Source: Actinopolymorpha alba DSM 45243 (GTDB taxonomy: Bacteria > Actinomycetota > Actinomycetes > Propionibacteriales > Actinopolymorphaceae). From it: a stretch of DNA of 64,000 nt. The stretch spans positions 1 to 64,000 of the forward strand of contig NZ_KB892745.1 of assembly GCF_000373925.1 (NCBI RefSeq). Reading direction: 5' to 3'. The position numbers were made by a program, and so were the translations under genes. Positions 1 to 64,000 of the stretch are shown one piece after another; positions within the stretch are counted from its first letter, which is position 1; the number at the start of each line of letters is the position of its first letter. Below the pieces are notes generated by a model. That model made no database searches and was not told the DNA's origin. It saw only the letters and a program-made list of their open reading frames with translations.

Positions 1-190
1 TCAACAACATGTCCGGGTCAAAACCACGACGCCCGACCCCACCCAGCCTCGCCAACGCATGAAACGCCGCAGTGTCCAACCGATCCACCGCCGCGATCAC
101 AAACCAGACCAGATGATCCTCCGGCAGCCAATCCACCATCGACGGCGGCAACAAAAACTCCTGAGCCCGATCCACAGGCCGATACCCCAT
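1..190 (-). pseudogene. IS1182-type transposase, N-terminal part, runs off window
   Basis: Reading leftwards from an ATG at 188-190, the frame gives 63 residues starting MGYRPVDRAQEFLLPPSM and continuing with VDWLPEDHLVWFV. This is the typical N-terminus (DUF772 region) of IS1182-family transposases, which cut and join insertion-sequence ends. The frame is open to the window edge, so whether the rest is intact cannot be seen. No convincing terminal inverted repeat was recognised to its right. It lies beside a truncated DUF222 gene and an integrase remnant, which fits a mobile-element graveyard. Confidence 0.75.
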
Positions 191-437
191 AGCCACCCAC
201 CGACCCTGTCAAAGACCCACCCACCCCGCCAGCCGACACGCCCCCAACCGCCACCACCACAAAAAGCAACAGGCTCCCTGACCCGGAAAAGTCTCCACTG
301 CCTACCCCGGCTGTCGATTTGGGTATCAACCAACCTGAGCGTCGGTCTATTCAATGGGGCCGCGGATCGCTTAGTGAACCTTCGCGGGGGTTACGGAAAG
401 CAATTCATAGCTACCCAAAATTACATTCCGGGAAGCT
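191..437. other. no gene recognised
   Basis: About 250 bases between the transposase start and the DUF222 remnant. Short frames exist on both strands but none resembles a protein family. The stretch may include the outer end of the insertion sequence, which I could not delimit. Confidence 0.4.
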
Positions 438-930
438 TTGGAATGGGCTCCTTGGGCCCGGTTCTTGTCGGTGGTCGCCGATAATGTTCCGGTCAGGGAT
501 GTCACGACTGGTTCCCCGCCCACGCACCCAGTGCTGGGCTTGATGGGCGCGGTCGATTCCATGCTCGCTGACATTCTGGAATCCCCCATCTGGTCGGATA
601 CTGAGCGGGCCGAGGTTGTGGAGTTGGCGCATAAGCTTGCTGGGAAGTTTGAAGCGGTTCGGCTCCGGACCATCCACGACGTTGACACCCACGAGCTTGC
701 CTCTCAAGCGGGAGCGACCTCCACCGCTGCATGGCTGCGGCACAAGCTGCACCTCCACCCCGGTGCGATCGGCGCGGACGTGAAACTCGCCAAAGCATTA
801 GAAACCAACCTTCAAGCCACCGGCCAAGCACTCGCCGCGGGCAGGATCTCGGCGCTGCATGTGAAGATCATCCGTGAGTCGATCGACCTGCTGCCCAAGG
901 ACGTGCTCGGCATCCGATTGGCACTGCGAG
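438..930 (+). pseudogene. DUF222 (13E12 family) HNH-endonuclease gene, 5' remnant
   Basis: The frame from 438 (a more likely start is the ATG at 543) encodes a DUF222-like helical region with the hallmark STAAWLRHKLHLHPG followed by LAAGRISALHVKIIRESI. DUF222 proteins normally continue through several hundred residues into a C-terminal HNH nuclease motif. Here the resemblance stops near 930. The frame stays open to 1601 only because it reads antisense through the next gene. No HNH motif follows, so this is a 3'-truncated copy. The family is abundant and often repeated in actinobacterial genomes; its function is poorly known. Confidence 0.7.
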
Positions 931-1043
931 CGCAACGGGAACGCCGTGCGCGCCGCGAGATCGGATCTATCGAGAGCGCCACACGACCAGGATCTTCGTG
1001 GCCTAGGCATCGCTGCGTAGACCTTGTTCATCAGGAGGGGTTG

Positions 1044-1559
1044 TCAGAAGGAGACGGCAACCAAGGCGATGGCGGAGCCGGCGAAGACCACCGTGTTGCG
1101 GATGTAGGTCTGGGCTCGCACCCAGTGGGGGAAGGCGTTCTCGGCGGCTGTGAGGAACGGCGTGACCTCGACGCGGGCCAGCTCAGGGTCGCCCTTGCGG
1201 CGGAAGGCGGCCTGCACCGACTTCGCCGCGGTGAGGTTGCTGTAGACGATCCCGGCGTTCATCAGCAGGACAAGCGAGGAGAAGATCCAGGTCATCAGCG
1301 GGGCCAGGCCGGTGTCGGCGAAGTTCAGGACGGCGGTCGCGATCATGACTGCGGCGACGGTGACCGGCGCGGCGGTCTCGTGCCCTCCGGCGTCGAAGCG
1401 AATCTTGTTCTCCTCCAGCACCTCCGGGCGGACATTCTGGCGGCGCAGCTCCGCGACCGCGGCGGCCTCGGCCGCGGGGCCGTAGCGGTGGCGGACGACC
1501 GGGATGCTGACGAAGGCGACGGCGACGAGCAGCTGCATGACGGCGGCGAGAGTATTCAT
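1044..1559 (-). CDS. small integral membrane protein of unknown function
   Basis: 171 residues. Hydrophobic segments appear near residues 1-20, 65-85, 88-108 and 150-170, so about four membrane spans with charged loops between (for example RHRYGPAAEA and FRRKGDPELARVE). I do not recognise the family. The ATG at 1557-1559 is preceded on the minus strand by GGAG. It is transcribed divergently from a TetR regulator at 1686, and three copies of an operator-like palindrome lie in the 126-bp gap. The likely picture is a membrane protein repressed by the neighbouring TetR protein, perhaps linked to export of or response to a small molecule. That role is inference from context only. Confidence 0.7.
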   Translation of the reverse strand: MNTLAAVMQLLVAVAFVSIPVVRHRYGPAAEAAAVAELRRQNVRPEVLEENKIRFDAGGHETAAPVTVAAVMIATAVLNFADTGLAPLMTWIFSSLVLLMNAGIVYSNLTAAKSVQAAFRRKGDPELARVEVTPFLTAAENAFPHWVRAQTYIRNTVVFAGSAIALVAVSF

Positions 1560-1577
1560 TCGAAGGCTCCACTTCGA

Positions 1578-1664
1578 CTTGCACTTAGTTCAACTGGCTG
1601 ACGGGAAGGAACCGTAGCCAGTTACTTGAACTATGTGCAAGCCCTTTCTTGAACTTTGTGCAAG
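1578..1664. promoter_or_regulatory. three copies of a TetR-type operator
   Basis: Copies are CTTGCACTTAGTTCAA at 1578-1593 (inverted), TTGAACTATGTGCAAG at 1626-1641 and TTGAACTTTGTGCAAG at 1649-1664. Each is an imperfect palindrome of the form TTG(A/C)AC-N3-GT(G/T)CAA. They fill the gap between the divergent membrane protein and tetR genes, so binding by the TetR protein could control both promoters. Confidence 0.75.
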
Positions 1665-1685
1665 CCGCTGCGTACGGTAGGGGAC

Positions 1686-2369
1686 ATGCCACGCGACACC
1701 CTCAGCCGGGACCAGATCGTCCGCGCCGCCGTCGAACTCCTGGACGCCGAGGGCCTCGAAGGTCTGAATATGCGTGCCCTGGGCAAACGACTCGACTCGG
1801 CCGCGACCGCCGTCTACTGGCACGTCAAGAACAAGGACAACCTCGTCCTGCTCGCCGCCGACCACGTGTGGGGCGAACTCACGCTGCCCGAGCTGAACCC
1901 CGCCGACTGGCGAGCCGCCGCCGCCACGATGGCCACCGACCTGTACCAGATGTTCACCCGGCACCCCTGGCTGGTGCAGGCGTTCGCCGCGCACGTCCTC
2001 TACGGCGAAGGCAAGTCCCGCCACGACGACCACAGCCTCGCCGTCTACGAGGCCGCCGGCTTCACCGCGGACCAGGCCGACCAAGCCGCCGCCGCCGTCT
2101 TCACCTACGCCCTCGGCAACGCGGCTGGTGCCGCCGCAACCGCCTCACTCAACCGCAAACTCAACCGGTACGGCGCCGCCGCCGAACAGCAACTCCAGGA
2201 CGCGATGGCCGAGGCCAAGGCGATCGCCGTGCACTACCCACGCCTACGCGCCCGGCTCGAAACCCCAGCGGCGATTGAGTACGCCGCATCCCCCGACGAC
2301 ACCTTCGAGTTCGGCCTCGAAGCCCTCCTCGACGGCCTGGAACGGCAACTCGCCCCACAACCGCTGTAA
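1686..2369 (+). CDS. TetR family transcriptional regulator
   Basis: 227 residues from the ATG at 1686, chosen because GGTAGGGG lies just upstream; the frame also extends to 1656. Residues 1-55 form a TetR helix-turn-helix: LSRDQIVRAAVELLDAEGL, then MRALGKRLDSAATAVYWHVKNKDNL with the usual Y/W-H-K-K/D recognition helix. The rest is a TetR C-terminal ligand domain of the tetracycline-repressor-like type, with DLYQMFTRHPWLVQAF and a closing FEFGLEALLDGLERQL. It is divergent from a four-span membrane protein across three operator copies, the classic arrangement of a ligand-released repressor and its target. The ligand is unknown. Confidence 0.88.
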   Translation: MPRDTLSRDQIVRAAVELLDAEGLEGLNMRALGKRLDSAATAVYWHVKNKDNLVLLAADHVWGELTLPELNPADWRAAAATMATDLYQMFTRHPWLVQAFAAHVLYGEGKSRHDDHSLAVYEAAGFTADQADQAAAAVFTYALGNAAGAAATASLNRKLNRYGAAAEQQLQDAMAEAKAIAVHYPRLRARLETPAAIEYAASPDDTFEFGLEALLDGLERQLAPQPL

Positions 2370-2371
2370 AG

Positions 2372-3231
2372 AGAACCACGGACATTCGTGCGAACGGAAT
2401 CCCGGTCGCCTCCGAGAGCATTGTCCGACTGCATCTCGTCCCCGGCCTGAGGAAGAAGCGGCTCGGCAAGCTCTCGGCCCGGGAGGTACGGACCTTCATC
2501 GCCGGCGTCCGGGAAGCATGCCAGCGTTGCCGACATGGCTGGGATGCCGTTCGTGCGAAAGCCCGGTGGGAACGAGCCTAAGATTAGTGAAAGTGAAGTG
2601 AACCGGCAAAGCTGGTTTGACTTCGCCCGGCAATATGTAGCGGAGCGATGGCGGGATTCGACGCCCAAATCGCGTGACAGCATGGTGGACGGGCTCGCGA
2701 CTGCCACCCGAGCCGTGGAGATCGGCCGCCTCGCCACGAATCCACTTAAGGGGATTAAACGAAAGAGGCTTGCACACTTGAGCTCGGTGGACCGCCGAGT
2801 CGTTGTCAACCTGCGCCAAGCCGGAGAACTTCTCGTCGCGCTTTTGTATGCCGGAAGCTGGAAACGTGCTCGTGGCGGCGGTTGGTGGCTTTCTTCGCGA
2901 CTCTCTACTTCGCCGGGCTACGACCGGCAGAATGCGTAGGCCTCCGAAAGTCTGACTGTTACCTCCCGCGAGATGGCTGGGGTCGCTAACGGTCGCAGAG
3001 ACCTGACCGAGTAGCGGAAAGCAGTGGACTGATACGCAGGAGGTTCACGACCGCGGGCGTACCTGGCTCAATGCGGGAGTAGACCCGACCGACGTGGCCG
3101 AACGTGCTGGCAACAGCGTGGAGGTCCTCCTGAAGAGATATGCCAAGTGCCTCGATGGCCGGCACGACCGGAACAACAGGCTTGTCGAGCGGGCGCTAGA
3201 CCCTGCGGGGGAGCAGTCGAGCGCCCCGTGA
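2372..3231 (+). pseudogene. tyrosine recombinase (phage/ICE-type integrase), frameshifted and deleted
   Basis: Pieces of one integrase lie in order but in different frames. Frame from 2372 to a stop at 2579: PGLRKKRLGKLSAREVRTF and ACQRCRHGWDAVRAKARW (N-terminal SAM-like region). Frame 2535-2880: SWFDFARQYVAERWRDSTPK (core-binding). From about 2883 another frame gives VAFFATLYFAGLRPAECVGL and KSDCYLPRDGWGR, then a stop. From about 3025, TWLNAGVDPTDVAERAGNSV and LLKRYAKCLDG match the C-terminal end with the nucleophile Tyr. The block between, which should carry the catalytic Arg-His-x-x-Arg, is largely deleted. It ends 130 bp from the 3' end of tRNA-Arg, the usual attachment site of such elements. 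Base composition is less GC-rich than the neighbours. Confidence 0.85.
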
Positions 3232-3360
3232 GCGCCCCGCAATGGCCCCACAGATGGCGAGAGCCATTGAGCGTCGGTGAGATCTGGTGAGACAGCTACC
3301 AGGGGGCCGAGCGGGACATTTCCGCAGGTCAGACGCCTATCTGCGCTGATCAGAGAGGTG

Positions 3361-3432
3361 CGCCCCCGGTAGGATTCGAACCTACGCACACGGCTCCGGA
3401 GGCCGTTGCTCTATCCCCTGAGCTACGGGGGC
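3361..3432 (-). tRNA. tRNA-Arg (anticodon CCG)
   Basis: The reverse complement folds as a cloverleaf: acceptor GCCCCCG/CGGGGGC with discriminator G, D arm GCTC...GAGC, anticodon stem ACGGC/GCCGT with loop CTCCGGA (anticodon CCG, reading CGG), and T arm GTAGG-TTCGAAT-CCTAC. It is 72 bases, with no encoded CCA. The 3' end faces the integrase remnant. The 5' end is 49 bp from the divergent start of an ArgS-derived gene. Confidence 0.96.
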
Positions 3433-3469
3433 TCGGGGCGGAGACAGATTACCAGTACGCCCCGGCGGC

Positions 3470-3475
3470 TACGCT
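3470..3475 (+). promoter_or_regulatory. -10 box of a leaderless nrtL transcript
   Basis: TACGCT followed by six bases and then GTG at 3482, with no ribosome binding site. This spacing is the actinobacterial pattern for a leaderless mRNA whose first base is the start codon. Confidence 0.55.
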
Positions 3476-3481
3476 GGCGCG

Positions 3482-4261
3482 GTGTTCCCCGCGCGCCTGG
3501 CCGACGAGATCAGCGCCGCGTTCGCCGATCTGGTGGCCGCCGGCGCGGTGACCCCGTCCACCGTCGTACTCCCATCTGTGCGGGTCGAACGTCCGGTACG
3601 CCCCACTCGTGGTGACTTCGCCAGCCCGGTGGCCCTGCGCCTGGCCGGCTCGGTCGATCAGCCGGCGTGGCGGCTGGCCGAGTTGCTCGCCACCAGGTTG
3701 GGCACGGCGGACGGGATCGCCGCGTCGCACGTCGCCGGGCCGGGATTCGTCAACATCGAACTCGCGCCTCGCGGCCTGGCCGAGATCGTCCGCGGGATCG
3801 TGTCCGCGGGCGCGACGTACGGTGTTCCGGGCGACATCGCCGGCGGCCCTGTCGTACCCCAGCTTCCACCCACTCTGGCGTCCGACCTGCGGTACGCGCA
3901 CGCCCGGCTGGCCGGCTACCTCAGAGCGGGTACGGCGCTCGGTGTCCGACCCGACCCGGACCGGCTCGACCTCGAACTCCTGGGTACGCCGCCCCAACGC
4001 CCGTTGGTATGCGCGCTGGCCGAGTTTCCCGGAGTGGTCGAACGCACGACCAAGGGCGGAAGCGTTCGATGGCGTGACCGCTATCTCGTGGAGGTTCTCG
4101 CCGACATAGAAGGGCTCGAAGCCGCAGGTGGAATTCTCCCGCGCGGAGACGAGGAACCTTCCCCCTCCCACGCGACCCAACTCGGGCTCGTCAACGCCAG
4201 CCGGATCGTTCTGGCGAACGCAATATCCCTGTGTGGCTTGGTAGCACCCGATCGGATGTAG
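3482..4261 (+). CDS. nrtL: ArgS-related anticodon-binding protein (NrtL-like)
   Basis: 259 residues from a leaderless GTG. The N-terminal half (residues 40-110) resembles the additional N-terminal domain of arginyl-tRNA synthetase: FASPVALRLAG, RLAELLATRLG, VAGPGFVNIEL. The C-terminal half (about 130-259) is a DALR anticodon-binding domain: DLRYAHARLAGYLRAG, LLGTPPQRPLVCALAEFP and a closing ASRIVLANAISLCGLVAPDRM. ArgS is about 550-590 residues; the whole catalytic Rossmann domain with HIGH and KMSKS is absent, so it cannot charge tRNA. Such proteins sit next to lysA in actinobacteria and are annotated NrtL. Here it is head-to-head with a tRNA-Arg gene, 49 bp away. Its role is unknown; tRNA-Arg binding is a reasonable inference. 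Confidence 0.8.
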   Translation: MFPARLADEISAAFADLVAAGAVTPSTVVLPSVRVERPVRPTRGDFASPVALRLAGSVDQPAWRLAELLATRLGTADGIAASHVAGPGFVNIELAPRGLAEIVRGIVSAGATYGVPGDIAGGPVVPQLPPTLASDLRYAHARLAGYLRAGTALGVRPDPDRLDLELLGTPPQRPLVCALAEFPGVVERTTKGGSVRWRDRYLVEVLADIEGLEAAGGILPRGDEEPSPSHATQLGLVNASRIVLANAISLCGLVAPDRM

Positions 4262-4372
4262 ACGGCGACATCATGGCGATGTCCCGGTAAGGACACGGTC
4301 GTCGCGAGCGATACCCCTGGTGGAGAAGCGCTGGCTATCCTGCAGAGGCGTCGTTCCACGCGGGGGTAGTCC

Positions 4373-6547
4373 ATGACCGAGGTGCTGCTCATCACCGGCC
4401 ATCCGGCGAGTTGGTCGCACGTCGCCGAGTATGCCGAGCGGCTCGCCACCTCAGGATTCGTCGTCCGAATCGCGTCCGCCTACGACCCCCGCCCACCCGC
4501 CACACCACGGGCTGCCGTGAGCCGTCGGCTGCGGATGAGTCTGACCGGAAGGCGTAACGGCGTTGCCCCGCCGAGGTTTTCGCCGCGCTGGAGCAAGGTG
4601 GTCGTACGCAACCTTGTCGTCCGCGGCTGCGTCCGTGTCGGGTCGCCGGCCCAGCGGACCTGGCTGCTCGCGAGGTACGACCCATGGTTTCGTAGCACCG
4701 CACGGAACGCCGACATCGTCCTCGTGGCCGACGACGAGGCGGCACCTGCCGCCCGGCATGCCGCCGTGCTCGGCCAGGACCCACCGATCCTCTCCATCGA
4801 CGACCCCGCTCTGGAAGCCGTTCTCATCCGGGCCCGCGCGGCGATGCCGCTCCAGCGGGTCCTGCGTACCGGCCGGCCGGCAAACGGACCCGGCGACCTG
4901 CTCGAGGCGTGGAAGACGGTGGAGTCCCATCCGGGCGACCCGTACCTTCGTGGGTTTGTGGTGAACGCCGTCCGGCTGGTCCAGGCGCTCCGGCGTACGA
5001 ACGTCTTCGAAGCGGCCGAGGCGCTCGCCCGGTCGGCGATCAACCTGTCCACGCCGCGCCCGGTCCAGGACCTGCTCCGCCTGGAACTCCTCACGAGCCA
5101 GATCGCCCAGGGGGAGTATCCCGCCGGCGAGCTTGCCACCGTGATCCGGGATGTGCTGAGCCGCGCGGACGACGCGCTTCGGGACGGCAGGACCGACGAG
5201 GTCGCCCAGACGGTGCTCCAGGTCGTGGAGGTGGTGTTCCATCGAGAGTTGCACGCGGACGTCCTCAGCAGCCCGCTGGTCTCCAATCCGGTGGATTACG
5301 TGGCACCGCTCTATGACTCTCTGACCTTCCGGACGTTGGGTGCGCGGGCGGGTTCGATGGAAGGGGTGTTGTCGGCGGCGGCGAGAAACAGACGGAACGC
5401 CGGGTGGCCGGAGCCTCCGGCGAAGGCCGATGCGCCGGCGGTGGCAGAGGCACCGCCACGCGTCCGCGGCCGAAGCGCCCGGCTCCTCGTCGTAACCGGG
5501 GACTATCCGCACTTCACCGAGGGGATCATCCGCACGCTGGAGGACGACGACGAGATCGACGTGCGCGTACTCCGGCCGCGCTCGCCAGCCTCGCCGCCCC
5601 GGCGTACCCACCGGCACCACCTGATCACCGACCGGCTCGACGACGCGCTCGGGCGGCCGGTGGATCCCGTCGGCGAGGAGGACGCAGAACTCCTCGGCTG
5701 GGCGGACACGATCTTCGTCGACTGGTGCGACAACGCCGCCCAGTGGGTTGCTCTGCACGCTCCAGCGCGGGCACGGCTGGTGGTCAGGTTCCACAGCCTG
5801 GAAGCGATCTCGCACCAGCCGCACATGATCGACTGGTCCCGGGTCTCCGACGTGATCTTCGTCGGGCATCATGTCCGCCAGGTCGTCGAGCGGGCCGTCC
5901 CCGGGCTGGTCCGGGTGGGGCGGATCCACGTCGTACCCAACGAGATGCGGCTGGAGCGCTTCGGCCTCCCCAAGCCCGTCGGCGCCGAGCGGACGATCGC
6001 CATGGTCGGCTGGGCCCAGCGGGTCAAGGATCCGTTGTGGGCGCTGGAGGTCCTCGCCAGGCTGCGCGGGACCGACCCTCTCTGGCGCCTCCTCCTCATC
6101 GGGCGAGACTTCTCGTCACGCCAGCACCTCGGCGCGTTGCGGTACCGCGACGAGTTCCGTGACCGGGCGCGCGCCGACGACGTACGCGACGGGTTGGAGT
6201 ACGTCGGCTACACCGCCGACCTGCCAGAGGTGCTCCGTGGCGCGGGGTTCATCCTCAGCGCGAGCCGGCGGGAAGGGTTCCCGGTCGGTACGACGGAGGG
6301 CGCCGCGTCAGGTGCCGTACCCGTGATCCGCGACTGGCCGATGTATGCGGGGTACGACGGGGCACGAGGCATCTTTCCGGCCGAGTGGGTGGTGGACAGC
6401 CCTGACGAGGCCGCCGCGCGGATCCTTGCGTACGCCGACCTGGACAAGCGGGACGAGGCCGGCCGGGCGGCGCGGAAGTTCGTGGTCGAGCGCTTCGACT
6501 GGTCCGTCGTCCGGCCACGGTTTCGCGGCATCCTGCTCGGACGATGA
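4373..6547 (+). CDS. two-part glycosyltransferase, GT4-like C-terminal half
   Basis: 724 residues. The C-terminal half (about 355-720) is a GT-B glycosyltransferase: an N-lobe starting ARLLVVTGDYPHFTEGIIRT, then VGRIHVVPNEMRLERFGLP, the donor-lobe start TIAMVGWAQRVKDPLWALEV, and the sugar-nucleotide binding loop SRREGFPVGTTEGAASGAVP. The first 350 residues begin with another Rossmann-like strand (EVLLITGHPASWSHVAEYAERL) and then become helical; I do not recognise them. No signal peptide or membrane span is seen, so it is probably cytoplasmic and makes a cell-surface glycan. It converges with another large glycosyltransferase gene, with a near-palindrome between the 3' ends. This block separates nrtL from lysA, which are often adjacent elsewhere, suggesting insertion. 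Confidence 0.82.
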   Translation: MTEVLLITGHPASWSHVAEYAERLATSGFVVRIASAYDPRPPATPRAAVSRRLRMSLTGRRNGVAPPRFSPRWSKVVVRNLVVRGCVRVGSPAQRTWLLARYDPWFRSTARNADIVLVADDEAAPAARHAAVLGQDPPILSIDDPALEAVLIRARAAMPLQRVLRTGRPANGPGDLLEAWKTVESHPGDPYLRGFVVNAVRLVQALRRTNVFEAAEALARSAINLSTPRPVQDLLRLELLTSQIAQGEYPAGELATVIRDVLSRADDALRDGRTDEVAQTVLQVVEVVFHRELHADVLSSPLVSNPVDYVAPLYDSLTFRTLGARAGSMEGVLSAAARNRRNAGWPEPPAKADAPAVAEAPPRVRGRSARLLVVTGDYPHFTEGIIRTLEDDDEIDVRVLRPRSPASPPRRTHRHHLITDRLDDALGRPVDPVGEEDAELLGWADTIFVDWCDNAAQWVALHAPARARLVVRFHSLEAISHQPHMIDWSRVSDVIFVGHHVRQVVERAVPGLVRVGRIHVVPNEMRLERFGLPKPVGAERTIAMVGWAQRVKDPLWALEVLARLRGTDPLWRLLLIGRDFSSRQHLGALRYRDEFRDRARADDVRDGLEYVGYTADLPEVLRGAGFILSASRREGFPVGTTEGAASGAVPVIRDWPMYAGYDGARGIFPAEWVVDSPDEAAARILAYADLDKRDEAGRAARKFVVERFDWSVVRPRFRGILLGR

Positions 6548-6558
6548 CGCTTCGGCGG

Positions 6559-6590
6559 CCTGAATGACCACGTATACGTGATCATTCAGG
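6559..6590. terminator. palindrome copy 1, likely bidirectional terminator
   Basis: A 32-bp inverted repeat, CCTGAATGA...TCATTCAGG around the core CACGTATACGTG, with one mismatched pair (C6568/A6581). It lies between the 3' ends of two convergent glycosyltransferase genes. The same core recurs at 13012-13043 and 52001-52040. Confidence 0.7.
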
Positions 6591-6601
6591 GCGCAACCTT
6601 G

Positions 6602-8824
6602 CTAATTCCGGGGTTCGGCGGCGATCTTGCGCAGCACGTCCTGGGCCGCGGCGACGTCTCCGACTGGTGAGACGAACGCGAGCGGCCGCGTACTCATCGG
6701 GCTGCCCTCCTCGACCAGGCCCCACACCGGCCGGCCGCTCCCGTGGTAGTCGCTCCACTTCGACGGCAGGTACGGGTTGCGGGCATGGCTCTCGGCTGTC
6801 AAAGCGTCGTTGACAATCAGGCAGTCGAACTTCGTGGAGAGGTTCAGGAACGCCAGGAACCTCACGTACGCATTGATCCGGACGAGCTCCGAGACTCCCA
6901 GCCGGTCGACGTGCTCGCGAAGGTCGTCGGGCCGAGAGGTGAACACGTGGAGCCGGATGCGTTCCCGCGTCTCCTGGTCCAGCGCCGCCAGCGCCATGAG
7001 TACGTCGTCGAGCCCGCGCGTCGCGTAGAAGGTGCCGAAATACGCGAGGTTCGCGACGGTCGGATCGAGCGGATACGACTCCTCGACCATGGAATAGAAC
7101 GCCGGCGTGAGGGTGGGATGGGGCGAGATCAGGGCCTTGTCCCGGGCGAGTTCGGCGACCTCGGGGACGGGGCAGTAGCCGAGCATGTAGTCGAGCTGAT
7201 TCTGGTTGGTAAAAACCAGAACGTCCGCGAAGGCGTAGGCGAGGTACTCACACCAGACCAGGGAGTTCTCCGACTCAAGGACCGGCAGGCCGCGCCGCTG
7301 GAGTTCGACGCGTACGTCATCCAGGAAAGTGCTCGCGCCGATTGGTGCGCTGCGCTCGGCACCCGTGACGTCGCGCGCCGCGGGGTCGGAGAATTCCGCC
7401 GCCCAGATCACTGACGGATTGTGGAGTTTGTACGCGGCGGCCAGGAAATGCGAGGCCGGCCACATCGCCCGGCTGTACATCCGGGCGTACGGGCCTTTGG
7501 TGCGTTCGAGGTCGGTGATCTTCATCATGCCGGTGACGCGGAACGCCTCGATCGCCGCCCAGTTGGAGAAGTACGTCGGTGAGTCGATGGCGATCTCGTT
7601 CTCGACGTACGGCGCGCAGATCCGCCGCATGCTCGGATCCTTGTCGCGGTTCTTGTCCATCGCGTTGTAAACGACGTCCACGACGTCGTGGCGTTCGCGC
7701 ACGCGTTTGGCCATCACGACCGCGCTGGAGTCGTTGTAGGGCGCGAAGCAGTAGGCGATCGCCAGCGCCTTGGCCAGGCCGCGGTTGAGCCGGTGGTTCG
7801 GGAAATACCTCAGGTCGTAGGTGTCGATCACCTCGGCGACGCGTTCGTGCTGCTCGGGATTGTCACGCAGATAGGTGTTGATCGCGTCGGCCTGCACGTC
7901 GACGTGACCCCGGAGAAGGGGCAGTGTCGTGTCGTCGCTCTTCGCCGCGAGTGAGTCCAACTGCGCGACAATCTTCATCCGTGCGACGACACTCTCGTCG
8001 AAGGTGTGGTGCCGCACTTCGTGATCATCGACGTGGGATGCGGCGCGGTAACAAACCACTCCGCCTGCCTGGCGTACGACGCAATGATGGCGGACCAGCA
8101 ACGCGAGGAAGAAAACGAAAGTCGTGGGACTCTCCGGCGCGAAGTCGCGTTCGACCTGTTTGGCCAGCGCGGTTGGTACGAGCTTTCCGGAGGTGAACCT
8201 GAATTCGTGGTCGGTGGCCTCCTCGTCGATCCGCGGAATCTCGGTGTCATCCGCGGGCGGTGTGCCGTTACCACCGAAATTGATCATCCGCGCCACGGTG
8301 ATCGTGCCCTCGTCGGCCGCCTCGAGAAGGTTCTGGAGACAGACCGGTGCGACCCGATCATTCGCGTCAAGAAATGCGGTGTGTTCCCGCCTCGCCGCGT
8401 GGATGCCGAGCTCGCGGAAACGGAAGGCCGCGCTGTGCGGGACTTCGACGACCCTGAGTCGTAGGCCGGGTGCGCGCTGCTCGACCCGCGCCAGAAGGGG
8501 ATCGTGATCACCGGCATGACCATCGACGACAATGATCACCTCGAAGCAGTCGCGGGAGAGCGTCTGCTCGACAAGGGAGTCCAGGCAGGCCTCGAGATTG
8601 TCACCGGGGTGGTACGCCACAACCACGCTGATGCCGGCCGTGGTGGGGAATTCGGGTGCCTGGCGCCGGCTCGCGCGTGGCGTACGCCGTAACGTCTCAA
8701 GACTTCGCACCCACTCGTCCACCAGGGGCGAGCTGAGTGGAGAGGACGTGTCGACTTGCCATGGGCGCGGGTCGGCGCGGTCCGGCGGATCGAATTTACC
8801 TTCGGGGTGTTTTCCGTTCACCAC
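6602..8824 (-). CDS. bifunctional-looking glycosyltransferase (GT2 N-terminal domain)
   Basis: 740 residues. Residues 60-270 form a GT-A, family 2 domain: GISVVVAYHPGDNLEACLDS, LVEQTLSRDCFEVIIVVDGH, and the acidic metal/nucleotide site HTAFLDANDRVAP. The C-terminal part (about 470-740) looks like a GT-B glycosyltransferase lobe: a strand LPVLESENSLVWCEYLAYAF, VANLAYFGTFYATRGLDDVL, and CLIVNDALTAESHARNPYLP. Two transferase modules in one chain suggest it adds two sugars to one acceptor, as in teichoic-acid or capsule synthesis; this is inference. It is convergent with the GT4-like gene and divergent from the repeat protein gene at 9048, so the cluster probably has a promoter in 8825-9047. Confidence 0.8.
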   Translation of the reverse strand: MVNGKHPEGKFDPPDRADPRPWQVDTSSPLSSPLVDEWVRSLETLRRTPRASRRQAPEFPTTAGISVVVAYHPGDNLEACLDSLVEQTLSRDCFEVIIVVDGHAGDHDPLLARVEQRAPGLRLRVVEVPHSAAFRFRELGIHAARREHTAFLDANDRVAPVCLQNLLEAADEGTITVARMINFGGNGTPPADDTEIPRIDEEATDHEFRFTSGKLVPTALAKQVERDFAPESPTTFVFFLALLVRHHCVVRQAGGVVCYRAASHVDDHEVRHHTFDESVVARMKIVAQLDSLAAKSDDTTLPLLRGHVDVQADAINTYLRDNPEQHERVAEVIDTYDLRYFPNHRLNRGLAKALAIAYCFAPYNDSSAVVMAKRVRERHDVVDVVYNAMDKNRDKDPSMRRICAPYVENEIAIDSPTYFSNWAAIEAFRVTGMMKITDLERTKGPYARMYSRAMWPASHFLAAAYKLHNPSVIWAAEFSDPAARDVTGAERSAPIGASTFLDDVRVELQRRGLPVLESENSLVWCEYLAYAFADVLVFTNQNQLDYMLGYCPVPEVAELARDKALISPHPTLTPAFYSMVEESYPLDPTVANLAYFGTFYATRGLDDVLMALAALDQETRERIRLHVFTSRPDDLREHVDRLGVSELVRINAYVRFLAFLNLSTKFDCLIVNDALTAESHARNPYLPSKWSDYHGSGRPVWGLVEEGSPMSTRPLAFVSPVGDVAAAQDVLRKIAAEPRN

Positions 8825-9047
8825 GTGTTTCCCCCCAGGACGAGTGTCACAAGGTGATCCCGCGACTGGTGGCCCCTCGAGACCAGCTGGATTGTCAGTG
8901 AGGTCGCGTGCCTGGTGGTCGAGTTCGCCTTGGGCCGCGCGCGTAGGTTACCAATTCGGCGGCGTGTCTGAGCCCGGATATCCGTAAGCTCCTTAGCTAA
9001 TCTTGGCCTGGCTCAACGCGCCATCCGGCACGGCAGGAGGTCCGAAC

Positions 9048-10085
9048 GTGCCACCATCCGCGACCCGTTCCATTGATCTTGTCGACCTTTCCGTACACCA
9101 GCGACCCGATCAGGATCTGCTGGTCATCACGTCCGAGCCGGCGACGGGACGTGGACTTGCTCTGCCCTTCGGCCGGGCGCGGGTGCTTTCCTTCGAGGAC
9201 ATCAGCCGGACCGACTTCCTGGCCGAAGAACTCCTTCCGGGAAGCTATGACACGGTGGTGATCGATCTGGGCCGATCAGAGGCGCCTCGGCAGATCGCGG
9301 TCGCCGAACGCGTCCGGCACTGCGTGCGGCCCGGCGGGCGTGTCCTCGTCGTGATGACGCCCGACCGGGAAGCCCCGTCCGACCCAACCTCGACGTCCGA
9401 CCCAACCTCGACGTCCGACCCAACCTCGACGTCCGATCCCACTCCGACGTCCGATCCCATTCCGACGTCCGATCCCATTCCGACGTCCGATCCCATTCCG
9501 ACGTCCGATCCCATTCCGACGTCCGATCCCATTCCGACGTCCGATCCCATTCCGACGTCCGATCCCGTCCCGGCGTCCGATCCCGCGCCGCTCGGTCAAC
9601 CGACCGGACTCACCTGGCAGGGGGTCGCTCTGCTCGCCGACCTTCCCTGCGCCGTCCTGGCCCCGAGCGGGAACGCCGGCGCCATCGATGCCGCAACCTC
9701 CCCGTCCGCCCTCGAAACACCGGACCTCGCCGGGCCGCTGGCGGCCGTAGCGGCAACCCTCCGGGCGGTCGCGTACTGGCGCGCCGCCGAGGATGAGGAG
9801 GACGAGGAGGGCGACATCCACGAGGGCGAGAACCACTACGACAGCGAGGCGGTGTTGCTCGGGCACCTCCGGTCCCTCACGAAGGAACTCGAGACCGAAC
9901 GCGCCGTCCGGAAGGCAACCGAACGCGATCTCGCCGCACTCCGCACCAAGCATGCCGCCCTCGAACGCACGCACGCCCGGCTGCGGGCGTCGAAGCTGGG
10001 GAGCCTGACGGTTCGCTACTGGCAGGTGCGTAAGGATCTGCGGCGGCGACTGGACAGCACGACAGCCAAGCGAGAAACCCGGTGA
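9048..10085 (+). CDS. methyltransferase-fold protein with SDPxPT repeats and a coiled coil
   Basis: 345 residues from the GTG at 9048, chosen for the strong AGGAGG at 9035-9040. Residues 20-105 resemble a nucleotide- or SAM-binding alpha/beta domain without a clear catalytic motif: DLLVITSEPATGRGLALPFG, YDTVVIDLG, and RPGGRVLVVMTP. Residues 111-182 are twelve six-residue units of the type SDPTST, SDPIPT, SDPVPA. The alpha/beta domain seems to resume after them (GLTWQGVALLADLPCAVLAP). Residues 270-330 form a charged coiled coil ending KLGSLTVRYWQVRKDLRRR, a tail seen in surface-glycan cluster proteins. Its stop overlaps the next start by four bases (GTGA), so the two are translated together. 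Function unknown. Confidence 0.75.
   Translation: MPPSATRSIDLVDLSVHQRPDQDLLVITSEPATGRGLALPFGRARVLSFEDISRTDFLAEELLPGSYDTVVIDLGRSEAPRQIAVAERVRHCVRPGGRVLVVMTPDREAPSDPTSTSDPTSTSDPTSTSDPTPTSDPIPTSDPIPTSDPIPTSDPIPTSDPIPTSDPIPTSDPVPASDPAPLGQPTGLTWQGVALLADLPCAVLAPSGNAGAIDAATSPSALETPDLAGPLAAVAATLRAVAYWRAAEDEEDEEGDIHEGENHYDSEAVLLGHLRSLTKELETERAVRKATERDLAALRTKHAALERTHARLRASKLGSLTVRYWQVRKDLRRRLDSTTAKRETR
9378..9593 (+). repeat. 12 x 18-bp in-frame tandem repeat
   Basis: Three units TCCGACCCAACCTCGACG, one TCCGATCCCACTCCGACG, six TCCGATCCCATTCCGACG, then two diverged units. All stay in frame and encode SDPxxT hexapeptides. Near-identical units predict copy-number variation between strains. Confidence 0.95.
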
Positions 10086-11101
10086 CAGTGACCAAACCAA
10101 CCACGGGACTGGCCAGGGTGCCAGCCTGGATCATCCCCGCCCTCGTCGCGGGCTGGACCGTGGCGACCGCCGTCTTCGCATGGAGGACGCAGACCCCGCT
10201 CGGCACCACCGTCGTACTCCTCGCGATGGGCCCGCTGCTCGCCGGTCTTCTTGCGGCCCACCGCAAACAGGTCGCGGTGTTGCGCCGTCTTGACCACCAG
10301 AGCAGGACCATCGCGGCGGCGGCGCGGGAGCTCCATGAGGTGCGGGGGCGCCTCGACTCCCTGGCCACCCGTGCCCTGAGCACCGAGCAGTTCGGCAAGG
10401 CGATGGGTGAGACCGCCACCAACGTGATCAACCGCACCCGCAAGGGTGTCGCCGCCGACCTGCTGATGACCTACCGCCAGCTCGAGGCGCTGCACAACCT
10501 GTACGCGATCGCGCCGGTCGAGCGCCCGCTGCCCCAGACCCGCGGCTGGGCGTCGTCGCCTGACCTGCTGCTCTTCCTGGCCGATCTCGTCGCCCGCACG
10601 CAGCCGTCGCTGATCGTCGAGTGCGGGAGCGGTACGTCGACGGTGTGGCTCGCCATGCTGCTGCGGCAGTTCGAGATCAAGGGCCGGGTCGTCGCGCTCG
10701 AACACCAGGCGGCGTACGTCGACAAGGCCAAGGCGATGCTGGAGAGGCACGGAGTCGCCGATCTGGTGGAGGTTCGGTACGCGCCGCTCACGCAGGTGGA
10801 GCTCGACGGGCGGACCTTCCAGTGGTACGCCAGCGACGGCTGGTCCGACCTGGACGCCATCGAGCTGCTCTTCGTCGACGGCCCGCCCGGTGACCTTGGC
10901 CCTCACGCACGCTTCCCGGCGCTCCCGCTGCTCGGTGACCGGCTCCATCCCGACGGGCTCGTGGTGCTCGACGACATGATCCGTACCGACGAGCAGGAGG
11001 TGCTCGCCGCCTGGCTCGAGGCGTACCCGAGCTACTCGGCCGAGCAGATCCGGCTGGAGAAGAACGCCGCCCTCCTCCGCCGCGACGTGCCGCGGATGTG
11101 A
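10082..11101 (+). CDS. membrane-anchored class I SAM-dependent methyltransferase
   Basis: 339 residues from a GTG overlapping the upstream stop. Residues 12-30 and 38-58 are two membrane spans (VPAWIIPALVAGWTVATAVF and TVVLLAMGPLLAGLLAA), followed by a helical, coiled-coil-like stretch to about 120. The C-terminal domain (about 160-339) is a Methyltransf_24-type fold: SLIVECGSGTSTVWLAMLL (SAM site), GRVVALEHQAAYVDKAKAML, LLFVDGPPGDLGPHARFPAL and HPDGLVVLDDMIRTDEQEVL. Enzymes of this type methylate sugars or glycan ends. With the glycosyltransferases at 4373 and 6602 and the coupled repeat protein at 9048, a role in capping or modifying a surface polysaccharide is likely but unproven. Confidence 0.83.
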   Translation: MTVTKPTTGLARVPAWIIPALVAGWTVATAVFAWRTQTPLGTTVVLLAMGPLLAGLLAAHRKQVAVLRRLDHQSRTIAAAARELHEVRGRLDSLATRALSTEQFGKAMGETATNVINRTRKGVAADLLMTYRQLEALHNLYAIAPVERPLPQTRGWASSPDLLLFLADLVARTQPSLIVECGSGTSTVWLAMLLRQFEIKGRVVALEHQAAYVDKAKAMLERHGVADLVEVRYAPLTQVELDGRTFQWYASDGWSDLDAIELLFVDGPPGDLGPHARFPALPLLGDRLHPDGLVVLDDMIRTDEQEVLAAWLEAYPSYSAEQIRLEKNAALLRRDVPRM

Positions 11102-11223
11102 TCGAGGCCACACGAACCTCCTTCGGGAGCGTGTCCATTCGGTGCCGCCCCGCTCGTGGTGATGGCGTACGTCAAGCGGGCCGCGTCCCGGACCATGAAC
11201 CAACCGAAGGAGTTGTTCGAACC

Positions 11224-11565
11224 ATGAAGTACATGTTGCTGATCCACGCCGCCGCGACCGATGCCCCCGAGAGCGCGGTCGAGACGACCGTCGAGGAGTG
11301 GATGGCGTACGACAAAACTGTCAAGGACGCCGGAATCTACGTGTCCGGGGAGTCGCTGGCCGACCTGGTGACCGCCACCACGGTGCGAGTTGACGCGGCC
11401 GGCGAGCGGATCATCACTGATGGGCCGTTCGCCGAGGCCCGCGAGGTCCTCGGCGGCTTCTACGTCATCGACGTGCCGGACCTGGATGCGGCGCTGGACT
11501 GGGCGGCGCGCTGCCCCGGAGCGCGCGCCGGCACGATCGTGGTGCGGCCGGTGGCCCAGTTCTGA
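11224..11565 (+). CDS. YCII/DGPF-domain protein
   Basis: 113 residues from the ATG at 11224, preceded by AAGGAG. It has the family layout: MKYMLLIHAAA at the start, then ERIITDGPFAEAREVLGGFY carrying the DGPF signature, and a final strand ARAGTIVVRPVAQF. Its enzymatic role is not established; some relatives are small ferredoxin-like dehalogenase or hydrolase folds. It lies 22 bp upstream of an ECF sigma factor gene, a conserved pairing for the ECF42 group, so the two are likely one operon. Confidence 0.9.
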   Translation: MKYMLLIHAAATDAPESAVETTVEEWMAYDKTVKDAGIYVSGESLADLVTATTVRVDAAGERIITDGPFAEAREVLGGFYVIDVPDLDAALDWAARCPGARAGTIVVRPVAQF

Positions 11566-11587
11566 GCGGGCGGAAGGGTCGAAGATC

Positions 11588-12925
11588 GTGAGCGAGAGGT
11601 TCGCCGAAGCGGCGGGATCGACCGATGGTTCGGTCGTGCGGTCAACAGTCGAGGCGGTGTTCCGTGAGGAGCACGGCCGGCTGCTGGCCGCCCTCGCCCG
11701 CCGTTTCGGTGACCTCGATCTGGCCGAGGAGGTCGCCTCCGAGGCGATCGCGGCGGCGCTGGCGCACTGGCCCACCGACGGGGTTCCGCCCAACCCCGGG
11801 GCGTGGCTGATGACCACGGCCCGGCGCAAGGCCGTGGATCGGCTGCGCCGCGACCGGGTCCACGCCGCCCGGCTGGCCGTACTCCAGTTGGAGATGCGGG
11901 CAGAGTTGGACCGGGCCGGGCCCGCCGCCGGTGCGGGCGCATCCGCCGACACACCTGGCGACACTGCCGGCGATCTACCGGACGAGCGGCTGCAGTTGTT
12001 CTTCACGTGTGCGCACCCGGCTCTGCCCGCCGAAGACCGCACGGCGCTGACGCTGCGCTGCCTGGCCGGGCTCACCACGCCCGAGGTGGCCAGGGCCTTC
12101 CTCGTTCCGGTCGAGACCATGGCCAAGCGGATCACCCGGGCGAAGAAGAAGATCCGCGAGGCCCGCATCCCCTTCCGCGTACCCGACTCCGACGAACTGC
12201 CCCAGCGGCTACCCGGGGTGTTGCAGGTGATTTATTCGATCTTCACCGAGGGCTACGCGGCCAGCTCCGGCCCCGGGCTGCAGCGGCTCGCCCTCGCTGA
12301 GGAAGCCATCCGGCTGGCGCGCATCCTGCGCCGCCTGATGCCGGCCGACCGGGAGGCCGCCGGGTTGCTCGCGCTGATGCTGCTCACGCACGCCCGGCGG
12401 GCTGCGCGGACCGGCCCGGACGGGGAGCCGCTGCTGCTCGATGTGCAGGACCGCGGTCGTTGGGACCGGGCGATGATCGAGGAAGGCAGCCGGCTGGTGG
12501 TCACCGCGCTGACTGGCGGGCCGCCCAGCGCGTACGCGGTGGAGGCCGCGATCGCCGCGCTGCATGACGAGGCCCCCACGTTCGCGGCGACGGACTGGCC
12601 GCAGATCGTGGCGCTGTACGACGTACTGCTCACGATGACTCCATCCCCGGTCGTCGCGCTCAACCGGGCCGTCGCCGTGGCGATGCGCGACGGTCCGCAG
12701 GCCGGCCTGGTGCTGCTGGACGGGCTGGCTGGCGAGCCACAACTGCGCGGCCACCATCCATACGCGGCGGCGCGGGCGGACCTGCTGGCTCGGCTCGGCC
12801 GCGTCACCGAAGCCGCGTCGGCGTATCAGCGGGCGCTGGAGTTGGCCGGCACCGAACCCGAGCGCGCCCACCTGCGCCGGAGGTTGCGAGATCTCGGTAC
12901 TCCCGAAACGACGCCCACAACCTGA
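11588..12925 (+). CDS. ECF sigma factor with long C-terminal TPR-like extension (ECF42 type)
   Basis: 445 residues from the GTG at 11588; the frame is open further upstream but overlaps the YCII gene. Residues 20-90 are sigma region 2 (FREEHGRLLAALARRFGDLD, NPGAWLMTTARRKAVDRLRR). Residues 135-195 are region 4 (LTLRCLAGLTTPEVARAFLV, ETMAKRITRAKKKI). About 240 further residues follow, helical and TPR-like, with the conserved blocks YSIFTEGYAASSG, LLVTAL-like helices, and ALNRAVAVAMRDGPQAGLVL. ECF42 factors are defined by this tail and by DGPF genes next door, as here. No anti-sigma gene is adjacent, in line with the tail controlling activity. Confidence 0.9.
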   Translation: MSERFAEAAGSTDGSVVRSTVEAVFREEHGRLLAALARRFGDLDLAEEVASEAIAAALAHWPTDGVPPNPGAWLMTTARRKAVDRLRRDRVHAARLAVLQLEMRAELDRAGPAAGAGASADTPGDTAGDLPDERLQLFFTCAHPALPAEDRTALTLRCLAGLTTPEVARAFLVPVETMAKRITRAKKKIREARIPFRVPDSDELPQRLPGVLQVIYSIFTEGYAASSGPGLQRLALAEEAIRLARILRRLMPADREAAGLLALMLLTHARRAARTGPDGEPLLLDVQDRGRWDRAMIEEGSRLVVTALTGGPPSAYAVEAAIAALHDEAPTFAATDWPQIVALYDVLLTMTPSPVVALNRAVAVAMRDGPQAGLVLLDGLAGEPQLRGHHPYAAARADLLARLGRVTEAASAYQRALELAGTEPERAHLRRRLRDLGTPETTPTT

Positions 12926-13237
12926 CACCCGGAAACGCGACCCGACGTACGAGAGGGCTGAGCCCGATGAGCGTCGCCGCGCCGCCGGATGCCACGGGTG
13001 GTGGAGGCGACCCCTAATGATCACGTATACGTGGTCATTAGGGCTTCACATGGCATGGATGCCGTGCAAAGCAGGTACTAGCCGTGTGAAGCACCCGCCA
13101 GGGTGTACACAATGTGAGACAACACCCTGAATTGACCAGAACCCCCAAACTGCCGCGCCGGCCCTCGGCAAGCGCGCGCGCTGTGCCCCTCGGCCCCCGG
13201 TCACGGGGGAGAAGAACGCTGCCGCCAGGATGGTGGC
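12926..13237. other. intergenic region: palindrome copy 2 and lysA promoter zone
   Basis: 312 bases without a recognisable gene. It holds the palindrome at 13012-13043 and a second inverted repeat, CAGGGTGT at 13099-13106 with ACACCCTG at 13122-13129, between the palindrome and lysA. The lysA start is preceded by CAGGAT six bases upstream, compatible with a leaderless start. Nothing else was recognised. Confidence 0.6.
13012..13043. terminator. palindrome copy 2
   Basis: CCCTAATGA...TCATTAGGG around CACGTATACGTG; 32 bp with a single T/G position that can wobble-pair in RNA. The outer three bases differ from copies 1 and 3 on both arms together, so pairing is conserved while sequence is not. 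It lies 86 bp after the sigma-factor stop. Confidence 0.65.
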
Positions 13238-14638
13238 GTGAGCAGAGCGCATGAGGCCGGTGCCCTCCACGCCGGGGCGGGGCATCGAGGGCCCGCCTGG
13301 TTGCGGCCGCCGGAGGATCCCAACGCCCTAAGCCAGTCCTTGTGGCCGCGCAACGTGACAAAGCCGGCCGCTGGGGTGGTGACGGTCGCCGGCGTCGAGG
13401 TCACGAGGCTGGCCCAGGAGTACGGCACTCCGGCGTACGTCCTGGACGAGGACGACTTCCGGACGCGCTGCCGGGAGTTTCGCGACGGGTTCGCCGGTTG
13501 GGACGTCTACTACGCCGGCAAGGCGTTCCTCTGCGGCGCCGTGGCGCGCTGGATACACGAGGAGGGCCTGCGGCTCGACGTCTGCACCGGCGGTGAGCTG
13601 GCGGTGGCCCTTCGCGCCGGCTTCCCTCCGGGCCGGATCGCCTTCCACGGCAACAACAAGTCCGAAGCCGAGCTGGCCCGCGCTCTCGACGCCGGACTGG
13701 GCCGGATCGTCGTCGACTCCTACGACGAGATCACCCGGCTCGCCAAGTTGGCCGCTGACCGTGGTGTCCGGGCGCCGGTACTCGTCCGCGTAACCGTTGG
13801 CGTCGAGGCGCACACGCACGAGTACATCGCGACGGCGCACGAGGACCAGAAGTTCGGGTTCTCCCTCGCCGGCGGTGCCGCCGCGAAGGCGGTGGAACGC
13901 GTACTCGCCGAGCCCGCACTGGAGCTGCGCGGCCTGCATTCCCACATCGGGTCACAGATCTTCGACAGCTCGGGCTTCGAGGTCGCGGCGCGCCGGGTGG
14001 TCGGACTCCACGCGGAGATCCGCGACCGGCACGGCGTCGAGCTGCCCGAACTCTGCCTGGGTGGCGGATTCGGCATCGCCTACACGACACAGGACGATCC
14101 GGAGTCCGCGGCGCAGCTCGCCGCCGAACTCGGCGCGATCGTCGACCACGAGTGCCGTGGGTACGGTGTTGCCAGGCCGCGCCTGTCGGTCGAGCCGGGC
14201 CGGGCCATCGCCGGACCCGCCGTCTTCACGCTCTACGAGGTGGGCACCGTCAAGACGGTCGAGCTCGACGCCGGGGCGGCGCGCACCTACGTCGCCGTCG
14301 ACGGCGGCATGAGCGACAACATCAGGGCCGCGCTGTACGACGCGGACTACTCCTGCACGCTCGCGTCCCGGCGTTCCGAGGCCGCGCCCATGCTGAGCCG
14401 GGTCGTCGGCAAGCACTGCGAGTCGGGCGACATCATCGTCAAGGACGAGTTTCTCCCCGGCGACGTCCGACCGGGTGACCTGCTCGCCGTGCCGGCGACG
14501 GGTGCCTACTGCAGGGCGCTCGCCAGCACCTACAACCACGTTCCCCGACCGCCGGTCGTCGCCGTGCGCGCGGGGGAGGCCCGGCTCGTCGTACGCCGGG
14601 AGACCGAGGAGGACCTGCTCCGCCTCGACGTCTGGTAG
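13238..14638 (+). CDS. lysA: diaminopimelate decarboxylase
   Basis: 466 residues, the usual actinobacterial length, with the conserved N-terminus MSRAHEAGALHAGAGHRGPA supporting the GTG at 13238. It removes CO2 from meso-diaminopimelate to give lysine, using PLP. Visible motifs: the PLP lysine in DVYYAGKAFLCGAVARW, the barrel histidine in GLHSHIGSQIF, the phosphate-binding GGGFGIAY, EPGRAIAGPAVF, and CESGDIIVKDEFLPGD near the dimer-interface active site. It is first of the lysA-hom-thrC-thrB group; the aspartate family of amino acids is made from this cluster. The gap to hom (about 165 bp) could hold a separate promoter. Confidence 0.97.
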   Translation: MSRAHEAGALHAGAGHRGPAWLRPPEDPNALSQSLWPRNVTKPAAGVVTVAGVEVTRLAQEYGTPAYVLDEDDFRTRCREFRDGFAGWDVYYAGKAFLCGAVARWIHEEGLRLDVCTGGELAVALRAGFPPGRIAFHGNNKSEAELARALDAGLGRIVVDSYDEITRLAKLAADRGVRAPVLVRVTVGVEAHTHEYIATAHEDQKFGFSLAGGAAAKAVERVLAEPALELRGLHSHIGSQIFDSSGFEVAARRVVGLHAEIRDRHGVELPELCLGGGFGIAYTTQDDPESAAQLAAELGAIVDHECRGYGVARPRLSVEPGRAIAGPAVFTLYEVGTVKTVELDAGAARTYVAVDGGMSDNIRAALYDADYSCTLASRRSEAAPMLSRVVGKHCESGDIIVKDEFLPGDVRPGDLLAVPATGAYCRALASTYNHVPRPPVVAVRAGEARLVVRRETEEDLLRLDVW

Positions 14639-14802
14639 GCCGACCACGATGTCTGGTGGGCCGGGGAGATTTGCGGCCGCAGAGCCGAAACCTGAGACCT
14701 TGTCTCGAACTCTGGACGAGTCGGGCGAATATCTGCGGCTTCTCCGAGACTGGGGCACGCGGGCACGCGGAAGTGACGAGGGAGACGAAGGGCCGGGCGT
14801 CG

Positions 14803-16131
14803 ATGGGTGAGCAGTCCTCCGAGCCTCACAAGCAGGTCGGCACACCACTCAAGGTGGCCCTCCTCGGCTGCGGTGTCGTCGGCACGGAGGTGGTCCGTCT
14901 CCTCACCGAGCAGCGGGACGACCTCGCGGCCCGGGTCGGCGCCCCACTCACGCTGGCCGGCATCGCCGTACGCCGCGAGGGGCGGGCCCGGGATGTGCCG
15001 GTTGATCCGGCACTGTTCACCACGGACGCCGCGGGCTTGGTACGCCGCCCCGACATCGACATCGTGATCGAGGTCATCGGTGGCCTCGAGCCGGCTCGCA
15101 CGCTGATCCTCTCGGCGCTCGAGAGCGGCGCGTCCGTCGTCACCGCCAACAAGGCCCTGCTCGCCGTGGACGGTGCGACGTTGTTCGCCACTGCCGAGAA
15201 GCACCGCGCCGACCTCTACTACGAGGCGGCAGTCGGTGGTGCGATCCCGTTGATCCGGCCGCTGCGGGAGTCGCTCGCCGGTGATCGGGTACGCCGCGTC
15301 CTCGGCATCGTCAACGGTACGACCAACTACATCCTCGACCGGATGGACACCGAGGGCGCGGGCTTTTCGGAGGCGCTCGACGAGGCCCAGGCCCTGGGGT
15401 ACGCCGAGGCCGATCCCACGGCCGACGTGGAGGGCTTCGACGCCGCCGCGAAGGCCGCGATCCTTGCGGGGTTGGCGTTCCACACCCAGGTCACCGCCTC
15501 CGACGTGCACCGTGAAGGCATCACGGGCGTGACCGCGACCGACGTGGCGAGCGCCCGCGCGATGGGTTGCGTGGTCAAGCTGCTCGCGATCGCGGAGCTC
15601 ACCTCCGACGGCCGGGTCGGGGTCCGCGTCCACCCGGCGATGATCCCGAGGACTCATCCCCTCGCGAGCGTGCGGGAGGCCTACAACGCGGTCTTCGTCG
15701 AGAGTGCTGCGGCCGGGCAACTGATGTTCTACGGCGCCGGGGCGGGTGGTGCCCCGACGGCCAGCGCGGTCCTCGGTGACCTCGTGACGGTGGCCCGTAA
15801 CCGCGTCCAGGGCGTGTGCGCCGCGGGCGCCTCGACGTACGCGCAACTCGACGTCAGCCCGATGGGCGAGGCACGGACCCGCTACCACATCTCCCTCGAC
15901 GTCGAGGACCGTGCGGGCGTGCTCGCGAACGTCGCCGCCGTCTTCTCCCGCCACGACGTCTCGATCCAGACCGTGCGCCAGGAGGGCCGAGGTGCGGACG
16001 CGCAGTTGGTCGTGGTGACCCACCAGGCCGCCGACCGCGCCCTAGCCGCTACCGTCAAAGACCTCGAGGAACTCGACATCGTGCGCGAGGTCACGAGCGT
16101 GATGCGGGTGGAGGGTCTCGGTGACAAGTGA
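14803..16131 (+). CDS. hom: homoserine dehydrogenase
   Basis: 442 residues from the ATG at 14803; the frame is open to 14656 but the extra part resembles nothing. It reduces aspartate semialdehyde to homoserine, the branch point for threonine and methionine. Residues 15-140 form the NAD(P)-binding domain (KVALLGCGVVGTEVVRLL; SVVTANKALLA). The catalytic domain has GGAIPLIRPLRESLAGD, IVNGTTNYILDRM, and the lysine-containing FDAAAKAAILAGLAF. A C-terminal ACT domain (about 360-442; HISLDVEDRAGVLANVAAVF) is where threonine normally binds to inhibit. It is followed by thrC and thrB on the same strand. Confidence 0.97.
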   Translation: MGEQSSEPHKQVGTPLKVALLGCGVVGTEVVRLLTEQRDDLAARVGAPLTLAGIAVRREGRARDVPVDPALFTTDAAGLVRRPDIDIVIEVIGGLEPARTLILSALESGASVVTANKALLAVDGATLFATAEKHRADLYYEAAVGGAIPLIRPLRESLAGDRVRRVLGIVNGTTNYILDRMDTEGAGFSEALDEAQALGYAEADPTADVEGFDAAAKAAILAGLAFHTQVTASDVHREGITGVTATDVASARAMGCVVKLLAIAELTSDGRVGVRVHPAMIPRTHPLASVREAYNAVFVESAAAGQLMFYGAGAGGAPTASAVLGDLVTVARNRVQGVCAAGASTYAQLDVSPMGEARTRYHISLDVEDRAGVLANVAAVFSRHDVSIQTVRQEGRGADAQLVVVTHQAADRALAATVKDLEELDIVREVTSVMRVEGLGDK

Positions 16132-16270
16132 GTGAAGTGGGCGGTACGCGAGGGACGAGCGTGGCCGGCCGCGGAGCGAACGAGGAGCCGAACCCGACCA
16201 TCGGTGTGGGGGGCTTGGCGGACAGGTGACTGGCCACCCAAACGTGAACGTGGATAGGCGAGGAGGCCTG

Positions 16271-17350
16271 ATGGCAGAAGCGCCTCGGCCATGGCGGGGT
16301 GTCATCGAGGAGTACCGCCAGTGGTTGCCGGTCACCCCGGAAACGCCGGTGGTGACACTGGGCGAGGGCGGCACGCCGCTCGTCCCTTCGGCGTGGCTGT
16401 CGGAGGTGACGGGCTGCTCGGTGTGGGTGAAGGTCGAGGGCAGCAACCCGACCGGATCCTTCAAGGACCGGGGCATGACGGTCGCCGTCTCGCGGGCCGC
16501 GCAGGCGGGCGTCAAGGTCGTGGTCTGCGCCTCGACCGGTAACACGAGCGCGTCGGCGGCGGCGTACGCCGTCCGCGCGGGTCTCTCCCCGGTGGTGCTC
16601 GTCCCTGAGGGGCGGATCGCGGCCGGGAAGCTCGCACAGGCGATCGTGTACGGCGCCCGGCTCGTGCAGGTTCAGGGCAACTTCGACGACTGCCTGAAGG
16701 TCGCGCGCGGGCTGTGCGAGAGGTACCCCGTCGTGCTGGTCAACTCAGCCAATGAGGACGGCTTCCGGCTGGCTGGCCAGAAGACCGCGGCGTTCGAGGT
16801 GGTCGATTCGCTCGGGGACGCCCCAGACATCCACATCCTGCCGGTCGGGAACGCTGGCAACATCACCGCCTACTGGCTGGGTTATCAGGAGTACGCCGCG
16901 GCCGGCCGGTCGCGGCGGCTCCCGCGGATGTGGGGCTTCCAGGCCGAGGGTGCGGCGCCGATCGTGCGCGGCGCCCAGGTCTCCCAGCCCGAAACCGTCG
17001 CGACCGCGATCCGGGTGGGCAACCCCGCCCGCTGGCAGGACGCGGTGGCGGCACTCGAGGAGTCGGGTGGGCGCATCGACGCCGTACCCGACGACGCGAT
17101 CCTGGCGGCCCAGGCCGGGCTGGCCGCTCGCGATGGCATCTTTGTCGAGCCCGCGTCCGCGGTGGGTGTGGCCGGGCTGCTTCGTGCGCGGGAGGCGGGG
17201 CTGGTTGATCCGGGCCAGACGATCGTGATCACGGTCACCGGACACGGGCTGAAGGACGTCGAGACGGCACTGTCGGCGGCCGGCGAGGTGGAGAAGGTGG
17301 TCGTTCCACCTGACGCGGAGGCCACCGCCCGCGCGCTCGGACTGGACTGA
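16271..17350 (+). CDS. thrC: threonine synthase
   Basis: 359 residues from the ATG at 16271, chosen for GAGGAGG just upstream. A PLP enzyme that converts O-phosphohomoserine to threonine. Visible: the Schiff-base lysine in NPTGSFKDRGMTVAVSRAA, the phosphate-cup region CASTGNTSASAAAYAVRAG, a glycine-rich PVGNAGNITAYWLGY, and the closing TVTGHGLKDVE typical of this type. It is a short actinobacterial form without an N-terminal extension. It lies 139 bp after hom and 10 bp before thrB, so thrC and thrB are surely cotranscribed. Confidence 0.97.
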   Translation: MAEAPRPWRGVIEEYRQWLPVTPETPVVTLGEGGTPLVPSAWLSEVTGCSVWVKVEGSNPTGSFKDRGMTVAVSRAAQAGVKVVVCASTGNTSASAAAYAVRAGLSPVVLVPEGRIAAGKLAQAIVYGARLVQVQGNFDDCLKVARGLCERYPVVLVNSANEDGFRLAGQKTAAFEVVDSLGDAPDIHILPVGNAGNITAYWLGYQEYAAAGRSRRLPRMWGFQAEGAAPIVRGAQVSQPETVATAIRVGNPARWQDAVAALEESGGRIDAVPDDAILAAQAGLAARDGIFVEPASAVGVAGLLRAREAGLVDPGQTIVITVTGHGLKDVETALSAAGEVEKVVVPPDAEATARALGLD

Positions 17351-17360
17351 GCGGACCCGG

Positions 17361-18347
17361 ATGGGTGGACCGTCGTTCCGCACCGACATGGTGCGGGTGA
17401 AGGTGCCGGCGACGAGCGCCAACCTGGGTCCGGGGTTCGACGCCTTCGGCCTCGCCCTCGCGTTGTACGACGAGGTGGAGGTCAGGGTCGCCCCCGCTGG
17501 ACTCGCGGTCGACGTCACCGGCGAGGGCGCGGAGAACGTCTCCCGGGACGACAACAACCTGGTCGTGCGTGCGTTGCGCGCGACCCTGGACCGGTTGGGC
17601 GGCCAGCCCTCCGGCCTCGAGGTGTCCTGCACCAACCGCATCCCGCACGGGCGTGGCCTGGGTTCGTCGGCGGCGGCGATCGCGGCCGGTGTGCTGGCCG
17701 GTCGGGCGCTGGTCGAGGGATCCGAGCGCGTTCTCGACGACACCGCGACGCTCGTGCTCGCCTCCGAACTCGAGGGGCATCCCGACAACGTCGCCGCCTG
17801 CCTCCTGGGCGGGCTGACCGTCGCCTGGACCGACCGCGGCCCGGGCGGCGTACACGCGGTCCGGCTGGAACCCGCGCAAGTGCTGCCGGTCGCGTTCGTA
17901 CCCTCCACGCCACTGTCGACGGAGGCGGCGCGAGGACTCCTGCCGCCCACGGTCCCCCATGCCGACGCCGCGATGAACGCCGGCCGCGCTGGGCTCCTCG
18001 TCGCCGTGCTCGCCGGGGCGGTGGGTACGACGCCGGCGGGCGAGGTGGACCTCGATCTCCTGCTGGCCGCGACCTTCGACCGGCTCCATCAGGAGTACCG
18101 CATGCCGGCCATGCCCGCTTCTGTCGCGCTTGTCGACGACCTCCGGTCCCACGGAATCCCCGCGGTGGTGTCGGGAGCAGGTCCTACTGTTCTGGCGTTC
18201 ACCCAGGAGAGCGGTGCCGGCGAGGTGGTGGGTCGGACACCGGACGGGTTTGTTGCTCGGGTGTTACCGATCGACCGGACGGGAGCTTCCGAGATGGTCG
18301 GCGACGTTGGGAATGATGAGCGCCCGCGGGATGTTGGGGAGGGGTGA
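17361..18347 (+). CDS. thrB: homoserine kinase
   Basis: 328 residues. A GHMP-family kinase that phosphorylates homoserine for ThrC. Motifs: VKVPATSANLGPGFDAFGLA at the N-terminus, the ATP-loop IPHGRGLGSSAAAIAAGVLA around residue 95, and the C-terminal VVSGAGPTVLAFT. The start at 17361 gives ten residues ahead of the usual MVRVKVPA; an internal ATG at 17388 is an alternative. It follows thrC by 10 bp. The final 35 residues (RVLPIDRTGASEMVGDVG onward) are less conserved. Confidence 0.96.
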   Translation: MGGPSFRTDMVRVKVPATSANLGPGFDAFGLALALYDEVEVRVAPAGLAVDVTGEGAENVSRDDNNLVVRALRATLDRLGGQPSGLEVSCTNRIPHGRGLGSSAAAIAAGVLAGRALVEGSERVLDDTATLVLASELEGHPDNVAACLLGGLTVAWTDRGPGGVHAVRLEPAQVLPVAFVPSTPLSTEAARGLLPPTVPHADAAMNAGRAGLLVAVLAGAVGTTPAGEVDLDLLLAATFDRLHQEYRMPAMPASVALVDDLRSHGIPAVVSGAGPTVLAFTQESGAGEVVGRTPDGFVARVLPIDRTGASEMVGDVGNDERPRDVGEG

Positions 18348-18678
18348 GACGCCAGGCCGGGAGGATTCTGTTAAGCTCCTGACGGGCCGGAGCCCTTGTT
18401 ATGGCTTGGCGCCATCTCGCCACGATTCCGGGAAGTCCTAAGGGGAAACTGAAGGCTTCCGCTGTCATCAGATTCTGTGGCGTCTCCCCTGTGGCTGTAT
18501 GCACTTTTTGTGCATGAACGACCATGAACGACACAGGCGGTGGACCCGGATTCGCCGAGATACGAATAGCCCGTGCCTTTTGCGCACGACTCCAACAGGG
18601 AGGACCCGGCAATTAGCCGGCATCGACAGGTCGGCACGCGATCGATACGGCCGACACCACGCGTGGGAAGGACCTCAC
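18348..18678 (+). other. rho leader region
   Basis: 331 bases with no recognisable gene. They should carry the rho promoter and a long 5' untranslated leader. A small hairpin, ATGCAC-TTTTT-GTGCAT, is at 18498-18514. Frames opening at ATG 18499 are in phase with rho but encode nothing resembling Rho. Long leaders are known sites of rho self-control in other bacteria; here that is inference. Confidence 0.5.
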
Positions 18679-20688
18679 GTGACCGAAACCACTGATCTCA
18701 CCACCCCGAAGGCCTCCGACGCCAGTGCCAACGGCACCGCGTCTGACAACGGTGCGCCGGCGCGTGCCCGGCGTCGTGCGAGCGGCCTCACGGGCATGGT
18801 GCTCGCCGAGCTGCAGCAGGTTGCGCAGGGCCTGGGCATCACCGGGACCGCGCGGATGCGCAAAAGCCAGCTGATCGACGCCATCAAGGCGGCGCAGTCT
18901 GGTGGCACGTCGGCTCCGGCGGCCGCGGCAGAGGGCGCGTCTTCCCGTCCGGCCGCGAAGCGGGGGAGCCGTTCCCAGGCTCGCCCGGAGCAGACTCAGA
19001 TCGAGATCGCCAGCAGCGCCGAGCCGGCTGGTGCTGACACCTCGACCGTGCCGTCCGCGCGGGCTCGCGACGGGGGGGCCGAGGCCCGGACCGAGACGCC
19101 GCGCCGAGGCCGCGCCCCGCGCCAGGCCGCCTCTGAGCGCACGCCGTCGCCCGTGGCGGGGGATGGCCGCGACGGTGGTGCTGACGCCGCGAGCGAGGCG
19201 CCGGGTGACCGGACCCGCGAGCGCGAGTCCGGCCGCGACAACCGCGAGAGTCGCGACTCCGGCCGCGAGGACGGCGGTCGTTCGGGTGGCCGTGACAGCC
19301 GCGACAGCCGTGACGGCGGTGGCCGTGGCAACCGCGAGCACGGCAACCAGCGCGACAACCGCGACCGCGACAACCGTGACCGGGACGACGATGAGGACGC
19401 CGGCGGCCGCCGTCGCCGTCGTCGTTCGCGCGACCGCTTCCGCGACCGCGACAGCCGCGACAGCCGCGACCGGGACCGTGGCGAACGCCGCGGTGGGCGT
19501 GACCGGTTCGACGCCGAGCCCCAGCTCGGTGAGGACGACGTTCTCGTTCCGGTCGCCGGCATCCTCGATGTCCTCGACAACTACGCGTTCGTCCGTACCA
19601 GCGGCTTCCTGCCCGGCCCCAACGACGTCTACGTCTCCCTCGCGGTCGTCAAGAAGTACGGCCTGCGCAAGGGTGACGCGATCAGCGGCGCGATCCGGCA
19701 GCCCCGCGAAGGCGAGCGCCGGGAGAAGTTCAACCCGCTGGTCCGCGTCGACACGGTCAACGGCGCCGACCCGGAGCTGTCCAAGCAGCGTCCGGAGTTC
19801 GGCAAGCTGACCCCGCTCTACCCGCAGGAGCGGCTGCGCCTCGAGACCGACCCGACCAACCCGACCACCCGGATCATGGACCTGGTCACGCCGATCGGTA
19901 AGGGCCAGCGTGGTCTGATCGTCTCGCCGCCGAAGGCCGGTAAGACCCTTATCCTGCAGGCGATCGCCAACGCGATCACCCAGAACAACCCCGAGGCCCA
20001 CCTCATGGTCGTGCTCGTCGACGAGCGGCCTGAGGAGGTCACCGACATGCAGCGCACGGTCAAGGGCGAGGTCATCGCCTCGACGTTCGACCGGCCCGCT
20101 GACGACCACACGACCGTCGCCGAGCTCGCGATCGAGCGGGCCAAGCGCCTGGTCGAGTTCGGTCACGACGTGGTGGTGCTGCTCGACTCGATCACCCGGC
20201 TCGGTCGCGCCTACAACATCGCGGCCCCGGCCAGCGGCCGGATCCTGTCCGGTGGTGTCGACTCCAGCGCGCTCTACCCGCCGAAGCGGTTCTTCGGTGC
20301 GGCCCGCAACATCGAGAACGGCGGCTCGCTCACGATCCTCGCGACCGCCCTCATCGAGACCGGCTCGAAGATGGACGAGGTGATCTTCGAGGAGTTCAAG
20401 GGCACGGGCAACATGGAGTTGCGCCTGCGGCGGGAGTTCGCCGACAAGCGGATCTTCCCCGCGATCGACGTCGACCAGTCCAGCACCAGGCGCGAAGAGC
20501 TGCTCATGGGCAAGGAGGAGCTCGGCATCGTCTGGAAGCTGCGCCGGGTGCTCTCCGGGCTCGACGGTCAGCAGGCTCTGGAGCTGCTGCTCGAACGCCT
20601 CAAGAAGACCCGCAGCAACGTCGAGTTCCTCATGCAGATCAACAAGACGATGCCTGGCGCCCAGTCGTCGTCCGGCGACGAGGACTGA
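18679..20688 (+). CDS. rho: transcription termination factor Rho
   Basis: 669 residues from the GTG at 18679 (GGAAGGACC upstream; VTETTDLT start is typical). Rho is a hexameric RNA-dependent ATPase that ends transcription. Order: Rho N-terminal helical domain at about 35-75 ([19 protein letters not shown]); a low-complexity insertion at about 80-285, of which about 176-277 is dominated by Arg, Asp, Gly and Ser in RD/RG/RDSRD runs; the cold-shock RNA-binding domain from about 290 ([18 protein letters not shown]); and the ATPase core with Walker [10 protein letters not shown] at about 416-424, [33 protein letters not shown], and the Q/R loops. The insertion is characteristic of actinobacterial Rho and adds RNA binding. 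A terminator follows the gene. Confidence 0.97.
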
Positions 20689-20695
20689 CGGAATT

Positions 20696-20718
20696 CTCAC
20701 CGGCCCAGGCCGGTTGAG
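20696..20718 (+). terminator. hairpin after rho
   Basis: CTCACCGGC-CCAG-GCCGGTTGAG, a GC-rich stem 7 bp after the rho stop codon. No T-run follows, as is common in actinobacteria. Confidence 0.6.
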
Positions 20719-20811
20719 AGTGCACGTGCCCCAGATGGCACACTAATTCGCCGGCTCCGGTTCACGCCCGCTGCCGCGGACGACCCGGCGCCATGAGAGC
20801 GGAGGACAGCA

Positions 20812-21036
20812 GTGAAGCCCGACATCCACCCCGAGTACGTCGAGACCACGGTGACCTGTACGTGTGGCAACACCTTCACCACGCGTAGCACCGCCACCAA
20901 CGGCACGATCCACGCCGATGTGTGCTCGAACTGCCACCCCTTCTACACCGGCAAGCAGAAGATTCTGGACACCGGTGGTCGTGTGGCGCGGTTCGAGAAG
21001 CGGTACGCCCAGGCCCAGGGCACCAAGAAAAAGTAG
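20812..21036 (+). CDS. rpmE: 50S ribosomal protein L31, zinc-binding type
   Basis: 74 residues from a GTG, with GGAGGAC upstream. L31 bridges the ribosomal subunits. It keeps the four cysteines of the zinc (C+) form: TCTCGNTF gives Cys16 and Cys18, and [18 protein letters not shown] gives Cys37 and Cys40. A zinc-starvation paralogue (C-) is often encoded elsewhere. It lies between rho and prfA, the usual place, and is closed by a strong terminator. Confidence 0.98.
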
Positions 21037-21044
21037 CGACCTCT

Positions 21045-21098
21045 CAGCGCCGGCCGGTGGGACCCTTGGTGGGTTCTGCCTGGCCGGCGCTGTTTGTG
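21045..21098 (+). terminator. intrinsic terminator after rpmE
   Basis: A perfect 11-bp stem, CAGCGCCGGCC (21045-21055) with GGCCGGCGCTG (21082-21092), followed by TTTGTGT. It is eight bases after the rpmE stop and ends before prfA, so prfA needs readthrough or its own promoter. Confidence 0.85.
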
Positions 21099-21132
21099 TC
21101 GTACGAGCCCATCTGTTCCGAAGGAGGCCGTG

Positions 21133-22218
21133 GTGTTCGAAGCCGTCGAGACGTTGCTCGCCGAGCACGCCGAGCTCGAACGGCGGCTCGCCGACCCGGC
21201 GATCCACGCCGACCAGGCGACTGCCCGCCGGGTGGGCCGGCGCTATGCGGAGCTCCAGCGGGTTGTCGCCGCACACGGCGCCTGGCACAAGGCCAGCGAG
21301 GACCTCACCGCGGCGCGTGAGCTGGCCGATGAGGATCCGGCGTTCGCCGAGGAAGCCGAGCGGCTGGCGGAGGAGCAGGCCCAGCTCGAGGAGCGGCTGC
21401 GGCTGTTGTTGCTGCCGCGGGATCCGAACGAGGACAAGAACGTCCTGCTCGAGGTGAAGGCCGGCGAAGGCGGCGAGGAGTCGGCGTTGTTCGCCGGTGA
21501 CCTGCTACGGATGTATCTCCGCTACGCCGAGCGCCGGGGATGGAAGACTGAGACCCTCGACGTCGCGGAGTCCGACCTCGGCGGCATCAAGAGCGTGACC
21601 GTTGCCCTGAAGGGCAAGGGCGCGGCTGCCGAATCCGACGAGACGCCGTACGCCCGGTTGAAGTTCGAGGGTGGCGTCCACCGGGTGCAGCGCGTCCCCG
21701 TCACCGAGTCGCAGGGACGGATCCACACCTCGGCGGCGGGAGTGCTCGTGCTGCCCGAGGCGGAGGACGTCGACGTCGAGCTGGAGGAGAAGGACCTGCG
21801 CATCGACGTGTTCCGCTCCTCCGGTCCGGGTGGGCAGAGCGTCAACACGACCGACTCCGCCGTCCGCATCACCCACCTCCCGACCGGCATCGTGGTCTCG
21901 TGTCAAAACGAGAAAAGCCAACTACAGAACAAAGAACAGGCGCTGCGGATCCTGCGTTCGCGGCTGCTCGCGATCGCGCAGGAGCAGGCCGACAAGGAGG
22001 TCGCGGCGGCCCGGCGCAGCCAGGTCCGCACCGTCGACCGGTCAGAACGCGTTCGTACGTACAACTTCCCCCAGAACCGCATCACCGACCACCGCGTCGG
22101 CTACACCGCCTACAACCTCGACCAGGTGCTCGACGGCGAACTCGACGGAGTGATCGGTGCCCTGCTCGACGCCGATCAGCGCGAACGCCTTGCCGCACTG
22201 GAGAATTCGGCCGGATGA
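21133..22218 (+). CDS. prfA: peptide chain release factor 1
   Basis: 361 residues from the GTG at 21133, chosen because AAGGAGG ends five bases upstream; the adjacent GTG at 21130 is also possible. RF1 reads UAA and UAG stop codons and releases the peptide. The codon-recognition tripeptide is PVT ([17 protein letters not shown]), which marks RF1 rather than RF2. The catalytic GGQ is in [17 protein letters not shown] at about residue 233. The closing [20 protein letters not shown] is typical. The stop overlaps the prmC start (ATGA), so the factor and its methylase are translationally coupled. Confidence 0.98.
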
Positions 22219-23060
22219 TCGCGACGCGCGACCTGCTCGGCCGGGCGCGGGAACGCCTCGCGGCCGCGGGTGTCGCGTCCCCGCAGCACGATGCCGAGGC
22301 CCTGCTGTCCCATGTCGTGGGGGTTCCGCGGCTGCGGTTGCGGCTCCTCGCGGACGTCCCGGCGGAGCGGGCGCGGGAGTACGACGACCTGATCGCGCGG
22401 CGGGCGGCCCGGGAGCCGCTGCAGCACCTCACGGGTACGGCGCCGTTCCGGCATCTGGAGTTGGCAGTCGGTCCCGGCGTCTTCGTGCCGCGCCCGGAGA
22501 CCGAGGTGGTGGCAGGGTGGGCGATCGACGCCCTGGCGGCGACGGGTCCCGCGCCGGTCGTCGTGGACCTGTGTACGGGCTCCGGAGCGATCGCGGCATC
22601 CATCGCCGACGAGGTGCCGGCGGCCCGCGTCCACGCCGTCGAACTCGACCCGGCCGCCCACGCCTGGGCCGAGCGCAACCTCGCGGGCAGCTCCGTGACG
22701 CTGGTCCATGGCGACGCGGCGACTGCCTTCCCAGAGCTGGACGGTCAGGTGGACCTGGTGGTCGCGAATCCGCCGTACATCCCTTTGGAGGCGTGGGAAT
22801 CCGTCGAGCGGGAGGTACGCGACCACGACCCGGCGCTCGCGTTGTGGTCCGGCGACGATGGGCTCGACGCGATCCGGATGGTCGAACGCACGGCCGGCCG
22901 ACTGCTGCGCCCCGGCGGACTCGTCGTGGTGGAGCACGCGGACGTGCAGGGCGAGAGCGCGCCGGCTGTGTTCGCGGCGTCGGGCGGCTGGGCGGAGGTA
23001 CGCGACCACCTCGACCTCGCCGGGCGGCCGCGGTTCGCCACGGCCCGCCGCGTCGGCTGA
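22215..23060 (+). CDS. prmC: release factor glutamine methyltransferase
   Basis: 281 residues from the ATG at 22215, overlapping the prfA stop. It methylates the glutamine of the GGQ motif in release factors with SAM. The N-terminal helical domain (about 1-75) binds the factor; the methyltransferase domain has [39 protein letters not shown] (SAM site), and the catalytic [13 protein letters not shown] at about residue 185. It ends five bases from the convergent DUF1707 gene; the two stop codons sit inside a 14-bp palindrome, GCTGAGCGCTCAGC at 23056-23069. Confidence 0.97.
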
Positions 23061-23064
23061 GCGC

Positions 23065-23685
23065 TCAGCGGCTCTGCAGCGCGCGGCGCCACCGGAGCAG
23101 GACGTTACGGATCCAGGGTTCCCAGAAATACAGGTGGCGTACGACCACCGAGCCCATGTGGGCGCTCCCCGTGATGGTGACCTTCAAGCGTGGTGCGCCA
23201 CCTGATCCGGGAGTCGTGTCGGTGCGGATGTTGACACTCCCGAAGCTGGTACGTAGCTCGCTCGCGTCGACGTGGGTGTCGGGCGGCACGATGACGACAA
23301 GCGAGCCGGCCACGGCATCGAGGGCGATCTCGACCTCGCGGGACAGCAGCGTCGCCTGCGTGAGGTCGAGCCGGGTCGTGCCGGCTTTGCCCTTGACGAC
23401 CACTTTGCGGGGTACCACCCAGTTCCCGCTGCGGTTCACGGAGGACCCGACGGCGTGCAGCGTGATCTCGGGCGGCCCAGCGTGCGCGGCGGTCTCAGGC
23501 AGGTCAGCCGTCAGAGGCGCGAGCTCGCCGAACGTCTTGGCGCGGTAGGCCTCAGCCATCCGCTCCTCGAACTCCGTGAGGTCGAGCCGCCCGTCCGCGG
23601 CGGCGGCTTGGAGGTGCTCTACGACCGCCTCCCGATCGGAGTCGGAGGCCCGGTGGAGGGCGCGGTCCGGCAGATTATCGGTCAC
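23065..23685 (-). CDS. DUF1707 domain protein, paralogue 1
   Basis: 206 residues from the GTG at 23685. TAGGCT sits seven bases upstream on the coding strand, so the mRNA is probably leaderless; the much longer frame to 24117 is not used. Residues 10-65 are a DUF1707 domain (RASDSDREAVVEHLQAAAAD, LDLTEFEERMAEAYRAKTFG). After that come beta-rich segments with hydrophobic repeats (GTTRLDLTQATLLSREVEIA; SLVVIVPPDTHVDASELRTS), like the DUF2154/LiaF-type C-terminal domain of cell-envelope stress proteins. A positive, tryptophan-rich tail, LYFWEPWIRNVLLRWRRALQ, could touch the membrane. Exact function unknown. A second paralogue is at 46458. Confidence 0.8.
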   Translation of the reverse strand: MTDNLPDRALHRASDSDREAVVEHLQAAAADGRLDLTEFEERMAEAYRAKTFGELAPLTADLPETAAHAGPPEITLHAVGSSVNRSGNWVVPRKVVVKGKAGTTRLDLTQATLLSREVEIALDAVAGSLVVIVPPDTHVDASELRTSFGSVNIRTDTTPGSGGAPRLKVTITGSAHMGSVVVRHLYFWEPWIRNVLLRWRRALQSR

Positions 23686-23739
23686 GCGGGCCAGCCTAGT
23701 GCCGATGGCATGCGCACTGGCATGGCACGATGAGCGACT

Positions 23740-24381
23740 GTGAGCGAGCGCTACGCGTGCCAAGACAAAGATGAGCGCACGATCGGGCTGCAGATCGCCT
23801 CGGCCGCCATCAGGCGGGCCGATCTGGTGGTAATGCCGACCGACACGGTGTACGGCGTCGCCGCCGACGCGTTTGTCCCCGAGGCGGTGGCCGACCTGCT
23901 GGCGGCGAAGGGACGGGGCCGGGCGGCGCCGCCACCGGTGCTGGTCGGATCGATCAGCACGCTCGACGGCATCGCGGCGGACATTCCGGACTACGGCCGC
24001 CAGCTGGTCGAGAAGTTCTGGCCGGGTGCGCTGACGATCATCTGCCACCAGCAGCCGAGCCTGATGTGGGACCTCGGCGAGACGGGCGGCACGGTGGCGG
24101 TGCGGATGCCCGATCACGACCTCGCACTGGAGCTACTCACCATGACGGGTCCGTTGGCGGTGAGCAGCGCGAACCTCACCGGCCAGCCGCCGGCGACCGA
24201 CTGTGCCGACGCCCAGGCCCAACTGGGGGACAGCGTGGCGGTCTACCTGGACGCGGGTCCGACGCCGGGGGCGGTGCCCTCGACGATCGTCGACCTGACC
24301 GGCCCGACGCCGCGCGTGCTGCGACCGGGCGTGCTCTCGCTGGAGCGGCTCCGCACGGTGGTCCCGGACCTCACGGAGTAA
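23740..24381 (+). CDS. L-threonylcarbamoyladenylate synthase (Sua5/YciO/YrdC)
   Basis: 213 residues from the GTG at 23740. It condenses threonine, bicarbonate and ATP to threonylcarbamoyl-AMP for the t6A37 modification of ANN-reading tRNAs. Family motifs: VVMPTDTVYGVAADAFVPEA, KGRGRAAPPPVLVGS, KFWPGALTII, GGTVAVRMPDHDLALELL and PLAVSSANLTGQPPATDC. Length fits the single-domain YrdC/TsaC-like form with a short C-terminal extension. It is divergent from the DUF1707 gene across 54 bp and close to prfA-prmC, a common actinobacterial association. Confidence 0.95.
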   Translation: MSERYACQDKDERTIGLQIASAAIRRADLVVMPTDTVYGVAADAFVPEAVADLLAAKGRGRAAPPPVLVGSISTLDGIAADIPDYGRQLVEKFWPGALTIICHQQPSLMWDLGETGGTVAVRMPDHDLALELLTMTGPLAVSSANLTGQPPATDCADAQAQLGDSVAVYLDAGPTPGAVPSTIVDLTGPTPRVLRPGVLSLERLRTVVPDLTE

Positions 24382-24466
24382 GCGGAGTACGCCGCACGGA
24401 CAACGACGTACCAACACCAGCGGAGTGACGTACGTCGATCACGACGATGGAGGGGCTGGACCAACG

Positions 24467-25081
24467 GTGGAGACCACGCTCAACACGTTCTCGATCATGT
24501 TCGTCTGCACGGGCAACATGTGCCGCTCGCCGATGGCCGAGCGGCTGGCCTGGTCGTTGCTGGCCCGGCGTCTTGGCCCCGACGTGGCCAGGTTCCGGGT
24601 CTTCAGCGCCGGCACCGGCACTCGCAACGGGCGCGCGATGACCCCGGAGGCGGCCGCGGTCACGTCGGCGTACGGCGCGGATCCCAACGGCTTTCTCTCC
24701 TCCGAGTTGACGCCCGGGCACGTCGCCGCCGCGGACCTGGTGCTCACCGCCACCCGGGCACACCGCAGCGACGTCGTGACCGTCGACCCCGTGGCGCTGC
24801 GCCGCAGCTTCACCCTGACCGAGTTCGCGCGGACCAGCAGCGCGGTCCTGGCGAGCACGCCGCCCACCGACCTGCCGTTCGACCCGGTGGAGCGGTCCCG
24901 TGCGCTCGTCGCCGCGGCGGCCAGGCGACGGGGCACCGTCCGACCAAGCCGGCCGGACGAGGACGACATTCCCGACCCCATCGGCCGGCCGATGGAGGTC
25001 TACCAGTCGACCGGCGCGGTCATCGCGCAGGCCGTCGACGCCACGATCTCCGCCCTGGTCGGCGTGGGAGTCAGGCACTAG
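24467..25081 (+). CDS. low-molecular-weight protein-tyrosine phosphatase
   Basis: 204 residues from the GTG at 24467, which has GGAGGGG upstream; a GTG at 24425 would add 14 residues. The active-site loop is FVCTGNMCRSPMAERLAW (CX5R with Cys and Arg separated as expected). The general-acid aspartate is probably in EDDIPDPIGRP near residue 170. Such enzymes dephosphorylate tyrosine kinases controlling polysaccharide export. An insertion of about 40 residues, rich in Arg and Ala, precedes the Asp region, so it is longer than the 150-residue norm. The WecA-like transferase gene follows 165 bp later. Confidence 0.9.
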   Translation: METTLNTFSIMFVCTGNMCRSPMAERLAWSLLARRLGPDVARFRVFSAGTGTRNGRAMTPEAAAVTSAYGADPNGFLSSELTPGHVAAADLVLTATRAHRSDVVTVDPVALRRSFTLTEFARTSSAVLASTPPTDLPFDPVERSRALVAAAARRRGTVRPSRPDEDDIPDPIGRPMEVYQSTGAVIAQAVDATISALVGVGVRH

Positions 25082-25242
25082 TGTCCTGCGTCAGAAGTTC
25101 CTTGTCGCCGTCTCTGGCGTCCAGGTGGCGCCTCGCGGCGTTGTCGTCGTCGCCAATAGAACACCACTATTGGCTCCTCCTCCGCCTTGCGATCCATCCA
25201 CCTGGACGCCAGTTCCAGCAACGAACTCCTGACGCAGGACAC
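25081..25242. repeat. 162-bp imperfect inverted repeat, MITE-like
   Basis: Outer arms of 20 bp: GTGTCCTGCGTCAGAAGTTC at 25081-25100 and GAACTCCTGACGCAGGACAC at 25223-25242 (one mismatch). A second pair is TGGCGTCCAGGTGG at 25115-25128 with CCACCTGGACGCCA at 25198-25211. The centre is GCCAATAG-AACACCA-CTATTGGC at 25152-25174. The element begins exactly after the phosphatase stop codon and ends four bases before the GTG used by the WecA-like gene. It encodes nothing recognisable and may be a small non-autonomous transposable element. Confidence 0.85.
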
Positions 25243-25246
25243 CCTC

Positions 25247-26368
25247 GTGCGTGAGTATCTCCTCGTCCTGCTCGTCGCGGCGGCCACGACCTACCTGTTA
25301 GGAGGTCTGGTCCGCCGCTTCGCGGCCAGAATCGGCGCGATCACCCCGATCCGGGACAGGGACGTGCATTCCGTCCCGATCCCGCGACTGGGTGGGCTGG
25401 CGGTGCTCGGCGGGGTGGTCGCGGCGTTCGTCGTGGCGACGCACCTGCCGTTCCTCGGGATGCTCCCCGAGATCAGAGGAGACGCGTGGGGTCTGCTGCT
25501 CGCGGGCCTGGTGATCGCGGTCGTCGGCGGGGTCGACGACGTGGTGGACCTCGACCCGATCACGAGGTTGGCGGGACAGGTGGTCGCGGCCGGCATCCTG
25601 GTGGTGTCCGGCGTCCAGCTGAACTGGCTGCCACTTCCCGACGGCACCACGCTGTCGTTGTCGCCGACGCAGAGCGCGATCATCTCGGCGCTGATCATCA
25701 TCATGATGGCCAACGCGGTCAACTTCGTGGACGGTCTCGACGGCCTGGCGGCGGGCGTGGTGTGCCTTGGAGCGGCGGCGTTCTTCAGCTACTCCTACCT
25801 GCTGGCGTTCCAGAACTCCCTCAACCGCGCCACCACCGCGACCCTCGTGACCGCGGTCGTGACCGGGGCCTGCGTGGGATTCCTGCCACACAACTTCTTC
25901 CCGGCGCGGGTGTTCATGGGCGATTCGGGCGCCTATCTACTGGGTCTACTGCTCGCCGCCTCCACGATCAGCCTCACCGGCTGGCTGGACCCGAGCGTGA
26001 TGGCCGCGGACGGGGTACGCCAGAGCCTGCTGCCGGCCCTGCTGCCGCTGGTGTTACCGATCGCGGTCATGGCGCTGCCGTTCATCGACCTGATGCTCGC
26101 GGTCGTACGCCGGACCCGTGCCGGGCGTTCGCCGTTCGACGCGGACAAGAAGCACCTGCATCACCGCCTCCACCTCGAACTCGGACATTCCCATCCGGGT
26201 GCGGTGCTCGTGATGTATCTCTGGGCGGGTCTGCTGGCCTTCGGTGTGGTGGCGATCGGGCTGTGGACGACCTGGTTGACCGTCGGTCTGGTCGGTCTCG
26301 TGGTGGTTCTCGCCATCCTGTGTACGGCGCTGGTGCCACGCCTGCGGAAGGTCGCCCGACCGCGCTGA
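25247..26368 (+). CDS. undecaprenyl-phosphate sugar-1-phosphate transferase (WecA/TagO-like)
   Basis: 373 residues from the GTG at 25247; the frame to 25187 lies inside the inverted repeat. About eleven membrane spans. It moves a sugar phosphate, typically GlcNAc-1-P, from UDP to undecaprenyl phosphate to begin a cell-wall polysaccharide. Family signatures: DVHSVPIPRLGGLAVLGG, the acidic loop VVGGVDDVVDLDP, NAVNFVDGLDGLAAGVV, RVFMGDSGAYLLGLLLA, and the histidine cluster DKKHLHHRLHLELGHSHPGA. It precedes the ATP synthase operon, as in streptomycetes. Which polymer it starts is unknown; the glycosyltransferase cluster at 4-11 kb is a candidate client. Confidence 0.9.
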   Translation: MREYLLVLLVAAATTYLLGGLVRRFAARIGAITPIRDRDVHSVPIPRLGGLAVLGGVVAAFVVATHLPFLGMLPEIRGDAWGLLLAGLVIAVVGGVDDVVDLDPITRLAGQVVAAGILVVSGVQLNWLPLPDGTTLSLSPTQSAIISALIIIMMANAVNFVDGLDGLAAGVVCLGAAAFFSYSYLLAFQNSLNRATTATLVTAVVTGACVGFLPHNFFPARVFMGDSGAYLLGLLLAASTISLTGWLDPSVMAADGVRQSLLPALLPLVLPIAVMALPFIDLMLAVVRRTRAGRSPFDADKKHLHHRLHLELGHSHPGAVLVMYLWAGLLAFGVVAIGLWTTWLTVGLVGLVVVLAILCTALVPRLRKVARPR

Positions 26369-26434
26369 GCGGCGAGCGGGGGCGGGGTTCGGATGGCCCA
26401 CCTCGGACGCGCCTGATTCGGTTTTGACCCAACC

Positions 26435-26452
26435 TTGTGCTAAGTTTCACAA
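26435..26452. promoter_or_regulatory. Rex-like operator upstream of atp operon
   Basis: TTGTGCTAAGTTTCACAA is an 18-bp dyad with TTGTG/CACAA ends, close to the redox repressor Rex consensus (TTGTGAAnnnnTTCACAA) apart from two bases in the left half. It overlaps an extended -10 candidate, TGCTAAGTT at 26438-26446. Rex control of respiratory and ATP synthase genes is known in actinomycetes; use here is inference. Confidence 0.5.
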
Positions 26453-26475
26453 ACCTGAGGTGGGGGTGGGCCCGG

Positions 26476-26490
26476 GCGGGCGAAGCCCGC
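26476..26490 (+). other. GCGGGC-GAA-GCCCGC hairpin in atp leader
   Basis: A six-base stem with a GAA triloop in the 240-bp region upstream of the first atp gene. Similar GGGGGC-GAA-GCCCCC hairpins occur between atpD and atpC. Confidence 0.5.
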
Positions 26491-26611
26491 GTGGGGCCGG
26501 AACCACTAACAAGAGGTGGGGGTGTGAGCGCGCATTCACAGCCGAGCGCTCGCGACCCGAGCACCAGCCATCTGAGCATTACCCACACGAGCAACAGGGA
26601 CGGCCGCCGCT

Positions 26612-27061
26612 ATGACGACCGACAGGGTGACCCCGCTGCTTCGCGGAGCGCTGGTGCCAACATTGGCCGTTGGCGGCGTTTCGATCATCGTGAGTGCGGT
26701 GGTCGCGGGTGGCCGGGGCGCCCTCGGTGCGCTGATCGGTGCGGCAACGGCCGTGATCTTCTCCGGAGTGGGGTTCCTGGCGGTCCGCGCGGTGCGGTCG
26801 ACACCGCCGGCCACCCTGATGTTGGTGGCGCTCAGCAGCTACCTGCTCCGGGTGCTCTTCTTCGGCATCATCCTCGAGATCGTCGGGTCGATCGACGGCG
26901 TGGACTCGGTCATCCATCGGGGTGCGACCGCACTGACGGTCGTCGCCTGCGTGCTCGCCGGGATGGCGGGGGAGATCTGGGCATATACCCGGCTTCGTGT
27001 CCCCACCTACGACCTTGACGAGCCGGCGGCGCACCCCGTGGACCCTGGGCGGGCGTCATGA
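26612..27061 (+). CDS. atpI: AtpI-like membrane protein of the ATP synthase operon
   Basis: 149 residues with four membrane spans: ALVPTLAVGGVSIIVSAVVA, GALIGAATAVIFSGVGFLAV, TLMLVALSSYLLRVLFFGII and GATALTVVACVLAGMAGEIW. This is the ATP synthase protein I type found before atpB in actinobacteria, thought to help assemble the c-ring. It is the first gene of the operon, 243 bp after the WecA-like gene. The C-terminal tail (YDLDEPAAHPVDPG) is hydrophilic. Confidence 0.78.
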   Translation: MTTDRVTPLLRGALVPTLAVGGVSIIVSAVVAGGRGALGALIGAATAVIFSGVGFLAVRAVRSTPPATLMLVALSSYLLRVLFFGIILEIVGSIDGVDSVIHRGATALTVVACVLAGMAGEIWAYTRLRVPTYDLDEPAAHPVDPGRAS

Positions 27062-27169
27062 GGTCGCACGCACCGCGCAGACGCCTCGGCGCCGCGGGCC
27101 GGAGGGCATTACCTTTCCTTTACCCTGGCATAAGCCCCGCCCGAGCTGACTGCTACAGTCCGGAGCGCG

Positions 27170-27388
27170 ATGAACCAGAACGAGCCGGCCCCTCGGCCGG
27201 CCGCCGCGGAATCCAACGCCGCTTGGGGGGCAGTTGGGTACCTCGTGTCCGGACCAGCGATCTATGGCGGGCTCGGCTGGTTACTCGACCGCTGGTTGGA
27301 CGTGTCCTTCCTGCTTCCTGTTGGACTGGTTCTGGGTTCGGTGCTGGGGATGTATCTCCTGATCGCGAGATACGCCCGCAAGTCCTGA
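27170..27388 (+). CDS. AtpZ/AtpI-family small membrane protein
   Basis: 72 residues with two membrane spans: GAVGYLVSGPAIYGGLGWLL and FLLPVGLVLGSVLGMYLLIA, joined by DRWLDVS. This is the short AtpZ/AtpI form (PF09527) that accompanies F-type ATP synthases and probably assists assembly or magnesium handling. It lies between the longer AtpI-like gene and atpB, 58 bp before the latter. Confidence 0.85.
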   Translation: MNQNEPAPRPAAAESNAAWGAVGYLVSGPAIYGGLGWLLDRWLDVSFLLPVGLVLGSVLGMYLLIARYARKS

Positions 27389-27446
27389 AGCCACGCCGGT
27401 CCTTGTCTTCTCGCACCCACACCAAGCCCGCCCGAGAGGAGCGCAC

Positions 27447-28235
27447 GTGAGCACGGTGGTCGTCAGCGCCAGCGGCGGCGGCAGTTTTGTGCCGCCGGGA
27501 CCTGCGTCGTTCGACCTGCCGCCGGTCATCGCCGGCGTCACCAAGCCGATGATGCTGGTCCTGCTGTCGGCGATCATCATCGTGGGCTTCCTGATGCTCA
27601 CGTCGCGTCGCGCCGCGGTCGTGCCGGGCCGGTGGCAGTACGCCGGTGAGATGGCCTACGGGTTCGTCCGCAACGGCATCGCCCGGGACGTCATCGGTGG
27701 CACGGAGTATCTCAAGTTCGTGCCGTTCTTCGTCGCGATGTTCTTCTTCGTGCTCGTCAACAACCTCTTCGCGACGATCCCGGTCGTGCAGTTCCCGACG
27801 TTCTCCCATGCGGGGTACGCCTACGCACTGGCGATCATCTCCTGGATCGTCTACAACACCGTCGGGATCCGTAAGCACGGCTTCCTCGGCTACCTCAAGC
27901 ACAGCACGATCCCTTCGGGGGTGCCGGTCGCGATCTACCCGCTCATCATCCCGATGGAGTTCGCGTCCAACATCATCTTCCGGCCGATCACGTTGGCGCT
28001 GCGACTCTTCGCCAACATGTTCGCGGGTCACCTGCTCATCATGCTTTTCGCGCTCGGTGCGGAGTTCCTCCTCATCGAGGCGAGTGGGCTGATCGCGAAG
28101 CCGGCCGGGGTTCTCACGTTCGCGTTCGGTATCGCGATCGCGTTCCTCGAGATCCTGGTGCAGGTCCTTCAGGCGTACGTCTTCACCTTCCTCACCGCCA
28201 TGTACATCGCCGGCGCACTCGCCGAAGAACACTGA
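27447..28235 (+). CDS. atpB: F-type ATP synthase subunit a
   Basis: 262 residues from a GTG with GAGAGGAG upstream. The membrane stator that forms the two proton half-channels. It has five to six spans; the essential arginine is in ITLALRLFANMFAGHLLIML, and the final span pair FLEILVQVLQAYVFTFLTAM carries the conserved Gln. The N-terminus (GGGSFVPPGPASFDLPPV) is the usual periplasmic start. Followed by atpE after 33 bp. Confidence 0.97.
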   Translation: MSTVVVSASGGGSFVPPGPASFDLPPVIAGVTKPMMLVLLSAIIIVGFLMLTSRRAAVVPGRWQYAGEMAYGFVRNGIARDVIGGTEYLKFVPFFVAMFFFVLVNNLFATIPVVQFPTFSHAGYAYALAIISWIVYNTVGIRKHGFLGYLKHSTIPSGVPVAIYPLIIPMEFASNIIFRPITLALRLFANMFAGHLLIMLFALGAEFLLIEASGLIAKPAGVLTFAFGIAIAFLEILVQVLQAYVFTFLTAMYIAGALAEEH

Positions 28236-28268
28236 GCCGGCGGAAATAACCGAAAGGAAGAAAGAGGA

Positions 28269-28481
28269 ATGATCGGCAACCTCAACATGCTGGGCTACGG
28301 CATCGCGACCCTCGGCCCGGGTATCGGCGTCGGTCTGGTCTTCGCGGCCTACATCAACGGTGTCGCCCGTCAGCCCGAGGCTCAGGGCAAGCTGCAGCCG
28401 ATCGCGATCCTCGGGTTCGCGCTCATCGAGGCGCTGGCGATCATCGGAATCGCGCTGGCCTTCGCTATTCCGGCCCGCTAA
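28269..28481 (+). CDS. atpE: F-type ATP synthase subunit c
   Basis: 70 residues, two-helix hairpin proteolipid forming the rotor ring. The loop is [14 protein letters not shown] with the conserved Arg-Gln-Pro, and the proton-carrying carboxylate is Glu54 in [17 protein letters not shown]. No sodium-type Gln/Thr ligand set is evident, so it is a proton enzyme. A good GGAAG ribosome site precedes the ATG. Confidence 0.98.
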
Positions 28482-28511
28482 AAGCCTTCCGCGCACGAAC
28501 GGACTGTCGCC

Positions 28512-29054
28512 ATGACACTGATCGCCGCAGAGGAACAGCTCAACCCGCTTGTTCCGCACCCTTCCGAGATGATCCTCGGCGGGGTGGTCTTCCTCATCAT
28601 CCTCTTCATGGTGTGGAAGTTCGTCACACCACGGTTCGAGAAGGCGTACGCCGATCGCACCGCCGCTATCGAGGGCGGATTGAAGGAAGCCGCGGAGGCG
28701 CAGGACAAGGCCAAGGCGGCACTCGACGAATACACCCAGAAGCTGGCCGAGGCCCGGCACGAGGCCGCTCGCATCCGCGAGAAGGCGACGGAGCAGGGCG
28801 CCGCGATCATCGCGGAGTTGCGTGCCGAGGCGCAGGCCGAGGCGCGGCGCATCGTCGACCAGGCACAGACCCAGATCGAGGCCGAGCGTCAACAGGTGCT
28901 TGCCCAGCTCCGCACCGAGATCGGTGACCTGTCCATCCAGCTCGCCGACCGCATCGTCGGCGAGGTGCTGGACGATGAGGTTCGCCAGCGCCGGATCGTC
29001 GAGCGGTTCCTCGCTGAGCTTGAGGAACAGGAGCCGGTCGGAGAGGTCCGATGA
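28512..29054 (+). CDS. atpF: F-type ATP synthase subunit b
   Basis: 180 residues. One N-terminal membrane helix (MILGGVVFLIILFMVWKFVT, about 18-37) and then a long charged helix, EKAYADRTAAIEGGLKEAAE onward, that dimerises as the peripheral stalk. The C-terminal part (IQLADRIVGEVLDDEVRQRR) binds the delta subunit. Its stop overlaps the atpH start (ATGA). Confidence 0.97.
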   Translation: MTLIAAEEQLNPLVPHPSEMILGGVVFLIILFMVWKFVTPRFEKAYADRTAAIEGGLKEAAEAQDKAKAALDEYTQKLAEARHEAARIREKATEQGAAIIAELRAEAQAEARRIVDQAQTQIEAERQQVLAQLRTEIGDLSIQLADRIVGEVLDDEVRQRRIVERFLAELEEQEPVGEVR

Positions 29055-29872
29055 CCGACGTTCGTGGCGTTTCGCGCAGTTCGCTCGCCTCGCTCCGGGA
29101 GCAGATCGCCGCGCTCCCGGGCGGTTCGAGTGACCTGATCGCGCTCGGTGGCGAGTTGTTCGCCGTCACCAGCCTGCTCGACGGCCAGCCGAGTCTGCGC
29201 AGGGCGCTCACTGACCCCGCGCGGACTCCCGACGAGCGGGCTGGCCTGGTGGCGAGCCTTCTCCGCCAGCATGTCAGCCAGGCCGGGGTCGACCTGGTTT
29301 CGAGCGCGGTCAGTGCGCAGTGGTCCCGGGTGCGTGACCTCGTGGACGCCCTCGAATACCTCGGGGTGCTCACGTCGGTACGCGCGGCCGAAGAAGCCGG
29401 CAGCCTCGACGATCTCGAGGACCAGCTTTTCCGGTTCGCCCGTCTTGTCCAGGGCGATGTCGCACTTGCCCGTGCACTCACCGACCGGACCATCGCGTCG
29501 AGCCGCCGGGCCGAACTCGCCCGCACCCTGCTCCAAGGGAAGGCGGCCGAGGTGACCGTACGCTTGGTGGAGCAGGCCGTGGTGGCCCCGCGTGGACTCT
29601 CCTTCACCGAGGCGCTCGACACGTACGCCAAGGTGGCGGCGGAGTGGCGTCGCCGCCTCGTGGCCACTGTCTATACGGCCGTGGCCTTGGGCGATGCCGA
29701 ACGCGCCCGGTTGGCCCAGGCGCTGCGGCGCCAGTACGGCCACGACGTACACCTGAACATCCTTGTTGATCCAGGCGTGATTGGCGGCGTCCGTGTCGAA
29801 CTCGGCGACGAGGTCGTCGACGGCACGATCGCCAGCCGGCTGGACGAGGCGCGACGCCGGCTAGCCGGTTGA
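29051..29872 (+). CDS. atpH: F-type ATP synthase subunit delta
   Basis: 273 residues, longer than the 180-residue enterobacterial protein but normal for actinobacteria. The family domain occupies the C-terminal two thirds, with LAVTSLLDGQPSLRRALTDP early and the signature ILVDPGVIGGVRVELGDEVV followed by DGTIASRLDEARRRL at the end. It links the b stalk to the alpha-beta head. Translationally coupled to atpF. Confidence 0.96.
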   Translation: MTDVRGVSRSSLASLREQIAALPGGSSDLIALGGELFAVTSLLDGQPSLRRALTDPARTPDERAGLVASLLRQHVSQAGVDLVSSAVSAQWSRVRDLVDALEYLGVLTSVRAAEEAGSLDDLEDQLFRFARLVQGDVALARALTDRTIASSRRAELARTLLQGKAAEVTVRLVEQAVVAPRGLSFTEALDTYAKVAAEWRRRLVATVYTAVALGDAERARLAQALRRQYGHDVHLNILVDPGVIGGVRVELGDEVVDGTIASRLDEARRRLAG

Positions 29873-29917
29873 GCACGAACCTGAGCTGAGATTGCCGAGA
29901 GAGCTAGGACCACACAG

Positions 29918-31561
29918 ATGTCGGAGCTGACGATTCGCCCGGAGGAGATCCGGGATGCGCTCGAGCGTTTCGTCTCGAGCTACCAGCCGGAGGCAGCTGC
30001 GCGCGAGGAGGTCGGCAGGGTCACCGACGCCGGCGACGGCATCGCGCACGTCGAAGGCCTGCCCTCGGCGATGGCCAACGAACTCCTGGAGTTCGAGGAC
30101 GGCACCCTCGGGATGGCCTTGAACCTCGACGTCCGCGAGATCGGTGCCGTCATCCTGGGTGATTTCACTGGTATTGAGGAGGGGCAGACGGTCCGGCGTA
30201 CCGGCCAGGTCCTCTCGGTGCCGGTCGGTGAGGGCTACCTCGGCCGCGTGGTGGACGCCATGGGCAAGCCGATCGACGGCCTGGGCCCGATCGAGGGGCT
30301 CAACGAGCGTCGGGCCCTTGAGCTACAGGCCCCCGGCGTGATGGCGCGGCAGCCCGTCAAGGAGCCCTTGCAAACCGGGATCAAGGCGATTGACACGATG
30401 ATCCCGATCGGCCGGGGCCAGCGGGAGCTGCTGATCGGCGACCGCAAGACCGGCAAGACCACGGTGGCGGTCGACACGATCCTCAACCAGAAGGCCAACT
30501 GGGCAAGCGGCGACCCCACGAAGCAGGTTCGCTGCGTCTACGTCGCGATCGGCCAGAAGGGCAGCACGATCGCCGAGGTCAAGCGCACGCTCGAAGAGAA
30601 CGGCGCGCTGGAGTACACCACGATCGTGGCGGCCCCCGCTTCTGACCCGGCGGGCTTCAAGTACATCGCCCCCTACACCGGCTCGTCCATCGCCCAGCAC
30701 TGGATGTACGCCGGCAAGCACGTCCTCATCGTGTTCGACGACCTGTCGAAGCAGGCCGAGGCCTACCGCGCGATGTCGCTGCTGCTGCGCCGCCCACCGG
30801 GTCGTGAGGCCTACCCCGGTGACGTCTTCTACCTGCACTCCCGGCTGCTCGAGCGGTGCGCCAAGCTGTCCGACGACCTGGGCGGCGGGTCGATCACCGG
30901 CCTTCCGGTAATCGAGACCAAGGCCAACGACATCTCGGCGTACATCCCGACGAACGTCATCTCGATCACCGACGGCCAGATCTTCTTCCAGTCCGACCTG
31001 TTCAACGCCAACCAGCGGCCCGCGGTCGACGTCGGTCAGTCCGTGTCCCGGGTCGGCACCTCGGCGCAGACCAAGGCCATGCGGAAGGTCGGCGCCCAGC
31101 TCAAGCTGGAGCTCGCGCAGTTCCGCGAGATGCAGGCGTTCGCGATGTTCGCGGCCGACCTCGACGCGGCCTCCCGGCGCCAGCTGGAGCGCGGTCAGCG
31201 GCTCACCGAGCTGCTCAAGCAGCCGCAGGCCACGCCGTACCCCGTCGAGGAGCAGGTGGTCTCGATCTGGCTCGGCACCACCGGCAAGATCGACAACGTG
31301 CCGGTCGACGACGTACGCCGGTTCGAGTCCGAGTTCCTCGACTTCCTGCGCCGTGAGCGTGACGGCATCCTCGCCTCCATCCGCGAAACCCTCGACTTCT
31401 CCGACGACACCGTGAAGGCGTTGGAGGAGGCGGTGACCGACTTCAAGCAGACCTTCGAGACGTCGGAGGGCCGCCTGCTCGAGGCCGGTCGCGAGGAGTT
31501 CGAGGCGCTGGAGGAGGAGAGCGTCGAGCAGGAGAAGATCGTCCGGCAGAAGCGGGGCTGA
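29918..31561 (+). CDS. atpA: F-type ATP synthase subunit alpha
   Basis: 547 residues. Non-catalytic nucleotide-binding subunit of the head. Walker A is GDRKTGKT at 174-181; other signatures are [40 protein letters not shown], the arginine-finger region [20 protein letters not shown] and [17 protein letters not shown]. The C-terminus has an acidic, helical extension ([19 protein letters not shown]) of about 35 residues; such extensions in mycobacterial and other actinobacterial alpha subunits suppress ATP hydrolysis. Confidence 0.98.
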
Positions 31562-31566
31562 TCACG

Positions 31567-33941
<2,375 letters not shown>

Positions 33942-33960
33942 CCCGCACCCTGAGGTGACG

Positions 33961-33993
33961 TCGGCCTCCGGAGTCCCACCTACCGGAGGCCGA
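33961..33993 (+). terminator. hairpin between atpD and atpC
   Basis: TCGGCCTCCGG (33961-33971) and CCGGAGGCCGA (33983-33993) form a perfect 11-bp stem 19 bp after the atpD stop, inside the operon. It could be an attenuator, an mRNA 3'-end stabiliser, or a processing site. Confidence 0.7.
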
Positions 33994-34012
33994 TGACAGG
34001 TGGTTCGGTGTA

Positions 34013-34083
34013 GTACGTGGGGGCGAAGCCCCCGCAGGTTCGGTTTGTTGGTGGGGGTACGTGGGGGCGAAGTCCCCGCGGGT
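34013..34083 (+). repeat. 27-bp direct repeat with GAA-loop hairpins
   Basis: GTACGTGGGGGCGAAG-(C/T)-CCCCGC-(A/G)-GGT occurs at 34013-34039 and 34057-34083, a 44-bp period, with two differences. Copy 1 folds as GGGGGC-GAA-GCCCCC at 34019-34033; copy 2 folds with one fewer pair. It lies just upstream of the atpC ribosome site. Confidence 0.8.
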
Positions 34084-34124
34084 GGGTATTCTCCCGAGAA
34101 CGATTCAGGCCAGGAGGGTCTACG

Positions 34125-34517
34125 GTGGCAGAGCCCCTGCATGTCGAGCTGGTCGCGCCCGACCGCACGGTCTGGTCCGGCGAGGCGGCGACTGTCATCG
34201 CGCGGACGACCGAGGGCGATATTGGTGTCCTGCCCGGGCATGCCCCGCTTCTCGGCCTGCTCGCGGACGGCGTGGTCGAGATCCGCGCCGCCGGTGGAGA
34301 GTGTTGGGTCGCCGCCGTTCATGGTGGGTTCCTCTCGGTCGCCAATGATCGGGTGTCAGTTCTCGCTGAGTACGCCCAGCTCGCGCATGAGATCGATCTC
34401 GAGCAGGCGCGCCATGATCTTGAGCGCGCACGGGCTGCGGGTGAGTACGACGAGGATGCGCTCGAACGCGTACGCCGCGCCGAAGCGCGCATCCGCGCCG
34501 TCGAGATGACGTCATAA
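34125..34517 (+). CDS. atpC: F-type ATP synthase subunit epsilon
   Basis: 130 residues from the GTG at 34125 (AGGAGGG upstream at about 34112-34118). Rotor subunit that regulates hydrolysis. The beta-sandwich has HVELVAPDRTVWSGEAATVI, GDIGVLPGHAPLLGLLADGV and VAAVHGGFLSVANDRVSVLA; the C-terminal helices (DLEQARHDLERARAAGEYDE) are short, ending at EARIRAVEMTS. Last gene of the ATP synthase operon, separated from atpD by hairpins and a direct repeat. Confidence 0.96.
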   Translation: MAEPLHVELVAPDRTVWSGEAATVIARTTEGDIGVLPGHAPLLGLLADGVVEIRAAGGECWVAAVHGGFLSVANDRVSVLAEYAQLAHEIDLEQARHDLERARAAGEYDEDALERVRRAEARIRAVEMTS

Positions 34518-34704
34518 GCCTCGGGTGTGGTGGGCGTGTGGCAGCGATTGATGAGACGGCGGGAGCGCCTCATAGGCAAGCCGACCATCATGCTGCCCAG
34601 CTGCCCCGGACCGGGGACGTCGTAAGAGCGCGAAGAGCGGACACGCCACGTGGGTGGGTCCGCCGACACCCATTCCGCGGCCGCCGACCCCTGGGCGGCA
34701 CCGG

Positions 34705-35142
34705 ATGATCGAGATCGTCCTGGATTCGGCGGGGATCATTCTCGCGCTCGTGGTGGTGGCGCTGGCGGGGCTGGCCATCCGCCGGCGAGTGCTCCAGCGT
34801 GGTGGCGGAACCTTCGACTGCAGCGTCCGCCTGCACAAGGGCTCGGGTGGCAAGGGCTGGGTGCTGGGGGTCGCGCGGTACTCCGGCGACAGGGTCGAGT
34901 GGTTTCGGGTCTTTTCGTTCGGTCTTCGACCCCGCCGGGTGTTCTCACGGGACAACTTCGCGGTCCGCGCTCGCCGGCACCCGCTGGCGACTGAGGCGCT
35001 CGGGTTGTACGCCGGCCATGTGGTCGTGGAATGCGTCGAGGCGGGACACGTGGTCGAGCTCGCCATGGCGGAGGACGCCCTCACCGGCTTCCTCGCCTGG
35101 CTCGAAGCCGCACCACCCGGGCGTACTCACGCACCGTTGTAG
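34705..35142 (+). CDS. DUF2550 membrane-anchored protein
   Basis: 145 residues from the ATG at 34705; the frame to 34654 adds only a proline-rich stretch. One N-terminal membrane helix (IVLDSAGIILALVVVALAGL) and a cytoplasmic beta-rich domain with GGTFDCSVRLHKGSGGKGWV, VARYSGDRVEWFRVFSFGLR and RPRRVFSRDNF. The family is actinobacterial and usually sits between atpC and the cobalamin adenosyltransferase/murA genes, as here. Function unknown. A strong bidirectional terminator follows. Confidence 0.9.
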   Translation: MIEIVLDSAGIILALVVVALAGLAIRRRVLQRGGGTFDCSVRLHKGSGGKGWVLGVARYSGDRVEWFRVFSFGLRPRRVFSRDNFAVRARRHPLATEALGLYAGHVVVECVEAGHVVELAMAEDALTGFLAWLEAAPPGRTHAPL

Positions 35143-35176
35143 ATCATCGATACCCTGACAAAAGCGAGTTCACCGC

Positions 35177-35211
35177 GGGCGCGGGCCTTGGGAGGCACAA
35201 GGCCCGCGCCC
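35177..35211. terminator. bidirectional terminator, 13-bp stem
   Basis: GGGCGCGGGCCTT (35177-35189) and AAGGCCCGCGCCC (35199-35211) pair perfectly around a nine-base loop, between the convergent DUF2550 and proline-rich protein genes. Confidence 0.85.
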
Positions 35212-35263
35212 ACGTATGTCTCTGCGCGGACCCGGGCCTGTCGTCGAGGTGTTGCCGCCGTGC

Positions 35264-36331
35264 CTACTCGCTCGCGCCGAAGCCGAAGCCGAAGCTGTAG
35301 ATGTCGAGGGTGCTGGGGCCAGGGGCAGTCCGCGAACTCGAAGGGCTGACGGCTGCTGGCAGCAGGACTTCACCCGAGAAGAGGGGAAGCGGCAGCGGGA
35401 TCTCCGTCGGCAGCGGAAGCGGCAACGGCAACGGCAACGGCGGCAGCGGAATGCCGGGGCCGCGGGACGACGTGGGAGTCGGTGTGGGGGCCGGCGGCCG
35501 GCGGGTGGTCGGCGAGCTCGTCGGCACCGGCGCCGGCGCGGACGTCTGAGTGGACGTGGGACGCGGCCCAGGGTCACCGGAGGTGGGCCCCGGCTTGGGC
35601 CGGCGCGGCTCGGTCGTCGGCCCGCCTGTCGGGTAGGGGACGGGAGCTGGATCCGACGTGGAGCTGGTGGGACGCGGGCCCGGGCCCGGCCGGCCGTCGG
35701 GGCCGTCGTCGGGCGGAAGCGTCACGGGCGGGCGCCGGGGCGTCTGTCCCGTGGGAGTGGTGTCGCCCGGCGCCGGCTGCGTGCTGTCGGTGTCTGTGTC
35801 GACGTCGGGGGCGGACGCCGGCTCGTCGCTCCCGGCATCGGAAGGTGATGCGCGGTCGCTACCCAACGCGACGCGGTATCCCTCGGGGAACCACGAGCCG
35901 TGGCCGTTGTCGGAGCCACCGAGGCTCGCCCACGAGCTCGAGGCGAGTGCCAGTGGCAGGAGAACGACGAGTTGGCGGACCCAGCGACTCGTCTTGGACG
36001 GTGCGGGTCGAGCGGCCCGGTGCCGGCGCCGAACGCGGTTAGCCCCAGGTGTGTCAGCAGCGCGCCGTCCCGGCCCGGCCTCGGGAGCAGGCCCTGAGAC
36101 CGTGGCTCGTCGCTGGCCGACGTAGTGGCCATGGCCTCGAGAATCGTCCGCGGCTGCCCACTGTCCCGGCGCGTTGGAGAGCACTTCGGTGTGCCAGGGT
36201 GCCGGGCGGGCATGCGCTCCAGCCTGCTGGTCGGGCTGCTGATCTGGCCGCGGCTGGGCCGAGTGTCGGGGGCGCCAGGCCTCTTGCTCAGATGCGGAGT
36301 GCTGGGTCCGACCAGGACGCCTGCCGTCCAT
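35264..36331 (-). CDS. proline-rich single-span membrane or surface protein
   Basis: 355 residues. Residues 1-115 are polar, Arg/Pro/Gln-rich and probably cytoplasmic. A membrane span follows at about 118-137 (VRQLVVLLPLALASSSWASL). Outside it, a folded patch GSDNGHGSWFPEGYRVALGS leads to roughly 170 residues dominated by Pro, Thr and Ser (RRPPVTLPPDDGPDGRPGPG; PTSSPTTRRPPAPTPTPTSS; PLPPLPLPLPLPLPTEIPLP), ending TLDIYSFGFGFGASE. The Pro-rich arm probably spans the wall. No family recognised. It is downstream of the cobalamin adenosyltransferase gene on the same strand, after 236 bp. Base composition alone would allow a shadow frame, but the span and wall-spanner layout argue for a real gene. 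Confidence 0.7.
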   Translation of the reverse strand: MDGRRPGRTQHSASEQEAWRPRHSAQPRPDQQPDQQAGAHARPAPWHTEVLSNAPGQWAAADDSRGHGHYVGQRRATVSGPAPEAGPGRRAADTPGANRVRRRHRAARPAPSKTSRWVRQLVVLLPLALASSSWASLGGSDNGHGSWFPEGYRVALGSDRASPSDAGSDEPASAPDVDTDTDSTQPAPGDTTPTGQTPRRPPVTLPPDDGPDGRPGPGPRPTSSTSDPAPVPYPTGGPTTEPRRPKPGPTSGDPGPRPTSTQTSAPAPVPTSSPTTRRPPAPTPTPTSSRGPGIPLPPLPLPLPLPLPTEIPLPLPLFSGEVLLPAAVSPSSSRTAPGPSTLDIYSFGFGFGASE

Positions 36332-36511
36332 TCCTCACCTTTCGGCTGGCTCTTCGTTGAGCGTTGACCTACGGCACGATGCTTTGGATGCCCGCGGTGC
36401 GCAGCCCCCCGGCCACAGCTCGCCCCCGGCGCAAGTGAACAACCTAGCGGTCGAATACCTCCTCATGCGAGGTGCTTCAACGAGAAAGTGTTGCTCTGTC
36501 CCGATTTATCG

Positions 36512-36560
36512 GCTACGGTCCGCTCTGGCATCGTCACGAAACCGGCAATAGCCGTCGATA
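36512..36560 (-). terminator. imperfect inverted repeat after the adenosyltransferase gene
   Basis: CGGCTA-CGGT around 36513-36522 can pair with ACCG-gcaa-TAGCCG around 36539-36553, just past the 3' end of the minus-strand gene that stops at 36568. The rest of 36332-36567 holds nothing recognisable. Confidence 0.4.
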
Positions 36561-36567
36561 AGTGCAG

Positions 36568-37155
36568 TCAGTCCGTGTCGACTGGCCCGCCTGGCTGCCA
36601 CAACACATCGCCCTGTGGGCCGTTCGCCAGCCGGGCAAGGATGAACACCAGATCCGACAGCCGGTTGAGGTACTTCACCGCTTCGGCGTTGATGGCCGTC
36701 CCATGGAGTTCGACAGCGGCCCACGCCGAGCGCTCCGCGCGGCGTACGACGGTGCGGGCGACGTGCAGCAGGGCCGCCTCGGCCGTCCCGCCCGGAAGTA
36801 CGAAGGACCGCAGGGGTTCCAGTCGTTCGTTGAACTCGTCGCACCAGGCCTCCAGGCGTTCGACGTACGCCGGGGTGATCCGCAGCGGCGGAACCTTTGG
36901 TACGACATCGGGGTCGACCGGGTTGCCCAGGTCAGCGCCCACGTCGAAGAGGTCGTTCTGGATCCGGCGAAGCACGGCGACAACCTCGTCCGTGGGCCTG
37001 GCCAGCGCCACCACCATCCCGAGCGCGGCGTTGGCCTCGTCGACATCGGCGTACGCCTGGAGCCGGGCGTCGGTCTTGGGCACCTGGCTGTTGTCGACGA
37101 GCCGGGTGGTACCCGCGTCGCCCGTGCGGGTGTAGATGCGCGTGAGCTTGACCAT
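36568..37155 (-). CDS. cob(I)alamin adenosyltransferase, PduO type
   Basis: 195 residues. It transfers adenosyl from ATP to cob(I)alamin to make adenosylcobalamin. Motifs: the N-terminal ATP loop YTRTGDAGTTRLVDNSQVPK, VGADLGNP, FVLPGGTAEAALLHVARTVV, RRAERSAWAA and the closing KYLNRLSDLVFILARLAN. The ATG at 37155 is preceded by TAGGCT six bases upstream and no ribosome site, so the transcript is probably leaderless. It is divergent from murA across 94 bp, a common actinobacterial pairing. Confidence 0.95.
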   Translation of the reverse strand: MVKLTRIYTRTGDAGTTRLVDNSQVPKTDARLQAYADVDEANAALGMVVALARPTDEVVAVLRRIQNDLFDVGADLGNPVDPDVVPKVPPLRITPAYVERLEAWCDEFNERLEPLRSFVLPGGTAEAALLHVARTVVRRAERSAWAAVELHGTAINAEAVKYLNRLSDLVFILARLANGPQGDVLWQPGGPVDTD

Positions 37156-37161
37156 GAGGGC

Positions 37162-37167
37162 AGCCTA
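37162..37167 (-). promoter_or_regulatory. -10 box, leaderless adenosyltransferase gene
   Basis: TAGGCT on the minus strand, six bases (GCCCTC) before the ATG at 37155, with no Shine-Dalgarno sequence. Confidence 0.6.
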
Positions 37168-37237
37168 GGCGCTGTCCGGAGGAGCGAGCGCACCGACGAA
37201 TCTACGGGTGTCCCAGCGGCGCCCGCGGCCCGGCTCG

Positions 37238-37243
37238 TAGCAT
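37238..37243 (+). promoter_or_regulatory. -10 box, leaderless murA
   Basis: TAGCAT six bases before the GTG at 37250, with no ribosome binding site between. Confidence 0.55.
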
Positions 37244-37249
37244 GCGCGG

Positions 37250-38521
37250 GTGGAACGGTTACGAATCCAGGGCAGGTCCCACCTCGTCGGCGAGGTGACG
37301 GTGTCCGGCGCCAAGAACAGCGCTCTGAAACTCATGGCGGCGGCCCTTCTCGCACAGGGCACTACGGTCCTGCACGAAGTGCCAGACATTCTTGACGTCC
37401 GCTATATGGGCGAGTTGCTCCAGCGACTGGGCTGCCGGCTCGACGCCGACGGCGGGACGCTGCGCATCGACGTACCCTCGTCGATCGAGTACGAAGCGGA
37501 CTATGACCTCGTGCGCCGGCTGCGGGCATCCATCACGGTGCTCGGTCCGCTCGTCGCGCGGTGCGGCCGCGCCAAGGTGGCGCTCCCCGGCGGCGACAGC
37601 ATCGGCTCGCGCGGTGTGGGGATGCATGTCGCGGGCCTGGCCCGGATGGGTGCTGACATCCGCGTCGAGCACGGCTTCGTCGTGGCGGAGGCATCCGGTG
37701 GCCTGCACGGCAGCACGATCCTCCTCGACTTCCCGAGTGTGGGCGCGACCGAGAACCTCCTGCTTGCCGCGACCCTCGCCAAGGGCACGACCGTGATCGA
37801 CAACGCCGCCCGCGAGCCCGAGATCGTCGACATCGCCGAGATGCTGTCGCGGATGGGCGCCAAGATCGGCGGCATCGGCACGTCCCTCCTGGAGATCGAG
37901 GGCGTGGAAGCGCTGGCGCCTGTCGAGCACACCGTCATACCCGACCGGATGGTGGCGGGCACCTGGGCAATCGGGGCCGCGATCGCGGGTGGGCGGGTGG
38001 CCATACGGAACGCCCGCGCCGACCACCTCGAGATCGTGCTCGACAAACTGACCCGGGCGGGCGCGTCGATCCAGCCGGCCGCGACGGGGTTCGAGGTGCG
38101 GATGGAACGCCGCCCGCAGGCCGTCGACATCGTGACGCTGCCGTATCCGGGGTTCCCGACCGACCTGCAGCCGATGATGGTGACCCTCGCGGCTGTCAGT
38201 GAGGGCACCGCGATGGTGACGGAGAACCTCTTCGACGGGCGCTTCCGCTTCGTCCAGGAGCTGGCCCGGCTCGGTGCGGACGTACGCACCGACGGGCACC
38301 ACGCGGTCATCCGCGGCATGCCGCTCCTGTCCGGGGCTCCGGTGGACGCGACTGACATCAGAGCCGGTGCGGCGCTGGTGCTGGCCGCGCTGGCGGCGGA
38401 GGGTGAAACCGTGGTGTCCGGAGTGCATCACCTTGATCGGGGTTACCCCGACCTCGTGGGGGTGCTCCACCGCCTGGGTGCGCAGGTCATGCGCGAGCCG
38501 GACGCGGAGTTCCGGAGGTAG
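37250..38521 (+). CDS. murA: UDP-GlcNAc 1-carboxyvinyltransferase, Asp-type
   Basis: 423 residues, normal length. First committed step of peptidoglycan synthesis: enolpyruvyl transfer from PEP to UDP-GlcNAc. N-terminal [20 protein letters not shown] with the substrate Lys-Asn pair is present. The catalytic loop reads [19 protein letters not shown], so the usual Cys is Asp116. This replacement, known from mycobacteria, leaves activity but prevents alkylation by fosfomycin. Other motifs: [33 protein letters not shown], and a C-terminal [20 protein letters not shown]. It converges with a second MurA paralogue 28 bp away. Confidence 0.96.
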
Positions 38522-38549
38522 CCGCCGCCAGCGCGGCCAGCTGAGCTCG

Positions 38550-39878
38550 TCAGGCCGACTCGTCGAGGTCGACCTGGGCGCCGAGTCCCTCGAGCTTGGG
38601 CAGGAAGTTCTCGTAGCCGCGCTGGAAGATGCCGATGCCGCGCAGCGTCGACCGGCCCTGCGCGGCCAGCGCCGCGATCATGTACGAGAAGCCGCCCCGA
38701 AGGTCGGGGATGGTGAGGTCGGCGCCGTGCAGCGACGACGGTCCGGAGATCACCGCCGAGTGGGAGAAGTTCCGCCGCCCGAACCTGCACGGGGTCGCGC
38801 CCAGACACTCGCTGTAGACCTGGATGTGGGCGCCGAGGCGGACGAGTGCGTCGGTGTAGCCGAGGCGGTTCTCGTACACCGTCTCGTGCACTATGGACAG
38901 GCCGGTCGCCTGGGTCAGCGCGACGACGAGCGGCTGCTGCCAGTCGGTCATGAAGCCCGGATGGACGTCGGTCTCGAGGGCCAGGGCGTTGAGCTTGCCG
39001 CCCGGGTGCCAGAACCTGATGCCGTCCGAGGTCACCTGGAACTCCCCGCCGACCCGGCGGTAGACGTTGAGGAACGTCATGAGGTCGACCTGGCGGGCGT
39101 TCCTGAGGAACACCTCGCCGCCGGTGGCGAGCGCCGCGCAGGCCCAGGAGGCGGTCTCCATCCGGTCGGGTAGGGCCTCGTGGATGTAGCCGCCCATCCG
39201 CTCGACGCCGGTGATCCGGATGATCCGGTCGGTGTCGAGGCTGATGATCGCGCCCATCTTCTGGAGGACGCAGATGAGGTCGATGATCTCCGGCTCCACC
39301 GCGGCGTTGCGTAGCTCGGTGACGCCTTCGGCGCGGACGGCGGTGAGCAGCACCTGTTCCGTCGTGCCGACGCTGGGGTACGGGAGCTCGATCTTGGTCC
39401 CGGTCAGGCCTTTTGGTGCGCTGATGTGCAGCCCCTCGGGCCGCTTCTCGACCACGGCGCCGAACTGCCGGAGCGCGTCGAGGTGGAAGTTGATCGGGCG
39501 GTCGCCGATCTTGCAGCCCCCGAGGTCGGGGATGAAGGCGTGCCCGAGCCGGTGCAGGAGCGGGCCACACAGCAGGATCGGGATGCGGCTCGCGCCGGCG
39601 TGCACCTCGATGTCAGGAACCGCGGCCTGTTCGACGCGGGACGGGTCGAGGATGAGCGAGTCCGGGGTCTCTCCGTCACGGACGGTGACGCCGTGGAGTT
39701 CGAGCAGATTGCTCACGATCCCGACGTCCCGGATGCGCGGGACGTTGGACAGGATCGAGGGTTGGTCGCCCAGCACGGCGGCCACCATGGCTTTCGGTAC
39801 GAGGTTCTTGGCTCCTCGGACGGCGATCTCGCCGACGAGTGGTGTGCCCCCCGACACAACCAAGGTGTCCACGGTCAT
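38550..39878 (-). CDS. second MurA-family enolpyruvyl transferase, Cys-type
   Basis: 442 residues from the ATG at 39878; the longer frame is antisense to the next gene. Same fold and motif order as MurA: IAVRGAKNLVPKAMVAAVLG, SVGTTEQVLLTAVRAEGVTE, VHPGFMTDWQQPLVVALTQA, and DLRGGFSYMIAALAAQGRST. The catalytic loop is FIPDLGGCKIGDRPINFHLD with Cys122 retained, unlike its neighbour. Streptomycetes also carry a second MurA homologue of unclear role. Whether this one acts on UDP-GlcNAc or another nucleotide sugar cannot be told from sequence; keeping Cys predicts fosfomycin sensitivity of this enzyme alone. Confidence 0.88.
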   Translation of the reverse strand: MTVDTLVVSGGTPLVGEIAVRGAKNLVPKAMVAAVLGDQPSILSNVPRIRDVGIVSNLLELHGVTVRDGETPDSLILDPSRVEQAAVPDIEVHAGASRIPILLCGPLLHRLGHAFIPDLGGCKIGDRPINFHLDALRQFGAVVEKRPEGLHISAPKGLTGTKIELPYPSVGTTEQVLLTAVRAEGVTELRNAAVEPEIIDLICVLQKMGAIISLDTDRIIRITGVERMGGYIHEALPDRMETASWACAALATGGEVFLRNARQVDLMTFLNVYRRVGGEFQVTSDGIRFWHPGGKLNALALETDVHPGFMTDWQQPLVVALTQATGLSIVHETVYENRLGYTDALVRLGAHIQVYSECLGATPCRFGRRNFSHSAVISGPSSLHGADLTIPDLRGGFSYMIAALAAQGRSTLRGIGIFQRGYENFLPKLEGLGAQVDLDESA

Positions 39879-39986
39879 GCGTATATCCCTCCCAGAGCAT
39901 GCGGCGTATGGCCCCAGTGCGCGTGGCCTACGACTCGAATTCGCATGCGAAGCACGACATACCGTAATGGCCACCCGGAGTTCTCG

Positions 39987-39992
39987 TAGGGT
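39987..39992 (+). promoter_or_regulatory. -10 box, leaderless 3-hydroxyacyl-CoA dehydrogenase gene
   Basis: TAGGGT six bases (GCCCCC) before the ATG at 39999; no ribosome binding site. Confidence 0.6.
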
Positions 39993-39998
39993 GCCCCC

Positions 39999-40868
39999 AT
40001 GGCGGAACTCACTCCTCGCACGCTCGCGGTCGTCGGCGCCGGTTTGATGGGCGCAGGGATCGCCCAGGTCGCGGCGACGGCCGGGTGGCAGGTCACGATG
40101 CGCGACGTCACCGACGAGGCACTCAAGCGCGGGCTCGACGGCATCCGGAAGTCGCTCGGCAAGTTTGTGGAGAAGGGCCGGCTCTCGGCGCAGGAGGCCG
40201 AGGCGGCGGTCGCAAGGATCCGTACGACCACTGACCTCGAGGCGGCGGCCGCGGACGCGTCGTTCGTGGTCGAGGCGGTCTTCGAACGGATCGAGGTCAA
40301 GCACGAGGTGTTCCGGGAGCTTGACCGGTTCTGCCGCGACGACGCCGTCCTCGCGACCAACACCTCGGCCATCCCGATCACCAAGATCGCCTCGGTGACG
40401 GCGCGACCGGAGTCCGTCGTGGGCACCCACTTCTTCTCGCCGGTGCCGATGATGGCGCTGTGCGAGCTGGTGCGGGGCCACCGGACGAGCGACGAGACCC
40501 TCGCGCGGGCACGGGAGTTCGCCGAGTCGGTCGGCAAGACCTGCGTGGTGGTCAACCGCGACGTGGCGGGATTCGTGACCACGCGGCTGATCTCGGCCCT
40601 GGTGGTGGAGGCCGTCCGCCTGGTCGAGAGCGGCGTCGCCTCCCCGGAGGACATCGACATCGCCTGCAAGCTCGGCTTCGGCCACGCGATGGGGCCATTG
40701 GCCACGACCGACCTCACCGGCGTCGACGTCCTCCGGCACGCGACGGCGAACATCTGGGAGGAGACGGCCGACCCGAAGTTCTTCCCACCGGAGCTGCTGA
40801 CCCGGATGGTCGAGGCGGGCGAGTTGGGCCGTAAGTCGGGCCGCGGGTTCTATTCGTACGACGGCTGA
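39999..40868 (+). CDS. 3-hydroxybutyryl-CoA dehydrogenase
   Basis: 289 residues. NAD(P)-dependent reduction of acetoacetyl-CoA or oxidation of 3-hydroxyacyl-CoA. Rossmann fold at the N-terminus, LAVVGAGLMGAGIAQVAATA; catalytic His/Glu region VVGTHFFSPVPMMALCELVR; KTCVVVNRDVAGFVTTRLIS; and C-terminal dimer domain DIACKLGFGHAMGPLATTDL with GELGRKSGRGFYSYDG at the end. Length fits the single-function HBDH rather than the FadB fusion. Divergent from the second murA gene across 120 bp. Confidence 0.93.
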   Translation: MAELTPRTLAVVGAGLMGAGIAQVAATAGWQVTMRDVTDEALKRGLDGIRKSLGKFVEKGRLSAQEAEAAVARIRTTTDLEAAAADASFVVEAVFERIEVKHEVFRELDRFCRDDAVLATNTSAIPITKIASVTARPESVVGTHFFSPVPMMALCELVRGHRTSDETLARAREFAESVGKTCVVVNRDVAGFVTTRLISALVVEAVRLVESGVASPEDIDIACKLGFGHAMGPLATTDLTGVDVLRHATANIWEETADPKFFPPELLTRMVEAGELGRKSGRGFYSYDG

Positions 40869-40903
40869 CGGCCCGCGGGGGGAGTGCGCGCCTGGCGCCG
40901 CAT

Positions 40904-40909
40904 TAGGCT
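40904..40909 (+). promoter_or_regulatory. -10 box, leaderless antiporter gene
   Basis: TAGGCT six bases (CGGCGC) before the GTG at 40916, with no ribosome binding site. Confidence 0.6.
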
Positions 40910-40915
40910 CGGCGC

Positions 40916-42493
40916 GTGAGCGCGACTCTCCTCGACGGGGTGCTGTTGCTGGCCATCGTCGGCGCGGTCTCGGGCCTTGCCCGCCGGGTGGGTCTGCTCG
41001 CCCCGATCCTGCTGGTGATGGTCGGCATCATCATGTCGTACCTCCCGTTTGTCCCGGCATTTCACCTCGAGCCGGAACTCGTGCTGGGCGGCATCCTTCC
41101 GCTGCTGCTCTACGCCGCGGCGATCCAGACCTCGGTGCCGGCGTTCCGGCGCAACCTCCGCCCGATCGGGCTCCTGGCGTTCGGTCACGTCCTCTTCATC
41201 ACGCTGGTGGTGGGGCTGGCCGTCCACGCTCTGGTGCCGGGGATCCCGCTCGCGGCGGCGTTCGCGCTCGGCGCCATCGTGTCGCCGCCGGACGCGGTGG
41301 CGGCGACGTCGATCGCGCGGCGGATCGGGCTTCCGCGCAAGACCGTGACGATCCTCGAGGGCGAGAGCCTGGTCAACGACGCCACGGCGTTGGTGACGCT
41401 GCGGGTGGCGGTGGCGGCCACTGTCGGTGCCGCTCTCAGCTGGGATGCCGCGCTGCGTGAGCTTGCCATCGCCGCGATCGGAGGCGTGCTCATCGGTTGG
41501 GTGGTCGGGTGGCTGGCCGCCTGGCTCCACCGGCGTACCGACGACGCCCTGATCGACAACACGGTGTCGATCCTCACGCCGTTCCTCGCCTTCGTGCCGG
41601 CGGAGCGGTTCGGCGCCTCCGGGGTGGTGGCGGTCGTGGTGTGCGGTATGTACGTTGGCCACCGCCGCCCGCTGCTGATGGGGCCGGCGTCGCGGCTGCA
41701 GATGGACGCGTTCTGGAGGGTGACGCAGTTCCTGCTCGAAGGGTTCGTGTTCCTGCTCGTCGGGCTCCAGATGCGCGGGATCGTCGACCGGCTGTCGTAC
41801 GCCTGGCCGATGGTGCTCGTGGTCTCCGCCGCGGTCGTGGGCGTGGTCGTGGTGGGTCGCTTCGTCTGGGTCTTTCCGGGTGTCTACCTTCCCCGGCTGC
41901 TGCCGCGGGTGCGTGCCCGGGAACCACAGCCGTCTCCGGCGAACGTCGCGGTGGTCTCCTGGGCGGGTATGCGGGGTGTCGTGTCCCTGGCGGCGGCGTT
42001 CAGCCTCCCGTTCACCTTCCCGGGCCGGGACCTGCTGGTCTGGGTGACATTCGTCGTCATCCTCGTGACGTTGGTGGGGCAGGGCTTCACCCTGCCCTGG
42101 TTCGCCCGCTGGTTGCGGGTGTCGCGCGACGACCCGCAGGCCGACGCGCTCGCGGAGGCGGAGGTACGCCAGGCCGCGTTCCGCGCGGCGCAGCGCCGGC
42201 TGGAGGAGGAGGCCGCGAAGGTCGGTGCGCCGAGCTACGTCGTCGAGCGCCTGAACGCCCTTGCGGAAAACCGCGCGAACGAAGCGTGGGAACGCCTGGG
42301 CAACCCCGACCGGGAGCCCCCTTCCGAGGCGTTCCGCCGGCTGCGGCTTGCCATGCTGGAGGCCGAGCGCCAGGAGTTCATCGACGCTCGCGACCGGGGA
42401 ATACTGCCTGACGAGGTGCGCAACCGGGTCGAACTCGAACAGGATCTCGAGGAAATGATGCTGTCGCGCCGGCGCCGGAGGGACGACGAATGA
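40916..42493 (+). CDS. CPA1-family Na+/H+ antiporter
   Basis: 525 residues with about twelve membrane spans. It exchanges cytoplasmic sodium (or potassium) for protons. Motifs: VSPPDAVAATSIARRIGLPR, the ion-binding ESLVNDATALVTLRVAVAAT with Asn-Asp, and VVSWAGMRGVVSLAAAFSLP, all typical of the NhaP/NhaK group. A charged cytoplasmic C-terminal tail of about 120 residues (ADALAEAEVRQAAFRAAQRR onward) could be regulatory. A zinc-finger gene follows 34 bp later, a recurrent actinobacterial pair. Confidence 0.93.
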   Translation: MSATLLDGVLLLAIVGAVSGLARRVGLLAPILLVMVGIIMSYLPFVPAFHLEPELVLGGILPLLLYAAAIQTSVPAFRRNLRPIGLLAFGHVLFITLVVGLAVHALVPGIPLAAAFALGAIVSPPDAVAATSIARRIGLPRKTVTILEGESLVNDATALVTLRVAVAATVGAALSWDAALRELAIAAIGGVLIGWVVGWLAAWLHRRTDDALIDNTVSILTPFLAFVPAERFGASGVVAVVVCGMYVGHRRPLLMGPASRLQMDAFWRVTQFLLEGFVFLLVGLQMRGIVDRLSYAWPMVLVVSAAVVGVVVVGRFVWVFPGVYLPRLLPRVRAREPQPSPANVAVVSWAGMRGVVSLAAAFSLPFTFPGRDLLVWVTFVVILVTLVGQGFTLPWFARWLRVSRDDPQADALAEAEVRQAAFRAAQRRLEEEAAKVGAPSYVVERLNALAENRANEAWERLGNPDREPPSEAFRRLRLAMLEAERQEFIDARDRGILPDEVRNRVELEQDLEEMMLSRRRRRDDE

Positions 42494-42527
42494 CGGGGAG
42501 AGAACTCACGAAGGGGAGGGAGGACGC

Positions 42528-42791
42528 ATGAACCCGTGCGCACACCTGGTCGAGGCGCCGACTGAGGCGCCGACCCAGGAGACCGAAGGCTGCGAAGGTT
42601 GTCTGGCCGAAGGAAGGGACGACTGGGTCCATCTGCGTATGTGCCTGAGCTGTGGCTACGTCGGCTGCTGCGACTCCTCGCCCCGGCGGCATGCGACCAC
42701 CCATTTCATGGAGACGGGGCATCCGGTCATGCGCTCGTTCGAGCCGGGCGAGACGTGGCGTTGGTGCTATCTGGATGAACGCCTCGGTTAG
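42528..42791 (+). CDS. UBP-type zinc finger protein
   Basis: 87 residues with the ZnF-UBP ligand set: CAHL at 4-7, GCEGCLAEG at 22-30, RMCLSCGYVGCCD at 37-49, and HATTHFMETGHPVMRSFEPG. In eukaryotes this fold binds the ubiquitin C-terminus; the bacterial role is unknown. It is 34 bp after the antiporter gene with GGGGAGG upstream, so it is cotranscribed. Two extra Cys near CCD may make a further metal site. Confidence 0.92.
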   Translation: MNPCAHLVEAPTEAPTQETEGCEGCLAEGRDDWVHLRMCLSCGYVGCCDSSPRRHATTHFMETGHPVMRSFEPGETWRWCYLDERLG

Positions 42792-42954
42792 GGCCGTTAA
42801 CCAGCGAACGTCTTCGTAGCGACTGTCACACGCCCGACACGGCCGCACCGGCGAGGGCCGGCCAGGTGTGGTCATGCCCCCGCATCGGCTTTACGGTGCG
42901 GGAAGTGGGGTGTACGAGTGGGAACATCCTGACGCCGAATCGCGGAGGACAGGT

Positions 42955-45540
42955 ATGTTCCGTTCCGTTCGTGCGCTCCTCTGTTTGGTTGCCGTGGCCG
43001 CGATGTTCGTGCCCATCCAGCAGTCGGTTTCACCGACGCGGGCGGCAGCTGCCCGAGCCGTTCCGACACCGGAGTCGGTGATCGGCTGGAAACCCTGTAC
43101 TGACTACAAGATGGCGACCTACGAGCAGATCGCCGACTACTACCGGAAGCTTGACCGGGCAAGCGACCGGATGCGGCTCTTCGATATCGGAAAGAGTAGC
43201 GAGGGCCGCGATCTACTGCTCGCGGTCATCTCCTCCGAACAAAACCTCAAGCCGGCGAACCTCGAACGCTACAAGGACATCGCGCGCCGGCTCGCGCTGG
43301 CCAAGGATCTGACCCCGGGCGAGGCGCAGCGGCTTGCCGAGCAGGGCAAGACCATCGCCTGGGTCGACTTCGGGATCCACGCGACCGAGACCGCGCCCAC
43401 GCAGGAGGCGCCGGACTTCGCCTACCAGTTGGTTTCGGGGGAGACCAAGGAACTCCGTGAGATCCGGGAGAACGTCATCACGCTCGTCGTTCCCAATCTC
43501 AATCCCGACGGCGGAACGCAGGTCACGGAGTGGTACCGCGAGCACAAGGAAAAGCCGTGGGAACTCCGGCTGCCCGAGCTTTACCAGAAGTACGCCGGCC
43601 ACGACAACAACCGTGACTGGTACATGTTCAACCTCCCAGAATCCCGGGCGATCGCGGATCAGCTCTACCGTGAGTGGTTCCCGCAGATCGTCCACAACCA
43701 GCACCAGTCGGGTCCGTATCCGTCGCGGATCTTCGTTCCGCCGTTCGAGGATCCAGTGAATCCCAACATCCCTCCCGAGGTGACGCGGGGCGTCAACCTG
43801 GTTGGTGACGCGATGACCCGGCGGCTCACCTCCGAAGGAAAACCGGGTGCGGTGTCGCGGATCTCGTTCGACATGTGGTGGAACGGCGGTATGCGGTCCG
43901 CGCCGTATTACCACAACATGATCGGCATCCTGACCGAGACCTCGCACAATTCGCCGACGCCGGCGTTCAACGATCCGGCGAAATTCCCCGCGACGTTCGA
44001 GAACGGCGAGTCGACGAAGATTCCGTCGGTGTCGTATCCCGATCCCTACCAGGGCGGGTGGTGGCACATGAGCCAGAGCTGCGAATATGTCAGTTCGACC
44101 TCGCTCGCCATGCTCGACCTGGCCAATGAGAAGCGCACCGAATGGCTCGAGGGCATTTATCGCATGGGGCGGGCCGCGATTGGTGCGGGCGCTGACGAGA
44201 CCTACGTCATTCCCGCCGACCAGGCCGACGTTCCCACCGCGGTGAAGCTGGTCAACACCCTGCGTCGCGGCGGCGTCGAGATCGAGCAGGCCACGGCGGC
44301 GTTCGAGGCGGGCGGGCGCACCTATCCCGCCGGGAGTTTCCTGGTCCGCGGCGCGCAGGCGTTCCGGCCGTATCTCGCCGACCTGCTCAACCCGCAGGTG
44401 TATCCGGAACGCCGGGCCTGCCCGACGTGCCCGCTGGACGAGCCGTACGACATCACCGGGTACACCCTCTCGCTGCAGATGGGTGTCGATGTCGACAAGT
44501 TCGGCGAGCGGGTGGCCGCGCCGACCAAGGCGGTCAGCTGGGCGCAGCCGCCGGCGGGGACCGTCAGCGCTGGTCCGGCTGCGGCGTACGCTCTCGACTC
44601 GCGTGTCAACGACACCTTTACAGCGGTGGCGAAGGTGCTCGCGGCCGGCGATCAGGTGCGGCGGACCACCGGCACGGTTACTACCGACCAGGGTTCCTGG
44701 CCGGCCGGGACCTTCCTCGTGACCGCCACCCCGGAGAGCCGCTCCCGGCTCGAACAACTCGCGAGCAAGCTGGGCCTGCGGGTCGGGACCGTCACCGAGA
44801 TTCCCGCGACGGCCAAGCCGGTAAGCGCGCCGCGGGTGGGTCTCTACCAGGCGTGGGGAAGCGGCTTCTACGACGAGGGCTGGACGAGGTACATCTTCGA
44901 CACGTTCGAGATCCCCTATGCCCGGCTCCAGGACGCCGCCATCCGCGCCGGCAACCTGCGGGAGAAGTACGACGTGATCGTCCTGCCCGATGCGACCTAC
45001 CGGTCGATGCGTGACGGCAACGCCGCCGGGTCGATGCCCGCGGAGTACACCGGCGGGATGAGCCCGCAGGGTGTCGCGAACCTCGAGGCGTTCGTGAAGG
45101 CTGGCGGCACCCTGGTCGCGATGGACTCGGCCACGCAACTGCCGATCCAGGCGTTCGGCCTTCCGGTGAAGGACGTCACGGCTGGGGTTTCTGAGGAGAA
45201 GCTGTACATCCCAGGCTCGCTTTTGCGGGTGAACGTCGACAACACGACACCTCTGGGGTACGGCATGCCGGAGAGGTCCTTCGCCTTCTTCTCGCAGAGT
45301 CCGGCGTTCGAACTGCAGGGTGACGGTGCGGCTACCACGGCGCGCTACCCGTCGCAGGACCTGCTCGCGAGCGGCTGGATTCTCGGCGAGGAGATCCTCG
45401 CGAACACCACCGCCGTGGCGGACGTCGCCTACGGCGATGGGCAGGTGGCGTTGCTGGGCTTCCGGACTCAGCATCGCGCGCAGGCACACGGCACGTACAA
45501 GCTGTTGTTCAACGCGTTGTATCTCGGCTCGGCCGGATAG
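42955..45540 (+). CDS. secreted M14-family zinc carboxypeptidase-like protein
   Basis: 861 residues from the ATG at 42955 (GGAGG upstream; the frame to 42868 would spoil the signal peptide). Residues 1-32 are a Sec signal (MFRSVRALLCLVAVAAMFVP, then AAAARA). The M14 domain occupies about 50-400: IGKSSEGRDLLLAVISS, zinc ligands in WVDFGIHATETAPTQEAPDF (His and Glu) and IVHNQHQSGPYPSR (His), with NLNPDGGTQVTEWYR and the glutamate region GILTETSHN. The remaining 450 residues look like beta-sandwich and glutamine-amidotransferase-like modules (YDVIVLPDATYRSMRDG; GGMSPQGVANLEAFVKAGGT). It probably trims extracellular peptides; the true substrate is unknown. Confidence 0.88.
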   Translation: MFRSVRALLCLVAVAAMFVPIQQSVSPTRAAAARAVPTPESVIGWKPCTDYKMATYEQIADYYRKLDRASDRMRLFDIGKSSEGRDLLLAVISSEQNLKPANLERYKDIARRLALAKDLTPGEAQRLAEQGKTIAWVDFGIHATETAPTQEAPDFAYQLVSGETKELREIRENVITLVVPNLNPDGGTQVTEWYREHKEKPWELRLPELYQKYAGHDNNRDWYMFNLPESRAIADQLYREWFPQIVHNQHQSGPYPSRIFVPPFEDPVNPNIPPEVTRGVNLVGDAMTRRLTSEGKPGAVSRISFDMWWNGGMRSAPYYHNMIGILTETSHNSPTPAFNDPAKFPATFENGESTKIPSVSYPDPYQGGWWHMSQSCEYVSSTSLAMLDLANEKRTEWLEGIYRMGRAAIGAGADETYVIPADQADVPTAVKLVNTLRRGGVEIEQATAAFEAGGRTYPAGSFLVRGAQAFRPYLADLLNPQVYPERRACPTCPLDEPYDITGYTLSLQMGVDVDKFGERVAAPTKAVSWAQPPAGTVSAGPAAAYALDSRVNDTFTAVAKVLAAGDQVRRTTGTVTTDQGSWPAGTFLVTATPESRSRLEQLASKLGLRVGTVTEIPATAKPVSAPRVGLYQAWGSGFYDEGWTRYIFDTFEIPYARLQDAAIRAGNLREKYDVIVLPDATYRSMRDGNAAGSMPAEYTGGMSPQGVANLEAFVKAGGTLVAMDSATQLPIQAFGLPVKDVTAGVSEEKLYIPGSLLRVNVDNTTPLGYGMPERSFAFFSQSPAFELQGDGAATTARYPSQDLLASGWILGEEILANTTAVADVAYGDGQVALLGFRTQHRAQAHGTYKLLFNALYLGSAG

Positions 45541-45575
45541 GAAACTCGCCGGAGAGGACGACGCCGCTGGAGAGG

Positions 45576-45593
45576 GCGGCCCGATCCGGCCGC
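45576..45593 (+). terminator. hairpin after M14 peptidase gene
   Basis: GCGGCC-CGATCC-GGCCGC, 35 bp after the stop codon. Confidence 0.5.
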
Positions 45594-45632
45594 TGTGATC
45601 TAAATCCTGGGCGATTGCGCAGAATGGGTGGA

Positions 45633-45638
45633 TAGGGT
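45633..45638 (+). promoter_or_regulatory. -10 box of a leaderless small ORF
   Basis: TAGGGT seven bases (GATCCGC) before the GTG at 45646. The same box style precedes several leaderless genes in this window. Confidence 0.5.
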
Positions 45639-45645
45639 GATCCGC

Positions 45646-45696
45646 GTGCCCTACTCCACCCCTTCTGCCGCCCTGCCCGAGGTGACGGTCCGATGA
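45646..45696 (+). CDS. 16-codon leaderless upstream ORF
   Basis: GTG at 45646 begins MPYSTPSAALPEVTVR and stops at TGA 45694-45696, which overlaps the ATG (45693) of the GNAT gene as ATGA. No Shine-Dalgarno sequence precedes the GTG, while TAGGGT sits at the leaderless distance. Ribosomes finishing this peptide would restart on the acetyltransferase. The peptide itself may have no function. It is too short for similarity to count, so the evidence is position only. Confidence 0.45.
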   Translation: MPYSTPSAALPEVTVR

Positions 45697-46424
45697 CTGA
45701 CGTCGCGGACGCTTTGGCGCGCGCCGAGGCCGCGCTGACCGAGATCCCGGCAGATTCGGGCGTCAGCGCGGTGGTGGCGGGAATCCCGTGCGTGAGTTAC
45801 CCCCTCAAGCAGGCCTGGGCCACCCAGGCGAAGGCGATGGTCCCGCCGCGGCCGGCCGCGCTCGACGCCGCCCTCGAGTGGGTTTCAGGGCACGCGGACG
45901 TGCCCGGACTCTGGGCGGTGATGACCCGGGGCCGGCACGTGACCCAGCCGGTCTTCACCGAACGCGGTCTCACGCCGTGGCTGGAGCTGCCGGTTCTCCT
46001 GCTCGGTGGCGCCGATCGGCTCGCGAGCGTTCCCCACGTGCAGGGCCTGGAGGTTTCCCTCGCGACCAGTCCGGCGGAGTTCCTGGCGGTGTACGGCGAG
46101 GAGCTGACGCCCCTGGTGTCGCCCGCCAGCCTGGCCGCGCCGTCGTACCACCATCTCGTCGGCCGGGTCGACGGCGTGCCGGTCGCCTGCGCACAGGTCC
46201 GCGAGGTCGCGGGCACCGCGTACATCTCGGCGATCACGGTCGTCCCCGGCGCGCGGGGCAGGGGCTTCGGCTCGGCGATCTCCGCGGCCGCCACGCGCTA
46301 CGCGCTCGGGCTCCGGCCGCGGGCGGTGTGGCTGTGCGCGCAGAAGGACCTGCACAGGATGTATGGGCGATTGGGCTTCCGGCCGGTCGACGTTCACGTC
46401 CAGTTGCGCACCGACGGGGACTGA
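45693..46424 (+). CDS. GNAT-family N-acetyltransferase
   Basis: 243 residues. The C-terminal half (about 140-240) is a GNAT domain: YHHLVGRVDGVPVACAQVRE, the strand AYISAITVVPGARGRGFGSA with the acetyl-CoA loop (V-x-P-x-x-R-G-x-G-x-G), and AVWLCAQKDLHRMYGRLGFR. The N-terminal half is a degenerate GNAT-like or unrelated module with AVVAGIPCVSYPLKQAWATQ. It transfers acetyl from acetyl-CoA to an unknown amine. Its start is coupled to a 16-codon upstream ORF. Confidence 0.88.
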   Translation: MTDVADALARAEAALTEIPADSGVSAVVAGIPCVSYPLKQAWATQAKAMVPPRPAALDAALEWVSGHADVPGLWAVMTRGRHVTQPVFTERGLTPWLELPVLLLGGADRLASVPHVQGLEVSLATSPAEFLAVYGEELTPLVSPASLAAPSYHHLVGRVDGVPVACAQVREVAGTAYISAITVVPGARGRGFGSAISAAATRYALGLRPRAVWLCAQKDLHRMYGRLGFRPVDVHVQLRTDGD

Positions 46425-46444
46425 CCGGCCGAACGCCTGGCCGG
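46425..46444. terminator. bidirectional hairpin between GNAT and DUF1707 genes
   Basis: CCGGCC (46425-46430) and GGCCGG (46439-46444) around an eight-base loop, between convergent genes. Confidence 0.55.
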
Positions 46445-46457
46445 CGGTGGCTCAGGC

Positions 46458-47111
46458 TCAGAGCTCCAGGCCACGCTCGAGTTGCTTGGCCGCGCGGCGG
46501 GCCTCCTTGAGTGGTTTGCCGCGGCTTTCGGTGGGCAGTCGCCAGACGTCGATGCCGCCCATCAGGGAGTAGGCCCGGATCCGGATGAGTGGCGCACCGT
46601 GGCGGGCGGGCCGCCGGCTGCCGCGTTCGTCATTGCCGCCCATGAGCGAGAAGCCTTCGACGACGACCTCGACGCTGTCGGGCACGTAGATGTCGGTGCC
46701 GCCCATGACCGCGAACGCGTTGATCACGAGTTCGTCGCCGTCGACCTCGGCGTCGCGGAGGTCGAGGTTGTCGCCGCCCATGATGGCGATCGTGTTGACG
46801 CTTCCGCTGAGCCGGAAGCGGCCCCGCCGGTTGGAGCCGCCCATGATGGCGACGAACCAGCGGGTGACCTTGCGCCGAACCTTCGGCGGCGTGATCCGCT
46901 CCGGAAGGTCACGGGTGAGGACGGCGAGTTCGGCGTGGGTCTTGGCGTGGTAGGCGTGGTGGGCGCGCTCCTCGAGCTCGGCGAGGGTCAGGCGGCCGGC
47001 GGCGGCGTGCTCGCTCAGCAACTCAACGACGCGTTCGCGTTCGGAGTCGGAGGCGCGGATTGGCTGGGCGGCGGGTAGCTGCTCGCTGGGCGGCGGGCGT
47101 TCGTCGTCCAC
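46458..47111 (-). CDS. DUF1707 protein with five MGG repeats, paralogue 2
   Basis: 217 residues. DUF1707 domain at about 15-70 (RASDSERERVVELLSEHAAA, LTLAELEERAHHAYHAKTHA), then a repeat region in which the turn MGG recurs five times: VAIMGGSNRRG, IAIMGGDNLDL, FAVMGGTDIYV, FSLMGGNDERG and YSLMGGIDVWR, with a spacing of about 22 residues. This is the LiaF/DUF2154-type right-handed beta-helix seen in envelope-stress proteins; no membrane span is obvious. It ends with a basic helix (KPLKEARRAAKQLERGLEL). Function unknown. It shares its N-terminal domain with the gene at 23065. Confidence 0.85.
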   Translation of the reverse strand: MDDERPPPSEQLPAAQPIRASDSERERVVELLSEHAAAGRLTLAELEERAHHAYHAKTHAELAVLTRDLPERITPPKVRRKVTRWFVAIMGGSNRRGRFRLSGSVNTIAIMGGDNLDLRDAEVDGDELVINAFAVMGGTDIYVPDSVEVVVEGFSLMGGNDERGSRRPARHGAPLIRIRAYSLMGGIDVWRLPTESRGKPLKEARRAAKQLERGLEL

Positions 47112-47165
47112 GGTGGCTCCTTGGGTGAACTTCCTAGCCGGGCCCCGGAACGGTGAAAGGGACGG

Positions 47166-48128
47166 TCAAGCCGGAACGCGTTCCTGGACGAGGGCGATCA
47201 CGTCATCCGCGCAGCCCCAGGACATGGTAACGCCCGCACCACCGTGTCCGTAGCAATGAACAACGACCCTACCGCCGCCCGTGTCCTCGGCTTCGAGTCG
47301 CACGCTCGGGCGCGCTGGACGGAGCCCGACCCGGTGCCGGAGCACCCGCGCGCCGGCCAGGGCCGGCACCAGGCGTTCGGCCACGGTCAGGATCGCACGC
47401 GCGGTCTCCTCCCGCGGCCGGGTGTCCCAGTCGCCCTCCTCGGCGGTGCCGCCGACCACGATGTCGTGGAGCCGGGGTACGACGTACACGGGGCGGCTGG
47501 GCTCGGAGTCGTCCACCCACCACTCGGACAGGCCGATCTGCTCGACCTGGCAGATCTGCCCGCGGACCGGCGTCAGCGTCCGGTCGTCGGCGAGCCGGCG
47601 CGCGGCCAGGCCGGCGCAGTTGATCACGACCTGCGCGGCATTGGGGAGTGCGCTCAGCGCGTGCCGGGTGAGGGTGCCGCCAAGGCGTTCGAGGCGGGTG
47701 ACCAGCCAGGGGAGGTAGACGCTCATGTCGACGACCGGCGCCTCGAACTCCCAGCCCCCGGCGTACCCCGACGGCGGTCGGCTCACCGGCCGCAGATCGG
47801 GGACGGCCTCGGCCCACCAGGGCTGGGGGATCTCCGCGCGGGTGAGCTCGCGGCCGGTGCGCATGCGTACGCCGGCGCCTGGCTCGACCTCCGCCAGCCG
47901 GGCGAACTCCGCGTACGCCCTCGCCGACCACGCCGTGACCCGGTCCTGCGGGAGGGCGCGGTAGGGGTACCAGACGGCCGCCGCCACCGCGGACGTGGTT
48001 TCGAGGGGAAGATCGCGGGCGAGGACGTGGACGTCATAACCTGCTTCGGCCAGGCGTACGGCACAGGTCAGGCCGACCACGCCAGCCCCGATGACGATCA
48101 CCCGGGTGCGGGTGGGGAGTCCGGCCAT
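47166..48128 (-). CDS. FAD-dependent D-amino-acid oxidase
   Basis: 320 residues from the ATG at 48128. A promoter-like TTGAAC (48159-48164), 18-bp spacer and CATCAT (48135-48140) end six bases before this ATG, suggesting a leaderless mRNA; the GTG/ATG at 48164 is less likely. It oxidises D-amino acids to keto acids, ammonia and peroxide. FAD-binding TRVIVIGAGVVGLTCAVRLA at the N-terminus; TTSAVAAAVWYPYRALPQDR; VVINCAGLAARRLADDRTLT; active-site RPVYVVPRLHDIVVGGTAEE and HRVGLRPARPSVRLEAED; and the C-terminal VVHCYGHGGAGVTMSWGCAD. Neighbouring genes give no hint of a specific substrate. Confidence 0.92.
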   Translation of the reverse strand: MAGLPTRTRVIVIGAGVVGLTCAVRLAEAGYDVHVLARDLPLETTSAVAAAVWYPYRALPQDRVTAWSARAYAEFARLAEVEPGAGVRMRTGRELTRAEIPQPWWAEAVPDLRPVSRPPSGYAGGWEFEAPVVDMSVYLPWLVTRLERLGGTLTRHALSALPNAAQVVINCAGLAARRLADDRTLTPVRGQICQVEQIGLSEWWVDDSEPSRPVYVVPRLHDIVVGGTAEEGDWDTRPREETARAILTVAERLVPALAGARVLRHRVGLRPARPSVRLEAEDTGGGRVVVHCYGHGGAGVTMSWGCADDVIALVQERVPA

Positions 48129-48134
48129 AGTTCG

Positions 48135-48164
48135 ATGATGCAGGTTCGCCTTGACAGGGTTCAA
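48135..48164 (-). promoter_or_regulatory. promoter of the D-amino-acid oxidase gene
   Basis: On the minus strand: -35 TTGAAC (48159-48164), 18-bp spacer, -10 CATCAT (48135-48140), then six bases to the ATG at 48128. Confidence 0.55.
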
Positions 48165-49604
48165 GCTTCAGCCCTTCCTGCCCAGAATGGCGTGCCGGCT
48201 TCTTCCCGCGTAAGTCCTGGACTGCTTGGACTCGTCCGGTTGGTGAGGTGGTCGGCGACGGTCCGGCGTCCGGGTCCCTGTTGGTTGGGGTTTGCCTGTT
48301 GTGGGATCGTGCCGCCTGGCAGGGGATCGCGGTCCACGTCGTACGTGTGTCCGAGCGGGCTTTGTGCTCGCATGGTTCCCGATTCTTGGCGGGTCCACCA
48401 CCAGCCGCCTTCGTGTTTGGCGCGGTGGTGGCGTTTGCAGAGCATCGTCAGGTTGCACGCGCAGGTGGTCCCGCCGTTGCGGTGTTCGAAGGTGTGGTCT
48501 GCTTCGCATTTCGCCGCTGGCCGTTCGCAGCCGGGGTGGCGGCAGGTGCGGTCCCGTGTTTGCACGAATTCGCGCTGTTTCTTGGTTGGCCGGTAGGCGC
48601 TGCGCTGGTGGTAGACGACCACACCGTCTTCGGTGACGGTCCAGCAGTACTCGAACCCCGCTTCGGCCGCTTTGATGATGTCGGCGATCACCTCGGGTGA
48701 GACGGGTCCGAAGTCCTTCAGGTCACCCGGCTCGTACCCGGCCTCGCCAGCTTCATCACTTGTCTTGCCAGCGGCGGCTTTCAGCCAGGTGTCGAGTGGG
48801 GCGACGAGTTCGACCTTGACGGCCATGCCGCCCGTGTCCAGATGCCGGCCGCATAGCAGGTCGAGGAAGACGTCGACTTCGATTTCGTCGAGGTAGCGGT
48901 CATCCCCGCCGGCCTTGAGATGCTCACTCATCTCCTTGATGAACGCCTTCGCTTGGACGACGCTCTCCAGCGGTAGGTCATAACCGAAGATACTCGCGAC
49001 CCCGTTCACACCGGCACTGAACTTGATGCGACGCTCGCGTTTCGCTGCCTTCCGCCGCTCCTCGGCACCCACCGGATCCAGCGCCACCACATTCCCCTTC
49101 AACCGGCGCTCGATCTGCTGCCGGGTCAGGTCCGGCGCCTTCGACAGGATCCACTCCTCCGCCTGCGGGCAAGCTCATCGGACAGGAAGCTGGTTCGGAG
49201 GCGATCTCCCGCGCCTTGTTCACATCAATCCGACCCGCCTCCAGAGCGGCACGGGTACCAGGGAGGCGGGCGGTCAGGTCAAGCGCCAAACACAGCTCAC
49301 GATCAGCCGAACCGGGCGCCAACGTCAGGGCGGCGCCGATCTCAACCGAAGCGAACTCGCTGCAGGTATCAAGGAGTTCTGGTGGCGCATCTTCGCCACC
49401 CATCGGTGACCGCGCCACGTAGAACATCGCCTCGTACATGCGGCACGACGCCCACGACGCCTGACGCTGCCACGCCTGCATCACCACGACCCGCGCGTAG
49501 CCGTTCACTGCATTCAAATCGATAGCCGCCAGCGTGGCGGCAAGCTCAGGACCGGGCGCGGCCTCAGCCAACGCCGACACATCAACATCCCCGTGGTCGA
49601 ACAT
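48161..49604 (-). pseudogene. DUF222 HNH endonuclease gene, frameshifted
   Basis: Reading leftwards from the ATG at 49604, MFDHGDVDVSALAEAAPGPE leads into a DUF222 domain (CSEFASVEIGAALTLAPGSA, ALEAGRIDVNKAREIASE). Near 49165-49195 the frame changes twice; fragments FLSDELARR and AEEWILSKAPDLTRQQ lie in different frames. The rest continues open as ERRLKGNVVALDPVGAEERR to the end, with the HNH motif intact: RDRTCRHPGCERPAAKCEAD, HTFEHRNGGTTCACNLTMLC, KRHHRAKHEGGW. Repaired, it would be about 480 residues. Either a recent pseudogene or a sequencing error; two indels within 30 bases favour a true lesion. A truncated relative lies at 438-930. Confidence 0.75.
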
Positions 49605-49719
49605 GTGTCCCAGTATAACGAAGGAACGATCACCTCGCAGAGACCAGAATCTCCTTGTGGATAAGCTGAATCTGACCGCTGGTGACCCGAGTGGTACGAA
49701 GACGCGCGACTCTGCGGGC

Positions 49720-50111
49720 TCAGGCCTTCCACTCCAGCCGCAGGTCCTTGCCGAGGTAGGCAGCCAAGCGGTCGGCTTCGCGTTCCGCGCCTCGGCGAAC
49801 CTTCGCCGGCAGCGCACGTTCGCGGAGTGAGCCAGGCGCGGGATGCGCTGGTGGGAGCGCCGCCAGGATCTGGTCAAGTTCCGTAGCGACACAGGCTTGC
49901 GGAAGTGCTGGCGGGTGCGCTGCGCCGCCTGCCAGAGCGCGAACTCCTGTGCTGGAAGGAGATGGTGGGTCCCGCGCATCGCCCAGGTCTTGATGAGCGA
50001 GCGATCCTCAGACAGTGCCCGCGCCACGGTGTCGCGCGCAAGCCCGTCGACCCGGGCGGCGTACGACCCGCTGAAGAGTTCGACGGCATCCCGCACGATC
50101 GCGGAGCACAC
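49720..50111 (-). pseudogene. winged-helix DNA-binding (HTH_42/AlkZ-like) gene, internal deletion
   Basis: From about 50111 leftwards: AARVDGLARDTVARALSEDR, SLIKTWAMRGTHHLLPAQEF, matching the N-terminal part of winged-helix DNA-glycosylase-like (HTH_42, YcaQ/AlkZ-related) proteins of about 350-400 residues. Near 49880 the frame shifts and then EREADRLAAYLGKDLRLEWK and a stop (49720-49722) match the C-terminus. The central 200 or so residues, including the DNA-binding wings and the conserved Gln-x-Gln/Asp region, are missing, as is the true N-terminus. It lies between the DUF222 pseudogene and the PhyH gene. Confidence 0.7.
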
Positions 50112-50126
50112 CTGGCTGTTGCGACC

Positions 50127-50957
50127 TCAGTGCGGCCCGGCGATCGCGGTCTCCGTACCGCAGGGGCCCCCGCCGATGCTCTCGGCCAGGACGACGGGCT
50201 CGCCGTCCATCGTGAGCGTGGGGTACCACCTCGCGATCCGTTCCGTCGAGCGCCCGATGTAGTGGCAGATGAACGAACGCCGGAACCGGTCGGTCGTGGC
50301 GTTCGGCCCCGACCCGTGCACCAGGCTGCCGTTGAAGAAGAGGACGTCTCCCGGCTCCATGTCCACCGGGACCGGCGCGAGTCCAGGCGGCGGCGGGACG
50401 TACTCCCGGGTGAACGACACCTCGGGATCGGCGTCCTCGGGACAGAACACGTCCATCCGGTGGGTACCCGGCACCACCTCGAGCCCGCCGTTCTCGCGGT
50501 CGATGACGTCGCACGCCACCCAGGCGGCGATGCAGGTGCCCGGCTCCACGCGCAGGTAGAAGTTGTCCTGGTGCAGCGCCTGCCCACGGGCGCCAGGCGG
50601 CTTGAAGTAGAACATGCTCTGTGCCGCCAGCGGCTCCTCACCCAGCAGGTCGGCGAGGATCGCGCCGATCCGCGGGTCGAGCAGGTAACGCCGCGCCAGG
50701 TCGTTGACCTCGTGCGGATGCATCATCCGCGGGTACGCGCGGAGGACGTCGTACGGCTCGCCGGGCGTGGCGGGCACCGGCTCGAAGTGTCCCGGGATCG
50801 GTCCCGCGGCGTGCAGCGCCATGAACTCGTCCCGGATCTGCGCGGCCTCCTCCGGGGAGAAGAGCGCACGGACAACCGCGAAGCCGTCGTCCGCGAACCG
50901 CTGGCGTTCGACGTCCGGGAGCGCGCTCATCGGCGCTGGCGGGTGGACGGTGGTCAT
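50127..50957 (-). CDS. phytanoyl-CoA dioxygenase family protein
   Basis: 276 residues from the ATG at 50957, with GGAGGCACC upstream; the frame extends to 51362 antisense to araC. A non-heme Fe(II)/2-oxoglutarate oxygenase: iron ligands His-x-Asp in GQALHQDNFYLRVEPG and the distal His in FFNGSLVHGSGPNATTDRFR, with the 2-oxoglutarate Arg in RRSFICHYIG. N-terminal FADDGFAVVRALFSPEEAAQ is typical. Substrate unknown; members hydroxylate small molecules including osmolytes and natural products. Divergent from an AraC-type regulator 105 bp away, which likely controls it. Confidence 0.92.
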   Translation of the reverse strand: MTTVHPPAPMSALPDVERQRFADDGFAVVRALFSPEEAAQIRDEFMALHAAGPIPGHFEPVPATPGEPYDVLRAYPRMMHPHEVNDLARRYLLDPRIGAILADLLGEEPLAAQSMFYFKPPGARGQALHQDNFYLRVEPGTCIAAWVACDVIDRENGGLEVVPGTHRMDVFCPEDADPEVSFTREYVPPPPGLAPVPVDMEPGDVLFFNGSLVHGSGPNATTDRFRRSFICHYIGRSTERIARWYPTLTMDGEPVVLAESIGGGPCGTETAIAGPH

Positions 50958-51062
50958 GGTGGGTGCCTCCTCGGCTGGGTACCTTCGTGGCGTCGGCTCC
51001 GTCGCCTCGCTCAGGCTGGTGTCTTTCGACCGTAGATTCCGCGTGGGAGTAAGGGGATATCC

Positions 51063-52013
51063 GTGACCGCTGACGACCTGCCGGATCCTGCTGCGGACCT
51101 CCAGGTCCACCTCACGCCGGCCCCGTCGGCGGAGCTTCTCGTCGCGGCGAGGTTCGATGTCGGCGCGGGGTATGTCGTCCACCGGGACCGGGGCGCGCCG
51201 AGCTGGCTCCTGACCTGGACGGTCGACGGGGCTGGCCGGTTCCGGCAAGGCGGTATTGACGTACGCGCGGGGCCCGGTGACCTCGTGGCCCTCGGTCCGG
51301 GAATCGCGCACAGCTATGCGGCCGAGCCGGGTGAGCGGCCGTGGTCCTTCTGGTGGGTGCACTGCCAGGCCCGCCCGTCATGGCAGGCATGGCTGCGCCC
51401 GTACGCCGTGGGCGGCCGGGTCTATCACGTACCCGGCGTACCCACCGTCGTTCACAACCGGATCGGGGAGGCGTTCCGGCGCCTCCACGCGGACGCGAGA
51501 TGGCCAGCCCACGGTCCGCTCCCCGACGCGGTCAGCCGCGATGCCCGGGAGGCGTGGCTCGTGGTCGCGGCCGGAACGCCGGCCCGCGAGCTCGCCCTGG
51601 GCCGGGTCGAGGAGGTGGTGGTGCTCGCGACCAGCACGGCCAGCATCGACCGGGGCGAGCCGATGGGGGAGGACGGCATCGATCCTCGGGTACGCCGGGT
51701 CGAGGCGCTCCTCACGGCAGACCCGGCCGCGCCGCACACGATCCGTTCGCTGGCGGAGCACGTCGCGCTCTCGCCGTCGCGGCTGGCGCACCTCTTCTCA
51801 GCGCAGACCGGGCGTACGCCGATGCAGGCACTCCGGGACGCGCGGCTTGGGCGGGCAGCCCGCCTCCTCGAAGCGACCGACCTCCCCATCGGGAGTGTGG
51901 CCGCGTCGGCGGGGTTCGGTAGCGCGTTCCACTTCAGCCGGATCTTCCGGGCGCGGTTCGGCGTACCGCCGGGCGCCTACCGGCGTGGGCGGGGGAGCGC
52001 GCGGCCTGAATGA
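51063..52013 (+). CDS. AraC family transcriptional regulator
   Basis: 316 residues from the GTG at 51063. N-terminal cupin-like sensor (about 15-160: GYVVHRDRGAPSWLLTWTVD, FRQGGIDVRAGPGDLVALGP, FWWVHCQARPSWQAW). C-terminal double helix-turn-helix (about 220-310): TIRSLAEHVALSPSRLAHLF, PMQALRDARLGRAARLLEAT, and SVAASAGFGSAFHFSRIFRA with RFGVPPGAYRR. The PhyH-type oxygenase gene is divergent, so it is the probable target, with the AraC ligand being its substrate or product. The stop codon TGA (52011-52013) lies inside a perfect 40-bp palindrome. Confidence 0.92.
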   Translation: MTADDLPDPAADLQVHLTPAPSAELLVAARFDVGAGYVVHRDRGAPSWLLTWTVDGAGRFRQGGIDVRAGPGDLVALGPGIAHSYAAEPGERPWSFWWVHCQARPSWQAWLRPYAVGGRVYHVPGVPTVVHNRIGEAFRRLHADARWPAHGPLPDAVSRDAREAWLVVAAGTPARELALGRVEEVVVLATSTASIDRGEPMGEDGIDPRVRRVEALLTADPAAPHTIRSLAEHVALSPSRLAHLFSAQTGRTPMQALRDARLGRAARLLEATDLPIGSVAASAGFGSAFHFSRIFRARFGVPPGAYRRGRGSARPE

Positions 52014-52040
52014 TCACGTATACGTGATCATTCAGGCCGC
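52001..52040. terminator. palindrome copy 3, perfect 40 bp
   Basis: GCGGCCTGAATGATCACGTA and its exact reverse complement abut at 52020/52021. It includes the araC stop codon and lies between convergent araC and nucS genes. It is the longest member of the three-copy family. Confidence 0.8.
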
Positions 52041-52064
52041 CATCTGAATAAGGGACAGCCGCGT

Positions 52065-52742
52065 TCAGAACAACCGCATCGACGGGTCGTCGAGGCCGCG
52101 GAGCGCGTCGTAGTCGACCGCAACGCAGTCGATACCGCGATCTCCGGCGAGCACCCGGGCCTGCGGTTTGATCTCCTGCGCGGCGAAGACCCCGCGGACC
52201 GGTGCGAGGAGCGGGTCGCGGTTGAGCAGCTCGAGGTACCTCGTGAGCTGCTCGACTCCGTCGATCTCCCCGCGCCGCTTCACCTCGACCGCGACGGCGG
52301 CGCCGCCCGCGTCCCGGCAGAGCAGGTCGACCGGCCCGATCGCGGTGGGGTACTCCCGGCGGACCAGACTCCAGCCCTCTCCGAGCGTGTGCGGGTGTTC
52401 GGCGAGCAACTCCTGCAGGTGGGCTTCGACGCCGTCCTTCTGCAGCCCAGGGTCGACGCCCAGATCGTGGGTGGAGTCGTGGAGGACCTCGTTGATGGTG
52501 ATGATCAGCTGGCCGCCGTCCTTGCCGGTGACGGTCCACCGCAGTGGCTGGTCGCCGTCGGCCGGCTGCTCGGTGAGCTTGCACGGCGGGCTCATCCAGT
52601 TCAGCGGCTTGTAGGCGCGGTCGTCGTTGTGGATCGAGACCGAACCATCGGCCTTGACGAGGATGAGTCGGGTGGCTTGCGGCAGATGGGCGGTCAGGCG
52701 GCCGACGTAGTCGACCTGGCAGGCAGCGATGACGAGGCGCAC
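52065..52742 (-). CDS. nucS: mismatch-specific endonuclease NucS/EndoMS
   Basis: 225 residues from a GTG. It cuts both strands at mismatches and is the actinobacterial replacement for MutS-MutL repair. N-terminal dimer/DNA-binding half: [61 protein letters not shown]-terminal nuclease of the RecB type: [20 protein letters not shown], with catalytic [20 protein letters not shown] (D...E-x-K). Its C-terminus ([10 protein letters not shown]) ends in the short motif of the family that contacts the beta clamp. It converges with araC. In many actinobacteria it lies near the atp/murA block, as here. Confidence 0.95.
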
Positions 52743-52911
52743 GACGGCCCAGACTAACGCTTGCCCTCCTCTTGCGGTGTTTGAGGTTTGAAGAGTCGTC
52801 TGACCTGGTCAAATGGAGAATGCGACAACTGGTCTGTTGGGTCCACGGCCGAGATTCCCGCCCAAACTCCGATCGCCTCAGACTGCTCTGAACCATATGG
52901 AGGGGGAATCC

Positions 52912-55200
52912 ATGCGTGGTTCTCGGAAGGTGTTGCTTGCCTTGGTGGCGGGTGCCCTCGCCGTTGTCGGGATGCCGGGGGCGGCCGCCGCTCCCGGGAC
53001 GCCCCAGCCGGCGTCGATGGGAGCAGCGCCCCGGGCGCCGGCCGGGAGCCATGGCCATGAAGAAGCCTCGTCCCAGACGACCGTCACGATGGCCACTCTG
53101 ATCACCGGCGACCAGGTCCGTCTGACGACCCAGCCGAACGGCGCCCGAACCGCCGTACCGGTGGCACCTGCCGGCCGGAAGGCTGCGCCCGTCAGCATCC
53201 GGTTCGCCGGCGACCGGGTCGAGGCGATCCCCGCGGATGCCTGGCCACTGCTGCGCACCGGCCGGCTCGATCCGCGGTTGTTCGACGTCGCCGGTCTGGT
53301 CGCGGCGGGGTACGACAGCATGAAGGTGCACGAGATCCGGCTCCTCCTTCGACGTACGCGGGGAACGTCGCTGGCCGGCGTTCCGAAGGGAGTACGCGTC
53401 GGGCGGTCGATCGCCGGGACGCCCGAGGTGCCGGTCACGGTAGGTCTCAAGGACGTACCCGCGTTCTGGCGGTGGCTCGTCGGGAAGCGGGCCAAGACGG
53501 GGGCGAAGCCGGGACCGGGCGCCGGTGTGCTGGCGTCTGGTGTCGAGCGCGTCTCGCTCGATCTCCCGGCGAAGGGCGGCACCCACCACGCGCCCACGAC
53601 CGAGGCGCCAGCGAAGGCGAAGGCGCCAGCGAAGCCGAAGGCGCCAGCGAAGCCGAAGGCGAAAAAGACGCCCTCGAACGGCACGTACCGCCTGACCTTC
53701 CGGCTCATCGACCGGAACGGCCGGCTCCTCACCAACCTCGACGACGCGTTCCTCACCCAGCCGGTCGTCCTCAACCGCGACACCGAGGACGTCATCGACC
53801 TCAACCCGGTCAGCGGCGGGATCGGAGCGGACGTACCCCGCGGTCACTACTCCTTCGGCGAGATCATCGCGACGACGTACGCCTTCAAACCCACCAGCTT
53901 CTCCCTGCTGGCAAGGCCGGACTTCGACGTGACCGGCAACCTCACCGTGACGCTGGACGCCCGGAACGCCCGCCAGGTGAAGATCAACTCCGATCACTCG
54001 GATGCGCAGCGGCTCGCGACGACGTTCGGCACCGTCGAGATGTTCGCGGGACGGCCGTGGACGACGTTGATCGCGCTGCCGGGGCCGCAGCGGTTCCCGG
54101 TCTTCGCACTGCCGACCTCGGAAGTCACGAACCGTCCGTACAACTTCGCCATGCTGCAGGTCCTGAGCGGCAGCGCGGGTACGTACGAGCTGCTCGTCGG
54201 CCGGGATCGCCGGATTCCGTCGAACCTGACCTACCGGGTGCGAGACGCCGACCTGTCGCAGGTGGACTCGAGGTTCTACACGGCCGGGACGGGCCTGGAC
54301 ATCAACGGCGTGTGGTTCCGGGAGGCCGAGCTACCCGGCGACGTGCAGGTCGGCCTCGGGTGGCACTACAACATCGCCCTCCCGAGCCGGCGCGTGCACC
54401 TCGCCACGACCAGCTTCGCCGGACACAAGCTGCCCTGGGCCGCCAGTCTCGACGTCCGCCGGGGCCTGGAGGAGTTGCTGTACTCCGAACTCCGCGTGCC
54501 GCGCCTCTTCCCGGCCGGCCAGCGGACGGTACGTCCGTGGAGCGCTGCCGGCTACCGCCCCGAAGGCGGCGGACTCCGGCACACGGACGGTCACATGAAG
54601 CTGTTCTTCGAGCCGTTCTCTCCCTCGGTACCCGATGCCCGGGTCATCGTCTGGGACGACGCCCGGATCGACGGCCAGAGCGTGCTCCGTCGGGAAGGCA
54701 AGGTCGTCGCCGAGTCCGATGATCCGTTCGCGCTCGACGCCGGCATGCAGCCAGCTGACCTGCTGAACTACGACCTCGACCTGCTCGGACGGCGGGACGT
54801 TTCCTGGTCGAAGTACGCCACCAGCGTGCACGGCTACTGGGAGTTCACCTGCTCCCGCCACGTCAGTGGCCCGCACGACATGAGACTGCTGAACGTCCAT
54901 GCCACGGGCGCGTTCGACTTGTACGGCCGGGCGCCGGCTGGCAAGGAGTTCCGCCTGAACCTCCCGATCGAGATGATCGAGGGATCCGGCACCCCGATCT
55001 CGGCGGAGCTTGCGGTGTCGTACGACGACGGCAAGACCTGGCGCGACATCCCGACCGTCCGCGACACCTCGATCCTCTGGCACGGGATGGTCACGCACCC
55101 GAACCTTCCGGGCGGCTACGTCTCGGTCCGGATCAAGGTCAGGACGGACAACGGCCACCTGGTCAGCATGACCTCGATCCGGGCCTACGGCCTGGCCTAG
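52912..55200 (+). CDS. secreted subtilase-like protein lacking the protease domain
   Basis: 762 residues from the ATG at 52912 (GGAGGGGG upstream). Signal peptide 1-27. Residues 55-217 match the propeptide region of the S8 protease at 62715: MATLITGDQVRLTTQPNGAR, AWPLLRTGRLDPRLFDVAGL, FWRWLVGKRA and SGVERVSLD. Where the Asp/His/Ser catalytic domain should follow, there is a linker rich in Ala, Pro, Lys (218-255; EAPAKAKAPAKPKAPAKPKA). The rest resembles the C-terminal beta modules of large actinobacterial S8 proteases (FRLIDRNGRLLTNLDDAFLT, GHYSFGEIIATTYAF, NLTVTLDARNARQVKI). With no nuclephile, His or Asp motif, it is presumably inactive as a protease and may act as a propeptide-like inhibitor or a binding protein. 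This is inference. Confidence 0.78.
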   Translation: MRGSRKVLLALVAGALAVVGMPGAAAAPGTPQPASMGAAPRAPAGSHGHEEASSQTTVTMATLITGDQVRLTTQPNGARTAVPVAPAGRKAAPVSIRFAGDRVEAIPADAWPLLRTGRLDPRLFDVAGLVAAGYDSMKVHEIRLLLRRTRGTSLAGVPKGVRVGRSIAGTPEVPVTVGLKDVPAFWRWLVGKRAKTGAKPGPGAGVLASGVERVSLDLPAKGGTHHAPTTEAPAKAKAPAKPKAPAKPKAKKTPSNGTYRLTFRLIDRNGRLLTNLDDAFLTQPVVLNRDTEDVIDLNPVSGGIGADVPRGHYSFGEIIATTYAFKPTSFSLLARPDFDVTGNLTVTLDARNARQVKINSDHSDAQRLATTFGTVEMFAGRPWTTLIALPGPQRFPVFALPTSEVTNRPYNFAMLQVLSGSAGTYELLVGRDRRIPSNLTYRVRDADLSQVDSRFYTAGTGLDINGVWFREAELPGDVQVGLGWHYNIALPSRRVHLATTSFAGHKLPWAASLDVRRGLEELLYSELRVPRLFPAGQRTVRPWSAAGYRPEGGGLRHTDGHMKLFFEPFSPSVPDARVIVWDDARIDGQSVLRREGKVVAESDDPFALDAGMQPADLLNYDLDLLGRRDVSWSKYATSVHGYWEFTCSRHVSGPHDMRLLNVHATGAFDLYGRAPAGKEFRLNLPIEMIEGSGTPISAELAVSYDDGKTWRDIPTVRDTSILWHGMVTHPNLPGGYVSVRIKVRTDNGHLVSMTSIRAYGLA

Positions 55201-55232
55201 GGACCCCAAGGGACCCGGGCCGGAAGCGGCCG

Positions 55233-55261
55233 GCGGCCGCGCCCGTTAGGAGCGCGGCCGC
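55233..55261. terminator. bidirectional terminator, 10-bp stem
   Basis: GCGGCCGCGC (55233-55242) and GCGCGGCCGC (55252-55261) around a nine-base loop. It lies after the plus-strand secreted-protein gene and overlaps the 3' end of the convergent aldolase gene. Confidence 0.75.
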
Positions 55262-56223
55262 TTCGCCTGTCCGGCGCTGCGGAAGTCCCGCATGCGGTCC
55301 ACCAGCAGCGCCCGCATCGCCTCGCGCCCCGCGCGTTCGTACCCCGCCGGATCGACGTTCAGCCCGTCGGTGGCCAGTGTCCTGCGGACCGCCGCGGTGA
55401 ACGCCAGGTGGGAGTCCATGCCCTGGTTGATCTTGCGGACACCCATGCCGATCGAGCGCACCTTCTCAGCCATCGGCACGCCCCACGACTCCGGCAGCGT
55501 CCCGCCGTACGCGTTGACCTCGGCGCGCAACTCCGCGGGCAGCGTGGACGATCCGTGCATGACGAGGTGGGTGCCGCTGGTCAGGGCGTGGATCCGCTCA
55601 GTGAGGTCGAGCCGAAGCACCTCACCGTCGGGTTCGCGGTCGAACTTGTACGCCCCGTGTGAGGTGCCGATCGCCACCGCGAGCGCGTCGACTCCGGTAC
55701 GCCGGACGAACTCCGCCGCCTGGTCGGGATCGGCGAGCACGATCTCCTTCGCCTCGCCGGTGCCGCCCTCGACCCCGCCGATGGTGCCGAGCTCACCCTC
55801 GACCGAGACGCCCCCCGCGTGCGCGTACTCCACCACCTCGGCGGTGACCGCGACGTTCTCTTCGAACGACGACGGGGTACGCCGGTCCGCCCGCAGGCTC
55901 CCGTCGATCATCACGCTGGTGAAGCCGGCCGCGATCGCCCGCGCACAGGTGGCGAAGTCGGGACCATGATCGAGGTGGAGGACCACCGGGACCTCGTCGT
56001 AGGTCTTGATCAGCCCGACCAGCGCACCCCAGAACCGCTCGTCGGAGGCGTGGGCGGACCCGCCGGCGATCGCCTGGACGATCACCGGTGACGCGGTGGC
56101 CGCCGCGGCGTCGAGGACGGCTTCGGCCTGGACGAGATCGGAGACGTTGAACGCACCCAGCGCGTAGTCACCGGCCGCCGCCTCGTCGAGCGCCTGCAGG
56201 AGAGTCACGAATGTCATGCGCAA
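55246..56223 (-). CDS. class II ketose-bisphosphate aldolase
   Basis: 325 residues (an ATG at 56217 is an alternative start). Zinc-dependent aldolase of the fructose/tagatose-bisphosphate family. N-terminal YALGAFNVSDLVQAEAVLDA; zinc His and catalytic Asp in VPVVLHLDHGPDFATCARAI; SVMIDGSLRADRRTPSSFEE; GVSVEGELGTIGGVEGGTGE; VDALAVAIGTSHGAYKF with a zinc His; LVMHGSSTLPAEL; and phosphate-binding VRKINQGMDSHLAF. It is the last gene of the sugar operon. An insertion of about ten residues after SLRADRR is unusual. Which ketose phosphate it cleaves is not readable from sequence. Confidence 0.9.
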   Translation of the reverse strand: MRMTFVTLLQALDEAAAGDYALGAFNVSDLVQAEAVLDAAAATASPVIVQAIAGGSAHASDERFWGALVGLIKTYDEVPVVLHLDHGPDFATCARAIAAGFTSVMIDGSLRADRRTPSSFEENVAVTAEVVEYAHAGGVSVEGELGTIGGVEGGTGEAKEIVLADPDQAAEFVRRTGVDALAVAIGTSHGAYKFDREPDGEVLRLDLTERIHALTSGTHLVMHGSSTLPAELRAEVNAYGGTLPESWGVPMAEKVRSIGMGVRKINQGMDSHLAFTAAVRRTLATDGLNVDPAGYERAGREAMRALLVDRMRDFRSAGQAKRPRS

Positions 56224-56264
56224 GCCCTTCTTGACGGTCCTCTTTTCCTTTGGGGCATTGGTGT

Positions 56265-56894
56265 TTACAGGGCAGAGGTGAAGCCGAGCTTGTCGTACTC
56301 CAGCACGTGCGGCGTCCCGATCGAGAGGGCCGCGTGCTGGACCTTCGCCGCGCTCTCGACCGCGATGCTGGTCTTGAACGCGTCGCGGAGGTTCGGGCCG
56401 ACGGTGAGCAGGCCGTGGTTACCCCAGATGACGGCGTTGCGCTCGCCCATGACGTCGCACATCGCCTCACCGAAGGAGGAGTTGTTGCTCTGCTGGAACG
56501 GCATGATGGGCACGGCGCCGCGGGTGTAGATCACCATGTTGACCAGGACGCCCTCGATCGGCCGCCCGAGCGCTCCGAACACGTTGGAGTAGACGGGTTC
56601 GCTGTGCACCACCGCGTTGACGTCGGGACGCCGTTGGTAGACGACCTGGTGCACCGTGACCTCAGAGGAGGGGCCGCGGTTACCTTCGAGGATGGTTCCG
56701 TCGTAGCCGACCACCACCAGGTCGTCCGGCGTCATCTTGTCGTACTCGAGATCGGTGGGTGTCACCACGATCGCGTCGTGCTCGGGCAACCGGACGCTGA
56801 TGTTGCCCTGGGTGTTGAAGTTGAGGCCGTACCGCATGGACGCCAGGCAGTACTCAATGATCTCCTCGCGGAGATCCTTACTCGCCAATGACAC
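56265..56894 (-). CDS. class II aldolase/adducin family protein
   Basis: 209 residues from the GTG at 56894, preceded by AAGGGA; the frame extends to 56996 over the kinase end. Family includes fuculose- and rhamnulose-phosphate aldolases and ribulose-5-phosphate 4-epimerase. Motifs: MRYGLNFNTQGNISVRLPEH (phosphate loop), VVTPTDLEYDKMTPDDLVVV, the catalytic Glu and zinc His of GPSSEVTVHQVVYQRRPDVN and AVVHSEPVYSNVF, and the third ligand VIWGNHGLLTVGPNLRDAF. It overlaps the kinase stop by 17 bp, so the two are coupled. The likely job is retro-aldol cleavage of the kinase product. Confidence 0.9.
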   Translation of the reverse strand: MSLASKDLREEIIEYCLASMRYGLNFNTQGNISVRLPEHDAIVVTPTDLEYDKMTPDDLVVVGYDGTILEGNRGPSSEVTVHQVVYQRRPDVNAVVHSEPVYSNVFGALGRPIEGVLVNMVIYTRGAVPIMPFQQSNNSSFGEAMCDVMGERNAVIWGNHGLLTVGPNLRDAFKTSIAVESAAKVQHAALSIGTPHVLEYDKLGFTSAL

Positions 56895-58347
56895 TGGTGG
56901 TCCCTTCTGACATTGCGTGGGAGATGTCCCGCAGGAGCGGATAGAGCTGGTGGTGCCGGTCGCGTTGGCCGGCGTACCAGCTCTGGGTGGTGGCATCGGG
57001 AACGAGTGGATCGCCGGTGCGCAGTGCCGCGCCGGCCTCGGCGATCGGACCGAAGTAGCCGGTCGCCGCGCCGGCGACGAAGGCCGCGCCGCGGGCGGTG
57101 GCGTGCCCGTCCACGAGTGTCAACGCGTGGTTGGCGGCACTCGCACGGACGGCCACGGCGGCGGGGGAGGCGCCGCCGCCACCGGCACGGATGTCGTTGA
57201 TGGGCACGCCCGACTTCGCCAGCAGGTCGTGGGTGCGGGCGACCTCGTAGCCGGACGCCTCGACCAGGGCCCGCACCATCTCGTCCCGCGTGGTTTCCAG
57301 CGTCAGGCCGAGGAAGGCGCCGCGCGACAGGGGATCGTTGTCGACCGTGCCGCTGCCGGCGAAGTGGGGGAGGACGAGCAGCTGGGAAGGGCGGTCAGAA
57401 AGCCGGCCGTACTCGCCGCCGAACCGGTCGACCAGCCAGTCGATCGTCGAGCCGCCCGAGGGAATCCCGGCCAGCAGGAGGTACCGGTCGGTGTCGTCGG
57501 CCGGGTAGCACGCGAAGCCTTCAGAGACGGCCTGTCCGGGCCACCCCTCGGTCACCGTGGTGAGGCACTCGCTGGTGCCGAGCGACCAGGCCGCACACGA
57601 CGGCTCGCTCACGCCCATGCCCCACATCGCGCAGGCCTGGTCGTGGGCACCAGCGACCACGTCGACGGGTGCGGTGAACCCGAGTCCGCGGGCAGTGGCC
57701 TCGGGCATCCGACCCAGCACCGTGCCGACGGGTACCGCCGCGGGGAGCCGGTCAAGCGGAATGCCGGCGTGCTCGAGGATGAGCGCCGACCACTCACGAG
57801 CATGTACGTCGAACGCCATCGTGCGGGCCGCGAGGGTGTAGTCGATGGCGGGCCCGACACCGAGGCACAGGTTGACGAATCCCGACAGGCTGGTGAACGT
57901 CGTCGCGGCGTCCCAGACCCGCGGCACTCGACGCCACCACGCGATCTTGCCGACACTGAACATCGGATGCGGCGGCTGTCCGGTGAGTTCGGCCAGCCGG
58001 CTCGCGCCGACGGCACTCACCAGAGCTTCCGTCTCCTCGACGGCGCGCAGATCGACGCTGACCGGCGCGTTGTCGAGGGCTTCGCCGTCAGCGTCCACGG
58101 GCACGATCGCCTCGCCCTGGGCGGTGACGCACACCGCGGTGACCGGATCCGCCGCCAACCTGGTGTTGACATCGAGCAGGCAGCCGCGGACCGCCTCCCA
58201 GACCAGGGTGGCGTCGACCTCGACATGGCCCGGCGCCCCGCGGGTGAGGGGATACCTGCGGGTGGCCGAGGCGAGTTCGGTCGCGGATCTGTCGTACGCC
58301 GCGATCCGGCAACCGCTGGTGCCAAGATCGATCCCCACAACGCTCAT
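56878..58347 (-). CDS. FGGY-family carbohydrate kinase
   Basis: 489 residues from the ATG at 58347. Phosphorylates a sugar or polyol with ATP. N-terminal ATPase phosphate-1 motif MSVVGIDLGTSGCRIAAYDR; PVSVDLRAVEETEALVSAVG; GFTAPVDVVAGAHDQACAMW (FGGY signature region with the catalytic Asp); PSCAAWSLGTSECLTTVTEG; and the C-terminal INDIRAGGGGASPAAVAVRA. Members use xylulose, ribulose, fuculose, rhamnulose, glycerol or erythritol; specificity cannot be told. It lies between the transporter genes and two aldolases, so its product is probably the substrate of one of them. Confidence 0.92.
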   Translation of the reverse strand: MSVVGIDLGTSGCRIAAYDRSATELASATRRYPLTRGAPGHVEVDATLVWEAVRGCLLDVNTRLAADPVTAVCVTAQGEAIVPVDADGEALDNAPVSVDLRAVEETEALVSAVGASRLAELTGQPPHPMFSVGKIAWWRRVPRVWDAATTFTSLSGFVNLCLGVGPAIDYTLAARTMAFDVHAREWSALILEHAGIPLDRLPAAVPVGTVLGRMPEATARGLGFTAPVDVVAGAHDQACAMWGMGVSEPSCAAWSLGTSECLTTVTEGWPGQAVSEGFACYPADDTDRYLLLAGIPSGGSTIDWLVDRFGGEYGRLSDRPSQLLVLPHFAGSGTVDNDPLSRGAFLGLTLETTRDEMVRALVEASGYEVARTHDLLAKSGVPINDIRAGGGGASPAAVAVRASAANHALTLVDGHATARGAAFVAGAATGYFGPIAEAGAALRTGDPLVPDATTQSWYAGQRDRHHQLYPLLRDISHAMSEGTTSVIGE

Positions 58348-58425
58348 GCGCGTCCTCGCTTCGCTCCGGGCGCGCATGAGGCACTTATTGCGCTGCGTTG
58401 GATGATTCGCTCGCTCATCGCGCGC

Positions 58426-59334
58426 TCATCCCTTCACCGATCCCTCGATCAGGCCGGCGACGAACCACCGTTGGACGATGAGATAGAGCAGCACCAGCGG
58501 CGCGGCCACCAGCACGAGGATCGCGAACAACGCGCCCGGATTTCCGACGTAGACACCGCTGTACTGCTGGGGGATCAGCGGCAGGGTCTTCATCGTGTCC
58601 TTCGTCATCACAGTGAGCGCGAGGAAGAACTCGTTCCAGCTGGTGATGAACTGCCAGACCGCGACGAAGATCATCGAGGGTCGCAACATCGGAAGGACGA
58701 CCTGGGTGAGCAGCTTCCGGGCACTGACCCCATCGATGACCGCGGCCTCGAACACCTCCTTCGGCAGGCTGTGCATGAAACCCACGAGCACGACGACCGC
58801 GAACGGAATGCCCAGGGCGGCGTACGGCCCGATCAGGCCCCAGTAGTTGTTGATCCCGCCGAACATCTGCAGCAGTGCGCCGAGCGGCACCACCAGCGCA
58901 CCGAGCGGCACCATCAGCGTGATGAGGATGGCGGCGTACATCGCCTGGCTGTACCGCAGCTTCAGGACCGTCGTTCCGTACGCGAAGAACGCGCCGGCGG
59001 CCGCGACGATCGCTGTGGACACGGCGGAAACGAGGACGGAGTTGAGCAGGTAACGCGGGATCGGGTTGTCCTTGAAGACCACGAGGAAGTTGTCGAACGT
59101 GACGTGGGTGCTCAGGATCGAAGAATCGAAGGCGTTCTCGGGCGGCCGGAGCGAGACGCTGACGAGGTAGACGACCGGCAGCAGCCAGATCACTGCCACC
59201 GCGGACAGCAGCGTGACGGCGACCCGGGAACGCCACCGCGGGCGGACGGAGCCGACGTTGGCGGCGGCCATCGAGGCGCCGGGATCGGTGCCACCGTCGG
59301 TTGACAGATGCGAAGGAGCGGTCTGCGTGGCCAT
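58426..59334 (-). CDS. sugar ABC transporter permease, MalG type
   Basis: 302 residues with six membrane spans after a polar N-terminal 30 residues (AVTLLSAVAVIWLLPVVYLV is span 1). The cytoplasmic EAA loop that docks the ATPase is FEAAVIDGVSARKLLTQVVL followed by PMLRPSM. It ends with the usual RWFVAGLIEGSVKG. It starts 3 bp after the MalF-type permease gene. No ATP-binding subunit is encoded here, so a shared MsiK-like ATPase elsewhere is expected. Confidence 0.93.
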   Translation of the reverse strand: MATQTAPSHLSTDGGTDPGASMAAANVGSVRPRWRSRVAVTLLSAVAVIWLLPVVYLVSVSLRPPENAFDSSILSTHVTFDNFLVVFKDNPIPRYLLNSVLVSAVSTAIVAAAGAFFAYGTTVLKLRYSQAMYAAILITLMVPLGALVVPLGALLQMFGGINNYWGLIGPYAALGIPFAVVVLVGFMHSLPKEVFEAAVIDGVSARKLLTQVVLPMLRPSMIFVAVWQFITSWNEFFLALTVMTKDTMKTLPLIPQQYSGVYVGNPGALFAILVLVAAPLVLLYLIVQRWFVAGLIEGSVKG

Positions 59335-59337
59335 CTG

Positions 59338-60297
59338 TCACTGTCCCCCGACACTCATCCGGGTTCCGAGCAGCTTCATCTGGGTGGCGGTCAGCACGAA
59401 CGCGATCAGCAGGGTCGTGACCGACAGCGCCGACGCGTAGCCGTTTTGGTCGAGCAGGAAGCTGGTACGGAAGATCTGCGTACCAAAGATCTCGCTGGCG
59501 TGGTTGGGCCCGCCGGACGTCATCAGATAGACCAGCGGGAATGTCTGGAGCGTGCCGATGATGCCGAGCATCACCAGGCTCTTGGTCACCGGCGAAATCA
59601 TCGGGATGACGATGTGGCGGGCCAACTGCCAACCGCGCGCACCGTCGATCTCGGCGGCCTCCATCGTCTCGCGCGGGATGCGGTTGATCCCCACGATGTA
59701 GAGCAGCATCGAGAAGCCGGTGAACTCCCAGATGTTCACGACGATGATCGCGTAGATCGCGGTGCGGGGGTCCGCGAGCAGGTTGGTGCTGAGGTGGATA
59801 CCCACGCTGTCAAGGAGACCTTGCAGGGGGCCGTAGCCCGGCGCGTACATCTGCGACCACACGATCGCGATCACCGAGGCGCTGGTGACCAGCGGGACGA
59901 GGAAGGCGGTCCGCAGGAAGCTCTTGCTCCGCTTGGCGTGCTTCTCGATGAAGTACGCGAGCGTGCCGCCGACCACCGTCTGGATACCGATGGTGAGGAT
60001 TGCCCAGGCCAGCATGTTGCGGCCGGCGGTCCAGAAGACGGGGTCGGTGACGACCGCCTGGAAGTTGGCCAGCGGGCCAGTACCCGCGCTCGCGTCGTCC
60101 CGCACCGAGAGGCTCGCCGTCAGCACCGAGACGATGGGATAGCCGATGAAGACGACGAAGAACAGGATCGCTGGTGCTAGGAACAGATAGCCGGCCCGCC
60201 GGCTGCCGAGCAGCGTGGCGAAGTCGGCTTCTCCGTTTCGCCGCGGCCGCCCTCGCCGGGAGAGGGCGGCCGGACGAGTACTCAGCGCCTGGGCCAT
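59338..60297 (-). CDS. sugar ABC transporter permease, MalF type
   Basis: 319 residues with six membrane spans (YLFLAPAILFFVVFIGYPIV is span 1). EAA loop: MEAAEIDGARGWQLARHIVI followed by PMISPVTKSLVM. Its ATG overlaps the binding-protein stop by one base (TGATG), showing tight coupling. Pairs with the MalG-type permease to form the channel. Confidence 0.93.
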   Translation of the reverse strand: MAQALSTRPAALSRRGRPRRNGEADFATLLGSRRAGYLFLAPAILFFVVFIGYPIVSVLTASLSVRDDASAGTGPLANFQAVVTDPVFWTAGRNMLAWAILTIGIQTVVGGTLAYFIEKHAKRSKSFLRTAFLVPLVTSASVIAIVWSQMYAPGYGPLQGLLDSVGIHLSTNLLADPRTAIYAIIVVNIWEFTGFSMLLYIVGINRIPRETMEAAEIDGARGWQLARHIVIPMISPVTKSLVMLGIIGTLQTFPLVYLMTSGGPNHASEIFGTQIFRTSFLLDQNGYASALSVTTLLIAFVLTATQMKLLGTRMSVGGQ

Positions 60298-61661
60298 CAG
60301 CCGCCCAGCGCCTTCGCCTGAGCTGCTTGCACCTTCGCAAGAGCGGCCTTCGGCTGTTGCTGCCCGGCGGCGACGGCGGCGAGCGCGTTGTCGAGCGCGG
60401 TCTGGACCGACGGTGAGGCGAAGCGTTGGTTCACCGCGTCCGGAAGCTGCTTGACCAAACGGTCATACAACTCGGTGACGTGCGGGCTCACCGAGCCCGG
60501 AAGCTGTACGCCGTTGAACGCCGGCAGGTCGTTGACGTCGACCAGGGCAGCCTTGCCGGCGTCACCGTTCACCAGGCTGGCAAGGAACTTCCACGCGTGG
60601 GCCTTCTTCTCGCCGTTCTTGGTGAGGCCGTAGCCGACGTCGATACCACCGACGACCGCGCCCGGCTTGCCGCCGGCGTGGATGGCCGGGAAGTCGAAGT
60701 AGTCGAATCCCTTGAGGTCCTGGGTGAGCGGCGGGATCGGCGGGTCGAGCTGGGCCTGCTGCAGCCACCAGGAGCCGAGCGTCATCATGCCGACCTTGCC
60801 GGCACCGAACAGCTGGGCGCCGGTGGGGTAGGCCTGTGCACCGAGCGCACCGTCCTGGAAGACGCCATCGGTGAAGAGCCGGCGCCAGGCGGTCATCGCC
60901 TCGACGAGCTCGGGCGCGGTCCACTGGACCTTCCCGGCCTGGGCGTCGTCGGTGATCCCGCGGCGCAACTGGTTGGCCAGGATGAGGAAGACGTTCTCGT
61001 TCTGCCACGCACCGGCGGCGCCCTGGTACATCGGCAGGTAGCTGTTGGCGCGGAGCTTCTTCGACACCGCGACCAGCTCGTCGAAGGTGGTCGGAACGCT
61101 GAGCTTCAGCTTGGCGAAGGCCTCGCGGTTGTACCAGACACACAGGACCTGCGACTCGTGGGCGACCATGTAGTAGTTCTTGTCGCCCTCGGGGTTGCCG
61201 AGGCGCATCTGCTGCAGGTTGACGGGGGCGAGCTGCTTCTCCCAGTCAGAGCCGAAGCTCTTGGCCGCGAGGTCCTGGAGCGGAGCGAGCTGGGAGCGGT
61301 ACTGCTGCGTGAGAGACCCCGGCTGGAGCCCGATGACGTCGGGCAGCGTGCCGCTGCGGGCCGCCGTCTTCAGCGCCGTGAGGTACTCCGGGTCGTAGTT
61401 GTAGTAGCTGTAGTTGATGGTGACACCTGGATTGGCCTTCTCATACGCCTTGATGGCCTTGTCCATCGTGCTCTTCACGAACCACGACCAGACGGTGACC
61501 GTCTGGCTGTCTCCCTTGTCCCCGCTGCTCGTCGTGGTGCTTGACGGCTTGTTGCTCGTCCCCACGCATCCGGCGAGCAGGGAGCCCACGGCGGCGACCG
61601 CCGCGCCGGACAGGACGGTTCGCCGAGAGATCCCGTTGACCCCGTTACCGTGCTCCGACAT
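60297..61661 (-). CDS. extracellular sugar-binding lipoprotein
   Basis: 454 residues, family 1 solute-binding protein. Twin-arginine signal ISRRTVLSGAAVAAVGSLLA with lipobox LAGC (Cys32), followed by a Ser/Thr linker; so it is probably exported by Tat and lipid-anchored. Mature part: TVWSWFVKSTMDKAIKAYEK, NPGVTINYSYYNYDPEYLTA, LPDVIGLQPGSLTQQYRSQL and VGMMTLGSWWLQQAQLD, as in CUT1 carbohydrate-binding proteins. First gene of the operon, divergent from the DeoR regulator. The ligand is unknown. Confidence 0.93.
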   Translation of the reverse strand: MSEHGNGVNGISRRTVLSGAAVAAVGSLLAGCVGTSNKPSSTTTSSGDKGDSQTVTVWSWFVKSTMDKAIKAYEKANPGVTINYSYYNYDPEYLTALKTAARSGTLPDVIGLQPGSLTQQYRSQLAPLQDLAAKSFGSDWEKQLAPVNLQQMRLGNPEGDKNYYMVAHESQVLCVWYNREAFAKLKLSVPTTFDELVAVSKKLRANSYLPMYQGAAGAWQNENVFLILANQLRRGITDDAQAGKVQWTAPELVEAMTAWRRLFTDGVFQDGALGAQAYPTGAQLFGAGKVGMMTLGSWWLQQAQLDPPIPPLTQDLKGFDYFDFPAIHAGGKPGAVVGGIDVGYGLTKNGEKKAHAWKFLASLVNGDAGKAALVDVNDLPAFNGVQLPGSVSPHVTELYDRLVKQLPDAVNQRFASPSVQTALDNALAAVAAGQQQPKAALAKVQAAQAKALGG

Positions 61662-61680
61662 GTAGTCAGCTTTCTTAGAG

Positions 61681-61712
61681 GTTTCGTTTGCTTACGAAAC
61701 ACTTTCGAAACG
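61681..61712. promoter_or_regulatory. DeoR-type operator
   Basis: GTTTCGTTTGCTTACGAAAC at 61681-61700 is an imperfect dyad (GTTTCG-N8-CGAAAC), and TTTCGAAAC at 61703-61711 repeats the half site next to it. Position in the divergent gap between the binding-protein and deoR genes fits a repressor site. Confidence 0.7.
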
Positions 61713-61784
61713 ATGGCGGTCAGCTTTGCATTACGGCTGGCTTCGGCGCAAGGGGGTGGGCTAGGTTTACGCGCGGAGGTGGGG

Positions 61785-62591
61785 ATGGCGATCCCGTCGA
61801 TGGATGAGCGGGCGCGGACGATCGAGCGACTCCTGCTGGAGCGCGGACGGGTCAGCGTCGATGAGCTGGCGCGGTTGTTCGGGACGTCACCCGTCACCGT
61901 CCGGCAGGACCTCACGACTCTCGAGGCTGACGGCAAGCTCCGGCGCGTCCGCGGTGGTGCCGTCCGGGTGAGTAACGGCGCTGACGGTGCGGCGTTCGAC
62001 TTCCGCCTCCGCCAGCAGCAGGACGAGAAGCGGTCGATCGCCGAGCGGGCGGCGGAGCTGGTGTCAGACGGCGACGCGCTCGTGCTCGACTGCAGTACGA
62101 CGACCTACCACCTGGCGCGCCGGCTGACGCACGCGCGGCGCAACCTCATCGTCGTCACGAACGGACTACGGATCGCGCAGGTCCTCTCCGAGAACCCCAC
62201 GATCACCGTGATCATGCCGGGTGGCACTGTCCACGCGACGGCGCAGGCGCTGGTCGGAGGGGTGCCCGAGACCCTGAGCGGGGCGGGCCGGTTGAGCAAG
62301 GGCTTCTTCGGGCCGTGGGCGGTGTCGGCCGAACTCGGCTACCTCGACGTCCACGCCGGAGAGGCCGACTTCAAGCGCTGGATGGTCGAGGCCTGCGACC
62401 AGTTGGTCGCGCTCTTCGACTCCTCGAAGTCGAGCCACTTCGCGTTCATACCGTTCGCCCAGCTGTCAGACGTCCACGTGAGCGTCACCGACCGGGGCAT
62501 CCCCGACCAGCTCACGAAGGCACTGCGTAAGGCCGGGCAGGAGATCCTGCTCGTCGACCCCGAGCAGCAGCCGGCGTCCGAAGACGCCTGA
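61785..62591 (+). CDS. DeoR family transcriptional regulator
   Basis: 268 residues from the ATG at 61785 (CGGAGGTGGGG upstream; an ATG at 61800 is also in frame). Residues 10-65: DERARTIERLLLERGRVSVD, ELARLFGTSPVTVRQDLTTL with LRRVRGGAV, a DeoR winged helix. Residues 85-250: sugar-phosphate-binding DeoRC domain, with DGDALVLDCSTTTYHLARRL and FGPWAVSAELGYLDVHAGEA. It probably represses the divergent uptake-kinase-aldolase operon until a sugar phosphate binds, through the site at 61681-61712. Confidence 0.92.
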   Translation: MAIPSMDERARTIERLLLERGRVSVDELARLFGTSPVTVRQDLTTLEADGKLRRVRGGAVRVSNGADGAAFDFRLRQQQDEKRSIAERAAELVSDGDALVLDCSTTTYHLARRLTHARRNLIVVTNGLRIAQVLSENPTITVIMPGGTVHATAQALVGGVPETLSGAGRLSKGFFGPWAVSAELGYLDVHAGEADFKRWMVEACDQLVALFDSSKSSHFAFIPFAQLSDVHVSVTDRGIPDQLTKALRKAGQEILLVDPEQQPASEDA

Positions 62592-62714
62592 CGATTCCGG
62601 CGTTTGGGCGCGGGCCTGCGCCGGGCCATGCAACCTTGTTGCCCATCGCGGGCGTCCTGCCGGCGACGGGTATTGCTTCGTCACGTCTGCAGTGCGTCTG
62701 CTTGGGGGAAATGC

Positions 62715-64000
62715 ATGCGCGGTCTTCGGAGGACTCTGCTCGCCTTGACGGTGGGCGCGATGGCGGTAGCTGGAATCTGGAGTTCCGGGGCAACGGCCGC
62801 GACCTCGACGGCAGGCAAGCCCGCCGTACCCGATCGGGACGAGATCTCGACGGTCACGTTGATCAGCGGTGACCGGGTACGCCTGACCACTCGGGCCGGG
62901 GGCGTCAGAAGCGTCGTGCCGATTCCCGGTCCGGGCCGCAGCAAGGTCGTCTTCAGCATCCGCCAGCGCGGCCGCGACGTGGAGGTGGTGCCCTCGGACG
63001 CGGCACCGTTGCTCCTGACCGGGCGGCTCGACCGGCGGCTCTTCGAGGTTGCCCGCCTGGCCGCCGCGGGATACGACGACGCCAGGACGAAGCGGATTCC
63101 GCTCATCCTTCAGTACGCGCCCGGCCGGAGTGGGTTCGCCGCCGTTCCGCGTGGTACCACCATCGGGCGGCCGCTGCCCAGCGTGCGGTCAGCCGCGGTG
63201 TCAGAGCCCAAGGGCGAGGCGGTGAGCTTCTGGCGTTGGCTCGTCGGCCAGGCGGCGGCCGCGCCCGGGACCGGTCCGTCGATCCGGGGCGGCGCCCTGG
63301 CCGGCGACGTCGAGAAGGTCTGGCTGGACGGCCCGGTGCGGGCCACCCTTGACCGGAGTGTCCCGCAGACGGGCGCGCCGAAGGCATGGCAGCTCGGCTA
63401 CACCGGTAAGGGGGTGCAGGTGGCTGTCCTCGACAGCGGTGTCGACCGTGACCACCCCGACCTCAAGGGAGCGGTGGTGGCTGAGCGGGACTTCATTGGA
63501 AGTCCGTCCGGTGCCGACGACCGATTCGGCCACGGTACGCATGTGGCGTCCACCATCACCGGGAGCGGGGCCGCCTCGAACGGTCGCTACAAGGGAATGG
63601 CTCCTGACGCCACGCTGCTCAACGGCAAGGTCCTCAACGACGAGGGCAGTGGCACCGAGTCGTCCGTCATCGCCGGCATGGAATGGGCCGCCGACCAGGG
63701 CGCCCGGATCGCCAACATGAGCATCGGCTCGTCCTTCGCGACCGACGGTACTGACCCCGTGTCGCTCGCGCTGAATCGCATCACCGCGCAGAAGGGCACG
63801 CTGTTCGTCGTCGCCGCCGGCAACAACGGGCCCTACGAGGAGAGCATCACCTCTCCCGGCTCGGCCGACGCCGCACTCACTGTCGGGGCGGTGGGCTCGA
63901 CGGGTACGACCGCGGAGTTCTCGAGCCGGGGCCCGAGAGTGACCGACTTCGCCCTCAAGCCGGACCTGGCGGCGCCCGGTGTGGGCATCGTGGCCGCTCG
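62715..64000 (+). CDS. S8 family serine protease (subtilase), 3' end beyond window
   Basis: At least 428 residues; the frame is open at the window edge. Signal peptide 1-28 (MRGLRRTLLALTVGAMAVAG). Propeptide-like region about 45-210 (VTLISGDRVRLTTRAGGVRS, LLLTGRLDRRLFEVARLAAA, FWRWLVGQAAA). Catalytic domain from about 230: Asp240 in VQVAVLDSGVDRDHPDL, His273 in RFGHGTHVASTITGSG, and the oxyanion Asn in TLFVVAAGNNGPYEESITSP. The catalytic Ser lies past the window end. Large actinobacterial subtilases of this type are 1,000 residues or more, with C-terminal beta modules. Its N-terminal third is paralogous to the secreted protein at 52912. Confidence 0.92.
   Translation, partial: MRGLRRTLLALTVGAMAVAGIWSSGATAATSTAGKPAVPDRDEISTVTLISGDRVRLTTRAGGVRSVVPIPGPGRSKVVFSIRQRGRDVEVVPSDAAPLLLTGRLDRRLFEVARLAAAGYDDARTKRIPLILQYAPGRSGFAAVPRGTTIGRPLPSVRSAAVSEPKGEAVSFWRWLVGQAAAAPGTGPSIRGGALAGDVEKVWLDGPVRATLDRSVPQTGAPKAWQLGYTGKGVQVAVLDSGVDRDHPDLKGAVVAERDFIGSPSGADDRFGHGTHVASTITGSGAASNGRYKGMAPDATLLNGKVLNDEGSGTESSVIAGMEWAADQGARIANMSIGSSFATDGTDPVSLALNRITAQKGTLFVVAAGNNGPYEESITSPGSADAALTVGAVGSTGTTAEFSSRGPRVTDFALKPDLAAPGVGIVAA

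Follow-up and report, generated by a model that had tools for sequence, protein, structure and literature searches.

A subtilase gene of Actinopolymorpha alba without its catalytic region, with both flanks retained in one frame

The gene at 52912-55200 of the window (the whole stretch of 64,000 nucleotides that was analysed, positions 1 to 64,000 of contig NZ_KB892745.1 of Actinopolymorpha alba DSM 45243) encodes a protein, P0001, that is an S8 subtilase lacking its catalytic region, both ends being retained in one frame. P0001 descends from an S8 precursor: its N- and C-terminal parts align with S8 proteins, and its syntenic slot is common with related species. Two separate losses occurred within Actinopolymorpha, and the deletion is not one event. 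The features of the window referred to in the text are as follows.

52065..52742, minus strand: nucS, the divergent neighbour and marker of the ancestral slot (Pfam NucS_N and NucS_C; synteny)
52899..52906, plus strand: Shine-Dalgarno-like GGAGGGGG, read from the sequence, preceding the ATG at 52912
52912..55200, plus strand: P0001, the catalytic-less subtilase gene, 762 aa plus stop (coding 52912-55197)
52912..52992, plus strand: likely Sec signal peptide, residues 1-27 (by eye)
53083..53562, plus strand: N-domain, the putative propeptide region of the parent S8 subfamily, residues 58-217, stopping at VERVSLD; N-profile matched through its last position
53563..53676, plus strand: linker, residues 218-255, Ala-Pro-Lys rich (alignment and counts)
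53677..55197, plus strand: C-terminal modules (C-modules) common with the parent S8 subfamily, residues 256-762 (C-profile 1-499 of 500)
62715..63998, plus strand: full-length paralogous S8 protease, in-window part (Asp, His and Ser motifs located)

Residues 1-27 of P0001 were read by eye as a basic start, a hydrophobic core and an AAA-type end, and the protein is probably secreted. A single S-x-D-D-G-x-T-W motif lies near the end of its C-modules. The paralogous protease (the 62715 protease) comprises 1131 aa in full (contig 62715-66110) and runs past the window end; it starts 7.5 kb downstream of the P0001 gene and is the nearest protease in the window genome. The two are separated by about 7 kb of genes (window 55246-62591), with a class II aldolase, a solute-binding protein, a DeoR-type regulator and ORFs of 795 and 290 aa, both without a Pfam match at E 0.001. 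The six related loci that were read have a compact nucS slot, unlike the window genome.

Residues 2-233 of P0001 were aligned with the in-window 62715 protease by two-sequence BLASTP (98/238 identical, 41%, E 6e-38), and residues 257-761 were aligned with the C-terminal part of the same protease (50% identity, E 1e-157). The catalytic domain was scored by profile, which replaced a regular-expression check of the triad that misses variants. On P0001 the N-profile was matched over positions 4-188 of 188 and the C-profile over 1-499 of 500; neither the S8 catalytic profile (built from 43 relatives) nor Peptidase_S8 (PF00082) gave a match, and the 62715 protease matched both. The 413 residues at 206-618 of the protease correspond to the 38-residue linker of P0001 and comprise the cleavage region, the catalytic domain (DSG, HGTH and GTSMA motifs) and then the stretch behind the catalytic domain, for which weak Ig/Fn3-like matches were obtained (Cep192_D3 at L053 506-567, E 0.0056; fn3_5 in 17/46 members). 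The sequence-only reading was right in likening the N-terminus to the propeptide region of the 62715 protease, the likeness reaching far beyond the signal peptide, and in placing an Ala-Pro-Lys linker where the catalytic domain had been. The C-terminal part, which it had called typical S8 modules, does not match non-S8 families only and is homologous to the C-modules of this S8 subfamily, but 'typical' went too far, as no named domains were found in it with Pfam or NCBIfam.

At E up to 1, Pfam gave no match in P0001, and the best NCBIfam match (E 0.25) lay on the low-complexity linker; 46 aligned relatives gave 17 families, none of which convincingly names the N- or the C-part. A PDB sequence search with the catalytic-less profile gave no match at E up to 10. 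With the full-length profile, the best 60 of 209 matches were S8 enzymes, mostly over the catalytic part in the rows read, and with the N-region of the 62715 protease one S8 chain was obtained, matched at the mature-enzyme start alone (E 0.041).

The N- and C-parts of P0001 are homologous over their length to an actinobacterial subfamily of S8 subtilases (VTLITGDRV N-domain, long C-modules), of which the catalytic domain and the stretch behind it are absent in P0001. Ten N-domain genes were found in the window genome; the catalytic profile also matches nine of these, and P0001 is the tenth. The N-domain also heads S8 enzymes whose C-termini differ widely, and it therefore goes with the enzyme. 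In the proteases the N-domain ends in V-W-L-D, with Leu at the seventh residue after this motif in 36/40 members, and then SVPQIGAP; the last was aligned with the start of mature subtilisin, and the place of P1 is presumed from that alignment. In the tail after V-x-L-D a P1-like Leu stood at that distance in 0/6 genus catalytic-less proteins (free alignments), a linker being found instead, and the strand in place of VWLD reads VSLD in P0001 and VSLR in the A. pittospori catalytic-less protein. No Pfam match to I9 (PF05922) was obtained in P0001, and I9 is absent from the 17 families found in the 46 aligned members. HMM-HMM comparison of the N-domain with 24 I9 domains from 38 relatives was not significant (E 0.27, probability 0.2%), and its weak best match, which falls on the stretch before V-x-L-D, was not counted as evidence. 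Since the N-domain is not recognisably I9 by Pfam or by HMM-HMM comparison, its assignment as a putative propeptide region draws on where it sits and what accompanies it, not on its fold.

One catalytic-less N-domain gene was found in each of the six Actinopolymorpha genomes (6 of the 30 N-domain ORFs found there), which upholds the claim of a real, conserved gene; the other five proteins are 41-50% identical to P0001, and their frames are open. The other 24 of these 30 ORFs, one of them frame-broken (G005), include at least two in every genus genome. In two genomes from other genera of the family, all relatives found were full-length. Among 147 genomes of the order (E 1e-30) matches were confined to the same eight genomes of the family, and among 296 genomes of the class (E 1e-28) eight matched, with the fused match only in the window's own genome; few candidates were scored per genome in either sample, which hence is no census. 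A second pass over the 296 class genomes with another query gave a further catalytic-less case (G203), present in 1/12 genomes of its genus. Genome contigs were also searched by alignment with N-domain patterns, the best 80 of 498 confirmed stretches being kept; with a single protein as query this search gave no match. These 80 loci contained 103 ORFs with an N part, a C part or both: 94 with N, catalytic and C parts, five with N and C without a catalytic part (from A. pittospori, A. rutila, Streptomyces xanthophaeus (L084), Micromonospora sp. KC213 (L099) and Rugosimonospora (L080)) and four that look like fragments or broken frames. A clean C-modules-only protein was found in none of the loci read, and the N-domain search patterns would miss such proteins.

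In L084, a draft contig, the cleavage region and the first catalytic-domain residues are still present, and a recent deletion or a faulty assembly may explain this case. The Rugosimonospora africana protein (L080:17469-19355, 629 aa, reaching the locus end) has the N-domain, no catalytic domain and a weak C-module similarity, for which it was excluded from the count of origins; its middle differs and is PA-domain-like by eye. The G203 protein (L197:4091-6286) has a shortened N-domain and ends, by eye, in LPNTG followed by a hydrophobic segment and basic residues; it looks anchored to the cell wall in sortase-type fashion. An S8 relative of Micromonospora sp. C31 (L097:7935-11027), with VLSTGVD at the catalytic Asp motif, no GTSMA and the catalytic profile matched in pieces, is likely a pseudoprotease of the same subfamily. 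Tandem full-length paralogues of the subfamily were seen in Saccharothrix and Rhizohabitans loci (L089, L093, L096, L098 and L115). A frame break lies inside the catalytic domain in G005 (L202:2154-6222) and one in-frame TGA in G236 (L189), and both protease genes look broken or misassembled. The N-domain ORFs of G162, G229 and G296 (708-720 aa) were rejected as catalytic-less genes, the catalytic domain being present with another C-terminus, and L198 and L199 were rejected as broken frames or contig ends.

A full-length protease lies between nucS and a conserved block in A. pittospori (G002) and in another genus of the family (G007). In G001, A. rutila (G003), G004 and G005 the catalytic-less gene was found in that exact nucS slot, so the protease was lost in place in these four species. 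No orthologue of the 62715 protease was found in these four of the six genus genomes, because the catalytic-less gene occupies its slot. The order in the window genome is nucS, the catalytic-less gene, about 7 kb of other genes, the full-length protease and the conserved block (contig 66225 onward), and in A. pittospori the catalytic-less gene lies away from the nucS slot.

The genus tree and the AU test were computed from 19 of 30 aligned rows. P0001 and the A. pittospori catalytic-less protein formed a clade (100/99 on C, 100/100 on N+C), and the other four catalytic-less proteins grouped with the full-length A. pittospori protease (100/100). All six forced into one clade were rejected (AU p 0.002 for C, 0.004 for N+C); the test did not reject a clade of the four species with both full-length genus proteins (p 0.11, 0.28), which the best tree lacks. 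The proteins of G001 and G005 are closer to full-length genus proteins than to the other catalytic-less type, in N and in C, and the linkers of the two types are unlike. These observations stand against a history in which a single ancient deletion arose in a gene duplicate and was later sorted between species, the tree being blurred by gene conversion. We regard such a history as improbable, although in both clades the N-part ends at V-x-L-D (or R) and the protein restarts at the same C-module place, and although the N-only tree is poorly resolved, with starred branches that permit one origin. In a quick tree of the C-modules (42 chosen rows, nine of them catalytic-less) five changes were needed, and the starred branches, which by the program's own notes merit lesser trust, force five; by this quick tree the catalytic-less relatives have five origins, three of them elsewhere in the class.

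dN/dS was computed for the four-species clade, which is not P0001's own clade. By YN00 the N-domain stands at 0.10-0.14 and the C-modules at 0.07-0.12 (6/6 pairs each), and NG86 gave 0.32-0.46 and 0.38-0.60, respectively. For the linker (about 21 codons) NG86 gave 0.57-1.6 and YN00 1.2 in 1/6 pairs. As control, the same N-domain in a catalytic S8 paralogue of the same four species gave 0.07-0.11, and the part behind it 0.04-0.07 (4/6 pairs each). NG86 dS was by appearance too low for the GC content, and YN00 with the like-for-like N-domain control was relied on. A propeptide region without a catalytic domain was found in a maintained gene, maintenance having been measured in the four-species clade.

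Near-invariant residues were counted in the N and C parts only, since rows forced into the fixed alignment gave an artefact (full-length Actinopolymorpha proteases at 2-3/105 catalytic residues, a result rejected as the catalytic profile finds the domain whole), and the tail was for this reason read from free alignments. In the N-domain 31/32 were kept in the four species, 28/32 in A. pittospori and 23/32 in P0001 (nine changed). P0001 has drifted further than the other genus proteins, which tempers claims on its N-domain. In the C-modules 34-45/49 were kept in eight distinct catalytic-less proteins (nine rows, with A. rutila twice and S. xanthophaeus left out) versus 36-44/49 in seven full-length proteins; the four-species clade kept 34-35/49. 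All five origins show an almost complete match to the C-profile. The N-profile match reached 185-188/188 in three of them, 161 in the Micromonospora sp. KC213 protein and 137 in that of G203, for which an N count of 26/32 is unsafe since the match stops at 137/188.

Stepwise decay, by which these genes would be proteases on the way to loss and their intact frames transient, is in our view very improbable. The nine changed N residues of P0001 would fit such a course, as would the S. xanthophaeus and G203 cases, which look isolated (G203 in a single one of the 12 genomes of its genus); the frames are, however, open in 6/6 genus genomes at 41-50% identity to P0001, and in the four-species clade both halves have a dN/dS near 0.1 while the linker drifts. 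For that clade, decay is largely refuted by the constraint that followed loss of the catalytic domain.

The main rival explanation is a propeptide acting in trans, in which the N-domain would dock on the catalytic domains of sibling S8 proteases and inhibit them or help them fold, with the C-modules serving to co-localise. The N-domain constraint in the four species, nearly that of the intact protease, argues for it, together with the 31/32 near-invariant residues kept, the presence of at least two other N-domain genes per genus genome (in the window the protease starts 7.5 kb downstream) and the precedent of stand-alone propeptide-like inhibitors (SUB1-ProM and four others, in an excerpt of PMC6993865). 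We nevertheless hold it to be unlikely. The active-site tail is lost (P1-like Leu in 36/40 proteases versus 0/6 genus catalytic-less proteins), VSLD or VSLR replaces VWLD in P0001 and A. pittospori, respectively, and P0001 is changed at 9/32 near-invariant N residues; G203 also is without the second part of the N-domain, and the C-part of about 500 residues is retained in all five origins. In 5/6 genomes, moreover, no full-length relative was found within the ~7-9 kb read on each side, so that the proposal in the sequence-only reading of an inhibitor or chaperone of the neighbouring protease is left with a constrained N-domain in its favour, but with the neighbour mostly missing and the tail gone.

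Over action in trans we tentatively favour, at a little under even confidence, a non-catalytic protein that binds through its C-modules and in which the N-domain serves as folded partner. Binding would be what selection keeps. The C-modules would most likely hold the target of the parent protease (a polymer, a protein or a cell-surface partner) without cutting it, and P0001 could act as an adhesive, scaffolding or shielding competitor of sibling proteases; the N-domain may have been retained as a folded module, either packing against the C-modules or required for the whole unit to fold and be secreted. The occurrence of the gene in 6/6 genus genomes, its several origins, the in-place loss and the constrained C-modules are consistent with this reading, which also accounts for near-complete C-modules in five origins with an N-profile cut short in two, and for the wall-anchor-like end of the G203 protein. 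On the other side, the N-domain is nearly as constrained as in the active protease, where a mere cap might need less. In the four-species clade it keeps 31/32 near-invariant residues versus 34-35/49 in the C-modules, which contact with a protease in trans would fit, and the NG86 values for the C-modules (0.38-0.60) show no stronger constraint than those for the N-domain (0.32-0.46). The C-modules alone should suffice if they were the whole function, yet no clean C-only protein was seen among the loci read. The binding-unit reading alone does not explain the strong N-domain constraint, and it names no target. A decoy that kept only binding functions, as had also been suggested, comes close to it, with the putative binding placed on the C-modules.

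A further possibility, which we consider rather doubtful, is a repeated route by which propeptide and C-modules become a stable two-part regulator of sibling proteases or of a shared target. If true, this would be a new architectural class, neither classical pseudoprotease nor small stand-alone propeptide, that may replace a protease at its locus.

Among known systems, SUB1-ProM of Plasmodium is described in an excerpt of PMC6993865 as a propeptide-like inhibitor that has no catalytic domain and whose gene lies beside subtilase genes; P0001 is likewise a propeptide-region protein without a catalytic domain near a subtilase gene. SUB1-ProM has a tail that reaches the active site, and it inhibits (same excerpt), whereas the tail of P0001 is gone and what P0001 shows is homology to a propeptide region; unlike SUB1-ProM as there described, P0001 carries a 500-residue C-part. 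The capping residues and C-terminal segment of SUB1-ProM are, according to a section title of PMC6993865, not required for parasite growth. In an excerpt of PMC10580911 the C-terminal tail is placed in the active-site cleft and bears on potency, and is not essential in cucumisin and PfSUB; for the inhibitor reading these data cut both ways. Stand-alone inhibitors of MEROPS family I9, such as P. ostreatus inhibitor 1 and the yeast proteinase B inhibitor, are small gene products (excerpts of PMC6993865 and PMC10580911), and P0001 shares their enzyme-less propeptide fold only if its N-domain has that fold. Unlike them, P0001 has no I9 Pfam match and its subfamily no significant I9 profile match. 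CspC and CspA of C. difficile are subtilase relatives that work without catalysis, as P0001 would. P0001 is no pseudoprotease in the sense of fold kept and triad broken, the fold being absent. CspC and CspA keep the catalytic fold with a broken triad, and in P0001 the whole fold is gone.

To our knowledge, catalysis-free subtilase relatives are of two forms, broken-triad pseudoproteases and small stand-alone propeptides. No report of subtilases reduced to propeptide and C-modules was found in the open-access literature, most subscription papers lying outside the search; excision of the whole enzyme with both flanks kept, repeatedly and once with replacement of the enzyme at its locus, was likewise not found in the literature searched. 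The usual view of propeptides is that they help their own subtilase to fold, inhibit it and can then be dispensed with. In the four-species clade a propeptide region is kept under propeptide-like constraint after deletion of its enzyme. The N- and C-parts would be two protein families worth describing, since Pfam gave no convincing model for either, and the finding makes testable both the role of the large unnamed C-modules and propeptide duties beyond the own enzyme. A loss of the same kind arose independently in related bacteria, so the retained ends probably serve a function in their own right.
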